From NCBI GenBank assembly GCA_018623495.1, contig JAAZVP010000011.1, forward strand, positions 1 to 58,690: 58,690 nt of DNA, in the 5' to 3' direction. The DNA comes from Halothiobacillus sp. GTDB taxonomy: Bacteria > Pseudomonadota > Gammaproteobacteria > JAAZVP01. The position numbers and the translations under genes were made by a program. Below are positions 1-58,690 of this stretch, in pieces; the stretch's first letter is position 1; each line of letters opens with the position of its first letter. The notes beneath the pieces were generated by a model, which worked only from the letters and a program-made list of their open reading frames with translations, had not been told where the DNA came from and did no database searches.

Positions 1-1
1 T

Positions 2-293
2 GGCTCGCGTTCGCCGAGCTGCGGGGCCGTGCGGGAACAGGCCGCGGGGCGGGAACCTTCCCTGGTGCGGAGGTTCAGCTCGCCATCCATGGCTCGCGTT
101 CGCCGAGCTGCGGGGCCGTGCGGGAACAGGCCGCGGGGACGGAAACCTTCCCTGGTGCGGAGGTTCAGCTCGCCATCCATGGCTCGCGTTCGCCGAGCTG
201 CGGGGCCGTGCGGGAACAAGCCGCGGGGACGGGAACCTTCCCTGGTGCGGAGGTTCAGCTCGCCATCCGTGGCTCGCGTTCGCCGAGCTGCGG
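2..293. repeat. 90-bp tandem repeat array (about 3.25 copies, truncated by window edge)
   Basis: Three near-identical units begin at 2, 91 and 181 with GGCTCGCGTTCGCCGAGC, and a partial fourth unit runs from 271 to about 293. The first unit is 89 bp because one base is missing; the next two are 90 bp. Units differ at only a few positions, so the array looks recently amplified. It lies just past the 3' end of xerD and probably continues beyond base 1. The 90-bp period is a multiple of three and leaves reading frames open on both strands, but I see no start signal or protein family there and treat it as a non-coding repeat. Confidence 0.9.
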
Positions 294-321
294 AGCGACA
301 TTGGGTCGCTCCGGTCTCGGC

Positions 322-1242
322 TCACCCCCTCGGATGGTGTCGGGCGTGGAGGGACTGGAGGCGTTCGCGGGCCACGTGGGTGTAGATCTGGGTGGTGGAG
401 AGATCGCTGTGACCGAGGAGCATCTGCAGCACGCGCAGGTCGGCGCCGTGGTTGAGGAGGTGGGTGGCGAAGGCATGGCGCAGGGTGTGCGGCGAGAGGT
501 GTGCGCGGATGTCGGCGGTGGCGGCGTGGCGCTTGACGGCGTACCAGAAGGCCTGGCGGGTGAGCGGGCCGCCGCGCCGGGTGACGAACACGGCATCGCT
601 GGGCCGCCCGCGCAGCAGTTCGGGGCGCGCCATGGCGAGGTAGTCGGCCAGCCAGTCCTGGGCCTCTTCGCCCATGGGGACCAGGCGCTCCTTGTCGCCC
701 TTGCCCACCACCTGTACCAGGCCCCGCTGGATGTCCACGCGGTCCATGGCCAGGGCCACCAGCTCGGAGACCCGCAGGCCGGTGGCATACAGCAGTTCGA
801 GCATGGCGCGATCCCGCAGGCCCACGGGGTCGTCGACGTCGGGGGCAGCCAGCAGGCGGTCCACGTCGGCCTCGCTCAGGCTGTCCGGCAGTGGCCGGCC
901 GAGACGCGGCCCTTCCACGGCCGCGGCGGGGTCGTCCCGGCGTCCGCCGGACTGGACCTGGTGCTGGTAGAAGCGCTTGAGGGTGGAGAGCAGGCGGGCG
1001 CTGGTGCGCGTCCGGCTCCCCTGCTCCAGCCGGTAGGCGAGGTAATCCTGGATGTCGGCACGGTCGGCGCTCTCCAGCCGCGCACCGCGCCCCTGCAGCC
1101 AGCGGGCGAAGGCGCGCAGGTCGCTGCCGTAGGCGGCCAGGGTGTTCTCGCTCAGGCCCCGCTCCATCCACAGGGCGTCGAGAAAGCCGTCGATCCGCGC
1201 GCGGTGGCCGTCGTCCAGTTGGGGCAGGCGGGTTCGGGTCAT
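322..1242 (-). CDS. xerD: Tyrosine site-specific recombinase XerD
   Basis: 306 residues, the usual XerD length. With XerC it resolves chromosome dimers at dif during division. The N-terminal SAM-like core-binding domain covers roughly residues 10–100 and the catalytic domain 115–300. The catalytic set is visible: Arg in ATGLRVSEL, Lys in GKGDKERLVP, His/Arg in SPHTLRHAF, and His plus the nucleophilic Tyr in LGHSDLSTTQIYTHV. The segment LNHGADLRVLQMLLGHSD and the C-terminal HHPR tail match XerD better than XerC or an integron integrase. There is no clear Shine-Dalgarno before the ATG at 1242, so the start rests on family length. The gene is followed by the 90-bp repeat array. Confidence 0.95.
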   Translation of the reverse strand: MTRTRLPQLDDGHRARIDGFLDALWMERGLSENTLAAYGSDLRAFARWLQGRGARLESADRADIQDYLAYRLEQGSRTRTSARLLSTLKRFYQHQVQSGGRRDDPAAAVEGPRLGRPLPDSLSEADVDRLLAAPDVDDPVGLRDRAMLELLYATGLRVSELVALAMDRVDIQRGLVQVVGKGDKERLVPMGEEAQDWLADYLAMARPELLRGRPSDAVFVTRRGGPLTRQAFWYAVKRHAATADIRAHLSPHTLRHAFATHLLNHGADLRVLQMLLGHSDLSTTQIYTHVARERLQSLHARHHPRG

Positions 1243-1285
1243 GGGGAAAGGATCGCGCGAAGGCGCCCGGATCGCAAAGCTGCCC

Positions 1286-2527
1286 TCACCAACGGCGGGG
1301 ATCGACGCCCGCGGGTCCCTTTTGGGCGGTGCCCGCCCGGGTCGGGTCGTGCATGCGCACCACTTCGCCCCAGGGCGGGGTGCGGCGGCCGGTGACCAGC
1401 CAGATCACCGGAAAGGGCGGCGCACGCCCGGGATAACGGCCGTCCCCGTCGGTACAGTAGAGCAGGCAGTCGGGGCGTCCGCCGCGACGCTCGATCCAGT
1501 CGAACACGGGGCGGAAGTCGGTGCCGCCGCGCCCCTGCAAGGAGGGCCACTCCAGCGGCTGGCCGGGCTCGCTGATCCACGGCCCGCCCGCGGCCAGGCG
1601 GTTGTCGCAGGCATGGAGGGTGATGCGGGCGTGGATCTGGCCCTTGATGGCCTCCAGCTCGTGGAGGAAGGCGGCGAGATCCTCGTCCGGTACCGACGCG
1701 GAGATGTCCAGGCCCACCACCAGGTCGAGGCGGTGCTGGCTCAGGGCGGGCAGGAGGTAGTCGTCGGTGCTGCGCCGCGAGGGGCGCAGGTAGGTGAAGT
1801 CGGTGCGCGCCAGGCGGACCAGGTGGCGATCCAGCCGCCGTCGCCAGTCGCGGGGGGCGCCGGGCGGCCGGGCATCGAGGCGTCGCCAGGGGGCGCCGCT
1901 GCCGAAACCGTGGCCGGCACCGGAGGCTCGCCCCTCGCGCGCGGCCCGCTCGTGGAGCACCGGCGGCGCTTCCCGGCCCGGTTCGCTGTCCTCGGCCCGT
2001 TCCTCGCCCGCTTCCGGCCGGGGTGCGCCCCCGCTCGCCGTCTCGCCCTCGCTTTCACCCCGGCGGGCCGGGTCCAGGAACCAGTGCTCGTCGAGACCGG
2101 CCTCCCGCTGGCCGGGGGCGAGCCCGGCGTACACCCGGTCGACGCTGACGCCCGCCGCCGCGGGGTCGATGGGCACGCCCGGCGGTGGCCGCAGGCCGGC
2201 CTCGGCCAGCAGGGCGTCGATCACGCGGTCGCAGGCGCTGCCCCAGCGGGCCAGGTCTCGGTGTGCCCCCGGTTCGGCGTGGCCGAGCTCGGCGTGCAGG
2301 GCGAGGTGGGCGACGGCGAAGGCGAGGGTGTCGGCCGCCTGGGCGAGGACCCAGTCCGGGTCGAAGTGGATGGTGTCGTCGGCGAGGGCGATGGTCGCCG
2401 GGCGCGGCGCCTCGGCGTCCGCCAGGGCCAGGCGGGCGGCGGCCTCGCCCAGGCGGGGGTGCTCGAGAACCAGGCTGGCCCGGGCCCGCTGGAGCCGGCG
2501 CAGGGCCTCGGCCCGCGCGTCACTCAT
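1286..2527 (-). CDS. VWA-like protein with degenerate DUF2201-type metallopeptidase domain
   Basis: About 413 residues. The C-terminal part is a von Willebrand A-like domain with a MIDAS pattern: DISAS (about 274–278), Thr in GRGGTDF (about 333–339) and Asp in YCTDGDG. The N-terminal part resembles the putative metallopeptidase region of DUF2201 proteins, but the expected HExxH reads HLALH, so peptidase activity is doubtful. A low-complexity Glu/Pro/Gly linker (about 155–205) joins the two. I chose the ATG at 2527 because it overlaps the stop of the upstream MoxR-type gene in ATGAGTGA; a start 21 bases further upstream is also open. MoxR ATPases paired with VWA proteins typically act in metal-dependent complex assembly or maturation; the client here is unknown. 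Confidence 0.85.
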   Translation of the reverse strand: MSDARAEALRRLQRARASLVLEHPRLGEAAARLALADAEAPRPATIALADDTIHFDPDWVLAQAADTLAFAVAHLALHAELGHAEPGAHRDLARWGSACDRVIDALLAEAGLRPPPGVPIDPAAAGVSVDRVYAGLAPGQREAGLDEHWFLDPARRGESEGETASGGAPRPEAGEERAEDSEPGREAPPVLHERAAREGRASGAGHGFGSGAPWRRLDARPPGAPRDWRRRLDRHLVRLARTDFTYLRPSRRSTDDYLLPALSQHRLDLVVGLDISASVPDEDLAAFLHELEAIKGQIHARITLHACDNRLAAGGPWISEPGQPLEWPSLQGRGGTDFRPVFDWIERRGGRPDCLLYCTDGDGRYPGRAPPFPVIWLVTGRRTPPWGEVVRMHDPTRAGTAQKGPAGVDPRRW

Positions 2528-3578
2528 CGGCCTCGGCGGGCTCGACATCGGCGATGGCGTCGGCCACCGCGTCGGCCCACTCGCCGAAGGCCGGCAGGCG
2601 GTAGACCTCGCGGTCGAGCAGCTCGCGCAGACCGATCACCAGCTTGAGCCCGATCTCGGGTGCAGGAAACCCCCGGGCCGCGGTCAGCGCTCCCTCCGCG
2701 GCCCGCAGGCGCGCTTCGCCGGGCGGCAGGCCGCGGAGGCGGTCGAGCACGGCCTCCACCAGCGTCAGCTGGCCGTCGGGGTCGTCGGGGATGGCGCTGG
2801 TCTCGCCGGCCAGCAGGGCGTCCACGGTGGGCAGGCCGGTGTCGAGAAAGCGCAGCAACGCGGCCGCCGCCGACTCGCCCACGCAGCCGGCCAGCGCCGG
2901 GGCCAGCAGGTCCGGGGCATCGGCGAATTTCTTCAGTGCGCGGTCGGCGAAGGCCCAGCTGCGGGGGGTGGGGAAGGCATGGGCCTCGGCGTCGGGACGG
3001 AAGTCGAGCAGCAGGTCGCGGCGGGTGTCGAGAAAGGCCCGCAACCGGGGATCGACGCCCTGCCCGCGCGCCCAGGCCTGCCAGTCCTCGGGATCGGGCT
3101 CCACCTCCAGGTGAGTGAAGCGGTTGGCCAGCGGCGCGGGCATGGCGTAGGTGATGCCGCGATCCCCCAGGCGGTTGCCGGCGGCGAAGATGGCCCAGCC
3201 GTCGGGCACGCGGTAGTCGCCCAGCCGCCGGTCGAGGATCAGCTGGTAGGCCGCCGCGGCCACGCTGGGCACGGCGGCGTTGATCTCGTCGAGAAACAGG
3301 ATGCCGGCCGGGCCGTGCCGGCCGGTGTCCGGCATCATCGAGGGCACCGACCATTCCACGTGATCGCCCTCGCGAAACGGGATACCGCGCAGGTCGGAGG
3401 GTTCGAGCTGGGAGAGGCGCAGGTCGATCAGCGCCACCGCCTCGCCCGCCGCCACCTGGGCGACGATCTCGGACTTGCCCACGCCCGGCGCCCCCCAGAG
3501 CATCACCGGGGTGTGCAGTCCCTCGGTGGCGCCCTGGAACTCGCGCCGCAGGATTCGCAGTACCCGGGACGGTCGCAC
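2520..3578 (-). CDS. MoxR-family AAA+ ATPase
   Basis: 352 residues. An AAA+ core with Walker A GAPGVGKS (29–36), Walker B ILFLDEIN (about 92–100), a sensor-1 Asn in FAAGNR and an arginine-finger-like NRF segment. It starts with GTG two bases after the stop of the 108-codon gene, and its end overlaps the VWA gene by eight bases, so the three genes look co-transcribed and translationally coupled. MoxR ATPases use ATP hydrolysis to remodel partners presented by a VWA protein. The pairing with a DUF2201/VWA protein is a recurrent bacterial arrangement with poorly known substrates. Confidence 0.93.
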   Translation of the reverse strand: MRPSRVLRILRREFQGATEGLHTPVMLWGAPGVGKSEIVAQVAAGEAVALIDLRLSQLEPSDLRGIPFREGDHVEWSVPSMMPDTGRHGPAGILFLDEINAAVPSVAAAAYQLILDRRLGDYRVPDGWAIFAAGNRLGDRGITYAMPAPLANRFTHLEVEPDPEDWQAWARGQGVDPRLRAFLDTRRDLLLDFRPDAEAHAFPTPRSWAFADRALKKFADAPDLLAPALAGCVGESAAAALLRFLDTGLPTVDALLAGETSAIPDDPDGQLTLVEAVLDRLRGLPPGEARLRAAEGALTAARGFPAPEIGLKLVIGLRELLDREVYRLPAFGEWADAVADAIADVEPAEADE

Positions 3579-3579
3579 C

Positions 3580-3906
3580 CTAGTCGCCCCGCAGCCGCTC
3601 CAGGTGCTTGCGGGTGAGCGTCTCGAAGCGCGGCGTCAGGCCGGTGTCCTCGTAGACCGGGTCGCCGAGTTCGTCCTCGGAGATCACCCGCTCACCGGCC
3701 ACGTAGCCGAAGCCGGACTCCAGCTCGTCGAGCGCCGCGCTGAGCAGGTCGGTGATGATCTGCTCCTGGGTCCGGCCGGGATACATCTCCGCGAGTGCGG
3801 CCACTTTGGCGGCGTCATCCAGCGGGAGATGGACATCGTAGGCCTTCTCGGTGCGCGCCTCCCCGGCCTCGCGGTCCCACTGCTCGACGAGTTCTGCCAC
3901 CTTCAT
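3580..3906 (-). CDS. Conserved hypothetical protein (108 aa)
   Basis: 108 residues, acidic, predicted mostly helical, without signal peptide or membrane segment. The core reads like a short helical module ([21 protein letters not shown]) followed by a conserved-looking acidic tail ([14 protein letters not shown]). Similar small proteins in Pseudomonas have carried the label 'type 1 pili tip component', which nothing here supports. A GGGGGAAG ribosome site precedes the ATG at 3906. It leads the operon with the MoxR and VWA genes, and its promoter must lie in the space shared divergently with acs. Function unknown. Confidence 0.8.
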
Positions 3907-4029
3907 CGTTCGCTTCCCCCTCGGTTGGATCGTTCGCGGGGCTCGACCGCCCCCGCGGTCTCCAGTGTACTGCCCCGCCGGCCGCGCTGCAGCCCGGGAC
4001 CGGCACGAGGTCCCGAAACCCGGTCAACG

Positions 4030-4064
4030 GTTCAAAGCGGCCCGTTCTTGTGCCATATTTGAAC
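4030..4064 (+). promoter_or_regulatory. Candidate acs promoter within an inverted repeat
   Basis: TTCAAA (4031–4036) and CATATT (4054–4059) are separated by 17 bases, a plausible sigma-70 pair. GTTCAAA (4030–4036) and TTTGAAC (4058–4064) form a perfect 7-bp inverted repeat around it, which could be an operator. This would give acs a leader of roughly 120 bases. Seen by eye only; no transcription data. Confidence 0.3.
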
Positions 4065-4184
4065 GAATCATCCGCCGGCCCCTTTCCGGCGACAACCATC
4101 GTCCGGGGCCACCCCCGGGTTCCGGAAAGGGCCGGACCGCGCCCGTCACCGAATCGAACAATGCCAGTTGCGCAGGAGTCACGC

Positions 4185-6143
<1,959 letters not shown>

Positions 6144-6164
6144 ACGGCCACGAGCAGCGCACGA

Positions 6165-6190
6165 CGCCCCGTCCCCACGGGGCGTTTTTC
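6165..6190 (+). terminator. Rho-independent terminator of acs
   Basis: Stem CGCCCCGT / ACGGGGCG (6165–6172 with 6177–6184), loop CCCC, then TTTTTC. It lies 22 bases after the acs stop codon. Confidence 0.9.
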
Positions 6191-6272
6191 TGCATAGGGA
6201 GAAAGCGGGTCCGCCCGCAAGCGTCGATCAGGAAGACCACAAAACGATAATCAATAGCGAGGGGTCCACATC

Positions 6273-6578
6273 ATGGATCAGGAACTCATCGACCGCATCA
6301 AGTCGAACCCCAAGTTCGACGAGCTGGTCAGTCAGCGGCGGCGGCTGAGCTGGACGCTGTCCTTCATCATGCTCGCCGTCTACTACGGCTTCATTCTTCT
6401 GCTCGCCTTCAACCCGGAATTCTTCCGCACGCACCTGGGTGATGGCACCTCCACGATCGGTCTGCCCATCGGCATCGGCATCATCCTGGTCGCCTTCATC
6501 CTCACCGGCATCTACGTGCGCCGGGCCAACAGCGTGTACGACCGGCTGACCCGCGAGATCGAAGAGGAGGTCAAGTAA
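6273..6578 (+). CDS. DUF485 inner-membrane protein (YjcH-like)
   Basis: 101 residues with a cytoplasmic N-terminus ([16 protein letters not shown]) and two membrane helices at about 29–47 and 64–84. This is the DUF485 layout of E. coli YjcH, always linked to ActP-type acetate permeases. An AGGGGT site precedes the ATG. The stop codon is one base from the actP start, so the two are co-translated. Its exact role is not established; partner or accessory subunit of the symporter is the usual inference. Confidence 0.95.
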
Positions 6579-6579
6579 A

Positions 6580-8241
6580 ATGACGAGAATCACGACCTGG
6601 CTTTTCGGTCTGGCCGTCCTGATGGTCGGCACGGTCGCCTTCGCCGCCGGTGGCGCCATGGAGACCGAGGCCCGCGAGGGCGTCAACGTCCCCGCGGTGA
6701 CCATGTTCCTGATCTTCGTGGCGGGTACCCTGGGCATCACCTACTGGGCGGCGAGCCGCACCAAGAGCGCCAAGGACTTCTATGCCGCCGGCGGCGGCAT
6801 CACCGGCCTGCAGAACGGCCTGGCGATCGCCGGCGACTACATGTCCGCGGCCTCCTTCCTGGGCATCACCGCGGCGGTCTACGCCAACGGCTATGACGGC
6901 CTGATCTACGCCATCGGCTTCCTGGTGGGCTGGCCGATCATCCTGTTCCTGATGTCCGAGCGCCTGCGCAACCTCGGCAAGTACACCTTCGCCGACGTCA
7001 CCTCCTTCCGCTTCCAGCAGCGCCCCATGCGCTTTCTGGCGGCGTTCGGCGGCATCTCGGTGGTCATCCTCTACCTGATCGCCCAGATGGTCGGTGCGGG
7101 CTCTCTGATCGAGGCCCTGTTCGGCCTGGACTACAAGTACGCCGTGATCCTCGTAGGCGGCCTGATGATCGCCTACGTGACCTTCGGCGGCATGCTGGCC
7201 ACCACCTGGGTCCAGGTGATCAAGGCCGTGCTACTGCTCTCCGGTGCCACGTTCATGGCTGTCGCCACCATGTACTACATGGACTTCTCCTTCGAGACGC
7301 TGTTCAGGACCGCGGTCGACCAGCACGAGAAGGGGATCGACATCATGTACTCCGGTGGCCTGGTCTCCGACCCGATCAGCGCCATCTCCCTGGGCCTGGC
7401 CCTGATGTTCGGTACCGCCGGCCTGCCGCACATCCTGATGCGGTTCTTCACCGTTCCCAACGCCAAGGAAGCGCGCAAGTCGGTCTTCTACGCCACCGGC
7501 TTCATCGGCTACTTCTACATCCTGGCCTTCATCATCGGCTTCGGCGCCATCGCCCTGGTCCTCGGCAACGAGCTGTATTTCAATGCCGACGGCAGCATGC
7601 AGGGCGGCTCCAACATGCCGGCCATCCACCTCTCCCACGCGCTGGGCGGCGACCTGTTCCTCGGCTTCATCTCCGCCGTGGCCTTCGCCACCATCCTGGC
7701 CGTGGTCTCGGGCCTGACCCTGGCGGGGGCGTCGGCGATCTCGCACGACATCTACGCCAACGTCATCAACCCGGAGGCCACCGAGTCCCAGGAGATCCGA
7801 ATCTCGCGCATCGCCACCGTGGTGCTGGGGATCCTGGCGATCATCTTCGGCATCGCCTTCAAGGACCAGAACATCGCCTTCGTGGTGGCCCTGGCCTTCA
7901 CCATCGCCGCATCCGCCAACTTCCCGGTGCTGATCATGTCCATGTACTGGAAGGACATGACCACCCGCGGCGCGGTGATCGGCGGCTGGCTGGGCCTGGC
8001 CGCGGCCGTGATCATGGTGTTTTTCGGCCCCGTGGTCTGGAGCCAGATCCTGGGCCTGGGCGATCCCATCGTGCCCTACAAGTTCCCGGCCCTGTTCACC
8101 GTGGCCATCGCCTTCATCGGCATCTGGTTCTTCTCCATCACGGACAAGAGCACCCAGGCCGCCAGGGAACGCGAACTCTTCGAGGCGCAGTTCGTTCGCT
8201 CCCAGACCGGCATCGGCGCCGAGGGCGCGGCCGAGCACTAG
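6580..8241 (+). CDS. actP: Cation/acetate symporter ActP (solute:sodium symporter family)
   Basis: 553 residues. A hydrophobic signal-like N-terminus (about 1–23) ends in AFA, and about 13 membrane helices follow. SSS-family signatures are present, including the region [23 protein letters not shown] near the N-terminus and the glycine-rich [11 protein letters not shown] helix. It imports acetate and related short monocarboxylates with Na+ or H+. A GAGGAGG site (6564–6570) sits inside the end of the DUF485 gene. With acs upstream it forms a complete uptake-and-activation unit. Confidence 0.96.
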
Positions 8242-8290
8242 GCGACGACCCGTCTCCCATCCGACGGCCCCGCCAGGCCGTCACCCCGAA

Positions 8291-8316
8291 CGCCCCGCAT
8301 CCGCGGGGCGTTTTTC
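8291..8316 (+). terminator. Rho-independent terminator of DUF485–actP
   Basis: Stem CGCCCCGC / GCGGGGCG (8291–8298 with 8303–8310), loop ATCC, then TTTTTC. Confidence 0.9.
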
Positions 8317-8962
8317 GTCTGGGCCCGGAAGCAACGGCCTCTCGCTCGGATCGCGGAGAAACACGGGAAGCACGATGTGCGGGAAACCGCTCAGGCCCCA
8401 TGTGGCAGGACGATCCGGCCGGGGCTCATTCGGCCCCCTCACCCCAACCCCTCTCCCGGGGGGAGAGGGGCCATTGCAGGCCGAACATGGCTTGCCGAGG
8501 CGACCCTCCCCCCGAGTGAAAAGACCCTTCGCGCACCGGCTGGCCGACGCAACCCGCGATCACCAGCAGCGACACGCCGCAACCGGCCGCAAGCAGTCGC
8601 AAGACCCTCAACGCCACTCCCCGGGCGGGTGCCCTGTGGAACGTGGAACACGCATTCCAGCGAGTCGACACCAGTGGAATCGCGCAATGCGGTGGACATC
8701 GAGGCCGACGGACGGGTCGGGCGAGACGAAAAAGGGCGGACCGGGATCGGTCCGCCAGGAAAGATGCGCAAACGCAAGTGCAGGCCTTCCGACAGGCAAC
8801 CATCCCGCACTACGCTGCACAGGCTACCCCGGCGCCGTGAACCGGTCGTGAACCGGGCCAACCCGGTACAGCACGCGGGCTTGACGCGGGCATCGGCCGC
8901 CTCGATCCCCTACCCTTACCGACATCACCCAACGCATCCCGGAACGAAGGAGGACCCTGGAC
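8317..8962. other. Intergenic stretch between actP and tpx
   Basis: About 650 bases without a supportable gene. Several overlapping frames are open on both strands, as expected at this GC content, but none has a start signal together with family-like sequence. It contains the REP-like element at 8437–8472 and presumably the tpx promoter; I could not pick a convincing -35/-10 pair. Confidence 0.6.
8437..8472. repeat. REP-like palindromic element
   Basis: CCCTCACCCCAACCCCTCTC leads into a perfect 10-bp palindrome, CCCCTCTCCC / GGGAGAGGGG (8448–8457 with 8461–8470, loop GGG). This phrase is a common dispersed intergenic repeat in gammaproteobacteria. A diverged relative is at 23035–23077, and a RAYT transposase remnant, the enzyme class linked to such repeats, lies at 15883–16416. 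Confidence 0.7.
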
Positions 8963-9466
8963 ATGGCGACCACCAAGCTCGATGGCAACGTCGTCCGGCT
9001 CGATGGCAACGAGATCCATGTCGGCGATCCGGCCCCCGAGGTGACCCTGGTCAACGCCGACGGCCTGGCGGACAAGAAGGTGGGCGGCGCCCAGGGCAGA
9101 AAGCAGCTGCTGGTGGCCGTGCCCTCGCTGGACACCGATGTCTGCGCGGAAGAGGCACGCAAGTTCAACCAGCGTGCCAGCGAGATCGCTGGCGTGGACG
9201 TGACCGTGATCTCCCAGGACCTGCCGTTTGCCGCCGAGCGCTTCTGCTCGACCGCCGGCATCACGGATCTCACCGTGGCCTCGGACTTTCGTGACAAGGG
9301 CTTCGCCCGGGCCTACGGGATCCTGATCGCCGATGGCCCGCTCGCCGGCCTCAACGCCCGTGCCATCTTCGCCGTGGACGAGAACGGCCAGGTGATCTAC
9401 GAGCAGCTGGTCCCCGAGATCACCGACGAGCCGGACTACGACGAGGCGCTGCAGGCCGTCCGGTGA
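8963..9466 (+). CDS. tpx: Thiol peroxidase Tpx (atypical 2-Cys peroxiredoxin)
   Basis: 167 residues, the normal Tpx length. It reduces hydrogen and lipid peroxides in the periplasm or cytoplasm using thioredoxin. The peroxidatic Cys61 (PSLDTDVC) and the resolving Cys95 (ERFCST) fall at the same positions as in E. coli Tpx. The active-site Thr58 two residues before Asp-Val-Cys is kept, although Pro of the usual TPVC is Asp here. A strong AAGGAGGA ribosome site (8947–8954) precedes the ATG, and a GC-rich terminator hairpin follows. Monocistronic. Confidence 0.97.
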   Translation: MATTKLDGNVVRLDGNEIHVGDPAPEVTLVNADGLADKKVGGAQGRKQLLVAVPSLDTDVCAEEARKFNQRASEIAGVDVTVISQDLPFAAERFCSTAGITDLTVASDFRDKGFARAYGILIADGPLAGLNARAIFAVDENGQVIYEQLVPEITDEPDYDEALQAVR

Positions 9467-9501
9467 GCCCCGGGCGGCACCCGCGCCGCCCATCACGCCG
9501 A

Positions 9502-9529
9502 CGGGCCCGCCCCCGGGGCGGGCCCGTTT
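9502..9529 (+). terminator. Likely terminator of tpx
   Basis: A 12-bp GC-rich stem, CGGGCCCGCCCC / GGGGCGGGCCCG (9502–9513 with 9515–9526), followed by only TTT. The weak T-tract lowers confidence. It also lies close to the end of the convergent HD-GYP gene. Confidence 0.6.
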
Positions 9530-9553
9530 CTCCGCGGCGGCTCCTCCGGTCGT

Positions 9554-12289
9554 TCAGTGACCGTCTCCAGCCACCTTGTCGTCCTCGCGCGCCTGGGCCA
9601 GCAGCTGCTCCAGCCGCTCGACGCCCCGGTCATCCACGGGAAAGTCCGCCACCTCGATCGCGGGAGCCGAATCGCCCCCGATACGCTCGCGCAGCGCCTC
9701 CACGTCGATGGCACAGGGTTCCCGGCCGAGGACCACGAAGTCGTCTCCGCCCACGCGAAACACCCGCGAGACGGGGCAGCGCTCTTCCAGGTAGGCGGCA
9801 CAGTCGCGCAGCACCCGGTCGCCGGCGGCCCAGCCCGCCTCGGCATTGAAGCGCGTGAAGCCTTCCAGGAACACCACCGTGGCATGGGCCGCCGAGGGAT
9901 CCGGCCCGCGCAGGACGAACGCCAGGTAATCGGCGTTGTTCACGCCCGTGAGCTGGTCGCTGAAGAAATAGGCGAAGCGCTTCTGCTCCACCGGGGTGGA
10001 GGGCAGCTGCTCCTCGCTCGCCGGTGGCTCCACCTCGGCCAGGGCCTCGACCGCTGCCTCGACCACCGTGGCGTCGTACTGCCGGCCGGCCATGGCCTGC
10101 AGTTCCGTCAGCGCCGCCTCGACCGTCTTGCGGCCCTTGTAGATGCGGTCCGAGGTCATGGCGTCGAAGGAGTCGGCCACGGCCATGATCCGGCCCTCGA
10201 CGGGGATGGCATCCCCGGCCAGGCCCTGGGGATAGCCGGAGCCGTCCTGGCGCTCGTGGTGGTGGAGCATCATCTCGGCGAGGTCCCGGTACATGGCGAT
10301 CCGCGAGAGCGTCTCGTAACCCGCCATCACGTGCTGCTGGATCAGCTCGAACTCCAGGTCGGTAAGGCGGGCCGGCTTGAGCAGCACCGCGTCGGGGATC
10401 ACGATCTTGCCGATGTCGTGGAGGATCGCCGCGCGGTAGAGGGTTTCGACGTGGGAGTCGGCAAGGCCCATCCGGCGCGCGATGCGCGCGCAGTAGTCGG
10501 CCACCCGCCGGCTGTGGCCCGCCGTGTAGGTGTCGCGCTTCTCGATCAGGTCCACCATCGACAGGATGGTCTCCTGGTAGTTGTCGATGCGCTCCTGCTG
10601 GAGGGCCTGCGAGCGGGCCTCGCGCTCGAAGGAATGCACCGCGAAGCCGAGGTCGCCGGCCAGCTGCTCGAGCATCGCCACCTCCTCGGCCTCGAACCCC
10701 TCCGGCCGGGCGGTGAACACCAGCAGGGCGCCGAAGGGCGCGCTGTAGGCATCCGGGCTCAGTGGCAGGCCCAGCACGACGCGGGCCCAGTCGTTGCCCG
10801 GCACCCGCTCCTGCACCTGGACCCCGTCCCCGGCCACCGTGCGCGCGGCCACCGAGCCGGCCGACAGGTCCACCAGCGAGCGCATGTGCGAGGCGGAGCC
10901 GTAGGAGCGCGCGGTCTCCTCGATCCGGCCGGTCTCCGGGTCACGCGTCGCCACCCAGGCGAAGCGGTAGTCGGAGTGCCCGATCAGCCGGTCGCAGGCC
11001 GCCTTGAGCATCTGCTGCTCGCCGTCGGAGGTGATGATGATCTGGTTCACGTCCGCCACCGTCTCGACGATGGCACGCAGGTAGCTCTCGCGCTCGAGCA
11101 GGGTCTCCACCCGCCGGGTGCGCTCCTCCACCCGCGACTCCAGCGTGGCATTGAGCTCGCCCAGCTCCCCCTGCTTGGCCCGCAGCCGACGGTTGATGCG
11201 CAGCACGTAGGCCACCACCACCCAGGCCAGCAGGAGCAACAGCAACCCGATGACCAGCCAGTGCCCGTATTCCTGGACCAGCTCGCCCACGGTGACGTGG
11301 CGCAGGTGCTCGTAGGGGCCCACCTCGAGTTCGCGCAGCAGCTCGCGCACGGGCTGGTAGTTCACGGGCAGGGTCCAGCCGGCCACCGCCTCGGGTTCGC
11401 CCTGCATCAGCAGCACCGCGAGCGACACCGCCAGCTCGTCGGACACGCCGGGCACCCGTGCCAGCGGCCATTCGGGGTAGAGCGCCGTGCTCAAGAGGTA
11501 GGGAAATCCCTCGGCCTCCCGCGGGCCCAGGACGTGGAAGGTACCCGGCTCGATCTTGCCCTCGGCCACCATGCTCTCCAGCGTGCCCGTGCGCACGATG
11601 CCCACCTCGGCGCGACCCTCGGCCACGGCCCGCACCACCGCGTCGTGGGTGCCGGCGAAGCGCACCTCCGCCAGGTCGTCCTCGGGCTCGATGCCCTCGG
11701 CGCGCAGCCGGCGCCAGCCGGCCAGCCAGCCGCCCAGCGAGCCGGAATCCACCGCCGCGAGCGTCTTGCCGCGCACGTCGTCCAGCGACTCGATGGCGGC
11801 GTTGTCCGCGCGGGTGAAGAGCACCCCGCCGAAGTGGCTCACGCCGGGTCCCGGCAGGCCCGGCGGGTGGGTCTGCATGGTCACCACCGGGCTGACGCCG
11901 TAGCGCATCTCCAGCCCGACGTAGAAGGCCGGGTTGGCCAGCACGAAATCCACCGAGCGCCGGCGCACCGCGAGCCGGATCTCGTCGAAGTCCAGCGGCA
12001 CGATGCCCACCTCCAGCTCCGGGGAGCGGCGTTCGAGCATCGCCGCCATCGGCTGCCACCGTTCCAGGGCCTGCTGCTCGCCCCGCAGCGCCAGCACGCC
12101 GATGCGCACCTCCTCGGTGCCCGCCTCGGCACCCCCGGCGGGCCCGACCGGCAAAGCCAGGCCGAAAAGGCCGAGCACCAGGACGGCCAGGCACCCGGGG
12201 AGGCGCCGTGGCCACGGCGTCGCGGCGGGCTCGGATCGACGATCACCGGCGGCAACCGGCCGGCAACGGGGTCCCATCGGGTCGGGCAT
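9554..12289 (-). CDS. Membrane signalling protein: PhnD-like sensor, GAF, HD-GYP and divergent GGDEF domains
   Basis: About 911 residues. In order: signal or anchor helix (about 30–52), a periplasmic PhnD-type substrate-binding domain (about 58–325), one membrane helix (about 343–363), a coiled coil (about 368–405), a GAF domain (about 420–560), an HD-GYP domain with HDIGK and HHERQDGSGYP intact (about 585–770), and a C-terminal GGDEF domain (about 775–905) whose motif reads GGDDF. It should hydrolyse cyclic-di-GMP in response to a periplasmic ligand; cyclase activity of the divergent GGDEF domain is uncertain. I chose the ATG at 12289 because GGAAGG stands six bases upstream. The frame stays open to 12385 without a better site. 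Single gene, convergent with tpx. Confidence 0.88.
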   Translation of the reverse strand: MPDPMGPRCRPVAAGDRRSEPAATPWPRRLPGCLAVLVLGLFGLALPVGPAGGAEAGTEEVRIGVLALRGEQQALERWQPMAAMLERRSPELEVGIVPLDFDEIRLAVRRRSVDFVLANPAFYVGLEMRYGVSPVVTMQTHPPGLPGPGVSHFGGVLFTRADNAAIESLDDVRGKTLAAVDSGSLGGWLAGWRRLRAEGIEPEDDLAEVRFAGTHDAVVRAVAEGRAEVGIVRTGTLESMVAEGKIEPGTFHVLGPREAEGFPYLLSTALYPEWPLARVPGVSDELAVSLAVLLMQGEPEAVAGWTLPVNYQPVRELLRELEVGPYEHLRHVTVGELVQEYGHWLVIGLLLLLLAWVVVAYVLRINRRLRAKQGELGELNATLESRVEERTRRVETLLERESYLRAIVETVADVNQIIITSDGEQQMLKAACDRLIGHSDYRFAWVATRDPETGRIEETARSYGSASHMRSLVDLSAGSVAARTVAGDGVQVQERVPGNDWARVVLGLPLSPDAYSAPFGALLVFTARPEGFEAEEVAMLEQLAGDLGFAVHSFEREARSQALQQERIDNYQETILSMVDLIEKRDTYTAGHSRRVADYCARIARRMGLADSHVETLYRAAILHDIGKIVIPDAVLLKPARLTDLEFELIQQHVMAGYETLSRIAMYRDLAEMMLHHHERQDGSGYPQGLAGDAIPVEGRIMAVADSFDAMTSDRIYKGRKTVEAALTELQAMAGRQYDATVVEAAVEALAEVEPPASEEQLPSTPVEQKRFAYFFSDQLTGVNNADYLAFVLRGPDPSAAHATVVFLEGFTRFNAEAGWAAGDRVLRDCAAYLEERCPVSRVFRVGGDDFVVLGREPCAIDVEALRERIGGDSAPAIEVADFPVDDRGVERLEQLLAQAREDDKVAGDGH

Positions 12290-12453
12290 CGGCATCCTTC
12301 CGGTACTCCGGCGGAATGGCTTCGGGACAGGCCCCGGGTTCATCAAGGCCTGTTTCATCAAGCGTAGCAGCCACCCGTCGCACACCGGTCATTTGCACGC
12401 GCGAGGCGTTGCAGGGAAACTAGCGGCTGCCATCCACACCCCAGGACGACGCC

Positions 12454-13377
12454 ATGGCCGCCGCCGGTCTGCTCGCGCTGCTCGACGACATTGCCACCCT
12501 CCTCGACGACGTCGCCGTCTATTCCAAGGTGGCGGCCAAGAACACCGCCGGGGTGCTGGGCGACGACCTGGCCCTGAACGCCCAGCAGGTGAGCGGTGTC
12601 CAGGCCCGCCGGGAACTGCCGGTGGTCTGGGCGGTGGCCAAGGGATCCATGCTCAACAAGCTGATCCTGGTCCCGGCGGCCCTGTTGATCAGCGCGTTTC
12701 TACCCTGGCTGATCACGCCGCTGCTCATGGCCGGCGGGCTGTTTCTCTGCTTCGAGGGCTTCGAGAAGATCGTCCACAAGTGGCTGCACGACGCCGCGGA
12801 GGACGAGGCCCACCACCAGGAGCTGGCCCGGGCAGCCAGCGACGAGACACAAGACATGCGCACCGCGGAGAAGCGCCAGATCAAGGGCGCCATCCGCACC
12901 GACTTCATCCTCTCCGCGGAGATCATCGTCATCGCCCTGGGCGCGGCCCGCGAGGCCGGCATCGGAACCCAGACCCTGGTGGTCTCGGTGGTGGCCGTGG
13001 CGGCCACCATCGGCGTCTACGGGCTGGTGGCCGGGATCGTGAAGTTCGACGACGCCGGCCTCGCGCTGATCCAGCGGGCCGGCGCGGATGCCCGGGGGCG
13101 GATGCGCGAGGCCGTGGGCCGGGGCATCCTCCATGTCGCCCCGCGGCTGATGCGCCTGATCACCGTGGTGGGCATGGTGGCCATGTTCCTGGTGGGCGGC
13201 GGCATCCTGGTCCACGGCCTGCCCTTCCTGCACCACGCGGTGGAACACCTCGCCCACGGGCTCGAGGGCCCCGCGCACATGGCCGCGGTGATGACGGCCA
13301 ACGCCGCCACCGGGCTGGTCGCCGGGGCCGTGTTGGTGGCGGTGGTGGAAGGCTTCCGTCGATCGGGTTCGGCCTGA
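12454..13377 (+). CDS. DUF808 family inner-membrane protein (YedI-like)
   Basis: 307 residues with the characteristic N-terminus LLALLDDIATLLDDVAVYSKVAAKNTAG, then several membrane helices (about 65–95, 150–200, 235–265, 280–300). Between them lies a charged cytoplasmic loop rich in His, Glu and Arg (HDAAEDEAHHQELARAASD). This is the DUF808/YedI family, of unknown function. Transcribed divergently from the HD-GYP gene, with a shared gap of about 160 bases. Confidence 0.9.
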   Translation: MAAAGLLALLDDIATLLDDVAVYSKVAAKNTAGVLGDDLALNAQQVSGVQARRELPVVWAVAKGSMLNKLILVPAALLISAFLPWLITPLLMAGGLFLCFEGFEKIVHKWLHDAAEDEAHHQELARAASDETQDMRTAEKRQIKGAIRTDFILSAEIIVIALGAAREAGIGTQTLVVSVVAVAATIGVYGLVAGIVKFDDAGLALIQRAGADARGRMREAVGRGILHVAPRLMRLITVVGMVAMFLVGGGILVHGLPFLHHAVEHLAHGLEGPAHMAAVMTANAATGLVAGAVLVAVVEGFRRSGSA

Positions 13378-13837
13378 CCGACAGGTGGGCGCCAGGCAGG
13401 CCGTTGTGGCCGCATCCTCGCCCTGACGCCACTGCAGCCCGCCTGCATCGGCCCCACGATCCCGGTGTCGGCGGTCCCGATCAAGGCCGTGAACCACCGC
13501 CGTACACCGACGACACGGCCCCGGGCGGGTCCTCGGTCAGCCCTCGCGGCGCCGTCTCCTGCAAAGCAACCGGTAGCCGAACCCGCCGAGCATCGCGCCC
13601 TCCGCCCAGAAGGGCAGCGAAAACCCGGCGACCGGACGCTCCACCGGTCCCCTGCCCGGTCCGCCCGTAACGGGCCCCGCGCCGCGCTCGTGCCGCATCC
13701 GGATCACGGGCCGCCATCCCGGTCGGCCAAGCCGAAACCGGGGGTGGCGGCCATCGACCGAGAGGGACACGCCAGCACCCATCGCCCCCCCCCGCACACG
13801 CCACGCCCCGGCAATGCCCGAGACCGCACGCCCTGAC
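13378..13837. other. Intergenic stretch between the DUF808 gene and the lipase-like gene
   Basis: About 460 bases with no confident gene. One minus-strand frame (13782 to 13537, 81 codons) has an ATG after a G-rich stretch and ends in a short hydrophobic segment (LPFWAEGAMLGGFGYRLL) followed by Arg residues. I recognise no family and give it about 0.2 chance of being expressed. A C9 run occurs near 13784–13792. Confidence 0.5.
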
Positions 13838-15247
13838 CTACGGGCAGAGCTCGACCAGCCGACTTCCCCGGTCGATGCGCACGTCGACCAGGGTCGTCGT
13901 ATTGGGGTAGAACGGCCGGATTCGGTGGAAGCCCGGCTCCGAGTGAAAGACCAGGACATTGTCCAGCGCGGCGGTCCGGTAGAAGATGTCGCGGTCGCCG
14001 GCGTCCGCGTCGATCCGCAGCGTCGCCACGTATCCCCGCGTCACGATTTTCCGGGTGACCTCGTCGGGACGCAGCAGATAGCGCTTGTAGCTGGGATCCC
14101 GGGAATGGCCGTGAAGGTTTTCCGCCAGCAGGCGGTCCAGCTTGCCCGAGCGCCGGGCCTCCTCCTCGTCCTGTACCTCGCCCGCCGGGATGTGCAGCGG
14201 GCCGCCGGGATAACTCTCCTGCAGGCGATCCGCCCTCCAGACATTGAATTCCAGGTGGTAGTCGTTGACCGGCATGCCCCGATCATCCCGCAGCCGGAAG
14301 ACCAGCTGCTGCCAGCGCCGGTCCCATTTCCGTCCCACCTGTGCCTTTGTGAACCGGCGAAACCCGGCCTGGAGTTCCCGATAATCCCCGGGACCGGCGG
14401 CAAGGGCGTCGACGACCTGCCGTTTCAGCACGGGATTGCCCGCCAGGTCCAGGATCGAGGCATGGGTCAGGTCGCGGTGGATGGCAAACGGGAGATTCGG
14501 CGGAATGACCCCTTCCCGCGGTCGCTCGTGGACGTCGAACCCCGACCATTTCGACCAGTGATCTCCGCCGTCGGGGCCGCGGGCGAAATCGAGTTCCAGG
14601 CGCCGCACGTTGAGATTGGCCCCCGCGACGACGATCGTCCCGTCGGTGCCCACCTCGTTGACGAACTGCCGCAACCCGCCGTACCCCGCACATCCGGTGA
14701 TCACCGCGCCCCGCACGCCGTGGGCGTGATACAGCGAGCCACGCTCGCCCAGCAGATCGAACTCGGCCAGCTCCCACTGCAGCGGCGAGGCCAGTTCCAG
14801 GCCGCGAAGGACGTGTTCGCCGACCTCGAAACGATCACCGGCATCGTGCTGGCCCTTGAAGATCTTGCCGATGAGCGAACGGCCCTTGTGGGCCAGGGGG
14901 GATCCGAAGTTCGGCGGGGCCAGGAAGACGATATTGCCCACCGCGCCGTCTTCGCCACACCCGTACTGCTTGAGCCACTGCCGCAGCACCAGCGCGCCGG
15001 TACTGTGGGTGACGAAATGGACCTGCCCGTCATCCCCCGTGCGCGGGTTGCCGCGATCGTCGCAGACCTGCCGGTGCAGGCCTTCGGCAAAGTCCTCGTA
15101 GAAGGCCCGGTCCTCGCGGGAGTCGTAGTCGATGTATCGCACGTCGGCGCCCGCCTCCTCCAGCGGCTCGCCGACCCGCTGCATGGACTCCCACTGGTCA
15201 CTCCAGCCGTGGATGATCACCACCCGGCGCCCGTCCAGTTCCGCCAT
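13838..15247 (-). CDS. Predicted alpha/beta-hydrolase (lipase/esterase-like) with C-terminal accessory domain
   Basis: 469 residues. The first 250 or so look like an alpha/beta-hydrolase: the strand-loop VVIIHGWSD (about 9–17), which usually provides the oxyanion hole, and a nucleophile elbow VTHSTGALVL with Ser82, where the first Gly of GxSxG is replaced by His. APPNFGSPLA resembles the region after the nucleophile in lipases. The last 170 residues (from about 300) are beta-rich by appearance and I do not recognise them. No signal peptide is evident, so it is probably cytoplasmic. The ATG at 15247 follows AAGGAAG; the longer open frame to 15451 has no such site. Substrate unknown. Confidence 0.75.
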   Translation of the reverse strand: MAELDGRRVVIIHGWSDQWESMQRVGEPLEEAGADVRYIDYDSREDRAFYEDFAEGLHRQVCDDRGNPRTGDDGQVHFVTHSTGALVLRQWLKQYGCGEDGAVGNIVFLAPPNFGSPLAHKGRSLIGKIFKGQHDAGDRFEVGEHVLRGLELASPLQWELAEFDLLGERGSLYHAHGVRGAVITGCAGYGGLRQFVNEVGTDGTIVVAGANLNVRRLELDFARGPDGGDHWSKWSGFDVHERPREGVIPPNLPFAIHRDLTHASILDLAGNPVLKRQVVDALAAGPGDYRELQAGFRRFTKAQVGRKWDRRWQQLVFRLRDDRGMPVNDYHLEFNVWRADRLQESYPGGPLHIPAGEVQDEEEARRSGKLDRLLAENLHGHSRDPSYKRYLLRPDEVTRKIVTRGYVATLRIDADAGDRDIFYRTAALDNVLVFHSEPGFHRIRPFYPNTTTLVDVRIDRGSRLVELCP

Positions 15248-15371
15248 GGCGCAGCTTCCTTCTTCAGTCCTGTTCCCGGGGCTCTGCCCAGAGACTAGTC
15301 GCTTCGGCCCGAATTCGGCGAGATCCTGCCGGCGGGGGACCGTGGAACCGGCGCCGCCCGCGGCAGGAGCG

Positions 15372-15776
15372 TCAGGCAAGGTCGAAGAAGGGGTTGAAGG
15401 CCACTTCCCAGTAGTGGCCCTCCGGGTCGCGGAAGTAGCCCGAATAGCCACCCCAGGAGGCGGCCTCGGCCGGCTTGACCACCTCGGCGCCGGCGGCCGA
15501 GGCCTGCTCCATGACCGCGTCCACCGCGTCGCGGCTGGCCACGTTGTGCGCCAGAGTCACGCTACCGAAACCGCGCGGATCGCCCGGGGCGATGCCGATA
15601 TCGGCCGCCAGGGCCTCGCGGGGGTAGAGCGCGAGCCACGTCCCATCCAGTTCGAAGAAGGCGATCCCCTCGCCCTCGAAGGCGAAGCGCGGCAGGCCCA
15701 GGCCCTGTTCGTAGAAACGCGTGGCCCGCGCCAGGTCATCCACGCCCAGGGTGACGATGCTGATCTTGGGCTTCAT
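15372..15776 (-). CDS. VOC-family (glyoxalase/bleomycin-resistance fold) protein
   Basis: 134 residues forming one vicinal-oxygen-chelate unit: KISIVTLGVDDLARATRFYEQGLGLP at the N-terminus and GYFRDPEGHYWEVAFNPFF at the C-terminus, with the conserved Glu of the final strand. Such proteins bind a metal and act on small substrates, but the reaction cannot be told from sequence. The ATG at 15776 follows GGGAG; the open frame extends to 15854 without a better start. Confidence 0.88.
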   Translation of the reverse strand: MKPKISIVTLGVDDLARATRFYEQGLGLPRFAFEGEGIAFFELDGTWLALYPREALAADIGIAPGDPRGFGSVTLAHNVASRDAVDAVMEQASAAGAEVVKPAEAASWGGYSGYFRDPEGHYWEVAFNPFFDLA

Positions 15777-15882
15777 CGAATCTCCCGGAAACGGGCCCGC
15801 TTCCGGGCCCGGTCCAACCGCCAACAGCGGCGGCCTTGTTTCATCGGGCTCCACGGCGGTAACGGCGTCCGGTCTGGCCTCA

Positions 15883-16416
15883 TCACATCAACGAGCGCCC
15901 ACCTTCGCCGCCCGGGCGATGCCCCCAAACCGTGGTGAAATGCAGCCCGAAACCCGCTGCAGTCCGCTGGTCACAGTATCCCCCGGCGGCGCGCGCGGCC
16001 ACAATGACCGCGTTGCGATTACGGTGCTTGTGGGCGATGCGCTCCAGTCGCGGTGGCGGAGGACGGCGCTGCGCCTTCGGGATGTTCACGTCGTCTTCCT
16101 GCTTCGCATGGCGCACGCGGCGCGCTACGAAAGCCCCATCACCCAAAAACGCCGGTCCCTCGAGGTTGTTCCAGGTGGAGTCCACCCCGATCCCTTCGGC
16201 GACGATACGGGTGAAACGCTGTATGGCCATCGCGCGGCGTTCAGCGAATGCCGCCAGCAGCCCGTCGGTCGCCTGCCACTCCGTCGCGCCCACCGTACCG
16301 CTCAACGCTCAATCGCTGCCCCACGCCCCCGGTCCGGATCGAGCACCATGCCTGCCCGTACCGGGTTGAGCACCACCTAGCGCGCCAGCGAACTCAATGC
16401 GGATGGGGCGGGCCAT
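15883..16416 (-). pseudogene. REP-associated tyrosine transposase (RAYT) remnant
   Basis: Three pieces of one gene remain in three frames. From the ATG at 16416, behind GAGGAGGG, comes MARPIRIEFAGAL, the standard RAYT start. It jumps directly into VVLNPVRAGMVLDPD in a second frame, skipping over 100 codons that would hold the HUH and catalytic Tyr motifs. After another shift near 16300 a third frame gives AFAERRAMAIQRF, then FLGDGAFVARRV, PKAQRRPP and the C-terminal helix-turn-helix FGLHFTTV. The element cannot be active. RAYTs are linked to spread of REP palindromes, such as those at 8437 and 23035. Its start codon lies only 27 bases from the end of the cassette array at 16443. Confidence 0.85.
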
Positions 16417-16442
16417 GCCCTCCTCTCAATAAGTGAAACGCA

Positions 16443-16530
16443 GCACTACGCCCCAATTCACCGGCGGAAAAAAGCAGAGCGAGGAACGAGCGGCAATTTT
16501 TGCCGTACGACTGAATTTGCCTTGTTATGT
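16443..16530 (-). other. attC-like site, 3' end of the array
   Basis: On the minus strand the site starts with ACATAAC (16530–16524), seven bases after the stop of the 70-codon gene, and ends with GTAGTGC (16449–16443), a degenerate GTTRRRY. The outer arms pair: AAGGCAAATTCA near one end against TGAATTGGGGC near the other. An inner hairpin CGGCAA/TTGCCG lies at 16491–16505. At 88 bp it has normal attC size. The damaged right core suggests it is no longer a good recombination substrate. Confidence 0.65.
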
Positions 16531-16537
16531 GTTGTAT

Positions 16538-16750
16538 TTATAGGAAACACTGTTGTCTTACTTGATTTGCCCCAAAGACATTTTCAACTGCGACATCACA
16601 TACACAGCCTTGAGTAAGACTCTTGTAGGTTTCATCGCCCATGCCATAAAAATCAGCGTGAGACACAATATCTCCGATTTCTGTTTCACGAGAATCAAGC
16701 ATCTCGAACATAACAAATTCTTCGCCGCCATCAGTCTCGGCTGCGTACAT
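16538..16750 (-). CDS. Cassette-borne small protein of unknown function (70 aa)
   Basis: 70 residues, acidic, no membrane segment. The sequence (EEFVMFEMLDSRETEIGDIVSH) suggests a small beta-rich fold, and two cysteines occur in QGCVCDVAVENV. An in-frame stop lies shortly upstream, so the ATG at 16750 is the only sensible start; no Shine-Dalgarno is visible, as is common for cassettes. It is the last gene of the array, followed within seven bases by the attC-like site. Proteins of this look are frequent hypothetical cassette products; I assign no function. Confidence 0.65.
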   Translation of the reverse strand: MYAAETDGGEEFVMFEMLDSRETEIGDIVSHADFYGMGDETYKSLTQGCVCDVAVENVFGANQVRQQCFL

Positions 16751-16765
16751 GCTACGATTCGTGGT

Positions 16766-16796
16766 GTATAACTCTTATGGCACCCTTAATTTATGT
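16766..16796 (-). other. Short attC-like junction
   Basis: On the minus strand ACATAAA (16796–16790) and GTTATAC (16772–16766) are spaced 17 bases apart, between the SWIM gene stop and the 70-codon gene. The ends resemble attC cores but the central palindrome is missing, so this could be a collapsed site or chance. Confidence 0.35.
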
Positions 16797-16798
16797 TT

Positions 16799-17134
16799 TT
16801 AATCTTTCATTGCCGTTGCCACAACTTTCTTTGCAGCAGAAAGCTCTTTTTTTACTCTTGCTGCTTCATATTCCAACTCCCGCATTTTTTGTATTGCTTC
16901 ATCTACGTCCGTGCCAGGCAACCAAGATTGAACAACTTCTACATCATCCAGATTATCGCTAACAATTCCTTTTGTTATTCCAGCTAGGATATTGAATCTA
17001 TGTTTGCAATATTGGCCATTTCCTCCTGCGGGACATGAACAATATGCCGACAGATTGGTATCTGACCTTTTAACAAAGACGACCTCATATGGCTCAGCAG
17101 CAGAGCCTTGAACTTCAAATGATATTTCCTGCAT
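16799..17134 (-). CDS. SWIM-type zinc-finger protein, cassette-borne (111 aa)
   Basis: 111 residues. A SWIM motif CxCx8CxH is formed by Cys32, Cys34, Cys43 and His45 (YCSCPAGGNGQYCKH), which should bind one zinc ion and commonly mediates DNA or protein contact. The C-terminal third (about 80–108: IQKMRELEYEAARVKKELSAAKK) looks like a coiled coil, so it may dimerise. An AGAGAGG site stands before the ATG at 17134. Third gene in the cassette array. SWIM domains usually sit in larger ATPases or transposase-like proteins; a stand-alone SWIM plus coiled coil of this size is unusual. Role unknown. Confidence 0.75.
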   Translation of the reverse strand: MQEISFEVQGSAAEPYEVVFVKRSDTNLSAYCSCPAGGNGQYCKHRFNILAGITKGIVSDNLDDVEVVQSWLPGTDVDEAIQKMRELEYEAARVKKELSAAKKVVATAMKD

Positions 17135-17152
17135 TGCTTGCCTCTCTTTTAC

Positions 17153-17172
17153 ACATAACGCCTGAGTTATCC
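17153..17172 (-). other. Short attC-like junction
   Basis: Directly after the stop of the 203-codon gene the minus strand reads GGATAAC, TCAGGC, GTTATGT. These are an inverse-core-like and a core-like heptamer only six bases apart. A complete attC would have a 50–130 bp palindromic region between them, so this looks like a collapsed attC or a simple site. Confidence 0.45.
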
Positions 17173-17173
17173 G

Positions 17174-17785
17174 TCACGGCTCCACCATTAGCAGCGGAAC
17201 ACTAATCCATTGTTTGAAGTGAGTTTGTGCTGAAAACACACGGACTAGCGCTTTGATTGGGAGCTCTATAGGACCAACAACTGTATCTATCAATTCCTTG
17301 AATGCAGCGACCCCTGATGAAAAATAGTCATCGGTAGGTATCAATGCAACTTTCCCAGACTCCGACTGAACAGCGAAATAGTGCTCCTCGGCTACCAATC
17401 GCTCTCTGTCGGCAGGATTGGGTTCTTTGGGCTTCCCAATTATGGTGATGGGGTAACTTCGACGCTTCACCTCAACTTTGTCGATGGTGAGAAACCCGCT
17501 AATCCAACAGATTGAGGACGAACTACCAAAGTCGTGATTGCACTCTGATATCTTTGGGTATTCCTCCAACTTGGCCATTAATGACCGGAACATTTCAACA
17601 GTTGATACCGAATACGACTTGCTTTCAACCGAGCTAGCACCTGCCGAAAACAATGGGATTGCTGCAGCAGCTCGCATTCCTTCAGTCTTCGTGATTTTTG
17701 TTTCTGGCGAGTACCCGCATTCGGCCTCATAGAGGCTCGCTATGAACTCCCTATCTAGGTAAACAAGCTTATCGTTCAGATTCAC
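17174..17785 (-). CDS. Cassette-borne protein of unknown function (203 aa)
   Basis: 203 residues, soluble by appearance, no signal peptide. It begins VNLNDKLVYLDREFIASLYE with a GTG start at 17785. The middle is rich in Ser and Ala (AIPLFSAGASSVESKSYSVS), and beta-strand-like stretches follow (VEVKRRSYPITIIGKP, HYFAVQSESGKVALIP). The YLD-start pattern is faintly reminiscent of DUF6414-type proteins, but I cannot support that assignment. It lies between two attC-like sites and has no clear ribosome site. Second gene in the array. Confidence 0.65.
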   Translation of the reverse strand: MNLNDKLVYLDREFIASLYEAECGYSPETKITKTEGMRAAAAIPLFSAGASSVESKSYSVSTVEMFRSLMAKLEEYPKISECNHDFGSSSSICWISGFLTIDKVEVKRRSYPITIIGKPKEPNPADRERLVAEEHYFAVQSESGKVALIPTDDYFSSGVAAFKELIDTVVGPIELPIKALVRVFSAQTHFKQWISVPLLMVEP

Positions 17786-17811
17786 AGGATTTCCACGTAT
17801 GTCTGTGTGAC

Positions 17812-17889
17812 GGCTGACGCGAAGCTTTGCGGCAGTTTTGGAGCCGCAAAGCGGCGGAAAAACTGTCCGACAACAGCGACTGGTTAGGT
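17812..17889 (-). other. attC-like site with palindromic centre
   Basis: On the minus strand it begins with a perfect inverse core ACCTAAC (17889–17883), 16 bases after the stop of the first cassette gene. A long imperfect palindrome follows at 17868–17831 (GGACAGTTTTTCCGCCGC against GCGGCTCCAAAACTGCC, loop TTT). It ends near GTCAGCC (17818–17812), a weak match to GTTRRRY. Size about 78 bp. Confidence 0.65.
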
Positions 17890-17904
17890 TTCTATCCCAT
17901 TGGT

Positions 17905-18797
17905 TCAGTTGATATTTAAAGCTGAAGCGAGCTCTTCCTGTATTTGTTCATTTTGGCCAGATGTACCAACACGAGGATTCACACCCCACTGAGCTGTGTG
18001 TACCAGCAAGTTGCGCTCTTCCGATGTGGACATAAACGCAAAGCGGACGATTGTTCCGATTACTTTACGATCCCGTCTCTCATAAACCCTTTGCCAAACA
18101 GGTGCAAAGCGTTCAATGAGTTTGTTCATTAAGCGGTCGACTGATTGGAGCAAATGCGCATCATTTTCCCGGAAGAAGATGCGATCCCCCGGGTTGAAGA
18201 TTTTCGATACATCAAGGGCGACCATTCCTCTATGCCCCGAACCTGTCTTCTTTTTGAAGACCTCTTCTAGTTGGCGTGAGGCTTTTCTGACGTTTTTCTC
18301 AATTTTTTTTCAGACGTTACGCGCTTGCACTCGACCCAAATTTTTCTCCCGCCAAAAAACACCCCGGTATCTGAGGGCGCATCGAGAATTGCGGATGCAC
18401 CTCTAGATGGTGCATGGAGTTTTGCCGCAACCAAGGCCTCAAAAAGAAAGTTCCTAGCTGTTGCCAAAGCTGGAGTCTCTTCCTCCAAATTTATTGGGCC
18501 ATTCACTGCATTATTGAGCTTCGTGACAATCGCCTCAAGCGTTTCGACGGGAACATCTTTAAAGGCTTTGTAGACGCTCACAAAGTCATGAATTTCCAGC
18601 ATCGAATTCACGAAGCTCGGAAAGATTCTCCTTCCCTCTTCAATCGTCGCTGTCCTGTATGAATCAGTCCAATAGCTGACGATCCTCTGGTAATGCGATG
18701 TGCGTCCAGCTCCAAGATTGACCCCAATTTTCCGCATCCATTCAAGGGCAGAAGTATAGCTTTCTAGGATGCCCTCATACGATTCAGAGTCGATCAT
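17905..18797 (-). pseudogene. PD-(D/E)xK nuclease-like gene split by a one-base frameshift
   Basis: The first part (18797 to 18267) gives 176 residues, then stops. Adding one base at the A8 run (plus-strand T8, 18303–18310) joins it to the second frame and yields about 297 residues ending at 17905. Candidate active-site residues are Glu120 (helix NFLFEALVAAKL), Asp139 or Asp143, and Glu156-x-Lys158 (KIWVECKR), as in restriction-endonuclease-like folds. The reconnected region reads RQLEEVFKKKTGSGHRGMVALDVSK. The ATG at 18797 is only 10 bases from the integration core and has no ribosome site, typical of a first cassette. It may be truly broken, phase-variable by slippage, or a sequencing error. 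Confidence 0.7.
18303..18310 (-). repeat. A8 homopolymer at the frameshift
   Basis: Eight A on the coding strand (TCTG then A8 then TTGAG). Nine A, or a -1 slip, would restore the long reading frame of the nuclease-like gene. Confidence 0.8.
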
Positions 18798-18807
18798 AAT
18801 GTCGAAA

Positions 18808-18814
18808 ACCTAAC
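18808..18814 (-). other. Integron core site GTTAGGT at the 5' edge of the array
   Basis: A perfect GTTRRRY on the minus strand, at the exact point where base composition changes. The flanking GCGCAGCAGGGGT upstream of it is GC-rich host-like sequence. Confidence 0.55.
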
Positions 18815-19338
18815 ACCCCTGCTGCGCTCACCATCTCCGACCGCCGCTCCCGTCGGCCTGTCCGGCTTGCTGCGCACGGCGCCTGGCCGGGGCAGGCGGA
18901 ACGGCTCATGGCCATCGGCATGCCTGACTCGATGGATGTCGGGAGCGGTGCGGGTGGGCAAGGCGGGGCCGGGGGAACGCGGGATGGTCCCTGGACGGTG
19001 GGGATGGCGCCAGGATGGATTCGGCGGCGGGCCGGGAACGGCCGTGGGTCGGTCGGTGTTTCGGGCGCGGAACGGTGGCATCGCTGACCGTCCTTGGTGG
19101 TCTCTCGGTTACGTTATTCGGGGGCGTGGTGGGGTGTCAATCGGGGGTTTCGGTTGGCGGGGTAATTGGGGTTCCGGGGATGGGTTCGCCTGCGGGGGAG
19201 GCTGGTACGCGGGCGGTTTCCCGGCCGGTTTCGCGCAGGCAATGAGCCGGGATGCGCCCTGGAAGATTCGCGCCGCGGACGGCGCTCCCACGGGGATCGC
19301 TTGGCGGCTCTTCCAGCTGTCAGCTTCGAGCTTCCGGC
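18815..19338. other. Intergenic stretch right of the cassette array
   Basis: About 520 bases of GC-rich sequence. Open frames on both strands are Pro/Arg- or Gly-rich, without start signals or recognisable motifs. No integron integrase, attI-plus-promoter arrangement or tRNA is visible. It lies downstream of the catabolic operon (which ends at 19339) and upstream of the first cassette. Confidence 0.6.
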
Positions 19339-20538
19339 TCAGGAGAAGTCCTGTCGTTCCATCCAGGGGATGATCCGGTCGAAGGCTTCCTGGATCTGTT
19401 CCCTGGGCAGCGAGTAGCTGATGCGCAGGGCGTTGTCGCTGGATTCGCCGAAGGTGTCGCCGGGGATGGTGCACACGCCGGTCTCGCGCAGCAGGCGCAG
19501 GGCGACGTTGCTGCCGGAGATGCCTTCGGGCAGCGCGGGGAAGATGTAGAAGGCGCCGTCGGGGCGGTAGCCGGTGAGGTGGGGGGTCTTGTCGATCAGT
19601 TCCACCAGCAGGTCCCGGCGCTTGGTGTATTCGTCGATCATGTCGGCGACGAAGCTCCGGTCGCCCTTGAGGGCGGCCACCCCGCCCCACTGGCAGGGGG
19701 TGTTGGCCACGGTGGTGGTGAACATGTGGTAGCGGCGCAGCTTCTTGATGGCGGCCTGGCTGGCGATCATCCAGCCCACGCGCAGGCCGGCCATGGAGAA
19801 GGTCTTGGAGAAGGAGGAGACCACCATGATGTTGTCGAGGTCGCAGGCGGCGCTGAGCACGCTGGTGTAGGGCTGGTCGTCGAACACGAGGTGGTCGTAG
19901 ACCTCGTCGCTGATGATCTCCACGCCGCGGAAGGCGGCCTCTTCGACGATGGCCTCGATGGTCTCGCGGGGGTAGACGGTGCCCGTGGGGTTGCTCGGCG
20001 AGTTGAGGACGATGGCGAAGGTGTTGGGGCCGATGGCGTCGATCACTTCCTGGGGATCGAGCTGGTGGTTGTTCTCGGCGTGGGTGGGGATGTGGTGGAC
20101 GGTCCCGCCGTTCATGCGGATCAGCGGGGCGTAGAGCTGGAAGGCGGGATCGGGGACGATGAATTCCCGGTCCGGCGCGGAGGTGGCGGTGAGCGCCAGG
20201 TAGATGGCCTCGGTGGCCCCGGTGGTGACCAGGATGTTGTCCGGGGAGAGTTCGCGGCCGTAGCGCTCGCCGTAGTACTCGGCCAGGGCGTCGAGGAGCT
20301 CGGGCAGGCCGGCGTCCATGGTGTAGCCGGTCTGGCCGGCCTCGAGGGAGTCGCAGACCGAGCGGGTGATGTGACCGGGCGTGGGCAGGTCGGGCTGGCC
20401 GATGGAGAGGTGGATGACGTCGTCCATCTCGGCGGCCATGTTCACCATCCGGCGGATGCCGGGCACCGGGATGGTGAGCAGCGAGGGGTTCCAGATCGGG
20501 TCCTCGGATTCGTAGAACTCGAAATCCATCCGGTTCAT
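19339..20538 (-). CDS. PLP-dependent aminotransferase, class I/II
   Basis: 399 residues, fold-type I. PLP-binding Lys245 in SSFSKTFSMAGLRVGW, Asn183 in SPSNPTG, and Asp211/Tyr214 in SDEVYDHL are all present, as is a C-terminal Arg in ALRISYS for the substrate carboxylate. It transfers an amino group between an amino acid and a 2-oxo acid; the specific substrate is not readable. Its ATG overlaps the amidase stop as ATGA, so the two are translationally coupled. It is the last gene of the six-gene catabolic operon. Confidence 0.93.
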   Translation of the reverse strand: MNRMDFEFYESEDPIWNPSLLTIPVPGIRRMVNMAAEMDDVIHLSIGQPDLPTPGHITRSVCDSLEAGQTGYTMDAGLPELLDALAEYYGERYGRELSPDNILVTTGATEAIYLALTATSAPDREFIVPDPAFQLYAPLIRMNGGTVHHIPTHAENNHQLDPQEVIDAIGPNTFAIVLNSPSNPTGTVYPRETIEAIVEEAAFRGVEIISDEVYDHLVFDDQPYTSVLSAACDLDNIMVVSSFSKTFSMAGLRVGWMIASQAAIKKLRRYHMFTTTVANTPCQWGGVAALKGDRSFVADMIDEYTKRRDLLVELIDKTPHLTGYRPDGAFYIFPALPEGISGSNVALRLLRETGVCTIPGDTFGESSDNALRISYSLPREQIQEAFDRIIPWMERQDFS

Positions 20539-21962
20539 GCCTCGGCCTCCGGGACGTGGTGGAACAGCGCGGGACGACGGTCGGTCAGTGGCGCGGCCTC
20601 CTGGTAGGCATGGCCGGCCTGGAGGACCTGCTTGTCGGCGAAACGCGGGCCGACGATCTGCAGGCCCACGGGCAGGCCGTCGCCGGTGAAGCCGCAGGGG
20701 ACGGAGAGCGCGGGCTGGCCGGTCATGTTGAAGGGGAAGGTGAACGGCGTCCAGGTGGGCCAGCGGGTGCTGGGCCAGTCCTCGGGGACCTCGCGCCCGG
20801 CACCGAAGGCGGTGATGGGCAGCGTGGGGGTGAGCAGCAGGTCGTACTTCTGGTGGAAGTTGGCCATGCGCTCGGCCAGGCCCACTCGCTCCTTCTGGGC
20901 GTCGAGGTAGTCGAGCATGCTCAGGCGGCTGGCCTTGTCGGCCACGCGCACCAGGGCGGGGTCCATGAGTTCGCGCTTGCGGGTGCCCATCTCCGAGAGC
21001 GCGTGGGCCGCACCACCGTAGAACAGGTGGCCGAAGGCGCCCAGGGGATTGGCGAAGCCGGGATAGGCCTCGCTCAAGTGGGCACCGAGCTCCTCGAAGC
21101 GGTGGGCCGCGGCCTCGACGATGCGCTCGATCTCGGGGTCGAGGTCGGCGTAGCCGAGGTTGGGGCACCAGGCGATGCGCAGGCCCTCGACACCGGCGTC
21201 CAGGTCCTCGAGGTAGTCGACGCCGCGGCGCGGGGCGGCCTGGCTGTCGCGGTGGTCGGGCTCGGTGAGCACGTTCATCATCAGCGCGCAGTCCTCCACC
21301 GTCCAGGTCATGGGCCCGGCGTGGGCCAGCCCGCCGAAGGGACTGGCCGGCCAGTGGGGCACCTCGCCGGTGGTGGGCTTGTGGCCGACGATGCCGCAGA
21401 AGCTCGCGGGGATGCGGATGGAGCCGCCGGCGTCGGTGCCCAGCGCCAGCGGGCCCATGCCCAGGGCCACCGAGGCGCCACTGCCTCCCGAGGAGCCGCC
21501 GGCGGTGCGCGACGGGTCCCAGGGATTGCCGGTGACGCCGGTCAGCGGGCTGTCGGTGACGCCCTTCCAGCCGAACTCGGGGGTGGTGGTCTTGCCCAGG
21601 GGGACGTAGCCGTTGCGCTCCAGCGCCGCCACGGCGGGCGAACGCTTGCCCAGGGTGGTCTCGGGCTTGATGGTCCGAGAGCCCTTGAGGGTGGGCCACA
21701 TGGGCGTGAAGAAGACGTCCTTGACCGCCACGGGCACGCCGTCGAGTGCCCCGCGCGTTCGCCCTTCCCGGTAGCGCTCTTCCGAGGCGCGGGCGTATTC
21801 CAGCGTGGTGTCGCGGTCGACCAGGCAGAAGGCGTTCACCTCGCCGTCGACCCGCTCGACCTGGTCCAGCGCGGCCTCGGTGGCCTCTACCGGCGAGAGA
21901 TCGCCCTGCCGGTAGGCGTTCAGCAGCTCCACGGCGGTCATTTCCAGGACGGTCTTTTCCAT
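20535..21962 (-). CDS. Amidase (amidase-signature family)
   Basis: 475 residues with the Ser-cisSer-Lys triad: Lys81 (VPVAVKDVFF), cis-Ser157 (RTAGGSSGGSGASVALG) and nucleophile Ser181 (GTDAGGSIRIPASF). It hydrolyses a carboxamide to acid and ammonia. The family includes GatA, but no gatB or gatC is nearby and the context is catabolic, so a free-standing amidase is more likely. GGGGAGGC precedes the ATG at 21962. Fifth gene in the operon, overlapping the aminotransferase by four bases. Confidence 0.93.
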   Translation of the reverse strand: MEKTVLEMTAVELLNAYRQGDLSPVEATEAALDQVERVDGEVNAFCLVDRDTTLEYARASEERYREGRTRGALDGVPVAVKDVFFTPMWPTLKGSRTIKPETTLGKRSPAVAALERNGYVPLGKTTTPEFGWKGVTDSPLTGVTGNPWDPSRTAGGSSGGSGASVALGMGPLALGTDAGGSIRIPASFCGIVGHKPTTGEVPHWPASPFGGLAHAGPMTWTVEDCALMMNVLTEPDHRDSQAAPRRGVDYLEDLDAGVEGLRIAWCPNLGYADLDPEIERIVEAAAHRFEELGAHLSEAYPGFANPLGAFGHLFYGGAAHALSEMGTRKRELMDPALVRVADKASRLSMLDYLDAQKERVGLAERMANFHQKYDLLLTPTLPITAFGAGREVPEDWPSTRWPTWTPFTFPFNMTGQPALSVPCGFTGDGLPVGLQIVGPRFADKQVLQAGHAYQEAAPLTDRRPALFHHVPEAEA

Positions 21963-21989
21963 TCTCAGCCTCCCCTCGATGGGCCGGCC

Positions 21990-22958
21990 CTAGCCGGCAT
22001 AGCCCCGCCGCTTGTCGACGAGGTTGACCAGCGGGTCACCCCGACGCCAGCGGCGGAAGTTTTCCACGAACTGCTCGCCCAGCGCGGCGCGCCAGCCGAT
22101 GAAGTCACCGGCCATGTGCGCCGAGATCATCACGTTGGGCATGTCCCAGAGCGGGCTGTCCCCGGGCAGCGGCTCGGTGTCGAAGACGTCCATGGCCGCA
22201 CCGGCGATCTCGCCGGCGTCCAGGGCATCCACCAGGTGGTCGGTGACCACGATGGGCCCGCGGCCGACGTTGATCAGCCGCGCGCCGGAATCCATGCGCT
22301 CGAAGGCGTGGCTGTCGAACAGCCCCCGGGTCTCGTCGGTGAGCGGCGCGGTGATCACCACGAAGTCGAAGTCCGGCAGCAGCTCGTGCAGGCGGTCGTT
22401 GGCATGCACGGCATCGAAGACGCGGTCGGCGCGGGCCTCCTTGGAGGTACCTTCCACCTGCAGGCCGGCGGCCTGGAGCAGGCGGGCGACGTCGGTGCCG
22501 ATGGACCCCGCCCCCACCACCAGCGCCCGGCGGTCGCGGATCAGCTCGGTCTCGCGGTGGACCCAGCGGTGCTCGCGCTGGTAGCGCAGGTTGCCCAGGG
22601 TGTCCTTGGCGAACATCAGCACCGCCCCCAGCACGTACTCGGCGATGCCGAGGTTGAACACCCCGCGGGCGTTGGTGACGGGGATGTCGCTCTCCACCAG
22701 CCCGGGGAACATCAGGGCGTCCACCCCGGCGCTGGTGGCGTGCACCCAGTCCAGCCGGGTGCGCTCGGACCAGGCGCGCTCGAGCATTTCGGTGCGAAAG
22801 TCGGTGACCACCAGGATGTCGGCCTCGCGCAGGCCGGCGCGCAGCTCGTCCTCGTCGCGGACGTGGCGGATCTCGGCCTGGTCGGCGATGCCCTCCAGGC
22901 CCGGCAGGTCCGGCTCGTCGGCGGCCGTGAGAACACAGATTCGGGGCAGATCCGGCAT
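21990..22958 (-). CDS. D-2-hydroxyacid dehydrogenase (NAD(P)-dependent)
   Basis: 322 residues. Rossmann motif VVGAGSIGTDVARLL near residue 150. The catalytic trio of the D-isomer-specific family is Arg in INVGRGPIV, Glu in FDTEPLPGDSPLW and His in ISAHMAGD. It interconverts a D-2-hydroxy acid and a 2-oxo acid. It belongs to the shorter GhrA-like/CtBP-like branch by general look; substrate unassigned. It lies between the class III aminotransferase and the amidase in the operon. Confidence 0.92.
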   Translation of the reverse strand: MPDLPRICVLTAADEPDLPGLEGIADQAEIRHVRDEDELRAGLREADILVVTDFRTEMLERAWSERTRLDWVHATSAGVDALMFPGLVESDIPVTNARGVFNLGIAEYVLGAVLMFAKDTLGNLRYQREHRWVHRETELIRDRRALVVGAGSIGTDVARLLQAAGLQVEGTSKEARADRVFDAVHANDRLHELLPDFDFVVITAPLTDETRGLFDSHAFERMDSGARLINVGRGPIVVTDHLVDALDAGEIAGAAMDVFDTEPLPGDSPLWDMPNVMISAHMAGDFIGWRAALGEQFVENFRRWRRGDPLVNLVDKRRGYAG

Positions 22959-23034
22959 CGGGTCTCCTCGGTTGGTTCGCTGGGCCCGCCCCGAGGGGGC
23001 GGGTCGGTCGAGGGGCGACGGGCGCGGTCCTTGC

Positions 23035-23077
23035 CCCTCACCCCGGCCCCGCTCCCCGCCCGGGGCGGGAACCCCAC
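23035..23077. repeat. Diverged REP-like palindromic element
   Basis: CCCCTCACCCCGGCCCCGCT is followed by a GC-rich palindrome (CCCCGCCCGGGGCGGG). The lead phrase matches that of the element at 8437, with several substitutions. It sits in the 170-base gap between two operon genes, where transcripts would read through it. A second palindrome, CCCGCCCC/GGGGCGGG, lies near 22985–23004. Confidence 0.5.
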
Positions 23078-23128
23078 CGGGACAGGGGCAGGACCGGTTG
23101 GCGTTGCCGCCTCCGGGTTCGCGGGGTT

Positions 23129-24376
23129 TCAGTCCTTTTCCAGGGCGCGCCGGAAGCGGGCGATGCCCTCCTCGATCTCCTCGGCATCGGCCACCAGCGG
23201 CGGCAGCCAGCGGATCACCTGGCCGTGGGTGCCGCAGCGCAGCAGGAGCAGGCCCTCGGCCTCGGCCGCCTTGACCAGGTGGCCGGCGCGCTCGCCGTCG
23301 GCACGACCGGCCTGGTCGACGATCTCCATGCCCTGCATCAGGCCCAGGCCGCGGATGGTGTCCACCTCGGGGTACTCGTCGGCGAGCGCGTCCAGCCGGG
23401 CGTGCATCAGCCGGCCGTTTTCCGCGGCCCGGTCCACCAGGTTTTCCTGCTGGATCACGTCCAGGGTGGCCAGGCCGGCGGCGCAGGCCACCGCGTTGCC
23501 CCCGTAGGTGCCGCCCTGGGAGCCGGGCCGGCCACGGGCCATGAGCTCCCGCGGGGCGGCGATGGCGGAGAGCGGGAAGCCGGAGGCCAGGCCCTTGGCG
23601 GTGATCACCACGTCCGGGGTGATGTCGAAGTGCTCGTGGCTCCAGAAGCGGCCGGTGCGGCCGTAACCCGCCTGGATCTCGTCGACCACCAGCAGCAGGC
23701 CGTGGGCGTCGCAGCGCTCGCGCAGACCCTGCATGAACTCGCGCCCGGCCGGGTAGTAGCCGTACTCGCCCTGGACCGGCTCGATGAACACCGCGGCGGT
23801 GTCGTTGGGTGCGCTCTGGGTCTGGAGCACGTGGTCGAACTCCGCCAGGCAGAAGCGCTCGGCCTCCTCCTGGCTCCAGCCGTAGCGGTAGGCATGGGGA
23901 AACGGGCTGTGGACCACGCCGGCCATCATCGGGTGGAAGCCGCTGCGTACCTTGGGGGTGGAGGTGGTCAGCGAGGCCGCGCCCACGGTGCGACCGTGGA
24001 AGCCGCCGTCGAAGGCGATGATGTTGCTGCGCCCGGTGGCGTGGCGCACCAGGCGGATGGCCATCTCCACCGCCTCGGAGCCGGAGTTGACGAAGGCCAC
24101 GCTGTCGATGTCGCCGGGCAGCACGTCGTTGAGCCGGTCGGCCAGTTCCAGCATCGCCGGGTGGGCCACGGTGGTGTACTGGCCGTGGATCAGCCGGCCC
24201 ATCTGTTCCCGGGCGGCAGCGACCACCCGGGGGTGGCAGTGGCCGGTGCCGGTCACGCCGATGCCGGAGGTGAAGTCCAGGTAGCGGCGGCCGTCGCGGT
24301 CCTCGAGCCAGGCGCCCTCCCCGCGCTCGGCGATGATGTCGCTGGATTGCTGCAACAGCGGTGACAGATGGCTCAT
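23129..24376 (-). CDS. Class III aminotransferase (GABA/omega-amino-acid type)
   Basis: 415 residues. PLP-binding Lys261 in VITAKGLASGFPLSA, Asp232 in VVDEIQAGYGRTG, the phosphate-binding NSGSEAVEMA region (about 97–106), and the conserved EPVQGEYGYYP segment. Class III enzymes move terminal amino groups, as in GABA, beta-alanine or ornithine, producing a semialdehyde. That fits the aldehyde dehydrogenase gene at the head of the operon. GAGAGG seven bases upstream supports the ATG at 24376 over the GTG at 24382. Confidence 0.94.
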   Translation of the reverse strand: MSHLSPLLQQSSDIIAERGEGAWLEDRDGRRYLDFTSGIGVTGTGHCHPRVVAAAREQMGRLIHGQYTTVAHPAMLELADRLNDVLPGDIDSVAFVNSGSEAVEMAIRLVRHATGRSNIIAFDGGFHGRTVGAASLTTSTPKVRSGFHPMMAGVVHSPFPHAYRYGWSQEEAERFCLAEFDHVLQTQSAPNDTAAVFIEPVQGEYGYYPAGREFMQGLRERCDAHGLLLVVDEIQAGYGRTGRFWSHEHFDITPDVVITAKGLASGFPLSAIAAPRELMARGRPGSQGGTYGGNAVACAAGLATLDVIQQENLVDRAAENGRLMHARLDALADEYPEVDTIRGLGLMQGMEIVDQAGRADGERAGHLVKAAEAEGLLLLRCGTHGQVIRWLPPLVADAEEIEEGIARFRRALEKD

Positions 24377-24422
24377 GCCCACACCTCTCGATGGTTGTTG
24401 ATGGCCGCCCCGAAAACGGGGA

Positions 24423-25589
24423 TCAATGGTGTTCCAGGTACTCGAGAATCGCCGCGGCGATCTCCACGGTGCCCCGCGGGGCGGGGCCGTGCTCGGCGAC
24501 GTCCGCCGCCACGGCCTCGTGCAGGGCGCGGCCGGCGGCCGCGGCGCGCTCGTCCGCCTCGCCGATCCAGCCCAGCAGCATGGCCGCCGAGAGCATGGTG
24601 GCCCGGGGGTCGGCCTTGCCCTGGCCGACGATGTCCGGCGCGCTGCCGTGGGTCGGCTCGAACAGCGGCGGGCGCGTGCGGTCGTCGGGATTGATGTTGG
24701 CCGAGGGCGAGAGGCCCATGCCCCCGGAGAGCACCGCCGCGAGGTCGGTGAGGATGTCGCCGTGGAGGTTGCTGGCCACCACCACGTCGAACTGCCAGGG
24801 GGCCTGGACGAACTTCATGCAGGCGGCGTCCACCAGCTCGTGGTGGACGGCGATGTCGGAAAACTCGCGGGCCACCTCGGCGAACACCTCGGAGTAGAGC
24901 TCGCCCCAGTGCGGCAGGGCGTTGCGCTTGGTGACCAGGCACACCTGGGCGCCGGCGGTCCCGCCGTCGGCGGTGGTGAACTCGCGCGCCGGGGCATGAC
25001 CCGCGTGGCGCGCGGCGAGGCGCTGCTCGGCGCGGCGAAAGGCGTGGCGCACCAGGCGCTCGGTGGCCCGGCGGGTGAACAGCTCGATCTGGGTGGCGGT
25101 CTCGTCGGCCCGCCCGGCGTGCAGGCGCCCGCCCTGGTTGACGTACTCGCCCTCGGAGTTCTCGCGGATCACCAGCATGTCCACGTCCCGGGCGCGGGCG
25201 TCGGCGAGATACTGCGGGGCGCCCTCCATCAGCCGCGCGGGCCGTTCGCAGGCCCACAGGTCGAAGCCCTTGCGCAGCTCCAGCAACGGTGCCAGCGAGA
25301 TGCCGTCCGGCAGCCAGTAGCGGTCGCGCTGGTGGCCCGGGCCGGGATCGCCCAGCGCCCCCAGCAGCAGGGCATCGTATCCGCCCAGTCGCTCGAGGGC
25401 GTCCTCGGGCATCATGCGCCCGTGCTCGCGGTGCCAGGCGGTGGCGGGCCAGGGAAGGTTGTCCAGCTCCAGCGGCAGGCCCTGCGCGGCCGCGGCGGCC
25501 TCCAGCGCCGGCAGGGTGGCATCGGTCACCTCGGGTCCGATGCCGTCACCCGGGAGGACGCCGACCTTCCAGTTACGTACTTCGGCCAT
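24423..25589 (-). CDS. Tartrate/isocitrate/isopropylmalate dehydrogenase family protein
   Basis: 388 residues of the metal-dependent decarboxylating dehydrogenase family. Visible are VLPGDGIGPEV at the N-terminus, VIRENSEGEYVNQGG in the substrate region, VTKRNALPHWGELY, the Asp-rich metal ligands in FDVVVASNLHGDILTDLA, and the NAD-binding EPTHGSAPDI. The IRENSEGEY pattern and the catabolic context point to the tartrate/D-malate dehydrogenase branch rather than leucine biosynthesis, since no leu genes are near. The exact substrate is inferred only. Second gene in the operon. Confidence 0.88.
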   Translation of the reverse strand: MAEVRNWKVGVLPGDGIGPEVTDATLPALEAAAAAQGLPLELDNLPWPATAWHREHGRMMPEDALERLGGYDALLLGALGDPGPGHQRDRYWLPDGISLAPLLELRKGFDLWACERPARLMEGAPQYLADARARDVDMLVIRENSEGEYVNQGGRLHAGRADETATQIELFTRRATERLVRHAFRRAEQRLAARHAGHAPAREFTTADGGTAGAQVCLVTKRNALPHWGELYSEVFAEVAREFSDIAVHHELVDAACMKFVQAPWQFDVVVASNLHGDILTDLAAVLSGGMGLSPSANINPDDRTRPPLFEPTHGSAPDIVGQGKADPRATMLSAAMLLGWIGEADERAAAAGRALHEAVAADVAEHGPAPRGTVEIAAAILEYLEHH

Positions 25590-25604
25590 CGGGGTTCCCT
25601 CCCA

Positions 25605-27065
25605 TCACTCGCCCCCCATGCAGAGGTATTTCACCTCCATGTACTCGTCCATGCCGTACCTGGAGCCCTCGCGACCCAGGCCGGATTCCTTGACCCCGCC
25701 GAAGGGCGCGGCGGGGTTGGAGATCAGGCCCTCGTTGATGCCGATCATGCCGGCCTCGATGCCCTCGGCCACGCGCCAGACGCGGTGGATGTCGCGGCTG
25801 TAGAAGTAGGCGGACAGGCCGAAGGGCGTGTCGTTGGCCAGCCGCACGCCCTCCTCCTCGGTCTCGAAGGGCATGATCGCGGCCAGCGGGCCGAAGGTCT
25901 CCTCGCCGCAGACGAGCATCTCCGGGGTGACCTCGTCGATCAGCGTGGGCTCGTAGAAGGTCCCCCCGAGCTCCGAGCGCTGGCCACCCATGATCAGCTT
26001 GGCCCCCTTGTCGAGGGCGTCGTGGACGTGCTCGTCGACCTTGGTCACGGCGGCGTCGTTGATCAGCGCCGACTGGTCCACGCCCGGCTGCATGCCGTCG
26101 CCGAGGTTGAGCTCGGACATCGCGGCCTTGAGTTTCTCGATGAAGGCCTCGCGCACCGGCTCCTGGACCAAGAAGCGGTTGACGCAGACGCAGGTCTGGC
26201 CGGTGTTGCGGAACTTGGAGGCCATCGCCCCCTCCACGGCCCGGTCGAGGTCGGCATCGTCGAAGACCAGGAAGGGCGCGTTGCCGCCGAGCTCCAGCGA
26301 GATCTTCTGGATGTGCTCGGCGCTCTGGCGCATCAGCTGGCGGCCCACGTCGGTGGAGCCGGTGAAGCTGATCTTTCTCACCTTGCCGCTGCCGGTGAGG
26401 GTGTCGGCGATCTTCGAGGCGGAGCCAGTGATCACGGAAAAGACCCCCGCCGGCAGGCCGGCGCGCTCGCCCAGCTCGGCCAGGGCCAGCGCGGAGAACG
26501 GCGTGGCCGAGGCCGGCTTGGAGATCATGGGGCAGCCCGCCGCCAGCGCGGCACCGGCCTTGCGGGTGATCATCGCGGCGGGGAAGTTCCACGGCGTGAT
26601 GCAGGCGGAGACGCCGGCCGGCTGCTTGATCACCACGATGTGCTGGCCCGGCTTCTTGCCGGGGATGGTGTCGCCGTAGGCCCGGCGGGCCTCCTCGGCG
26701 AACCACTTGAGGAAGGAGGCGGCGTAGGCGACCTCGCCCTTGGCCTCGGGCAGCGGCTTGCCCTGCTCGAGGGTCATGATCCGGCCGAGATCCTCCTGGT
26801 GCTCCATCATCAGCTCGAACCAGCGGTAGAGGATTGCGCTGCGCTCGTCGGCAGTCCTGGCACGCCAGGCGGGGAAGGCGGCCTCGGCCGCGTCGATGGC
26901 GCGCTCGGTCTCGGCGCGCCCCATCTTCGGCACGAGCCCGAGGACCTCGCGGTTGGCCGGGTTGGTGACCTCGATGGTGGCGCCGTCGTCGGCGTCCACC
27001 CACTGGCCGTCGAGGTAACACTGCTGGTGGAAAAGGGATGCATCCGCGAGACCGCTGAGCGCCAT
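25605..27065 (-). CDS. gabD: NAD(P)-dependent succinate-semialdehyde dehydrogenase (GabD-like)
   Basis: 486 residues, near the usual GabD length. Catalytic Cys292 in NTGQTCVC, general-base Glu258 in SLELGGNAPF, oxyanion Asn in TPWNFP. The second cysteine two residues on (Cys294) matches the redox pair known in E. coli GabD. It oxidises a semialdehyde, probably succinate semialdehyde, to the acid. It heads the six-gene operon behind GGGGAGG, and the adjacent class III aminotransferase would supply its substrate. The related glutarate-semialdehyde enzymes cannot be excluded. Confidence 0.9.
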   Translation of the reverse strand: MALSGLADASLFHQQCYLDGQWVDADDGATIEVTNPANREVLGLVPKMGRAETERAIDAAEAAFPAWRARTADERSAILYRWFELMMEHQEDLGRIMTLEQGKPLPEAKGEVAYAASFLKWFAEEARRAYGDTIPGKKPGQHIVVIKQPAGVSACITPWNFPAAMITRKAGAALAAGCPMISKPASATPFSALALAELGERAGLPAGVFSVITGSASKIADTLTGSGKVRKISFTGSTDVGRQLMRQSAEHIQKISLELGGNAPFLVFDDADLDRAVEGAMASKFRNTGQTCVCVNRFLVQEPVREAFIEKLKAAMSELNLGDGMQPGVDQSALINDAAVTKVDEHVHDALDKGAKLIMGGQRSELGGTFYEPTLIDEVTPEMLVCGEETFGPLAAIMPFETEEEGVRLANDTPFGLSAYFYSRDIHRVWRVAEGIEAGMIGINEGLISNPAAPFGGVKESGLGREGSRYGMDEYMEVKYLCMGGE

Positions 27066-27199
27066 TGACGTCGTCCTCCCCAGGAATGTGCGTTCGTCCC
27101 TTCCACCCTAGACCAGAACGGGTCGGCTTGCCCATCCCGGAATCACGGCCACTGGCCGAGCCCGTCGGCGACGGCTAAGCTCCACCGAGGCCGAACCGG

Positions 27200-29047
27200 T
27201 TGCCCAAGCCCATGTCCTTCGCCGACCAGATCGAGTTCCTGCGCGAGATCCCGCCCTTCGACCGCCTCACGGCGGCCGAGCTCGAGCGCGTGGCGGGTGC
27301 CATGGACATCCAGTATTTCCAGCAGGATGCCGTGGTGGCCGAGGCCGACTCGCCGGCCGAGCGATTGCTGCTGGTGATCAAGGGCCTGGTGCGCGAGGAG
27401 GCGGAGGGCGAGGCCATCGACGCCATCGGCCCGCGGGAGACGGCGGGCGCCGAGGCGCTGTTCACCGGCCGCCACGAGCGCCGGCTGGTGGCGGCCGAGG
27501 AACTGATCGCCTACCTGCTGCCGCGGGAGGTGTTTCTCGATGTCTGCCGCGGCAACCGGGGCTTCGAGGCCTACTACTTCGAGGACATCGCCGCCAAGCT
27601 GGAGAACCTCGAGGAGCGCCGCCGCGGCGCCGAGCTGGCCTCGTTCCTGATGGCGCGGATCGACGAGGCCTACCTGCACGAGCCGCTGTTCGTCGACGGC
27701 GGCTACAGCATCCACGAGACCGCGGTGGCCATGCATGCCCACGGCAGCACCGCGGCGCTGGTGCGCGAGGGCGACGCCCTGGGCATCGCCAGCGTCACCG
27801 GCATCCACCGGGCCGCGGTGATCGAGCGTGCCGACCTCGACGGCCCGGTGCGCGACATCGCCCATTTCGACCTGGTGAGCCTGCCCCGCGACCGCTCGCT
27901 GTTCGACGCCATGCTCACCATGATGAAGCGCGGCGTGTCGCGCATCGTGGTCACCGACCCGGCGGCCGGGGACGGCATCCACGGCGTGCTCGAACAACGC
28001 TCGCTGATGAGCTTTTTCGCCACCCACTCGCACCTCGTGGTCACCGAGATCCGCCGGGCGGAGACCGTCGACGACCTGGCGCGGGCCTCGCAACGCATGA
28101 TCGCCATGGTGCGCAGCCTGCAGGCCAAGGGCATCAAGACGCGCCACATCCAGGGGCTGGTCACCGAGCTCGACGGCCGGCTGTTCCAGCGCCTGTTCGA
28201 GCTGGTCGCGCCGCCGGAGCTGGTCGCCAATGCCTGCCTGGTGGTGATGGGCAGCGAGGGCCGCTGCGAGCAGGTGCTCAAGACCGACCAGGACAACGCC
28301 CTGATCCTGCGCGACGGCCATACCCATCCCGACCTCGACACCGTCGCCGAGCGCTTCAGCGAGGGCCTCGGGCGGCTGGGCTACCCGCCCTGCCGGGGCG
28401 GCTACATGGTCTCCAATCGCCGCTGGCGCCAGCCGCTGGCGGACTACAAGACCGCCATCTTCGACTGGATCCACCACCCCGACCACCAGTCGCTGATGGA
28501 CCTCTCGGTGATCGCCGACGCCCGTGCCGTGGCCGGCGACGCGACCCTGCTCGGCGAACTGCGCGCCTACCTGCTGCGCTGGCTCAACGACAGCCCCGCC
28601 CTGCTCAGCAACCTCGCCCGCCCGGTGCTGGCCTTCGACACGCCGCTGGGGATCTTCGCCGACTTCAAGCTCGACAAGGACGAGCACCCCGACGAGCTCG
28701 ACATCAAGAAGGGCGGCCTCTTCCCCCTGGTCCACGGGGTGCGCAGCCTGGCCCTGGAGGCGCGCATCGAGGCCACCAGCACCCTCGAGCGCATCGAGCG
28801 GCTGCGGGAGACGGGCCTGCTGGACACCCGCACCGCCCGCGACCTGGGCGACGCGCTCGACTTCATGAGCGGCCTGCGCCTGGCCCACATGCTCGAGGAC
28901 ATCGACGCCGGGCGCACCCCGGACAACTACGTCGATCCGCACCGCCTCGGGCACCTGGAGCGCGACCTGCTCAAGGACAGCCTGCGGGTGGTCAACCGCT
29001 TCAAGCGGCTGGTGGCCCACCACTTCCGCCTGCACGCGGTGACCTGA
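27200..29047 (+). CDS. cNMP-binding/CBS/DUF294 nucleotidyltransferase-like protein
   Basis: 615 residues from the TTG at 27200. In order: a cyclic-nucleotide-binding-like domain (about 10–130), a pair of CBS domains (about 160–300), a DUF294 nucleotidyltransferase domain with GSEGRCEQVLKTDQDNAL (about 350–370), related to the GlnD active site, and a C-terminal helical DUF294_C region. Such proteins are thought to be ligand-sensing nucleotidyl transferases; targets are unknown. GAGG at 27187–27190 is nine bases from the TTG, but the ATG at 27212 fits family N-termini and is the alternative start. The exonuclease gene follows after five bases; in Pseudomonas this pair is found beside an actP-like symporter. 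Confidence 0.88.
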   Translation: MPKPMSFADQIEFLREIPPFDRLTAAELERVAGAMDIQYFQQDAVVAEADSPAERLLLVIKGLVREEAEGEAIDAIGPRETAGAEALFTGRHERRLVAAEELIAYLLPREVFLDVCRGNRGFEAYYFEDIAAKLENLEERRRGAELASFLMARIDEAYLHEPLFVDGGYSIHETAVAMHAHGSTAALVREGDALGIASVTGIHRAAVIERADLDGPVRDIAHFDLVSLPRDRSLFDAMLTMMKRGVSRIVVTDPAAGDGIHGVLEQRSLMSFFATHSHLVVTEIRRAETVDDLARASQRMIAMVRSLQAKGIKTRHIQGLVTELDGRLFQRLFELVAPPELVANACLVVMGSEGRCEQVLKTDQDNALILRDGHTHPDLDTVAERFSEGLGRLGYPPCRGGYMVSNRRWRQPLADYKTAIFDWIHHPDHQSLMDLSVIADARAVAGDATLLGELRAYLLRWLNDSPALLSNLARPVLAFDTPLGIFADFKLDKDEHPDELDIKKGGLFPLVHGVRSLALEARIEATSTLERIERLRETGLLDTRTARDLGDALDFMSGLRLAHMLEDIDAGRTPDNYVDPHRLGHLERDLLKDSLRVVNRFKRLVAHHFRLHAVT

Positions 29048-29051
29048 ACCC

Positions 29052-29669
29052 ATGGCACTCTGGCGGCGGCTGCGCAACCTCTGGTGGCGCCAGAAACTGG
29101 CGGAATCCCGCTTCGGCTACCTGTTCGACCCCGAGCCGGCCGGCGAATGGGTGGCCATCGACTGCGAGACCACCGGCCTCGACCCGGGCCGCGACGAGCT
29201 CTTGAGCGTGGCCGCCATCCCCGGCTCCGGCGATTGCATCCACACCAGCCGCGCCCTGCGCCTGGTGGTGCGCCCGGAAGGCCCGGTGGACGAGCACAGC
29301 ATCACCATCCATCGCCTGCGTCCCCGGGACGTGGCCGGCGGCATCCGCCCCCGCGAGGCCCTCGAGCGCCTGCTGCCGCTGATCGGCTCGCGCGCGCTGG
29401 TGGGCTACTACCTGGAGTTCGACGTCGCCATGCTCGAGCGCTACCTGCGGCCCTGGCTGGGCATCGGCCTGCCCAACCGCCGGGTCGAGGTCTCGGCGCT
29501 CTACCACGACAAGCGCATCGGCCTGATCCCGCAGAAGCCGGTGGACCTGCGCTTCAACACCATCCTCGACGCCCTGGACATACCCCGCCTGGGCGAGCAC
29601 GACGCCTACAACGACGCCCTGATGACCGCCATGGCCTACGTCAAGCTGGGCCACCTGCGACGCGTCTGA
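29052..29669 (+). CDS. DnaQ-like 3'-5' exonuclease (DEDDh family)
   Basis: 205 residues. Exo I AIDCETTGL (Asp37, Glu39), Exo II in GYYLEFDVAML, and Exo III HDAYNDALMTAMAY with the His of the DEDDh type. The N-terminus (LRNLWWRQKL) is basic and Trp-rich but too short to be a domain. It lacks the tau-binding C-terminus of DnaQ, so it is probably a stand-alone nuclease rather than the polymerase III proofreading subunit. It begins five bases after the DUF294 gene and is surely co-transcribed with it. Confidence 0.93.
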   Translation: MALWRRLRNLWWRQKLAESRFGYLFDPEPAGEWVAIDCETTGLDPGRDELLSVAAIPGSGDCIHTSRALRLVVRPEGPVDEHSITIHRLRPRDVAGGIRPREALERLLPLIGSRALVGYYLEFDVAMLERYLRPWLGIGLPNRRVEVSALYHDKRIGLIPQKPVDLRFNTILDALDIPRLGEHDAYNDALMTAMAYVKLGHLRRV

Positions 29670-29716
29670 CAGCCGGCAGCTGGTAGACTGTGGGTTTGGT
29701 CCACCAGCACCTCTCC

Positions 29717-31192
29717 ATGAGCCAGGCCCGACTCGACATCGAGCGGATGCTCCAGCGCATCCGCAAGCACCGGGACTTCCCGGCATTCTCCTCGCACGTA
29801 CGCGAGATCGTGCGCATCAGCTCGCGCAAGCAGAGCTCGGCCAACGACCTGGCCGCGGTGATCCTCAAGGACCAGGCGCTCACCCAGAAGATCCTGCAGG
29901 TGGCCAACAGCGCCCATTTCGGCCAGTTCGCCGGCCAGATCCACACCATCAGCCGGGCGGTGGTCATCCTGGGCTTCGAGCAGGTCCGCTCGGTGGCCCT
30001 GGGGCTGATGCTCTTCGAGCACTTCCGCAAGCAGGGCAATGCCACGCCCCTGCTGGAGACCATGCTCACCTCGATCTTCTCCGGCCTGCTGGCGCGCAAC
30101 GTCGCCACCGGCGAGGACCGCGAACGGGTCGAGGAGATCTTCATCTGCGCCATGCTCCACGACCTCGGTCGCATGGCCATGGCCTTCTACGCCCCCGAAC
30201 ACTACGCCGCCGTGGAAACCGCCATGAAGGCCCATGGCGGCGATTTCGAGAGCACCGTGCGCCACGAACTGGGCTTCTCCCCGCGCGAGCTGGGCCGCGC
30301 CATCGCCCGCGAGTGGGGGTTTCCCGCGCTGGTCATCCACTCCCTCCAGCAACTGCCGCCCTCGCGGCGCAAGAACCCGGCGACACTCGAGGACCGCATG
30401 CGCGGCTACAGCCAGTTCGCCAACGCCCTGGCCCAGCGGGTGGCCGCCGATCCGCAGTCCGCCGAGGCCGCCATCGCCGAGCTGCTGGACGACTACGGCG
30501 CCATCGTCCGCGTCGAGGCCGACGACCTCCGCGAGCGGATGGCCGAGACCCGCGACGACTTCAGCCACTACCTCGAGGCCCTGCCCGAGGCCCGGCGCAA
30601 CCAGGGCGTGCTGGAAAAACTGATGCAGGCGCCCGAAGAGGAAACCGAGGCGGAGGCGACGCCCGCCCCGCCCAGCGAGCACGACACCGACCACTCCAAG
30701 CTGATGGACGGCATCGCCGACATCTCCGAGACCCTGCTCGAACCCTTCGACCTGAACACCCTGCTGGTGGCGATCCTCGAGACCCTCTACTCCGCCCTGC
30801 CGGCCGAGCGCGTGCTGCTGTTCATCGTCGACCGCGAGAACGCCGTCCTGCGCCCCCGCTTCGGCTTCGCCACCAACCTCGACAACCTGCGCCGCAACCT
30901 CGCCATCCCCACGGGCGGTGCCGACAACCCCTTCACCGAGGCCCTCACCGGCCACCGGGAATTCTGGGTGGCGGACGCGGCCCACGACCTCTCCACCACC
31001 AACCTGCCCGAGCCCATGCAACGCTGGCTGCCGGCCGCCGCCTTCGGCATCTTCCCGCTGGTGGTCAACGACCGGGCCATCGGCGCCATCTACGTGGACA
31101 CCGCCCGGCCCGGCTCGCTGGACGCCACCTCCCGGCGCGGCATCCGCACCCTGGTCAAGCAGGCGGTCACCGCCATCCGCACCAACCGCTGA
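29717..31192 (+). CDS. HDOD domain protein with C-terminal GAF domain
   Basis: About 491 residues. The HDOD domain (about 15–215) includes ILKDQALTQKILQVANSAHF, typical of the family, and AMLHDLGRMAMAFY as an HD-like motif. A linker rich in Glu and Pro (about 300–325) joins a GAF domain (about 340–490). HDOD proteins act in two-component and cyclic-di-GMP circuits and lack confirmed hydrolase activity. Neither candidate start has a strong ribosome site; ATG at 29717 matches the usual N-terminus, while GTG at 29690 is in frame. Confidence 0.9.
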   Translation: MSQARLDIERMLQRIRKHRDFPAFSSHVREIVRISSRKQSSANDLAAVILKDQALTQKILQVANSAHFGQFAGQIHTISRAVVILGFEQVRSVALGLMLFEHFRKQGNATPLLETMLTSIFSGLLARNVATGEDRERVEEIFICAMLHDLGRMAMAFYAPEHYAAVETAMKAHGGDFESTVRHELGFSPRELGRAIAREWGFPALVIHSLQQLPPSRRKNPATLEDRMRGYSQFANALAQRVAADPQSAEAAIAELLDDYGAIVRVEADDLRERMAETRDDFSHYLEALPEARRNQGVLEKLMQAPEEETEAEATPAPPSEHDTDHSKLMDGIADISETLLEPFDLNTLLVAILETLYSALPAERVLLFIVDRENAVLRPRFGFATNLDNLRRNLAIPTGGADNPFTEALTGHREFWVADAAHDLSTTNLPEPMQRWLPAAAFGIFPLVVNDRAIGAIYVDTARPGSLDATSRRGIRTLVKQAVTAIRTNR

Positions 31193-31220
31193 CCCGCCCC
31201 CGGGGGCCGCCGCCCGGCTC

Positions 31221-31421
31221 TCACGACCCCAGGGCCTCGCGCCGGCGGCGGTATTCGCGCGCCTCGGCACTCACCCAGGCGATGACGTTGTCGAGCGCCT
31301 CGGTGGCCTCGACGCTGGTGGCCTGCTGGATGCGCAACTCGAGCATCCGGCGCAGCTCGTCGAGGGCCTGTTCGGCGCCCTCGAACCGGGCCCGCTCCAG
31401 GGCCTGATGGGTATCGCTCAT
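31221..31421 (-). CDS. Small conserved-looking helical protein (66 aa)
   Basis: 66 residues, almost entirely helical and charged (HQALERARFEGAEQALDELRRMLELRIQQ), probably a coiled coil or small bundle. The ATG at 31421 is preceded by GGGAGAAGG. It lies between the HDOD gene, with which it converges, and the EamA transporter, from which it diverges with a gap of 62 bases. Not recognised. Confidence 0.65.
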   Translation of the reverse strand: MSDTHQALERARFEGAEQALDELRRMLELRIQQATSVEATEALDNVIAWVSAEAREYRRRREALGS

Positions 31422-31471
31422 GCACCTTCTCCCGCGGGTTTCCCGTCTAAACCCTAGCAGGCCGCGGGCCT

Positions 31472-31477
31472 TACAAT
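31472..31477 (+). promoter_or_regulatory. Candidate -10 element giving a near-leaderless transcript
   Basis: TACAAT lies seven bases before the ATG of the EamA gene at 31484. If used, transcription would start at or very near the start codon, and no Shine-Dalgarno is present. No good -35 is visible. Confidence 0.25.
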
Positions 31478-31483
31478 GGCCCG

Positions 31484-32347
31484 ATGGAACGTACCGCCCT
31501 CATCCGCGGCGCCCTGCTGATCCTGGCCTCCGAGCTGGCCTTCGCCTCCATGGGGGCGGTGGTCAAGGCGGCCTCGGTCTCGCTGCCCAACGAGCAGCTG
31601 GTCTTCTTCCGCAACCTGTTCGGCCTGGTGGCGCTGCTGCCCTTCCTGCTGCGCACCCGCGGCGACTCGCTGGCCACCCGCCGCTACCCGCTGCACCTGC
31701 TGCGCGCGGCCCTGGGGGTTTCGGCGATGTACGCCTTCTTCTGGGTGCTCGGCAACCTGCCCCTGGCCGAGGCGGTGCTGCTCAAGATGACCGCGCCCAT
31801 CTTCCTGCCCCTGATCGGCTGGCTCTGGCTGCGCGAACACGTCTCGTCGCTGGCCATGGTGGCCATCCCGGTGGGCTTTCTCGGGGTCCTGCTGGTCCTC
31901 GACCCGGCCGGCAACTTCTCCTGGATGGCGCTGGTGGGGCTCTTGGGCGGGCTGCTCGCGGCGGGCGCCAAGGTGGCCGTGCGGCGGCTGACGGCGACCG
32001 AGCCGCCCGGCCGGGTGGTGTTCTACTTCGCCGTCAACGCGGGGCTCTTGACCACCCTGCCCATGATCTGGGCCTGGCAGACGCCCACCCCGGCCCAGTG
32101 GGGCTGGCTGGCCCTGCTGGGGCTGTTCGGCACCGCCGGCCAGCTGCTGATGACCCGCGGCTACGCCGAGGCCCCTGCCGGCCAGCTGGGGCCGTTCACC
32201 TACTTCACCGTGCTCTTCGCCGGGGTCTACGGCTACCTCTTCTGGGGCGAGGTGCCCACGGCGGGTTTCTTGGCCGGCGCGGTGCTGATCGCCGCCGCGG
32301 GCCTGCTGGCGGTCTGGAAGCGCCGCCCGAGCCCAGCACGGCGTTGA
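31484..32347 (+). CDS. EamA/DMT-superfamily transporter
   Basis: 287 residues with ten hydrophobic helices arranged as two EamA repeats (about 5–140 and 150–280). Typical markers are LASELAFASMGAVVKAAS in helix 1, FFRNLFGLVALLPFLL, and SVSA-like packing near PLAEAVLLKMTAPIFLPL. It exports or exchanges small metabolites; the substrate cannot be told. No neighbour suggests a pathway. The stop codon is followed at once by the (GCCGGAA)6 repeat. Confidence 0.92.
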   Translation: MERTALIRGALLILASELAFASMGAVVKAASVSLPNEQLVFFRNLFGLVALLPFLLRTRGDSLATRRYPLHLLRAALGVSAMYAFFWVLGNLPLAEAVLLKMTAPIFLPLIGWLWLREHVSSLAMVAIPVGFLGVLLVLDPAGNFSWMALVGLLGGLLAAGAKVAVRRLTATEPPGRVVFYFAVNAGLLTTLPMIWAWQTPTPAQWGWLALLGLFGTAGQLLMTRGYAEAPAGQLGPFTYFTVLFAGVYGYLFWGEVPTAGFLAGAVLIAAAGLLAVWKRRPSPARR

Positions 32348-32350
32348 CTC

Positions 32351-32395
32351 GCCGGAAGCCGGAAGCCGGAAGCCGGAAGCCGGAAGCCGGAAGCC
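32351..32395. repeat. Heptanucleotide tandem repeat (GCCGGAA)6
   Basis: Six uninterrupted copies of GCCGGAA (32351–32392) and a partial GCC. It starts four bases after the EamA stop. Single short relatives (CTTCCGGC) occur near 32579 and 19331. The 7-bp period is not compatible with a coding repeat; slippage-prone. Confidence 0.9.
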
Positions 32396-32594
32396 AATGA
32401 TGATGGTGTGCCCCGGGGTGCGTGGACAAGCCGTCAAGGCGCGTGACCCTCCCGGGGTCACCTCGACAATCCCGTGCGCCTCGATGGAATGCCGGGCGGG
32501 TCCCACCCGGGGTGCTGGAGGCCACTGCCGGAGACGGTGTCGACTTTTTCGGGGCCAACCCCTTGGCCCCGTCTTCCCGCTTCCGGCCTCCGGC

Positions 32595-34895
<2,301 letters not shown>

Positions 34896-34989
34896 CTTCG
34901 GATCGTTCTCCTGGTGGGCGCGCGGCCTCCGCGCATCCCTTGTCCCGGCCGGGAGGGGATTCCCCCGGCCGCGATTCCGGCCAGAATGC

Positions 34990-35010
34990 AAAAAGGCCCC
35001 CGCAGGGGCC
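34990..35010 (-). terminator. Rho-independent terminator after pnp
   Basis: On the minus strand, stem GGCCCC / GGGGCC region (35010–34995) followed by TTTTT (34994–34990). It separates the pnp operon from tex. Confidence 0.85.
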
Positions 35011-35035
35011 CGTGCAGACGCGGTCGCGACCGAGT

Positions 35036-37129
<2,094 letters not shown>

Positions 37130-37266
37130 GCGGATTCCCTGGGACTTGAAATCGGGTCGAGACGGCCGCGCAGGCTCCCCCATCGCCGGCCGCCTACTGG
37201 CGGAATCTGGATTCGGGGTCGACGACCCCGGCCGGGCGGCAACCGCCGCCGGGCCCGAATGCAAAC

Positions 37267-37334
37267 GGCCGGAGTGGACCCCGCGACGCCGGGCGATCCG
37301 TGATCGCCCGGGTGCCGCTGGCCCCGCTCCGGCC
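37267..37334 (-). promoter_or_regulatory. rpsO–pnp intergenic hairpin, candidate RNase III site
   Basis: The outer arms GGCCGGAG / CTCCGGCC (minus strand 37334–37327 with 37274–37267) and the inner perfect arms GGGCGATC / GATCGCCC (37309–37302 with 37298–37291, loop ACG) build one long stem. In E. coli a hairpin at this place in the pnp leader is cut by RNase III and lets PNPase repress its own translation. The equivalent position makes the same role likely here. No T-tract follows, so it is not a plain terminator. Confidence 0.6.
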
Positions 37335-37363
37335 ATTTTCCTGCCACTTCAAACTCAAGCGCT

Positions 37364-37633
37364 TTACTTGCGCAGCCCGAGGCTCTGGATGAGTTCCTTA
37401 TAGCGATTGAAGTCCTTGCGCTTGAGGTAGTCAAGCAGCTTGCGCCGCTGGTTGACCTTGCGCAGCAGGCCACGACGGGAATGGTTGTCGTGCTTGTGGG
37501 TCTTGAAGTGCTCGGTGAGCTCCTCGATGCTGGCGCTCAGCAGGGCCACCTGCACCTCGGGGGAGCCGGTGTCACCGGCGCCCCTTTGATACTTTTCGAG
37601 GATTTGCGCTTTCTGTTCGGCCGTCAGTGCCAT
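37364..37633 (-). CDS. rpsO: 30S ribosomal protein S15
   Basis: 89 residues, identical in length to E. coli S15. It binds 16S rRNA in the central domain early in 30S assembly. Recognisable segments are [36 protein letters not shown] and the C-terminal LGLRK. AGGAG stands about nine bases before the ATG at 37633. The truB gene ends 44 bases upstream. Confidence 0.99.
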
Positions 37634-37677
37634 GGTCTTCTATCTCCTGGGGCAATCGTTCAACAAAGGGGACCGGC

Positions 37678-38583
37678 TCACGCCATCAGTCGTCGCGGCG
37701 CGACCCGGCCATCGTCGAGGACTTCCCCCATGCCCAGGAAGAGGTCGTCCCCGCCGTACACCCGGACCCAGCCCTCGACCGGGGCCCTGGGCACGAATAC
37801 CGGTTGTCCGTTCTTCAGGTAATGGGCGCTGTCGGCATCCAGGCTCACCGCCGGGAAGTCGACCAGCGCGCGGTCGGGCGAGAGGATAACACCATCGAGG
37901 GCCGCCTGTCCCTCCTCGCGCAGGGCCTCCAGCCGCTCGATGGTGATCATCTCCGGGTCCTCGAACGGCGCCAGGCCGGTGCGCCGCAGGCCCACCACGT
38001 GGGCGCCGCAGCCCAGCGCCTCGCCCAATTCCTGGACCAGCGTGCGGATGTAGGCCCCCTTGGAGCTGTGCACCCGCAGTTCCAGGTCGGCGCCCTCGCG
38101 GCCGAGCACCTCGATGGAGTGGAAGGTGACCCGGCGGGCCTTGCGCTCCACTTCCCGGCCCTGCCGGGCCAGTTCGTAGAGCGGCCGACCGCCCTGCTTG
38201 ACCGCCGAATGCATCGGCGGGACCTGGTCCACCTCACCGACAAAGCCCGCCACCGCGGCCTCGATCGCCTGGGCGTCGATGCCCTCCAGCGACCGGGTTT
38301 CGGCGACCTCGCTCTCGGTGTCGGCGGTGGGCGTGATCTCGCCCAGGCGCGCCACCACGTGGTAGGTCTTGTCGGCGTCCAGCAGGAAGCGGGTGATCTT
38401 GGTGGCCCGCCCCAGGCAGACGGGCAGGAGCCCGGTGGCCTTGGGATCGAGGCTGCCGGTATGGCCGGCCTTGCGGGCGTCGAAGATGCGGCGGACCCGC
38501 TGGAGGGCCTTGTTGGAGGACCAGTCCAGCGGCTTGTCCAGCAGCACGATGCCGGTGATGTCGCGGCCCTTCCTGCGCGCCAT
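37678..38583 (-). CDS. truB: tRNA pseudouridine(55) synthase TruB
   Basis: 301 residues. It makes pseudouridine 55 in the T-loop of tRNAs. The catalytic Asp is in AGHTGSLDPKATGLLPV; the family also shows LLDKPLDWSSNKALQRVR at the N-terminus and SSKGAYIRTLVQELGEALG in the core. A C-terminal PUA-like segment includes LDADSAHYLKNGQPV. Its ATG overlaps the rbfA stop as TGATG. Confidence 0.98.
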   Translation of the reverse strand: MARRKGRDITGIVLLDKPLDWSSNKALQRVRRIFDARKAGHTGSLDPKATGLLPVCLGRATKITRFLLDADKTYHVVARLGEITPTADTESEVAETRSLEGIDAQAIEAAVAGFVGEVDQVPPMHSAVKQGGRPLYELARQGREVERKARRVTFHSIEVLGREGADLELRVHSSKGAYIRTLVQELGEALGCGAHVVGLRRTGLAPFEDPEMITIERLEALREEGQAALDGVILSPDRALVDFPAVSLDADSAHYLKNGQPVFVPRAPVEGWVRVYGGDDLFLGMGEVLDDGRVAPRRLMA

Positions 38584-38963
38584 CAGTCGTCCTCGTCGTG
38601 CTCGTGGTCTTCCCGGTCGGACTGGCGCGCCTGCTGGATCAGCGCCTCGAGGTGCTCACCCCGCTCGATGGACTCGTCGTAGACGAAGTGCAGCTCGGGC
38701 ACCTGGCGCAGCCGCAGCTGGCGCGCGAGCCGCGAGCGGAGAAAGCCGGCGGCGCGGTTGAGCACGGCCACCGATTCGTCGCGCGCGGCCTCGTCGAGCG
38801 TGGTCACGTAGACCTTGGCGTAGCCGAAATCACGGCTCACGCGCACGGCCTGCACCGTGACCATGCCCAGCCGCGGATCCTTGACCTCGCTGCGGATCAG
38901 CCCGGCAAGGTCGCGCTGGATCTGGTCGGCGACCCGGCGCTGGCGGGGAGACTGTTGGGCCAT
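38583..38963 (-). CDS. rbfA: Ribosome-binding factor A
   Basis: 126 residues. It binds the 30S subunit and assists 16S rRNA maturation. A KH-like fold is suggested by RRVADQIQRDLAGLIRSEVKDPRLGMVTVQAVRVSRDFGYAKVYV split over positions 10–55, and PELHFVYDESIERGEHLEALI is characteristic. An acidic, His/Asp-rich tail ends the protein. The ATG at 38963 shares one base with the infB stop (TAATG), indicating coupling; the longer frame to 39053 lies inside infB. Confidence 0.97.
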   Translation of the reverse strand: MAQQSPRQRRVADQIQRDLAGLIRSEVKDPRLGMVTVQAVRVSRDFGYAKVYVTTLDEAARDESVAVLNRAAGFLRSRLARQLRLRQVPELHFVYDESIERGEHLEALIQQARQSDREDHEHDEDD

Positions 38964-41449
38964 TACAGGGTCCGGGCCACTTCGACGCGCTCGAAGACCT
39001 CGATCTGGTCGCCTTCCTTCACGTCGTTGTAGTTCTTCACGCCGATGCCGCACTCCATGCCGTTGCGGACCTCGTTGACGTCGTCCTTGAAGCGGCGCAG
39101 CGACTCCAGCTCGCCCTCGTAGATGACGACGTTGTCACGCAGCACGCGGATGGGGTTGCCGCGCTTGACCTCGCCCTCGACCACCATGCAGCCGGCGATC
39201 GCGCCGAGCTTGGGCGAGCGGAACACGTCTCGCACCTCGGCCAGCCCGGTGATCTTCTCGTGCAGCTCGGGCGAGAGCAGGCCGGACATGGCCTTCTTGA
39301 CGTCGTCGATGACCTCGTAGATCACGCTGTAGTAGCGGATCTCCACGCCCATGGTCTGGGCCGCGGCCCGGGCCTTGGCGTCCGCCCGCACGTTGAAGCC
39401 GATGACGATCGCGTTGGAGGCGGCGGCGAGGTTGATGTCGGACTCGGTGATCCCGCCCACGCCGGAGGCGACGATGCTCACGCCCACCTCGTCGGTGGCG
39501 AGCTTGGCGAGCGACTCGCGCAGCGCCTCGGCACTGCCGCCCACGTCCGCCTTGGCCAGCAGGTTGAGGGTCTCGGTCTCGCCTTCCTCCATCTGCTGCA
39601 TGAAGTTGTCCAGCTTGGAGGCCTGGCGACTGGCGAGCTTGGTCTCGCGCTCCTTGCCGCGGCGGAACTCGGCCACCTCGCGGGCCTTCTTCTCGTCCTC
39701 GACCACCATCAGTTCCTCGCCGGCGCCGGGGGTGCCCGACAGGCCGAGGATGACGGCGGGCATGGACGGGCCGGCCTCGGTGATGGCGTTGCCGGCCTCG
39801 TCCTGCATGGCCCGCACGCGGCCGAACTCGGTGCCCGAGAGGACGATGTCGCCCTGCTTCAGGCGGCCGCCGGTGACCAGCACGGTGGCCACGGGGCCGC
39901 GGCCCTTCTCCAGGCTGGACTCGATGACCACGCCCTTGGCCGGGCCCTCGCCCGGTGCCTTGAGCTCCATCACCTCGGCCTGCAGCAGGACCGACTCGAG
40001 CAGTTCGTCGATGCCCTCCCCGGTCTTGGCAGAGACGTTGACGAAGATGGTCTCGCCCCCCCAGTCCTCGGGGATCACCTCGTGCTGGGCCAGCTCGTTC
40101 TTGACCCGGTCGGGATCCGCGCCTTCCTTGTCCACCTTGTTGACCGCCACGATCAGCGGCACGCCGGCGGCCCTGGCGTGCTGGATGGCCTCCTCGGTCT
40201 GCGGCTTGACGCCGTCGTCGGCGGCCACCACCAGGATGACGATGTCGGTGATGTCGGCACCGCGGGCCCGCATGGCGGAAAACGCCGCGTGGCCCGGGGT
40301 GTCGAGAAACGAGATCATCCCGCGATCGGTCTCCACGTGGTAGGCGCCCACGTGCTGGGTGATGCCCCCGGCCTCGCCCGCGGCCACCTTGGCCTTGCGG
40401 ATGTAGTCGAGCAGCGAGGTCTTGCCGTGGTCCACGTGGCCCATGACCGTGAGCACCGGCGGACGCGCCTCTTCCGGCCCCGCGGGAGCGGCCTGGATCT
40501 CGTCCTCGATCTCGTCTTCCTTGAGCAGCTTCACCTTGTGACCGATCTCCTCGACGGCCAGCGCCGCGGTTTCCTGGTCGAGGACCTGGTTGATGGTGGC
40601 CATCACGCCCATGCCCATCATGGTCTTGATCAGCTCGGGCGCCTTGATCGCCATGCGCTGGGCCAGCTCGCCCACGGTGATGGTCTCGGGGATCTCGACC
40701 TCGCGAACCACCGGCGCGGTGGGCTTCTCGAAGCCGTGCTTGCGGATCTGGGGCTTGACGGCCGCACCGCGCTTCTTGCCCTTGCGCTTGCCACCGCGGC
40801 CCTCGGCCACGTGCAGTTCCTTGCGCCGGCCCCCGCGGCCCCGCTCGGGCTGCTCTTCGCGGCCCTTGCGCTTGCCGCGCGCGCCACGCCCGGCCTTCTC
40901 CTCGGACTGGGCCCTGGCCTCCTTTTCCGCCTGCTGGCGGGCGGCCTCGGCCTCGCGCTGCTTGCGCTCGTCCTCTTCCTGGCGCTTGGCCGCCTCGGCC
41001 TCGCGCTCCTTGCGCTCCTGTTCCTCCTTGAGCTTGGCCTGTTCGGCCTCGCGGGCCTTGCGGGCCTCCTCTTCCTGGCGCCGGGCCTCTTCCTCGGCCT
41101 GGCGACGGGCCTCTTCCTCGGCCTGGCGCTGCTCTTCCTCGGCCTGGCGGTTGCGCTGCACGTAGGTGCGTTTCTTGCGGAACTCGACGTTCACGCGCCG
41201 CGCCTTGCCCTGGCTGCCCAGGGTGGTGATCTCGTCCTGGCGCTTGCGCTTGAGGGTGATCTTCTTGGGCTTGCCGGAATCCTTGCCGTGGGAATCCCGC
41301 AAGTGGTTCAGCAGCTTCATCTTGTCTTCGTCGCTGATGGTCGAGTCGGCGTCGTGGGCCTCCACGCCCGCCTCCTCCAGCTGCTTGAGCAACCGATCCA
41401 CCGGCGTGCCGACCACCTCGGCGAGTTTCTTCACGGTAACTTCTGACAT
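38963..41449 (-). CDS. infB: Translation initiation factor IF-2
   Basis: 828 residues. An IF2 N-terminal domain ([21 protein letters not shown]) is followed by a long charged Glu/Arg/Lys/Ala coiled region (about 85–210) typical of the variable linker. The G domain has [12 protein letters not shown] (G1), DTPGH (G3) and NKVDK (G4) at about 330–480, then domains that bind initiator tRNA. It brings fMet-tRNA to the 30S subunit. The ATG at 41449 gives the usual start [14 protein letters not shown]. The initiator tRNA gene lies upstream in the same cluster. Confidence 0.98.
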
Positions 41450-41478
41450 AGGTCTCACCCCGTTGCTGCTGCTGGCGT

Positions 41479-42975
41479 TCAGGCCTCGGTATCGAACCAC
41501 GGCGCACGCGCCGCCATGATGATCTGTGCGGCGGTGTCTTCGTCGGCACCGGTGATCTCCACCAGTTCGTCGACGGCCATCTCCGCCACGGCCTCAACGC
41601 TGTCGATCTCGCTCTCGGCCAGTTTCTCGGCCAGTTCCCCGGTCATCCCGTCCAGCTCCAGCAGGTCGCCCGCGGAGCCTTCGGCCCCGGAATCCGGGTG
41701 CTCCTCGGAGGCGATGGCCTGCGTCAGCAGGGCGTCGCGTGCCCGGGCCCGGAGCTCCTCGACGATCTCCTCGTCGAATTCCTCGATCTCGGCGAGCTCG
41801 GCGGTGGGCACGTAGGCGATCTCCTCGATCGACGAGAAGCCTTCCTGGACGAGGATCCCGGCGACCTCCTCGTCCACGTCCAGGCTCTCGGCGAACAGCT
41901 GGATCAGCGTCTCCGACTCGGCCTGCTGCTTTTCCTGGGCCTCGGTCTCGGTCATGACGTTGAGCCGCCAGCCGGTCAGGTCCGAGGCCAGGCGAATGTT
42001 CTGGCCGCCACGGCCGATGGCCTGGGAGAGCTTGTCCTCTTCCACGGCCACGTCCATGCTGCGGTTGTCCTCGTCGACGACGATGGAGACCACCTCCGCC
42101 GGCGCCATGGCGTTGATCACGAACTGCGCCGGGTTCTCGTTCCAGAGGATGATGTCGACCCGCTCGCCGTTGAGCTCGTTGGAGACCGACTGCACCCGCG
42201 AACCACGCATGCCGACACAGGCCCCCACCGGGTCGAGCCGCTCGTCCAGCGCCCGCACCGCGATCTTGGCCCGCGAGCCCGGGTCGCGGGCGGCGTTCAC
42301 CAGCTCGATCAGGCCCTGGTTGATCTCGGGGACCTCGAGCTTGAACAGCTCGATCAGAAATTCCGGCGCGGTGCGGGAGACGAACAGCTGCGGCCCCCGC
42401 GGCTCGTGGCGCACGTCGCGCAAAAAGCCGCGCAGCCGATCGCCGGGGCGCACCGTCTCGCGACCGATCATCTCCTCGCGCGGGATGAAGGCCTCGGCGT
42501 TGTTGCCGAGATCCAGGTAGACGTTGCCGCGCTCCACGCGCTTGACGGTGCCCATCACCAGCTCGCCCACGCGATCGGCGTAGGCGTCCACCATCCGCGC
42601 GCGCTCGGCCTCGCGCACCTTCTGCACGATCACCTGCTTGGCCGTCTGCGCGGCGATGCGGCCGAATTCCACCGACTCGATCTGTTCTTCGACGTAATCG
42701 CCGATAGCGAGTTCAGGATCGTCGTACTGGGCGGCCTCCACGGTGATCTCGCGCTCCGGGTGTTCCATCTCGTCGGAAGCCACCACCTTCCACCGGCGGA
42801 AGGTCTCGTAGTCGCCGGTCTCGCGGTCGATCTCGACGCGGACGTCGATGTCGGCCTGGTGACGCTTGCGCGTGGCCGATGCCAGGGCCGCCTCGATGGC
42901 CTCGAAGATCACCGACTTGTCGACACCCTTTTCATTGGATACGGCGTCAGCGACGTACAGAATTTCTTTGCTCAT
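41479..42975 (-). CDS. nusA: Transcription termination/antitermination factor NusA
   Basis: 498 residues, the E. coli size. Order: N-terminal RNA polymerase-binding domain (about 1–130), S1 ([17 protein letters not shown], about 135–200), two KH domains ([19 protein letters not shown] and [18 protein letters not shown]), then two acidic C-terminal repeats (about 365–490) as in gammaproteobacteria. TGGAGG precedes the ATG at 42975. It modulates pausing and termination, and in E. coli controls this same operon. Confidence 0.98.
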
Positions 42976-43024
42976 TCAGCCAGCCTCCAGCAACGGCAAC
43001 CTGCTTTCCCCAAAATCGCCCTGT

Positions 43025-43522
43025 TCAATGCCCACGCGACAGCATCGCGTCCATGTCCACCACCAGGTTCGCCCGGCCGATGTCGGCGAACGGCACTTCC
43101 AGCCGGCGGCCATCGTCCAGGCGCACGTGGATGACCTGGTCCTCCACCGCCTCGATCACGCCGCGGACATTGCGCCGCCCCTCCACCGGCTCGGTCAGCC
43201 GGATCTTGACGCGCTCGCCGATCCGCTCGCGGAACTCCGACAGCCGGAACAGCGGCCGGTTGAGCCCCGGCGAGGAGACCTCGAGATCGTAGCCACCGGG
43301 CACCGGGTCCTCGACGTCCAGGATCGCGCCCACCTCGAGGCTCACGCGGCTGCAGTCGTCCACGGTGACACCGTCGGCGCTGTCGATGTAGAGGCGCAGC
43401 ACCGCGTGCCGCCCGGCGTGGTATTCCACGCCCAGCAGATCGAAGCCGACCGATTCGACCACCGGCTCCAGCAGTGCCTGGAGGCCGAAGTCGTCGCTTG
43501 TCAGTCGCGGATCGTCGTCCAC
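43025..43522 (-). CDS. rimP: Ribosome maturation factor RimP
   Basis: About 165 residues. N-terminal domain (LLEPVVESVGFDLLGVEYHAG) and the conserved EVSSPGLNRPLF motif, then a C-terminal SH3-like domain (EGRRNVRGVIEAVEDQVIHVRLDDG). It is needed for 30S maturation. I chose GTG at 43522, with AAGGAG at 43539–43534 upstream. The frame is open to a TTG at 43564, but that would place the start in the tRNA terminator. First protein gene of the nusA operon. Confidence 0.92.
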   Translation of the reverse strand: MDDDPRLTSDDFGLQALLEPVVESVGFDLLGVEYHAGRHAVLRLYIDSADGVTVDDCSRVSLEVGAILDVEDPVPGGYDLEVSSPGLNRPLFRLSEFRERIGERVKIRLTEPVEGRRNVRGVIEAVEDQVIHVRLDDGRRLEVPFADIGRANLVVDMDAMLSRGH

Positions 43523-43564
43523 CGCCAGTCTCGCTCCTTTTTCGCCGAACGGCCCGAAGGGCAA

Positions 43565-43592
43565 TAAAAAAAGCCCCGTTCGGGGCTTTTTC
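43565..43592 (-). terminator. Bidirectional terminator between tRNA-fMet and rimP
   Basis: Stem AGCCCCG / CGGGGCT (43572–43578 with 43581–43587) with a two-base loop, flanked by A7 on one side and TTTTTC on the other. In the minus direction the transcript ends in U7. It ends the tRNA transcript, and readthrough would be required to reach rimP unless a separate promoter exists. Confidence 0.85.
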
Positions 43593-43604
43593 TTATGAAA
43601 AGGT

Positions 43605-43681
<77 letters not shown>

Positions 43682-43695
43682 ACCGAGTGCGGCGT

Positions 43696-43725
43696 ATGAT
43701 ACGCCAGCCGGGCGCCCGTTTTCAA
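43696..43725 (-). promoter_or_regulatory. Sigma-70-type promoter of the initiator tRNA
   Basis: On the minus strand TTGAAA (43725–43720), an 18-base spacer and TATCAT (43701–43696). Transcription should start near 43689, about eight bases before the mature tRNA end. The -10 lies in a short palindrome GGCGTAT/ATACGCC (43691–43705). Confidence 0.65.
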
Positions 43726-43751
43726 GCGCGGCGACCATCGCGGGAGGAAAC

Positions 43752-43767
43752 TCCGGCGGGGGCGCCG
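43752..43767 (-). terminator. Possible terminator at the end of the nuo operon
   Basis: Hairpin CCGGCG / CGCCGG with a four-base loop, followed on the minus strand by AGTTTCC. It is 22 bases past the DUF2818 stop. The T-tract is poor. Confidence 0.35.
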
Positions 43768-43788
43768 GCAAGGCGGCGAACCGGTGCC

Positions 43789-44079
43789 TCAGCGGCGGAT
43801 CACCACCCGGTAGATGAAGCCCGGGAGGGCGAAGGTGGCGAACAGCAGCGCGCCCACGGCATAGAACTCCCAGCCCTGCTCGGCCACCGAGCCGGTCACC
43901 CGGGCCTCCAGCAGCCGGCCCAGGCCCGCCATGGCCAGCAGGCCCACCAGCCACACCAGCAGGCGGATGGCCGGACGCCAGCCCCCCAGGCGGCGACCCA
44001 GCGGGATGAGCCAGCCGAGGTTGGCCACCACGAAGGCCAGCAGGATGTAGCCGCCGACCAGCCAGCCCGGGACCATCAT
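43789..44079 (-). CDS. DUF2818 inner-membrane protein
   Basis: 96 residues with three hydrophobic helices (about 6–26, 36–56, 70–90). Start MMVPGWLVGGYILLAFVVANL and end PGFIYRVVIRR match the DUF2818 family, which regularly follows nuoN in beta- and gammaproteobacteria. The ATGATG start overlaps the nuoN stop, so it is coupled to the complex I operon. Role in complex I is unproven; an assembly or accessory function is only inferred. The first or second ATG (44079 or 44076) may be used. Confidence 0.9.
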   Translation of the reverse strand: MMVPGWLVGGYILLAFVVANLGWLIPLGRRLGGWRPAIRLLVWLVGLLAMAGLGRLLEARVTGSVAEQGWEFYAVGALLFATFALPGFIYRVVIRR

Positions 44080-45512
44080 ACGTTGATCGCCCCGGCGCAG
44101 AGCGCCACCAGGCCGGCCGGGTACAGGCCCAGGCCGAGGATGGCCAGGCCGTTGGCCCCGAACACCAGGCGGAAATCCAGCCCCCGGGCCAGTGGCGCGG
44201 TTTCCACGGGCTTGTCGAAGTAGACCATCTTCAGCACCCGCAGGTAGTAGAAGGCCCCGATCACCGACATCACCACGGCGAACACCGCCAGCCAGACGAA
44301 GTCCACCTGCACCAGGGCCCGCAACACCGCGAGCTTGGCCCAGAAGCCGAGGGTGAAGGGAATGCCGGCCATGGAGAACATCAGGATCAGCACGGTGAAG
44401 GCGGCGAACGGGTTGCGGTCGTTGAGACCGCGCAGATCGTCGAGGCTCTCGGCCTCGGTGCCCCGGCGCGCCAGGTAGAGGATGGTGGCGAAACCGCCCA
44501 GCGACATCAACGCGTAGGCGACCACGTAGAACAGCGCCGCCGAGTAGCCGTCGTTGGTGCCCGCCAGCAGGCCCAGCAGGACGAAGCCGATGTGCGAGAT
44601 GGTGGAATAGGCCAGCATCCGCTTGAAGCTCGTCTGGGCGATGGCGACCACGTTGCCGAGAAACAGCGAGAGCACCGCGAGCACCATCAGCATCTGCTGC
44701 CACTCGGCGGTCACCGGCCCCAGGCCCTCGGCCAGCAGGCGCACGAACAGGGCGAAGCCGGCCAGCTTGGGTGCCGCGCTCAGGTAGGCGGTGATCGCGG
44801 TGGGGGCGCCCTCGTAGACGTCGGGCAGCCACATGTGGAAGGGCACCGCGCCGAGCTTGAAGGCCAGCCCGACCACCACGAAGGCCACTGCCACCACCAT
44901 GGGCAGATCGGCCCCGTCCCGCACGATGGCATGGCTGATCTCGATCACGTTGAGGCTGCCGGTGAGGCCGTAGATCAGCGACATGCCGTAGAGCAGCATG
45001 CCCGAGGCCACCGCGCCGAGCACCAGGTACTTCATCGCTGCCTCGGAGCAACGCGTGGAATCGCGGTTGAGCGAGACCAGCGCGTACAGCGACAGCGACA
45101 GCAGCTCGAGGCCGAGATACATCAGCAGCATGCTGTAGGAGGAGACCATCACCATCATCCCCAGCACGCCCAGAAGGCCCAGCACGTAGTACTCGCCGGT
45201 GTGCAGGCCCCGCTCCTTCATGTAGGGCCGGGCGAAGACGAAGGTCATGAAGGTGAGCAGGTAGATGAACAGCTTGAGCACGTCGGACAGCGGGTCGTTG
45301 ACCACCGAGCCGAACAGCGTCAGCCGCACCTGGTCGTCGCCCAGCGCCCAGGTCAGCGCGAAGGCCACCACCAGGGTCGCCTGGGTGAGCAGGTAGGTGA
45401 CGTCCCGCTGATCGTCGCGCAGAAACAGGTCCACGACCAGGATCAGGCAGGTCATGGCGAGGACGACGATCTCGGGCAGTACGGGAACCAGGTTGGGCAT
45501 TTCCATAGTCAT
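44076..45512 (-). CDS. nuoN: NADH-quinone oxidoreductase subunit N
   Basis: 478 residues, about 14 membrane helices, one of the three antiporter-like proton-pumping subunits of complex I. Conserved Lys and Glu in membrane helices can be seen near GLAFKLGAVPFHMWLPDVYEGAP. It starts with MTMEMPNL; the third residue Met is an alternative start. It follows nuoM after 16 bases. Confidence 0.98.
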   Translation of the reverse strand: MTMEMPNLVPVLPEIVVLAMTCLILVVDLFLRDDQRDVTYLLTQATLVVAFALTWALGDDQVRLTLFGSVVNDPLSDVLKLFIYLLTFMTFVFARPYMKERGLHTGEYYVLGLLGVLGMMVMVSSYSMLLMYLGLELLSLSLYALVSLNRDSTRCSEAAMKYLVLGAVASGMLLYGMSLIYGLTGSLNVIEISHAIVRDGADLPMVVAVAFVVVGLAFKLGAVPFHMWLPDVYEGAPTAITAYLSAAPKLAGFALFVRLLAEGLGPVTAEWQQMLMVLAVLSLFLGNVVAIAQTSFKRMLAYSTISHIGFVLLGLLAGTNDGYSAALFYVVAYALMSLGGFATILYLARRGTEAESLDDLRGLNDRNPFAAFTVLILMFSMAGIPFTLGFWAKLAVLRALVQVDFVWLAVFAVVMSVIGAFYYLRVLKMVYFDKPVETAPLARGLDFRLVFGANGLAILGLGLYPAGLVALCAGAINV

Positions 45513-45528
45513 CGGAGCGCTCGGTTGA

Positions 45529-47046
45529 TCAGATCTTGCCCGTGGCGACGTGGGCGACCAGGTTGTCCAGGGTGGCGTGCATCACTTCCAGCAGCGGATT
45601 CGGCCAGACACCCAGGCCGATCACCAGCACCGCCAGCACGCCGAGGTTGATCGCCTCGCGGGCGTTGAGGTCGGAGAGCCCGGCGACCTGCTCGTTGGCG
45701 ATGGCGCCGAAGATCACCCGCTTGATCATCCACAGGGTGTAGGCGGCCCCGATGATCAGCGTCAGGGCGGCGGTGAAGGCGATCCAGAAGTTCGCCTTGA
45801 AGCTCGCCAGGATGACCATGAACTCGCCCACGAAACCGGAGGTGCCGGGCAGGCCGGCGTTGGCCATGGCGAAGACCACGGCCAGGGTGGCGAACCAGGG
45901 CATGGTGTTGGCCACGCCGCCGTAGGCGGAGATCTCGCGGGTGTGCATGCGGTCGTAGAGCACGCCGATCACCAGGAAGAGCGCCCCGGAGATGAAGCCG
46001 TGGGAGACCATCTGCACCATCGCGCCCTCGAGCGCCAGCACCGCGCCGGTGCCGTCGTTGGCGGGATTGTCCAGGATGGCGAACACCGCGAACATCCCCA
46101 GGGTGGCAAAGCCCATGTGCGAGATCGACGAATAGGCCACCAGCTTCTTCATGTCCCGCTGCGCCAGGGCCACCATGCCGATGTAGACGATGGCGATCAG
46201 CGACATGGCGATGATCAGCCAGTCGAGCGCGGCGCTGGCATCCGGCGTCACCGGCAGGGAGAAGCGCAAGAAACCGTAGCCACCGATCTTGAGCATGATC
46301 GCCGCCAGGATCACCGACCCGCCGGTGGGCGCCTCGACGTGGGCGTCGGGCAGCCAGGTGTGGACCGGCCACATGGGCACCTTGACGGCAAAGGCGATCA
46401 GGAAGGCGAAAAATATCAGGATCTGCTCGGTGAGCCCCAGCGGCAGCGCATGCAGGTCCAGGATGGCGAAGGAGCCGCCCTGGAAGTACATGTAGATCAG
46501 CGCCACGAGCATGAACACCGAGCCCAGGAAGGTGTAGATGAAGAACTTGATGGTGGCGTAGACGCGCCGCGGCCCACCCCAGATGCCGATGATCAGGTAC
46601 ATCGGGATGAGCATGCCCTCGAAGAAGAAGTAGAACAGGATCGAGTCGAGGGCGGCGAAGGTGCCCACCATCATGCCTTCCATGATCAGGAAAGCGGCCA
46701 TGTACTGGGACAGGCGGTAGTCGATGACTTCCCAGCCGGCGATCACCACCAGGATGGTGGTGAAAGTGGTCAGGATCACCAGCGGCATGGAGATGCCGTC
46801 CACGCCCAGGTGGTAGTGGATGTTGAAGGTGGCGATCCAGGGCGCGAGCTCCTGGAATTGCATGGCCGCGGTGCCGGGATCGAACTGGAAGTACAGCGGC
46901 AGGCTCAGCAGGAAGGTCAGCACCGCGGTGAACAGCGCGATGCGCCGTGTCGCCGCGGGCGACTTGTCTCCCGTGAGCAGGGTGAAGACCCCGCCGATGA
47001 TGGGCAGCCAGATGACGAGGCTTAGCAGTGGCCAGTCTGTGAACAT
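45529..47046 (-). CDS. nuoM: NADH-quinone oxidoreductase subunit M
   Basis: 505 residues, antiporter-like membrane subunit with about 14 helices. The conserved segment FAVKVPMWPVHTWLPDAHVEAPTGGSV holds the key lysine, and EGMLIPMYLIIGIWGG the conserved Glu. It pumps protons in complex I. It lies between nuoL and nuoN in standard order. Confidence 0.98.
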   Translation of the reverse strand: MFTDWPLLSLVIWLPIIGGVFTLLTGDKSPAATRRIALFTAVLTFLLSLPLYFQFDPGTAAMQFQELAPWIATFNIHYHLGVDGISMPLVILTTFTTILVVIAGWEVIDYRLSQYMAAFLIMEGMMVGTFAALDSILFYFFFEGMLIPMYLIIGIWGGPRRVYATIKFFIYTFLGSVFMLVALIYMYFQGGSFAILDLHALPLGLTEQILIFFAFLIAFAVKVPMWPVHTWLPDAHVEAPTGGSVILAAIMLKIGGYGFLRFSLPVTPDASAALDWLIIAMSLIAIVYIGMVALAQRDMKKLVAYSSISHMGFATLGMFAVFAILDNPANDGTGAVLALEGAMVQMVSHGFISGALFLVIGVLYDRMHTREISAYGGVANTMPWFATLAVVFAMANAGLPGTSGFVGEFMVILASFKANFWIAFTAALTLIIGAAYTLWMIKRVIFGAIANEQVAGLSDLNAREAINLGVLAVLVIGLGVWPNPLLEVMHATLDNLVAHVATGKI

Positions 47047-47093
47047 GGATTAGTCCCGGTTGATTCTTTTGCTTGTCCGTCTGCCGAGCGGGC

Positions 47094-49046
47094 TCACGCG
47101 AACATGAACCAGGTCATGAACACCAGCAGGCCGGCGATCATGACGAACGCGTAGTGATACATCATGCCGGTCTGCACGTGGCGCACGACCCGGGCACCCC
47201 AGCCGACCAGGCGCGCGGCGCCGTTGACCAGCCAGCCGTCGATGACCCGCGCGTCCCCCTGGCTGGATAGGCCCCGGCCCAGCGCCAGCGTGCCACGGGC
47301 GAAGACCTGGTTGTTGAACTCGTCGAAGCCGTAGCCGCGATCCAGCAGGGCGTGCAGGAAGCCGAGGCGCTCGCGGGCGGCGGTGGCGATCGACGGGCGC
47401 ACCATGTAGATGAACCAGGCCGTGGCCACCCCGCCCAGGGCCAGCCACAGGGCCGGCGCCTGGAAGGCGTGCAGGATGAACGACCACTGGCCGTGGTAGT
47501 GGTGGCCCACTTCGCCCACCACGTCATGCTCCGGGGCCACCGTGATCGCACCGGCGAAGAAGTCGCCGAACACCAGCGGCTCGATGGCGATCCAGCCGAT
47601 GATCGCCGACGGGATCGCCAGCAGCACCAGCGGCACGGTGACCACCCTGGGGCTCTCGTGCAGGTGCGCCCGGGCATGGTCATCCATGCGCTCCTCGCCG
47701 AAGAACACCAAGAAGAACATGCGGAACGAGTAGAAGGCGGTGACGAACACGCCCAGCAATACCAGCCAGTAGGCCAGGCCCGCGCCCGGGATGCTCGAGG
47801 CGTGCACCGACTCGATGATCGCGTCCTTGGAGAAAAAGCCCGCGAAACCCGGGAAACCGATCAGCGCCAGCGTGCCCACCAGGAAGGTGACGAAGGTCAC
47901 CGGCATGTACTTGTACAGCCCGCCCATCTTGCGCATGTCCTGCTCGTGGTGGAGCGCCACGATCACCGAGCCGGCGGCGAGGAACAGCAGGGCCTTGAAA
48001 AAGGCGTGGGTCATCAGGTGGAAGATCGCCGCCGAGTAGGCCGACACGCCCAGGGCGACCGTCATGTAGCCCAGCTGGGAGAGCGTGGAGAAGGCCACCA
48101 CGCGCTTGATGTCGTTCTGGACGATGCCCAGCAGGCCCATGAAGAAGGCGGTCAGCGCGCCGAGCACCACCACCAGCGACAGCGCCACCTCGGAGAGCTC
48201 GTAGAGCGGCGACATGCGCGCCACCATGAAGATGCCCGCGGTCACCATGGTGGCGGCGTGGATCAGCGCCGAGATGGGCGTCGGACCCTCCATGGAATCC
48301 GGCAGCCAGACGTGCAGCGGCACCTGCGCGGACTTGCCCATGGCGCCGATGAACAACAGGATCGCGATCACGGTGACCAGGTTCCACTCGGTACCCGGCA
48401 GGACCTCGATGGTGGTGGCCGCCAGTTGGTCGGCCTGGCCGAAGACCGCCATGTAGTCCAGCGAACCCGTGTACATGAGCACCGCGGCGATGCCCAGCAG
48501 GAAGCCGAAATCCCCGACCCGGTTGACCAGGAAGGCCTTGAGGTTGGCAAAGATCGCCGACTCGCGCTTGAACCAGAAGCCGATCAGCAGGTAGGAGACC
48601 AGGCCCACGGCCTCCCAGCCGAAGAACAGCTGCATGAAGTTGTTCGCCATCACCAGCATCAGCATGGAGAAGGTGAACAGCGAGATGTAGCTGAAAAAGC
48701 GCTGGTAGCCGGGATCGTCGTGCATGTAGCCGATGGTGTAGATGTGGACCATCAGCGACACGCCGGTGACCACCACCATCATCAGCGCGGTCAGGTTGTC
48801 GACCAGGAAGCCGACCTCGAAGCGGAAGGCATCGGTGGCCATCCAGGTGTAGACGGCCTCGTTGTAGACCGGGGCACCGTCGAGGACGATGTGCTTGAAC
48901 ACCCACAGCGACAGCGCGAACGACACCGCCACGCCGATGATCGTCACCCAGTGGGCGCCGGCCCGGCCGATCTGGCGCCCGAACAGGCCGGCGATGATGG
49001 CGCCGAGCAGCGGGGCGAGGGGGATGGCGAGGTAGACGTATGGCAT
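47094..49046 (-). CDS. nuoL: NADH-quinone oxidoreductase subunit L
   Basis: 650 residues, the largest antiporter-like subunit of complex I, with an extended C-terminal region that includes the lateral helix running along the membrane arm. Visible are GWEAVGLVSYLLIGFWF and GKSAQVPLHVWLPDSMEGPTPISALIHAATMVTAG. It starts five bases from the nuoK stop. Confidence 0.98.
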   Translation of the reverse strand: MPYVYLAIPLAPLLGAIIAGLFGRQIGRAGAHWVTIIGVAVSFALSLWVFKHIVLDGAPVYNEAVYTWMATDAFRFEVGFLVDNLTALMMVVVTGVSLMVHIYTIGYMHDDPGYQRFFSYISLFTFSMLMLVMANNFMQLFFGWEAVGLVSYLLIGFWFKRESAIFANLKAFLVNRVGDFGFLLGIAAVLMYTGSLDYMAVFGQADQLAATTIEVLPGTEWNLVTVIAILLFIGAMGKSAQVPLHVWLPDSMEGPTPISALIHAATMVTAGIFMVARMSPLYELSEVALSLVVVLGALTAFFMGLLGIVQNDIKRVVAFSTLSQLGYMTVALGVSAYSAAIFHLMTHAFFKALLFLAAGSVIVALHHEQDMRKMGGLYKYMPVTFVTFLVGTLALIGFPGFAGFFSKDAIIESVHASSIPGAGLAYWLVLLGVFVTAFYSFRMFFLVFFGEERMDDHARAHLHESPRVVTVPLVLLAIPSAIIGWIAIEPLVFGDFFAGAITVAPEHDVVGEVGHHYHGQWSFILHAFQAPALWLALGGVATAWFIYMVRPSIATAARERLGFLHALLDRGYGFDEFNNQVFARGTLALGRGLSSQGDARVIDGWLVNGAARLVGWGARVVRHVQTGMMYHYAFVMIAGLLVFMTWFMFA

Positions 49047-49050
49047 CGGC

Positions 49051-49356
49051 TTACCCCTTCATCTCGTTGAGATCGGCCACGTTGATGCTGCCCTTGTTGC
49101 GGAACAGCACCACCAGCAGCGCCAGCCCGATGGCGGCCTCGGCGGCCGCCACCGTGAGGATGAAGAACACGAACACCTGGCCGCCGATGTCGTCCATGAA
49201 CCGCGAGAACGCCACGAAGTTGATGTTCACCGCCAGCAGCATCAGCTCGATGCACATCAGCAGGATGAGGATGTTCTTGCGGTTGAGGAAGATCCCCGCA
49301 AGGCTGATGCCGAACAGCACGGCCCCGAGGATGAGATAGTCGGACAAGGCGATCAT
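49051..49356 (-). CDS. nuoK: NADH-quinone oxidoreductase subunit K
   Basis: 101 residues and three membrane helices. It carries the two conserved membrane glutamates of NuoK, in [13 protein letters not shown] and in [14 protein letters not shown], which form part of the proton path. GGGGAG precedes the ATG at 49356. Confidence 0.98.
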
Positions 49357-49429
49357 TGTGCGTGCTCCCCCTAAGCGGCGGCGGCCCGGGCCGCCGTCGT
49401 CTGCGTAACCGGTGAACGGTTGGCGGATG

Positions 49430-50038
49430 TCAGTCTTGTTGTTTCTCGGCGTCCATGCGCACCATGCGGACCCGGTCTTCCCGGCGCACGTCGAGCTGCC
49501 GGCCGATGTCCTGGTATTTGACGCCCTTGCGCCGACGCAGGGTCAGGCCGATGGCGGCCACGATCGCGGCCAGCAGGATCACCGCGGCGATCTCGAAGGC
49601 ATAGACGTATTCGGTGTAGAGCACCTCGCCGATCGCGCCGGTGTTGGAATAGCCCTCGGGCCGCGGCGCCGGGCTGCTCACCACCTCCAGGCCGAAGAAC
49701 CGCGGCCCCACCACCAGGGCGATCTCGACGATCATCAGCAGGGCGACGAACAGTCCCACCGGGAGGTTGCGGACGAAGCCCTCGCGCATGGGCGCGGTGT
49801 TGATGTCGAGCATCATCACCACGAACAGGAACAGGATCATCACCGCGCCGACGTACACCAGGATCAGCAGGAGCCCGAGGAACTCGGCCTCCAGCAGGAT
49901 CCAGACCAGGGCGACGTTGAAAAAGGTCAGCACCAGGTAGAGCGCCGCGTGCACCGGGTTGGGGGTGGTGATCATGCGCAGTGCGCCGACCACGGCCACC
50001 GTGGCGAAGATGTAGAAAAGAATCTGCTCGAAACTCAT
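49430..50038 (-). CDS. nuoJ: NADH-quinone oxidoreductase subunit J
   Basis: 202 residues, five membrane helices, including the conserved [17 protein letters not shown] helix. It is part of the membrane arm next to NuoH and NuoK. A hydrophilic C-terminal tail ([12 protein letters not shown]) faces the cytoplasm. The gap to nuoK is about 70 bases, the widest within this operon. Confidence 0.97.
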
Positions 50039-50081
50039 AACCGGTTCCCGAAATCCTGCGTCACAGCGCCCGGCTGGGCGA

Positions 50082-50570
50082 TCAGCGGTAGGCCGCGTCG
50101 GCGCGGCGGTCGTCGGCGATCTGCTGCTCGTACTTGTCGCCGATGGCGAGCAGCATGTCCTTGTTCATGATCTGCTCGCCCCGGTTCTCGAAGTGGTACT
50201 CAAAAATACGCGTCTCGACGATGGAATCAACCGGACAGGCCTCCTCGCAGAAACCGCAGTAGATGCACTTGAACAGGTCGATGTCGTAACGCGTGGTCCG
50301 GCGGGTGCCGTCGTCCCTTTCCTCGGACTCGATGGTGATCGCCAGCGCCGGGCAGACCGCCTCGCAGAGCTTGCAGGCGATACAGCGCTCCTCGCCATTG
50401 GCATAGCGGCGCAGGGCATGCAGGCCGCGGAACCGCGGCGACTGCGGCGTGCGCTCCTCCGGGTAGTGGAGCGTGTACTTGCGGGCGAACAGGTGCCGCC
50501 CGGTCACGCCCAGCCCCATGAACAGCTCCCAGAGGAACCATGTGCGGAAGAAGTCCTTCAGCTTTCTCAT
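50082..50570 (-). CDS. nuoI: NADH-quinone oxidoreductase subunit I (two 4Fe-4S ferredoxin)
   Basis: 162 residues. Two 4Fe-4S motifs, [12 protein letters not shown] and [12 protein letters not shown], carry clusters N6a and N6b leading electrons to NuoB. The ATG at 50570 (MRKLKDFF) is chosen over the open frame to 50597. An AAGGGG site lies upstream within the nuoH–nuoI gap. Confidence 0.98.
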
Positions 50571-50584
50571 CGTGCAATAACCCC

Positions 50585-51640
50585 TTACGCGGCCCAAGGT
50601 CCGATCTCCAGCCAGGCGAACACGCCCTCGGCGAAGATCCAGACGATGGTCAGCGGGATGAACACCTTCCAGCCCAGGCGCATGATCTGGTCATAGCGGT
50701 AGCGCGGGAACGTCGCCCGGAACCACAGGAACAGGTAGAGGAAGATGGCCGCCTTGAGCAGGAACCAGACCACCCCCGGCACCCAGGCGAACCAGGACTC
50801 CATGAAAGTGCCGGCAAAGGGCGACAGCCAGCCGCCGAGAAACAGCACCGCGGTCATCGCCGAGATCAGCACCATGTTGGCGTACTCGGCGAGGAAGAAC
50901 ACCGCGAACGCCATGCCCGAGTATTCCACGTGGAAGCCGGCCACCAGCTCCGACTCGCCCTCGGCGACGTCGAAGGGCGCGCGGTTGGTCTCGGCCACCC
51001 CGGCGATGAAGAAGACGAAGAACATCGGCAGCAGCCAGAGCCAGTACCAGTCGAGGATATTGCCCTGCTGGGCGCGCACGATATCGCCCAGGTTCAGCGA
51101 GCCGGCCGCCATCAGCACGCCCACCAGGGCGAAACCCAGGGCCAGCTCGTAGGAGATCTTCTGGGCCGCCGAGCGCATCGCGCCCAGCAGCGCGTACTTG
51201 GAGTTGGAGGCCCAGCCGGCGAGCACGATGCCGTAGACCCCGGTGGCCCCGAGCGCGAGGACGTAGAGCAGGCCGGCATTGATGTCGGCCAGCACCCAGC
51301 CGTCGTCGAAGGGGATCACCGCCCAGACCGCCAGCGCCGGCACCAGGGTGATCACCGGCGCCAGGAAGAAGACGAACCGGTTCGCCTTCGTCGGCACCAC
51401 GATCTCCTTGAACATCAGCTTGACCGCGTCCGCGATGGGCTGGCCCCAGCCCCGCGGCCCGACCCGGTTGGGCCCCACGCGGACCTGGATGTAGCCGATG
51501 ATCTTGCGCTCGGCGAAGGTCAGATAGGCCACCACGGCCAGCAACGGCGCCAGGATCAGCGCGATCTGGATCAGGATCAGAAGCGTGGGCTGCATCCCGT
51601 CGGGGAAGAGGCCCAGAAAGGGGGCGAGTGTCTCAGCCAT
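50585..51640 (-). CDS. nuoH: NADH-quinone oxidoreductase subunit H
   Basis: 351 residues, about eight membrane helices, forming much of the quinone chamber. Signature stretches are [25 protein letters not shown] and [27 protein letters not shown], the latter with the acidic E-channel residues. Adjacent to nuoG and nuoI. Confidence 0.98.
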
Positions 51641-51651
51641 GCCTGCCTACC

Positions 51652-54027
51652 TTATCCCTTGACGATTTCGATTGCCGCGAATCCGCCGCCCAGCGTCTCG
51701 CTGCCGGGCATGCCCACCGGCACGTGAACACAACCGGGTGCGACACCGGCGTCGATGCGCACCGGCAGGCGGGCCTCGGCCGCGCCCTGGCGCAGGCGCA
51801 CCTCGTCGCCCTCCTCCAGCCCGCGGGCCTCCGCCATTGCCGGCGACACGGTGGCCGCCAGCGGCTCGACGGTGGCCGAGGCCTGCAGGTCCGCGGAGCG
51901 GCGCACCAGGTGGTCACCGGCGTAGATGGGCACCTCGGCGATCCGCACGTCGTCGACATCGCGGTAGTCGGCAACCACCGCCCGCGCGAGATCCAGGCGG
52001 TTGTCGAGTTCCACGTCCATGCAGGCCTTCTGCACCTCGGTACGCACGTCCTCGGACGAGACGTACTCGAAGCCCTCCAGCTCGAGCAGGTTGCCCATCA
52101 CCCGCAGCAGCTTCCAGCCCGGACGGGCCTCGCCCACCGGCCGGGCGGCGCCGGCGTGGCTCTGCCAGTAGCCCTCGGCGTTGACGTAGGTGCCGGAGGT
52201 CTCGGCGAAGGTGCCCACCGGCAGGATGGCGTCGGCGTACTCGCGCATCCGCTCGCTGGCGAACGGCGTGGAACAGACCACGAACTCGGCATCGTCCAGC
52301 GCCCGCATCGCCAGCGCGGGATCGGCGGTGTCGAACTCGGGCTCGAGGTTGTGCAGCCACAGGCCCGCCATGCCCTGGCGCAGCTGCTCGCGCCAGTCGC
52401 GACCGTGCCTGGCCGACGCGCCTCCCGCACCCCGGTGCGGCAGCATCCCGGCCAGCCAGGCACCGGCGCTGTTGCCGGCACGCGGCAGGTGGCCCACGCC
52501 CACGCCGGCCCGCTCGGCCACCAGGGCGGCCAGGCTGCGCAGCGTGGCGGCCCGCGGATGACCGGCGGCGATGGCGCCGAGATAGATCATGCCCTTGTCG
52601 GCATCGCGCAGCATCGCGGCAATGGCCTGCTCGGCCTCGCCCGGCTCGGCCTTGGCCAGCAGGCGGTCGAGCGCCTCGTTGCCCGTGGCCTCGCCGCCGA
52701 GGGCCGCGGCGATCGCCGCCAGGGCGTCGAGCATCGCCTCGGGGGCCACCACCATCTCCTGCTCGACGTCGAAGGTCAGCGGGCAGGCCCGCGGGTTGAC
52801 CTGGGCCACCCGGGCGCCGTTGTCGACCACGGCCTTGCGCAGGCGATTGGCCATGATCGGCTGCTCGGTGCGGATGCGGCTGCCCACCAGCAGCGCCGCG
52901 TCCAGGCCGTCGAAGTCCTGGATGCCGTGGCCGAGCCAGGGCATCACCGGAGCCTGTTCCTGGTCGGCGAAGTCGGTCTCCATCAGCCGGTGGTCGACGT
53001 TGCCGCTGCCCAGCCCGCGCATCAGTTTCTGCAGCAGGTAGAGCTCCTCGAGGGTGGAGTGCGGGGCCGCGAGCGCACCCACGGCGTCCGCCCCGCGGGC
53101 GGTGACGGTGTCCCGCAGGCCCTGGGCGACGAATTCCAGCGCCTCCTGCCACTCGACCTCCCGCCATTCGCCGTCCCGGCGGATCATGGGCCGCTCGACG
53201 CGGTCCTCGTGGTAGATGGCGGTGTAACTGAAGCGGTCGCGGTCGGCGATCCAGGTCTCGTTGATCTCCTCGTTCTCGCGCGGGACGACACGCATGATGC
53301 GGCCCTCGCGCGAATGCAGGAAGAGGTTGGAACCCACCGCGTCGTGCGGCGCCACCGCCCGGTGCTGCATCAGCTCCCAGGGACGGTGGGTGTAGCGAGA
53401 GGGCTTGGCGGTCAGCGCGCCCACCGGGCACAGGTCGATGACGTTGCCGGAGAGCTCGGAGACCAGGCTCTTCTCGATGTAGGTGCCGATCTCCATGTGT
53501 TCACTGCGACCCACCGCGCCCAGCTCGCGCAGGCCGGCAATCTCCTCGCCGAACCGCACGCAGCGCGTGCAATGGATGCAGCGGGTCATGTCGGTGGCGA
53601 TCAGCGGGCCGATGTCCTTGTCCTTGACCACCCGCTTGGCCTCGGTGTACTTGCCGACGCCGTCGCCGTAGCCCATGGCCACGTCCTGCAGCTCGCACTC
53701 GCCCCCCTGGTCGCAGATCGGGCAGTCGAGCGGGTGGTTGATGAGCAGGAATTCCATGGTGGACTTCTGCGCGGCGATGGCCCCCGGCGAGTTGGTCCAC
53801 ACCACCATGTCCTCGGCCACCGGCGTGGCGCAGGCGGGCATCGGCTTGCGCGCCTTCTCGATCTCGACCAGGCACATGCGGCAGTTGGCCGCCACCGACA
53901 GCTTCTTGTGGTAGCAGAAGCGCGGGATGTCGATGCCCGCCTCGTCGGTCACCTCGATGAGCATGGCGCCGCGACGCGCCTTCAGCTCTTTGCCGTTGAC
54001 CTTGATTGTGACCAGATCGTCGCTCAT
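51652..54027 (-). CDS. nuoG: NADH-quinone oxidoreductase subunit G
   Basis: 791 residues. The N-terminal ferredoxin-like 2Fe-2S domain (PRFCYHKKLSVAANCRMC) is followed by 4Fe-4S motifs (CPICDQGGECELQD and the CIHCTRCVRFGEEIAG region), then a molybdopterin-oxidoreductase-like domain that has lost its cofactor role in complex I. The length is close to the proteobacterial short form; I did not see the extra N7-cluster cysteine set, though I did not search exhaustively. Confidence 0.97.
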   Translation of the reverse strand: MSDDLVTIKVNGKELKARRGAMLIEVTDEAGIDIPRFCYHKKLSVAANCRMCLVEIEKARKPMPACATPVAEDMVVWTNSPGAIAAQKSTMEFLLINHPLDCPICDQGGECELQDVAMGYGDGVGKYTEAKRVVKDKDIGPLIATDMTRCIHCTRCVRFGEEIAGLRELGAVGRSEHMEIGTYIEKSLVSELSGNVIDLCPVGALTAKPSRYTHRPWELMQHRAVAPHDAVGSNLFLHSREGRIMRVVPRENEEINETWIADRDRFSYTAIYHEDRVERPMIRRDGEWREVEWQEALEFVAQGLRDTVTARGADAVGALAAPHSTLEELYLLQKLMRGLGSGNVDHRLMETDFADQEQAPVMPWLGHGIQDFDGLDAALLVGSRIRTEQPIMANRLRKAVVDNGARVAQVNPRACPLTFDVEQEMVVAPEAMLDALAAIAAALGGEATGNEALDRLLAKAEPGEAEQAIAAMLRDADKGMIYLGAIAAGHPRAATLRSLAALVAERAGVGVGHLPRAGNSAGAWLAGMLPHRGAGGASARHGRDWREQLRQGMAGLWLHNLEPEFDTADPALAMRALDDAEFVVCSTPFASERMREYADAILPVGTFAETSGTYVNAEGYWQSHAGAARPVGEARPGWKLLRVMGNLLELEGFEYVSSEDVRTEVQKACMDVELDNRLDLARAVVADYRDVDDVRIAEVPIYAGDHLVRRSADLQASATVEPLAATVSPAMAEARGLEEGDEVRLRQGAAEARLPVRIDAGVAPGCVHVPVGMPGSETLGGGFAAIEIVKG

Positions 54028-54056
54028 CGGCTTCTCGTCTCGCAGGTTGGGGGGCC

Positions 54057-55370
54057 TCAGGCAGCGGACCCGGACCGGCGGTCGTCAACCAGGCTGCGGC
54101 CGTGCTTGACGTAGTATTCGAATTCTTCTCGGAAGTGCTTGAGGAAGCTGCGCACCGGCGCGGCGGCGGCGTCCCCCAGGGCACAGATGGTGCGGCCCTC
54201 GATCTTGAAGGCCACGTCGTCGAGCTTGTCGAGGTCCTCCATGGTCCCCTGCCCCTCGACGATGCGGGTGAGCATGCGGTAGAGCCAGCCGGTCCCCTCG
54301 CGGCAGGGCGTGCACTGGCCGCAGGACTCGGCGTAGTAGAAGCGCGCCACCCTGCGCAGGGCCTGGACCATGTCGGTGGTCTCGTCCATCACCACCAGGC
54401 CCCCGGAACCGATGGCGGAGTCGGCCTTCATCAGCGAGTCGTAGTCCATGTTGGTGGCCAGCATGGTGTCGCCGGGGACGATGGCCGTGGAGGTGCCGCC
54501 CGGGATCACCGCCTTGAGCTTGTTGCCGTTGCGCACCCCGCCGGCGAGCTCGAGGAGCTTGTGGAAGGGCGTGCCCATGGGGATCTCGAAGTTGCCCGGG
54601 CGATTGACGTGGCCCGAGACCGACCAGATCTTGACCCCGCCGCTGTTGGGCACGCCGAGATCGGCGAACCACTGGCCGCCGTTGCGGATGATCGCCGGGA
54701 TCGACGACAGCGTCTCGGTGTTGTTGATGGTCGTGGGCCGGCCGTAGAGACCGAAGTTGGCCGGGAACGGCGGCTTGAACCGCGGCTGGCCCTTCTTGCC
54801 TTCCAGCGACTCGAGCAGCGCGGTTTCCTCGCCGCAGATGTAGGCACCCGCACCGAGCGACCCGTGCAGGTCCATGTCGATGCCCGAGCCCAGCAGGTTC
54901 TCGCCCAGCAGCCCCGCCTCGCGGGCCTCGCGCACGGCCTGCTCGAAGCGCCGGAAGGGCACGTCCATGAACTCGCCGCGCATGTAGTTGTAGCCGATGG
55001 TGGCACCGATGGAGTACCCGGCGATGGCCATGCCCTCGACCAGCGCGTGCGGGTTGTTCATCAGGATCTGGCGATCCTTGCAGGTGCCCGGCTCGGACTC
55101 GTCCGAGTTGCAGACGATGTATTTCTGGCCCGGGGCGTTGCGCGGCATGAAGCTCCACTTGAGACCCGTCGGGAAGCCCGCCCCGCCGCGGCCGCGGATG
55201 TTGGAGGTCTTGACCTCCTCGATCAGCGTCTCGGGGTCGGTCTTCTCCTCGAGGATCCGCTTCCAGGCCTCGTAGCCGCCCGTCTTGAGGTAGCTGTCCA
55301 GGCTCCAGGGCTCATCGTAATCGATGGTCGCGAAGCAGCAGGGCTCGGTCATGTACTCGACAACGGACAT
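54057..55370 (-). CDS. nuoF: NADH-quinone oxidoreductase subunit F (NADH-binding)
   Basis: 437 residues. NADH/FMN-binding glycine-rich segments GRGGAGFPTGLKWSFMP and GAGAYICGEETALLESLEGKKG, and the N3 cluster motif ESCGQCTPCREGTGW. It accepts hydride from NADH through FMN. Start at 55370, five bases after the nuoE stop. Confidence 0.98.
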   Translation of the reverse strand: MSVVEYMTEPCCFATIDYDEPWSLDSYLKTGGYEAWKRILEEKTDPETLIEEVKTSNIRGRGGAGFPTGLKWSFMPRNAPGQKYIVCNSDESEPGTCKDRQILMNNPHALVEGMAIAGYSIGATIGYNYMRGEFMDVPFRRFEQAVREAREAGLLGENLLGSGIDMDLHGSLGAGAYICGEETALLESLEGKKGQPRFKPPFPANFGLYGRPTTINNTETLSSIPAIIRNGGQWFADLGVPNSGGVKIWSVSGHVNRPGNFEIPMGTPFHKLLELAGGVRNGNKLKAVIPGGTSTAIVPGDTMLATNMDYDSLMKADSAIGSGGLVVMDETTDMVQALRRVARFYYAESCGQCTPCREGTGWLYRMLTRIVEGQGTMEDLDKLDDVAFKIEGRTICALGDAAAAPVRSFLKHFREEFEYYVKHGRSLVDDRRSGSAA

Positions 55371-55375
55371 GGCGG

Positions 55376-55876
55376 CTACTCCAGATCGTCCAGGATTTCG
55401 TCGACCTTCTCGGGCGTGAGATTCTCGTAGTAGACGTGGTCGACCTGCATCATCGGTCCGCCGTCACAGGCCGCCAGGCACTCTTCCTCGTCCTTCAGGT
55501 AGATCCGGCCGTCCGGCGTGCTCTCGCCCAGCTTGATCCCCAGGCGTTTCTCCACGTGTTCGACGAGCTCGTCACCGCCCATCAGCTTGCAGGCGATGTT
55601 GTTGCAGATGGATACGTGGTGCCGCCCGCAGGGCCGGGTCTCGAAGATCGAGTAGAAGGTCGCCACCTCGTAGACCTCGATCCGGGCGAGCTCCAGGTAG
55701 GCGGCCACGGCATCCATCAGCTCGGTGGTGAGATGACCGTCGTTCTGGTGCTGCACCGCCCGCAGCGCACCGAGCACCGCGGATTTCTTCTGCTCGGCGG
55801 GATAGCGCGCCACCCAGCCGTCGATCTCCTCGCGGGTGTGCTCGGAGAGCAGTCGGTTCACGTCTTGAGCGTTCAT
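55376..55876 (-). CDS. nuoE: NADH-quinone oxidoreductase subunit E (2Fe-2S)
   Basis: 166 residues, thioredoxin-like fold holding the N1a 2Fe-2S cluster. Cysteines lie in RPCGRHHVSICNNIAC and in EEECLAACDGGPMM. The ATG at 55876 overlaps the nuoD stop as TAATG, so these are coupled. Confidence 0.97.
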   Translation of the reverse strand: MNAQDVNRLLSEHTREEIDGWVARYPAEQKKSAVLGALRAVQHQNDGHLTTELMDAVAAYLELARIEVYEVATFYSIFETRPCGRHHVSICNNIACKLMGGDELVEHVEKRLGIKLGESTPDGRIYLKDEEECLAACDGGPMMQVDHVYYENLTPEKVDEILDDLE

Positions 55877-57129
55877 TAGCGATCCACCTCGCCAAACACG
55901 ATGTCCTGGGTGCCGATGATCGCCACCACGTCCGCCAGCATGTGCCCCCGCGACATCTCGTCGAGGGCCGACAGGTGGGCGAAGCCCGGCGCCCGGATCT
56001 TGAGGCGATAGGGCTTGTTGGCCCCGTCGGAGAGCAGGTAGACGCCGAACTCGCCCTTGGGATGCTCCACCGCCGCGTAGGCCTCGCCCTCGGGCAGCGT
56101 GAAGCCCTCCGTGAACAGCTTGAAGTGGTGGATCAGCGACTCCATGTCCGCCTTCATCTCCTCCCGGCGCGGCGGGGCGAACTTGTGGTCCTCCAGCATC
56201 ACCGGGCCGGGGTTGTCCCGCAGCCAGTCGATGCACTGGCGGATGATGCGGTTGGACTGGCGCATCTCCTCGATGCGCACCAGGTAGCGGTCGTAGCAGT
56301 CGCCGGTCTCGCCCACCGGGATGTCGAAGTCGAGCCGGTCGTAGACCGCGTAGGGCTGCTTCTTGCGCAGGTCCCATTCGACCCCGGAACCGCGCAGCAT
56401 GGGACCGGTGAAACCGAGCTCCAGCGCCCGCTCGGGGCCGACCACGCCGATGTCGACGGTCCGCTGCTTCCAGATGCGGTTGTCGGTGAGCAGGGTCTCG
56501 TACTCGTCCACCAGGCCGGGGAAGCGGTCGGTGAAATCCTCGAGGAAGTCCAGCAGCGAGCCCTGGCGGGCCTCGTTGAGCTTGTCCACTTCCTTCTGGC
56601 TGTGCCAGCGGGAGGCCTCGTACTGCGGCATGCGAGCCGGCAGGTCGCGGGCCACGCCGCCCGGGCGATAGTAGGTGGCGTGCAGGCGCGCGCCGGAGAC
56701 CGCCTCGTAGCAGTCCATCAACTCCTCGCGCTCGCGGAAGCAGTAGAGGAACAGCGTCATCGCGCCGATGTCGAGGGCGTGCGCCCCCAGCCACAACAGG
56801 TGGTTGAGGATGCGCGTGACCTCGTCGAACAGCACCCGGATGTACTGGGCCCGCAGCGGCGGCTCCACCTCGAGCAGCTGCTCGATGGCCCGCACGTAGC
56901 CGTGCTCGTTGCACATCATGGACACGTAGTCGAGCCGGTCCATGTAGCCGATGCTCTGGTTGTAGGGCTTGCTCTCGGCGAGCTTCTCGGTGGCCCGATG
57001 CAGCAGGCCGATATGGGGGTCGGCCCGGACGACGGTCTCGCCGTCGAGTTCGAGCACCAGGCGCAGCACGCCGTGCGCCGACGGGTGCTGCGGACCGAAG
57101 TTCAGGGTGTAGTTCTGGATCTCGGGCAT
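55876..57129 (-). CDS. nuoD: NADH-quinone oxidoreductase subunit D
   Basis: 417 residues, related to the large subunit of NiFe hydrogenases and lining the quinone site with NuoB. It begins [20 protein letters not shown], which carries the conserved His of the quinone pocket. It is a separate gene from nuoC, unlike E. coli where they are fused. Confidence 0.98.
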
Positions 57130-57135
57130 GGCGGT

Positions 57136-57846
57136 CTACGCCTCTTCTTCGTTCCGGTCCGCGTAGCGGTTGTCTTCGCGGACCACGCGCGGCACGAGCA
57201 CCCGCGGCTCGATGCTGACCGGCTCGTAGACCACGCGCTGGCGCTCGGGGTCGAAACGCATCTCGACGTTGCCGATCAGCGGGAAATCCTTGCGGAAGGG
57301 ATGGCCCACGAACCCGTAGTCGGTCAGGATCCGCCGCAGGTCCGGGTGGCCGTCGAACAGGATGCCGTAGAGGTCGAAGGCCTCGCGCTCGAACCAGTTC
57401 ACGCCGTTCCAGACCGGCGTGATGCTGGGCACCACCGGCATCTGGTCGTCCTCGGCGAAGACGCGCAGACGCAGGCGCCGGTTGTGGCGATAAGACAGCA
57501 GGTGGTAGACCACCGCGAAGCGGCGCTCCATGCGCGTGGGCTCGAGGGTGTCGCCGAACCGCAGGCGGCCGGTCGAGGCGCTCTCCACGCCCCGGCTGTA
57601 GCCCTCGGTGGAGGACTCGGTGGTAGCCCACTCGTCCTGGCCATAGGTGAGGTAGTCCACGCCGCAGGCGTCCACCGCCTGCTCGAAGGCGAAGGCCTCC
57701 TCGGCCTTGAGGGCCTCGGCAACGCCGAGCAGCTCCTTCGGCGCCACTTCCACGGTGACTTCACCGCGCTCCACGGTCACCGATTCCAGGCGCCCGCCAA
57801 AGCGGGCCTCGAGCTGTTCGGCCAGTGTCTTTGCAGCAGAACTCAT
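57136..57846 (-). CDS. nuoC: NADH-quinone oxidoreductase subunit C
   Basis: 236 residues, the 30-kDa subunit of the peripheral arm. Characteristic stretch is [39 protein letters not shown], seen in the C-terminal half. It links NuoD and NuoI and carries no cofactor. Six bases separate it from nuoD. Confidence 0.98.
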
Positions 57847-57859
57847 GGCTTACCCCGTA

Positions 57860-58336
57860 TCAGCGGGCGATGGTGTTGGTGCGCTGGATCTTTTTCTGCA
57901 ACTGCAGAATGCCGTAGAGCAGGGCCTCGGCGGTGGGCGGGCAGCCGGGCACGTAGATGTCCACGGGCACGATCCGGTCACAGCCGCGCACCACGGAGTA
58001 GGAGTAATGGTAGTAGCCGCCACCGTTGGCACAGGAACCCATGGAGATCACCCAGCGCGGCTCGGCCATCTGGTCGTAGACCTTGCGCAGGGCCGGCGCC
58101 ATCTTGTTCACCAGGGTACCGGCGACGATCATCACGTCCGACTGGCGGGGACTGGGGCGGAAGAGCACCCCGAAACGGTCGAGGTCGTAGCGCGACGCCC
58201 CGGCGTGCATCATCTCCACGGCGCAGCAGGCCAGGCCGAAGGTCATCGGCCAGAGCGAGCCGGTGCGCGCCCAGTTGATCAGCTTGTCGGCACTGGTGGT
58301 GACGTAGCCCTTTTCCAGAACGCCCTCTACTCCCAT
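57860..58336 (-). CDS. nuoB: NADH-quinone oxidoreductase subunit B (4Fe-4S, N2)
   Basis: 158 residues. Cluster N2 ligands: adjacent Cys pair in [11 protein letters not shown], Cys in [13 protein letters not shown] and Cys in [15 protein letters not shown]2 passes electrons to quinone. The ATG at 58336 overlaps the nuoA end by about ten bases; the longer frame to 58555 lies inside nuoA. Confidence 0.98.
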
Positions 58337-58683
58337 TCCAGCGCCCCCTTCTTCCACTCGTAGATGAAGCCGACGACCAGGATGCCGAGAAAGATCCCCA
58401 TCGCCACCAGGCCGAAGGTGCCGATGCTGTCCAGGCTGATGGCCCAGGGAAAGAGGAAGGCGATCTCCAGGTCGAAGATGATGAACAGGATGGCCACCAG
58501 GTAGTAGCGCACGTCGAACTTCATGCGGGAGTCCTCGAAGACCTCGAAACCGCATTCGTACGGCGAGTCCTTCTCGGCGTCCGGGCGCCGCGGCCCCAGC
58601 AGGTAACCGAGAACCAGCGGCCCCACGGCCACCAGGCTGCCGACCACCAGAAAGATCAGGATGGGAAGGTAGTTCTCCAGCAT
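58327..58683 (-). CDS. nuoA: NADH-quinone oxidoreductase subunit A
   Basis: 118 residues and three membrane helices; the conserved loop [24 protein letters not shown] carries the Cys near the quinone channel. First gene of the nuo operon; its ATG is at 58683, so the operon promoter and any regulatory region lie outside the window. Confidence 0.97.
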
Positions 58684-58690
58684 AGACCCA

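What the first reader, a model, noticed from the sequence alone, without database searches (positions are those of the whole stretch)
16443..18814. Integron cassette array without integrase embedded in a high-GC chromosome
Four AT-rich, same-strand genes are bounded by a perfect GTTAGGT core on one side and an attC-like site on the other, with attC-like sites between them. The first gene begins 10 bases from the core without a ribosome site. This is the known layout of cassette clusters lacking intI (CALIN). None of the four products has an assigned function, so this is the likeliest place for an undescribed system.
Basis: partly seen in the sequence, partly recalled or inferred. Interest (0 to 1): 0.75.

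Follow-up and report, generated by a model that had tools for sequence, protein, structure and literature searches.

The report
Stranded integron cassettes without an integrase
A 2.4 kb block of foreign, AT-rich genes sits in a high-GC bacterial chromosome as a small integron cassette array whose integrase is missing; this is a known kind of element, but one of its genes belongs to an undescribed nuclease-like family that looks connected to anti-phage defence and is broken in this copy.

Summary
Cassette 1 is found core to core, at 86% and 83% DNA identity, as a cassette in Halomonas ventosae and a Marinobacter MAG, flanked there by different sequence. The 99%-complete genome has only XerC and XerD, no IntI. 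It is a CALIN, ordinary in kind.

Corrections: the first two ORFs are one 297-aa gene broken by a one-base deletion in a poly-A run (intact in all six relatives). Only one complete attC lies between the genes; a second is a 20-nt remnant. The SWIM-finger gene and the 70-aa gene probably form one cassette. The genes are unrelated cargo, not a system.

The cassette-1 family has PD-(D/E)XK-like motifs, no Pfam, NCBIfam or PADLOC model, and relatives beside defence-type genes. An anti-phage nuclease is plausible but unproven.

The parts
18808..18814 (-). GTTAGGT core at the 5' end of the array; crossover between G18814 and T18813
   Evidence: Sequence; same core starts the same cassette in Halomonas and Marinobacter
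17818..18813 (-). Cassette 1 (996 bp), one gene split by a frameshift
   Evidence: 86% and 83% DNA identity core to core in L119 and L118
18267..18797 (-). N-terminal ORF of the PD-(D/E)XK-like nuclease gene (176 aa, ends out of frame)
   Evidence: 80-82% aa identity to residues 1-172 of the intact 297-aa relatives
18303..18310 (-). A8 run with a one-base deletion relative to the relatives; the site of the frameshift
   Evidence: Alignment with L118 and L119
17905..18303 (-). C-terminal part of the same gene, in the other frame (132 aa)
   Evidence: 86-91% aa identity to the C-terminal part of the relatives
17812..17889 (-). attC1: R'' ACCTAAC (pairs 7/7 with the core at 18814), R' GTCAGCC (off consensus)
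   Evidence: CM R1 E 0.0017, R2 E 0.0023; aligns to the attC of the same cassette in L118 and L119; single-strand DNA fold z -2.9
17159..17817 (-). Cassette 2 (659 bp) without a complete attC of its own
   Evidence: Boundaries inferred from attC1 and the core at 17159
17174..17785 (-). 203-aa protein, unknown function, GTG start
   Evidence: No Pfam, NCBIfam, PADLOC or PHROG match; distant relatives only (25% Synechococcus plasmid, 28% G285)
17153..17172 (-). Remnant of attC2 (ATAAC-TCAGGC-GTTAT) with core GTTATGT opening cassette 3
   Evidence: Sequence and small hairpin only; not found by the attC models
16449..17158 (-). Cassette 3 (710 bp) with two genes
   Evidence: Core GTTATGT is a 7/7 complement of R'' ACATAAC of attC3; the two-gene reading is inference
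16799..17134 (-). 111-aa SWIM zinc-finger protein
   Evidence: Pfam SWIM 18.7 bits, just under cut-off 19.6; relative L138 at 65% scores above it
16538..16750 (-). 70-aa protein, unknown function
   Evidence: 38% relative on a Frigidibacter plasmid
16443..16530 (-). attC3: R'' ACATAAC, R' GTAGTGC, whose last six bases come from the insertion site
   Evidence: CM R2 67.4 bits, E 4e-19; related sites in 48 other genomes of the class
15883..16416 (-). Right flank: probable remnant of a RAYT-like transposase (MARPIRIEFAGAL start, then a degraded C-terminal part)
   Evidence: 77% over 13 aa to a RAYT-like start in L093; 26% to a Legionella transposase

Best explanation
A CALIN: three integron cassettes (2365 bp) recombined as cassettes into a high-GC chromosome at a G|T site upstream of a RAYT-like transposase remnant, in a genome in which no integron integrase was found. 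Most likely an IntI acting from elsewhere (an incoming element or a lost integron) placed the cassettes at a non-attI secondary (attG-type) site, in one or more steps, and the array has since been stranded. Cassette 1 carries a PD-(D/E)XK-like nuclease gene, probably an anti-phage or restriction gene, now frameshifted. Cassette 2 carries a 203-aa protein of unknown function. Cassette 3 carries a SWIM zinc-finger protein, probably nucleic-acid binding, and a 70-aa protein. Expression would depend on read-through from outside, since the only promoter-like site found lies inside cassette 1. Shown: the attC sites, the cassette-1 boundaries, the shared cassette 1, no IntI in the held genome, the frameshift. 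Inferred: the trans-acting integrase, the attG route, the protein functions, present immobility.
For: Two attC sites found by models made without them, at the array end and between genes. Cassette 1 is shared core to core with Halomonas and Marinobacter, where sequence beyond differs. R'' of attC1 pairs 7/7 with the first core, R'' of attC3 7/7 with the core at 17159. Both ends of the foreign DNA fall on a G|T crossover. AT-rich block in a GC-rich chromosome. Only XerC and XerD in the genome.
Against: Both R' boxes (GTCAGCC, GTAGTGC) lack the consensus GTTRRRY. Cassette 2 has no complete attC. The genome is a 110-contig draft, so an intI on a missing 1% cannot be excluded. No relative with the empty site is held.
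Confidence: 0.93

Rival explanations
1. The array is the remains of a complete resident integron whose intI and attI were deleted, rather than an insertion at a secondary site.
For: Loss of the integrase is the usual proposal for CALINs (PMC9024848, PMC11389934); an IntI above cut-off is common in the class, 138 of 369 genomes.
Against: No intI remnant was found in the genome. Both flanks are host-like in GC, and the joined flanks need no deletion to explain them. I did not search specifically for an attI remnant, so this is weak.
Confidence: 0.25
2. The block is an assembly artefact: integron DNA of another community member joined into this contig.
For: Draft assembly in 110 contigs; strong GC contrast.
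Against: High-GC sequence lies on both sides, and both joins fall exactly on integron crossover points, which a random chimera would not do.
Confidence: 0.04
3. The genes form one functional defence operon or system acquired together.
For: Same strand, adjacent, no assigned function for most of them.
Against: Cassette 1 occurs in Halomonas, Marinobacter and Thiomicrorhabdus without the others; no fetched locus of another genome holds two of the genes. The first gene is broken.
Confidence: 0.03

Closest known systems
[quoted passage not shown] Cury et al. 2016, PMC4889954; IntegronFinder 2.0, PMC9024848)
   Different: Very small; one internal attC reduced to a remnant; off-consensus R' boxes; first gene frameshifted
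Cassette insertion at attG secondary sites (Loot et al. 2024, doi 10.1038/s41564-023-01548-y, known here only through citing papers)
   Same: Cassettes in a chromosome away from any attI, joined at G|T at both ends
   Different: The match to the attG consensus was not tested; no empty site is available; three cassettes rather than one
PD-(D/E)XK nucleases (Mrr-type and relatives)
   Same: Invariant E, D, E-x-K and Q in the expected order; an Mrr_cat gene followed by an attC-like site occurs independently in L023
   Different: No detectable Pfam, NCBIfam or PADLOC match; long N-terminal helical part; broken in the window
SWIM zinc-finger proteins and PADLOC candidate PDC-S62
   Same: C-x-C...C-x-H finger; similarity to an N-terminal part of PDC-S62 (E 3e-5)
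   Different: Only 111 aa, matching 92 of the 566 positions of the PDC-S62 profile

Membership tests
CALIN | At least two attC sites close together | tested here: met
   17889-17812 and 16530-16443, 1.3 kb apart; with my own models, not IntegronFinder's
CALIN | No integron integrase at the locus | tested here: met
   No match over the curated cut-off in the genome; only XerC and XerD
CALIN | Segments behave as mobile cassettes | tested here: met
   Cassette 1 shared core to core in two other genera; not shown for cassettes 2 and 3
Complete integron | intI with adjacent attI | tested here: not met
   No intI in the window or the held genome
attG insertion | Match of the uninterrupted target to the attG consensus | not tested
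   Inferred site GGGGTG|TAGTGC; the defining paper is not in the library
PD-(D/E)XK nuclease | Catalytic residue pattern | tested here: met
   E120, D143, E156-x-K158, Q176 invariant in six relatives
PD-(D/E)XK nuclease | Fold | tested here: inconclusive
   pLDDT 62, no PDB match at E 0.001; element order compatible
PD-(D/E)XK nuclease | Nuclease activity | not testable with these tools
   Needs a bench assay
SWIM zinc finger | Pfam PF04434 above its cut-off | tested here: inconclusive
   18.7 bits against 19.6; the 65% relative in L138 scores 22.3

The most novel reading that the evidence does not exclude
The cassette-1 protein represents an undescribed anti-phage nuclease family (PD-(D/E)XK type, about 297 aa) that travels both as a single-gene integron cassette (Halomonas, Marinobacter, Thiomicrorhabdus) and as cargo of integrase-bearing islands beside HNH/SAVED-effector-like or Abi genes (Acidovorax, Burkholderiales).
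Probability: 0.35. Interest if true: 0.5.

Novelty: new member of a known kind. Interest (0 to 1): 0.33.

Why it matters
It is a clean example of integron cassettes lodged in a chromosome with no integrase in the held genome, with one cassette whose boundaries can be fixed to the base by relatives in other genera. The cassette-1 family has no Pfam, NCBIfam or PADLOC model and keeps company with defence genes, so its intact relatives are a ready candidate for a phage-resistance test.

Tried and rejected
The in-window tyrosine recombinase (1242-322) first appeared as an integron-integrase hit but is XerD; the second hit is XerC. A simple AAC...GTTRRRY pattern over the genome was noise (161/142 hits, reversed control 137/175). 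My structural attC scan with strict GTT and AAC ends missed both sites, because their R' boxes are off consensus. A whole-genome scan with model R1 rang nowhere, not even at the known site, so it does not show that other attC sites are absent. A programmed frameshift at the A-run was considered and rejected: the relatives have one intact frame, and there the tract is interrupted by G. A 7-bp inverted repeat around the inferred empty site (CGCAGCA...TGCTGCG) is near chance, P about 0.013. Structure prediction of the 203-aa protein failed (pLDDT 34). Viral-contig scans found nothing for the 203-aa protein or the nuclease family. Rfam: only a tRNA. Free-energy folding supports hairpin structure for attC1 (z -2.9) but not for attC3 (z -0.1), whose R' comes from the host.

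Full report
What is there. Read on the minus strand, the block begins with GTTAGGT (18814-18808) and ends at attC 16530-16443. The DNA between the two crossover points (18813-16449) is 2365 bp. Its three segments have 47, 47.5 and 42% GC against 69% for the rest of the window. All its genes lie on one strand.

attC sites. I built two covariance models from other genomes. R1 comes from 39 attC sites of intI-linked arrays in genomes of the same class. R2 comes from 23 relatives of the last site, leaving the window's own site out. R2 finds 16530-16443 with 67 bits, E 4e-19. R1 and R2 both find 17889-17812, with E about 0.002; it is the best hit of the whole window with R1. The last site has BLAST relatives in 48 other genomes out of 369 searched in the class, many ending at the G|T crossover.

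Cassette 1. A scan of genome contigs with the first ORF found six relatives. In Halomonas ventosae and a Marinobacter MAG the whole cassette is present at 86% and 83% DNA identity. The homology starts at the GTTAGGT core and stops at the G of the attC R' box, with different sequence beyond. In both, and in Thiomicrorhabdus (49% aa identity), attC sites lie on both sides. This shows that the segment moves as a cassette. All six relatives carry one ORF of 296-299 aa. The window has a one-base deletion in an A-run (A8 at 18310-18303) that splits the gene into two ORFs. dN/dS is 0.06-0.18 on both sides of the break, so the break is recent or is a sequencing error.

Cassettes 2 and 3. The 203-aa gene (17785-17174) follows attC1; its own attC is reduced to about 20 nt (17172-17153). 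The next core, GTTATGT (17159-17153), is a perfect complement of R'' ACATAAC of the last attC. This suggests that the SWIM gene and the 70-aa gene form one cassette (inference). SWIM relatives occur in five other genomes of the class and in a viral contig. In L143 an attC of the same family as attC3 lies just upstream of the gene, and in L144 an attC lies just downstream.

No integrase. The integron-integrase model finds only XerD (window 1242-322) and XerC in this genome, while 138 of 369 class genomes score above its cut-off. The genome is 98.97% complete but in 110 contigs.

Where it sits. The right join, G(16449)|T(16448), is followed about 30 bases on by the start of a probable RAYT-like transposase remnant (16416-15883). 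The left flank carries one copy of a dispersed repeat of about 41 nt that matches about 40 places in the genome. The inferred empty site is GGGGTG|TAGTGC. Insertion at an attG-type secondary site by an integrase acting in trans is my preferred route, but no relative with the empty site is held.

What it does. The cassette-1 family has invariant E120, D143, E156-x-K158 and Q176, the order expected of PD-(D/E)XK nucleases (my general knowledge of that superfamily). Single members match no relevant model in Pfam, NCBIfam or PADLOC; the predicted structure is of low confidence and has no significant PDB match. Outside integrons, relatives sit near tyrosine-integrase genes, with an HNH-type protein resembling SAVED/CBASS effectors directly upstream (L121, L122) or an Abi_alpha gene directly downstream (L120). 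In Thiomicrorhabdus a TIR-domain gene lies about 0.6 kb upstream. Guilt by association therefore points to anti-phage defence. A review of Xanthomonas integrons notes that about 20% of Vibrio cholerae cassettes of no predicted function encode phage defence (PMC12444791). In the window itself the gene is broken. The only promoter-like site found lies inside cassette 1, and chance alone would give more, so expression probably needs read-through.

Verdict. A genuine, small, decayed CALIN: a known kind of element (PMC9024848, PMC11389934). The one new lead is the cassette-1 protein family.

Noticed in passing
window 19253-19296: Copy of a dispersed repeat of about 41 nt with about 40 matches in this genome, often in short arrays of copies spaced about 90-160 nt apart; it looks like a REP-type element.
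   Followed up: partly
window 16416-15883 (-); genome contigs C5, C7, C8, C18, C80: RAYT-like transposase remnant directly downstream of the array; five Y1_Tnp matches elsewhere in the genome.
   Followed up: partly
L023:2294-2916: A single Mrr-type restriction endonuclease gene, followed by the 5' part of an attC of the attC3 family and preceded by GTTAGGT, sits alone in an AT-rich contig of G001: possibly another isolated cassette in a mobile element.
   Followed up: partly
L121:4279-5859 and L122:4368-5915: Proteins of about 520 aa with an HNH-type N-terminus like SAVED/CBASS effectors (PADLOC PDC-M68A), no Pfam match, directly upstream of the cassette-1 nuclease homologue in two unrelated islands: a possible two-gene defence pair.
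   Followed up: no
window 1-300: Tandem repeat next to the 3' end of xerD, visible as a repeated peptide in the open frames.
   Followed up: no
L117 (G285:C234:1040-1573): The only relative of the 203-aa protein in the 339 class genomes searched (28% identity) has two in-frame TGA codons, so it is probably a pseudogene.
   Followed up: no
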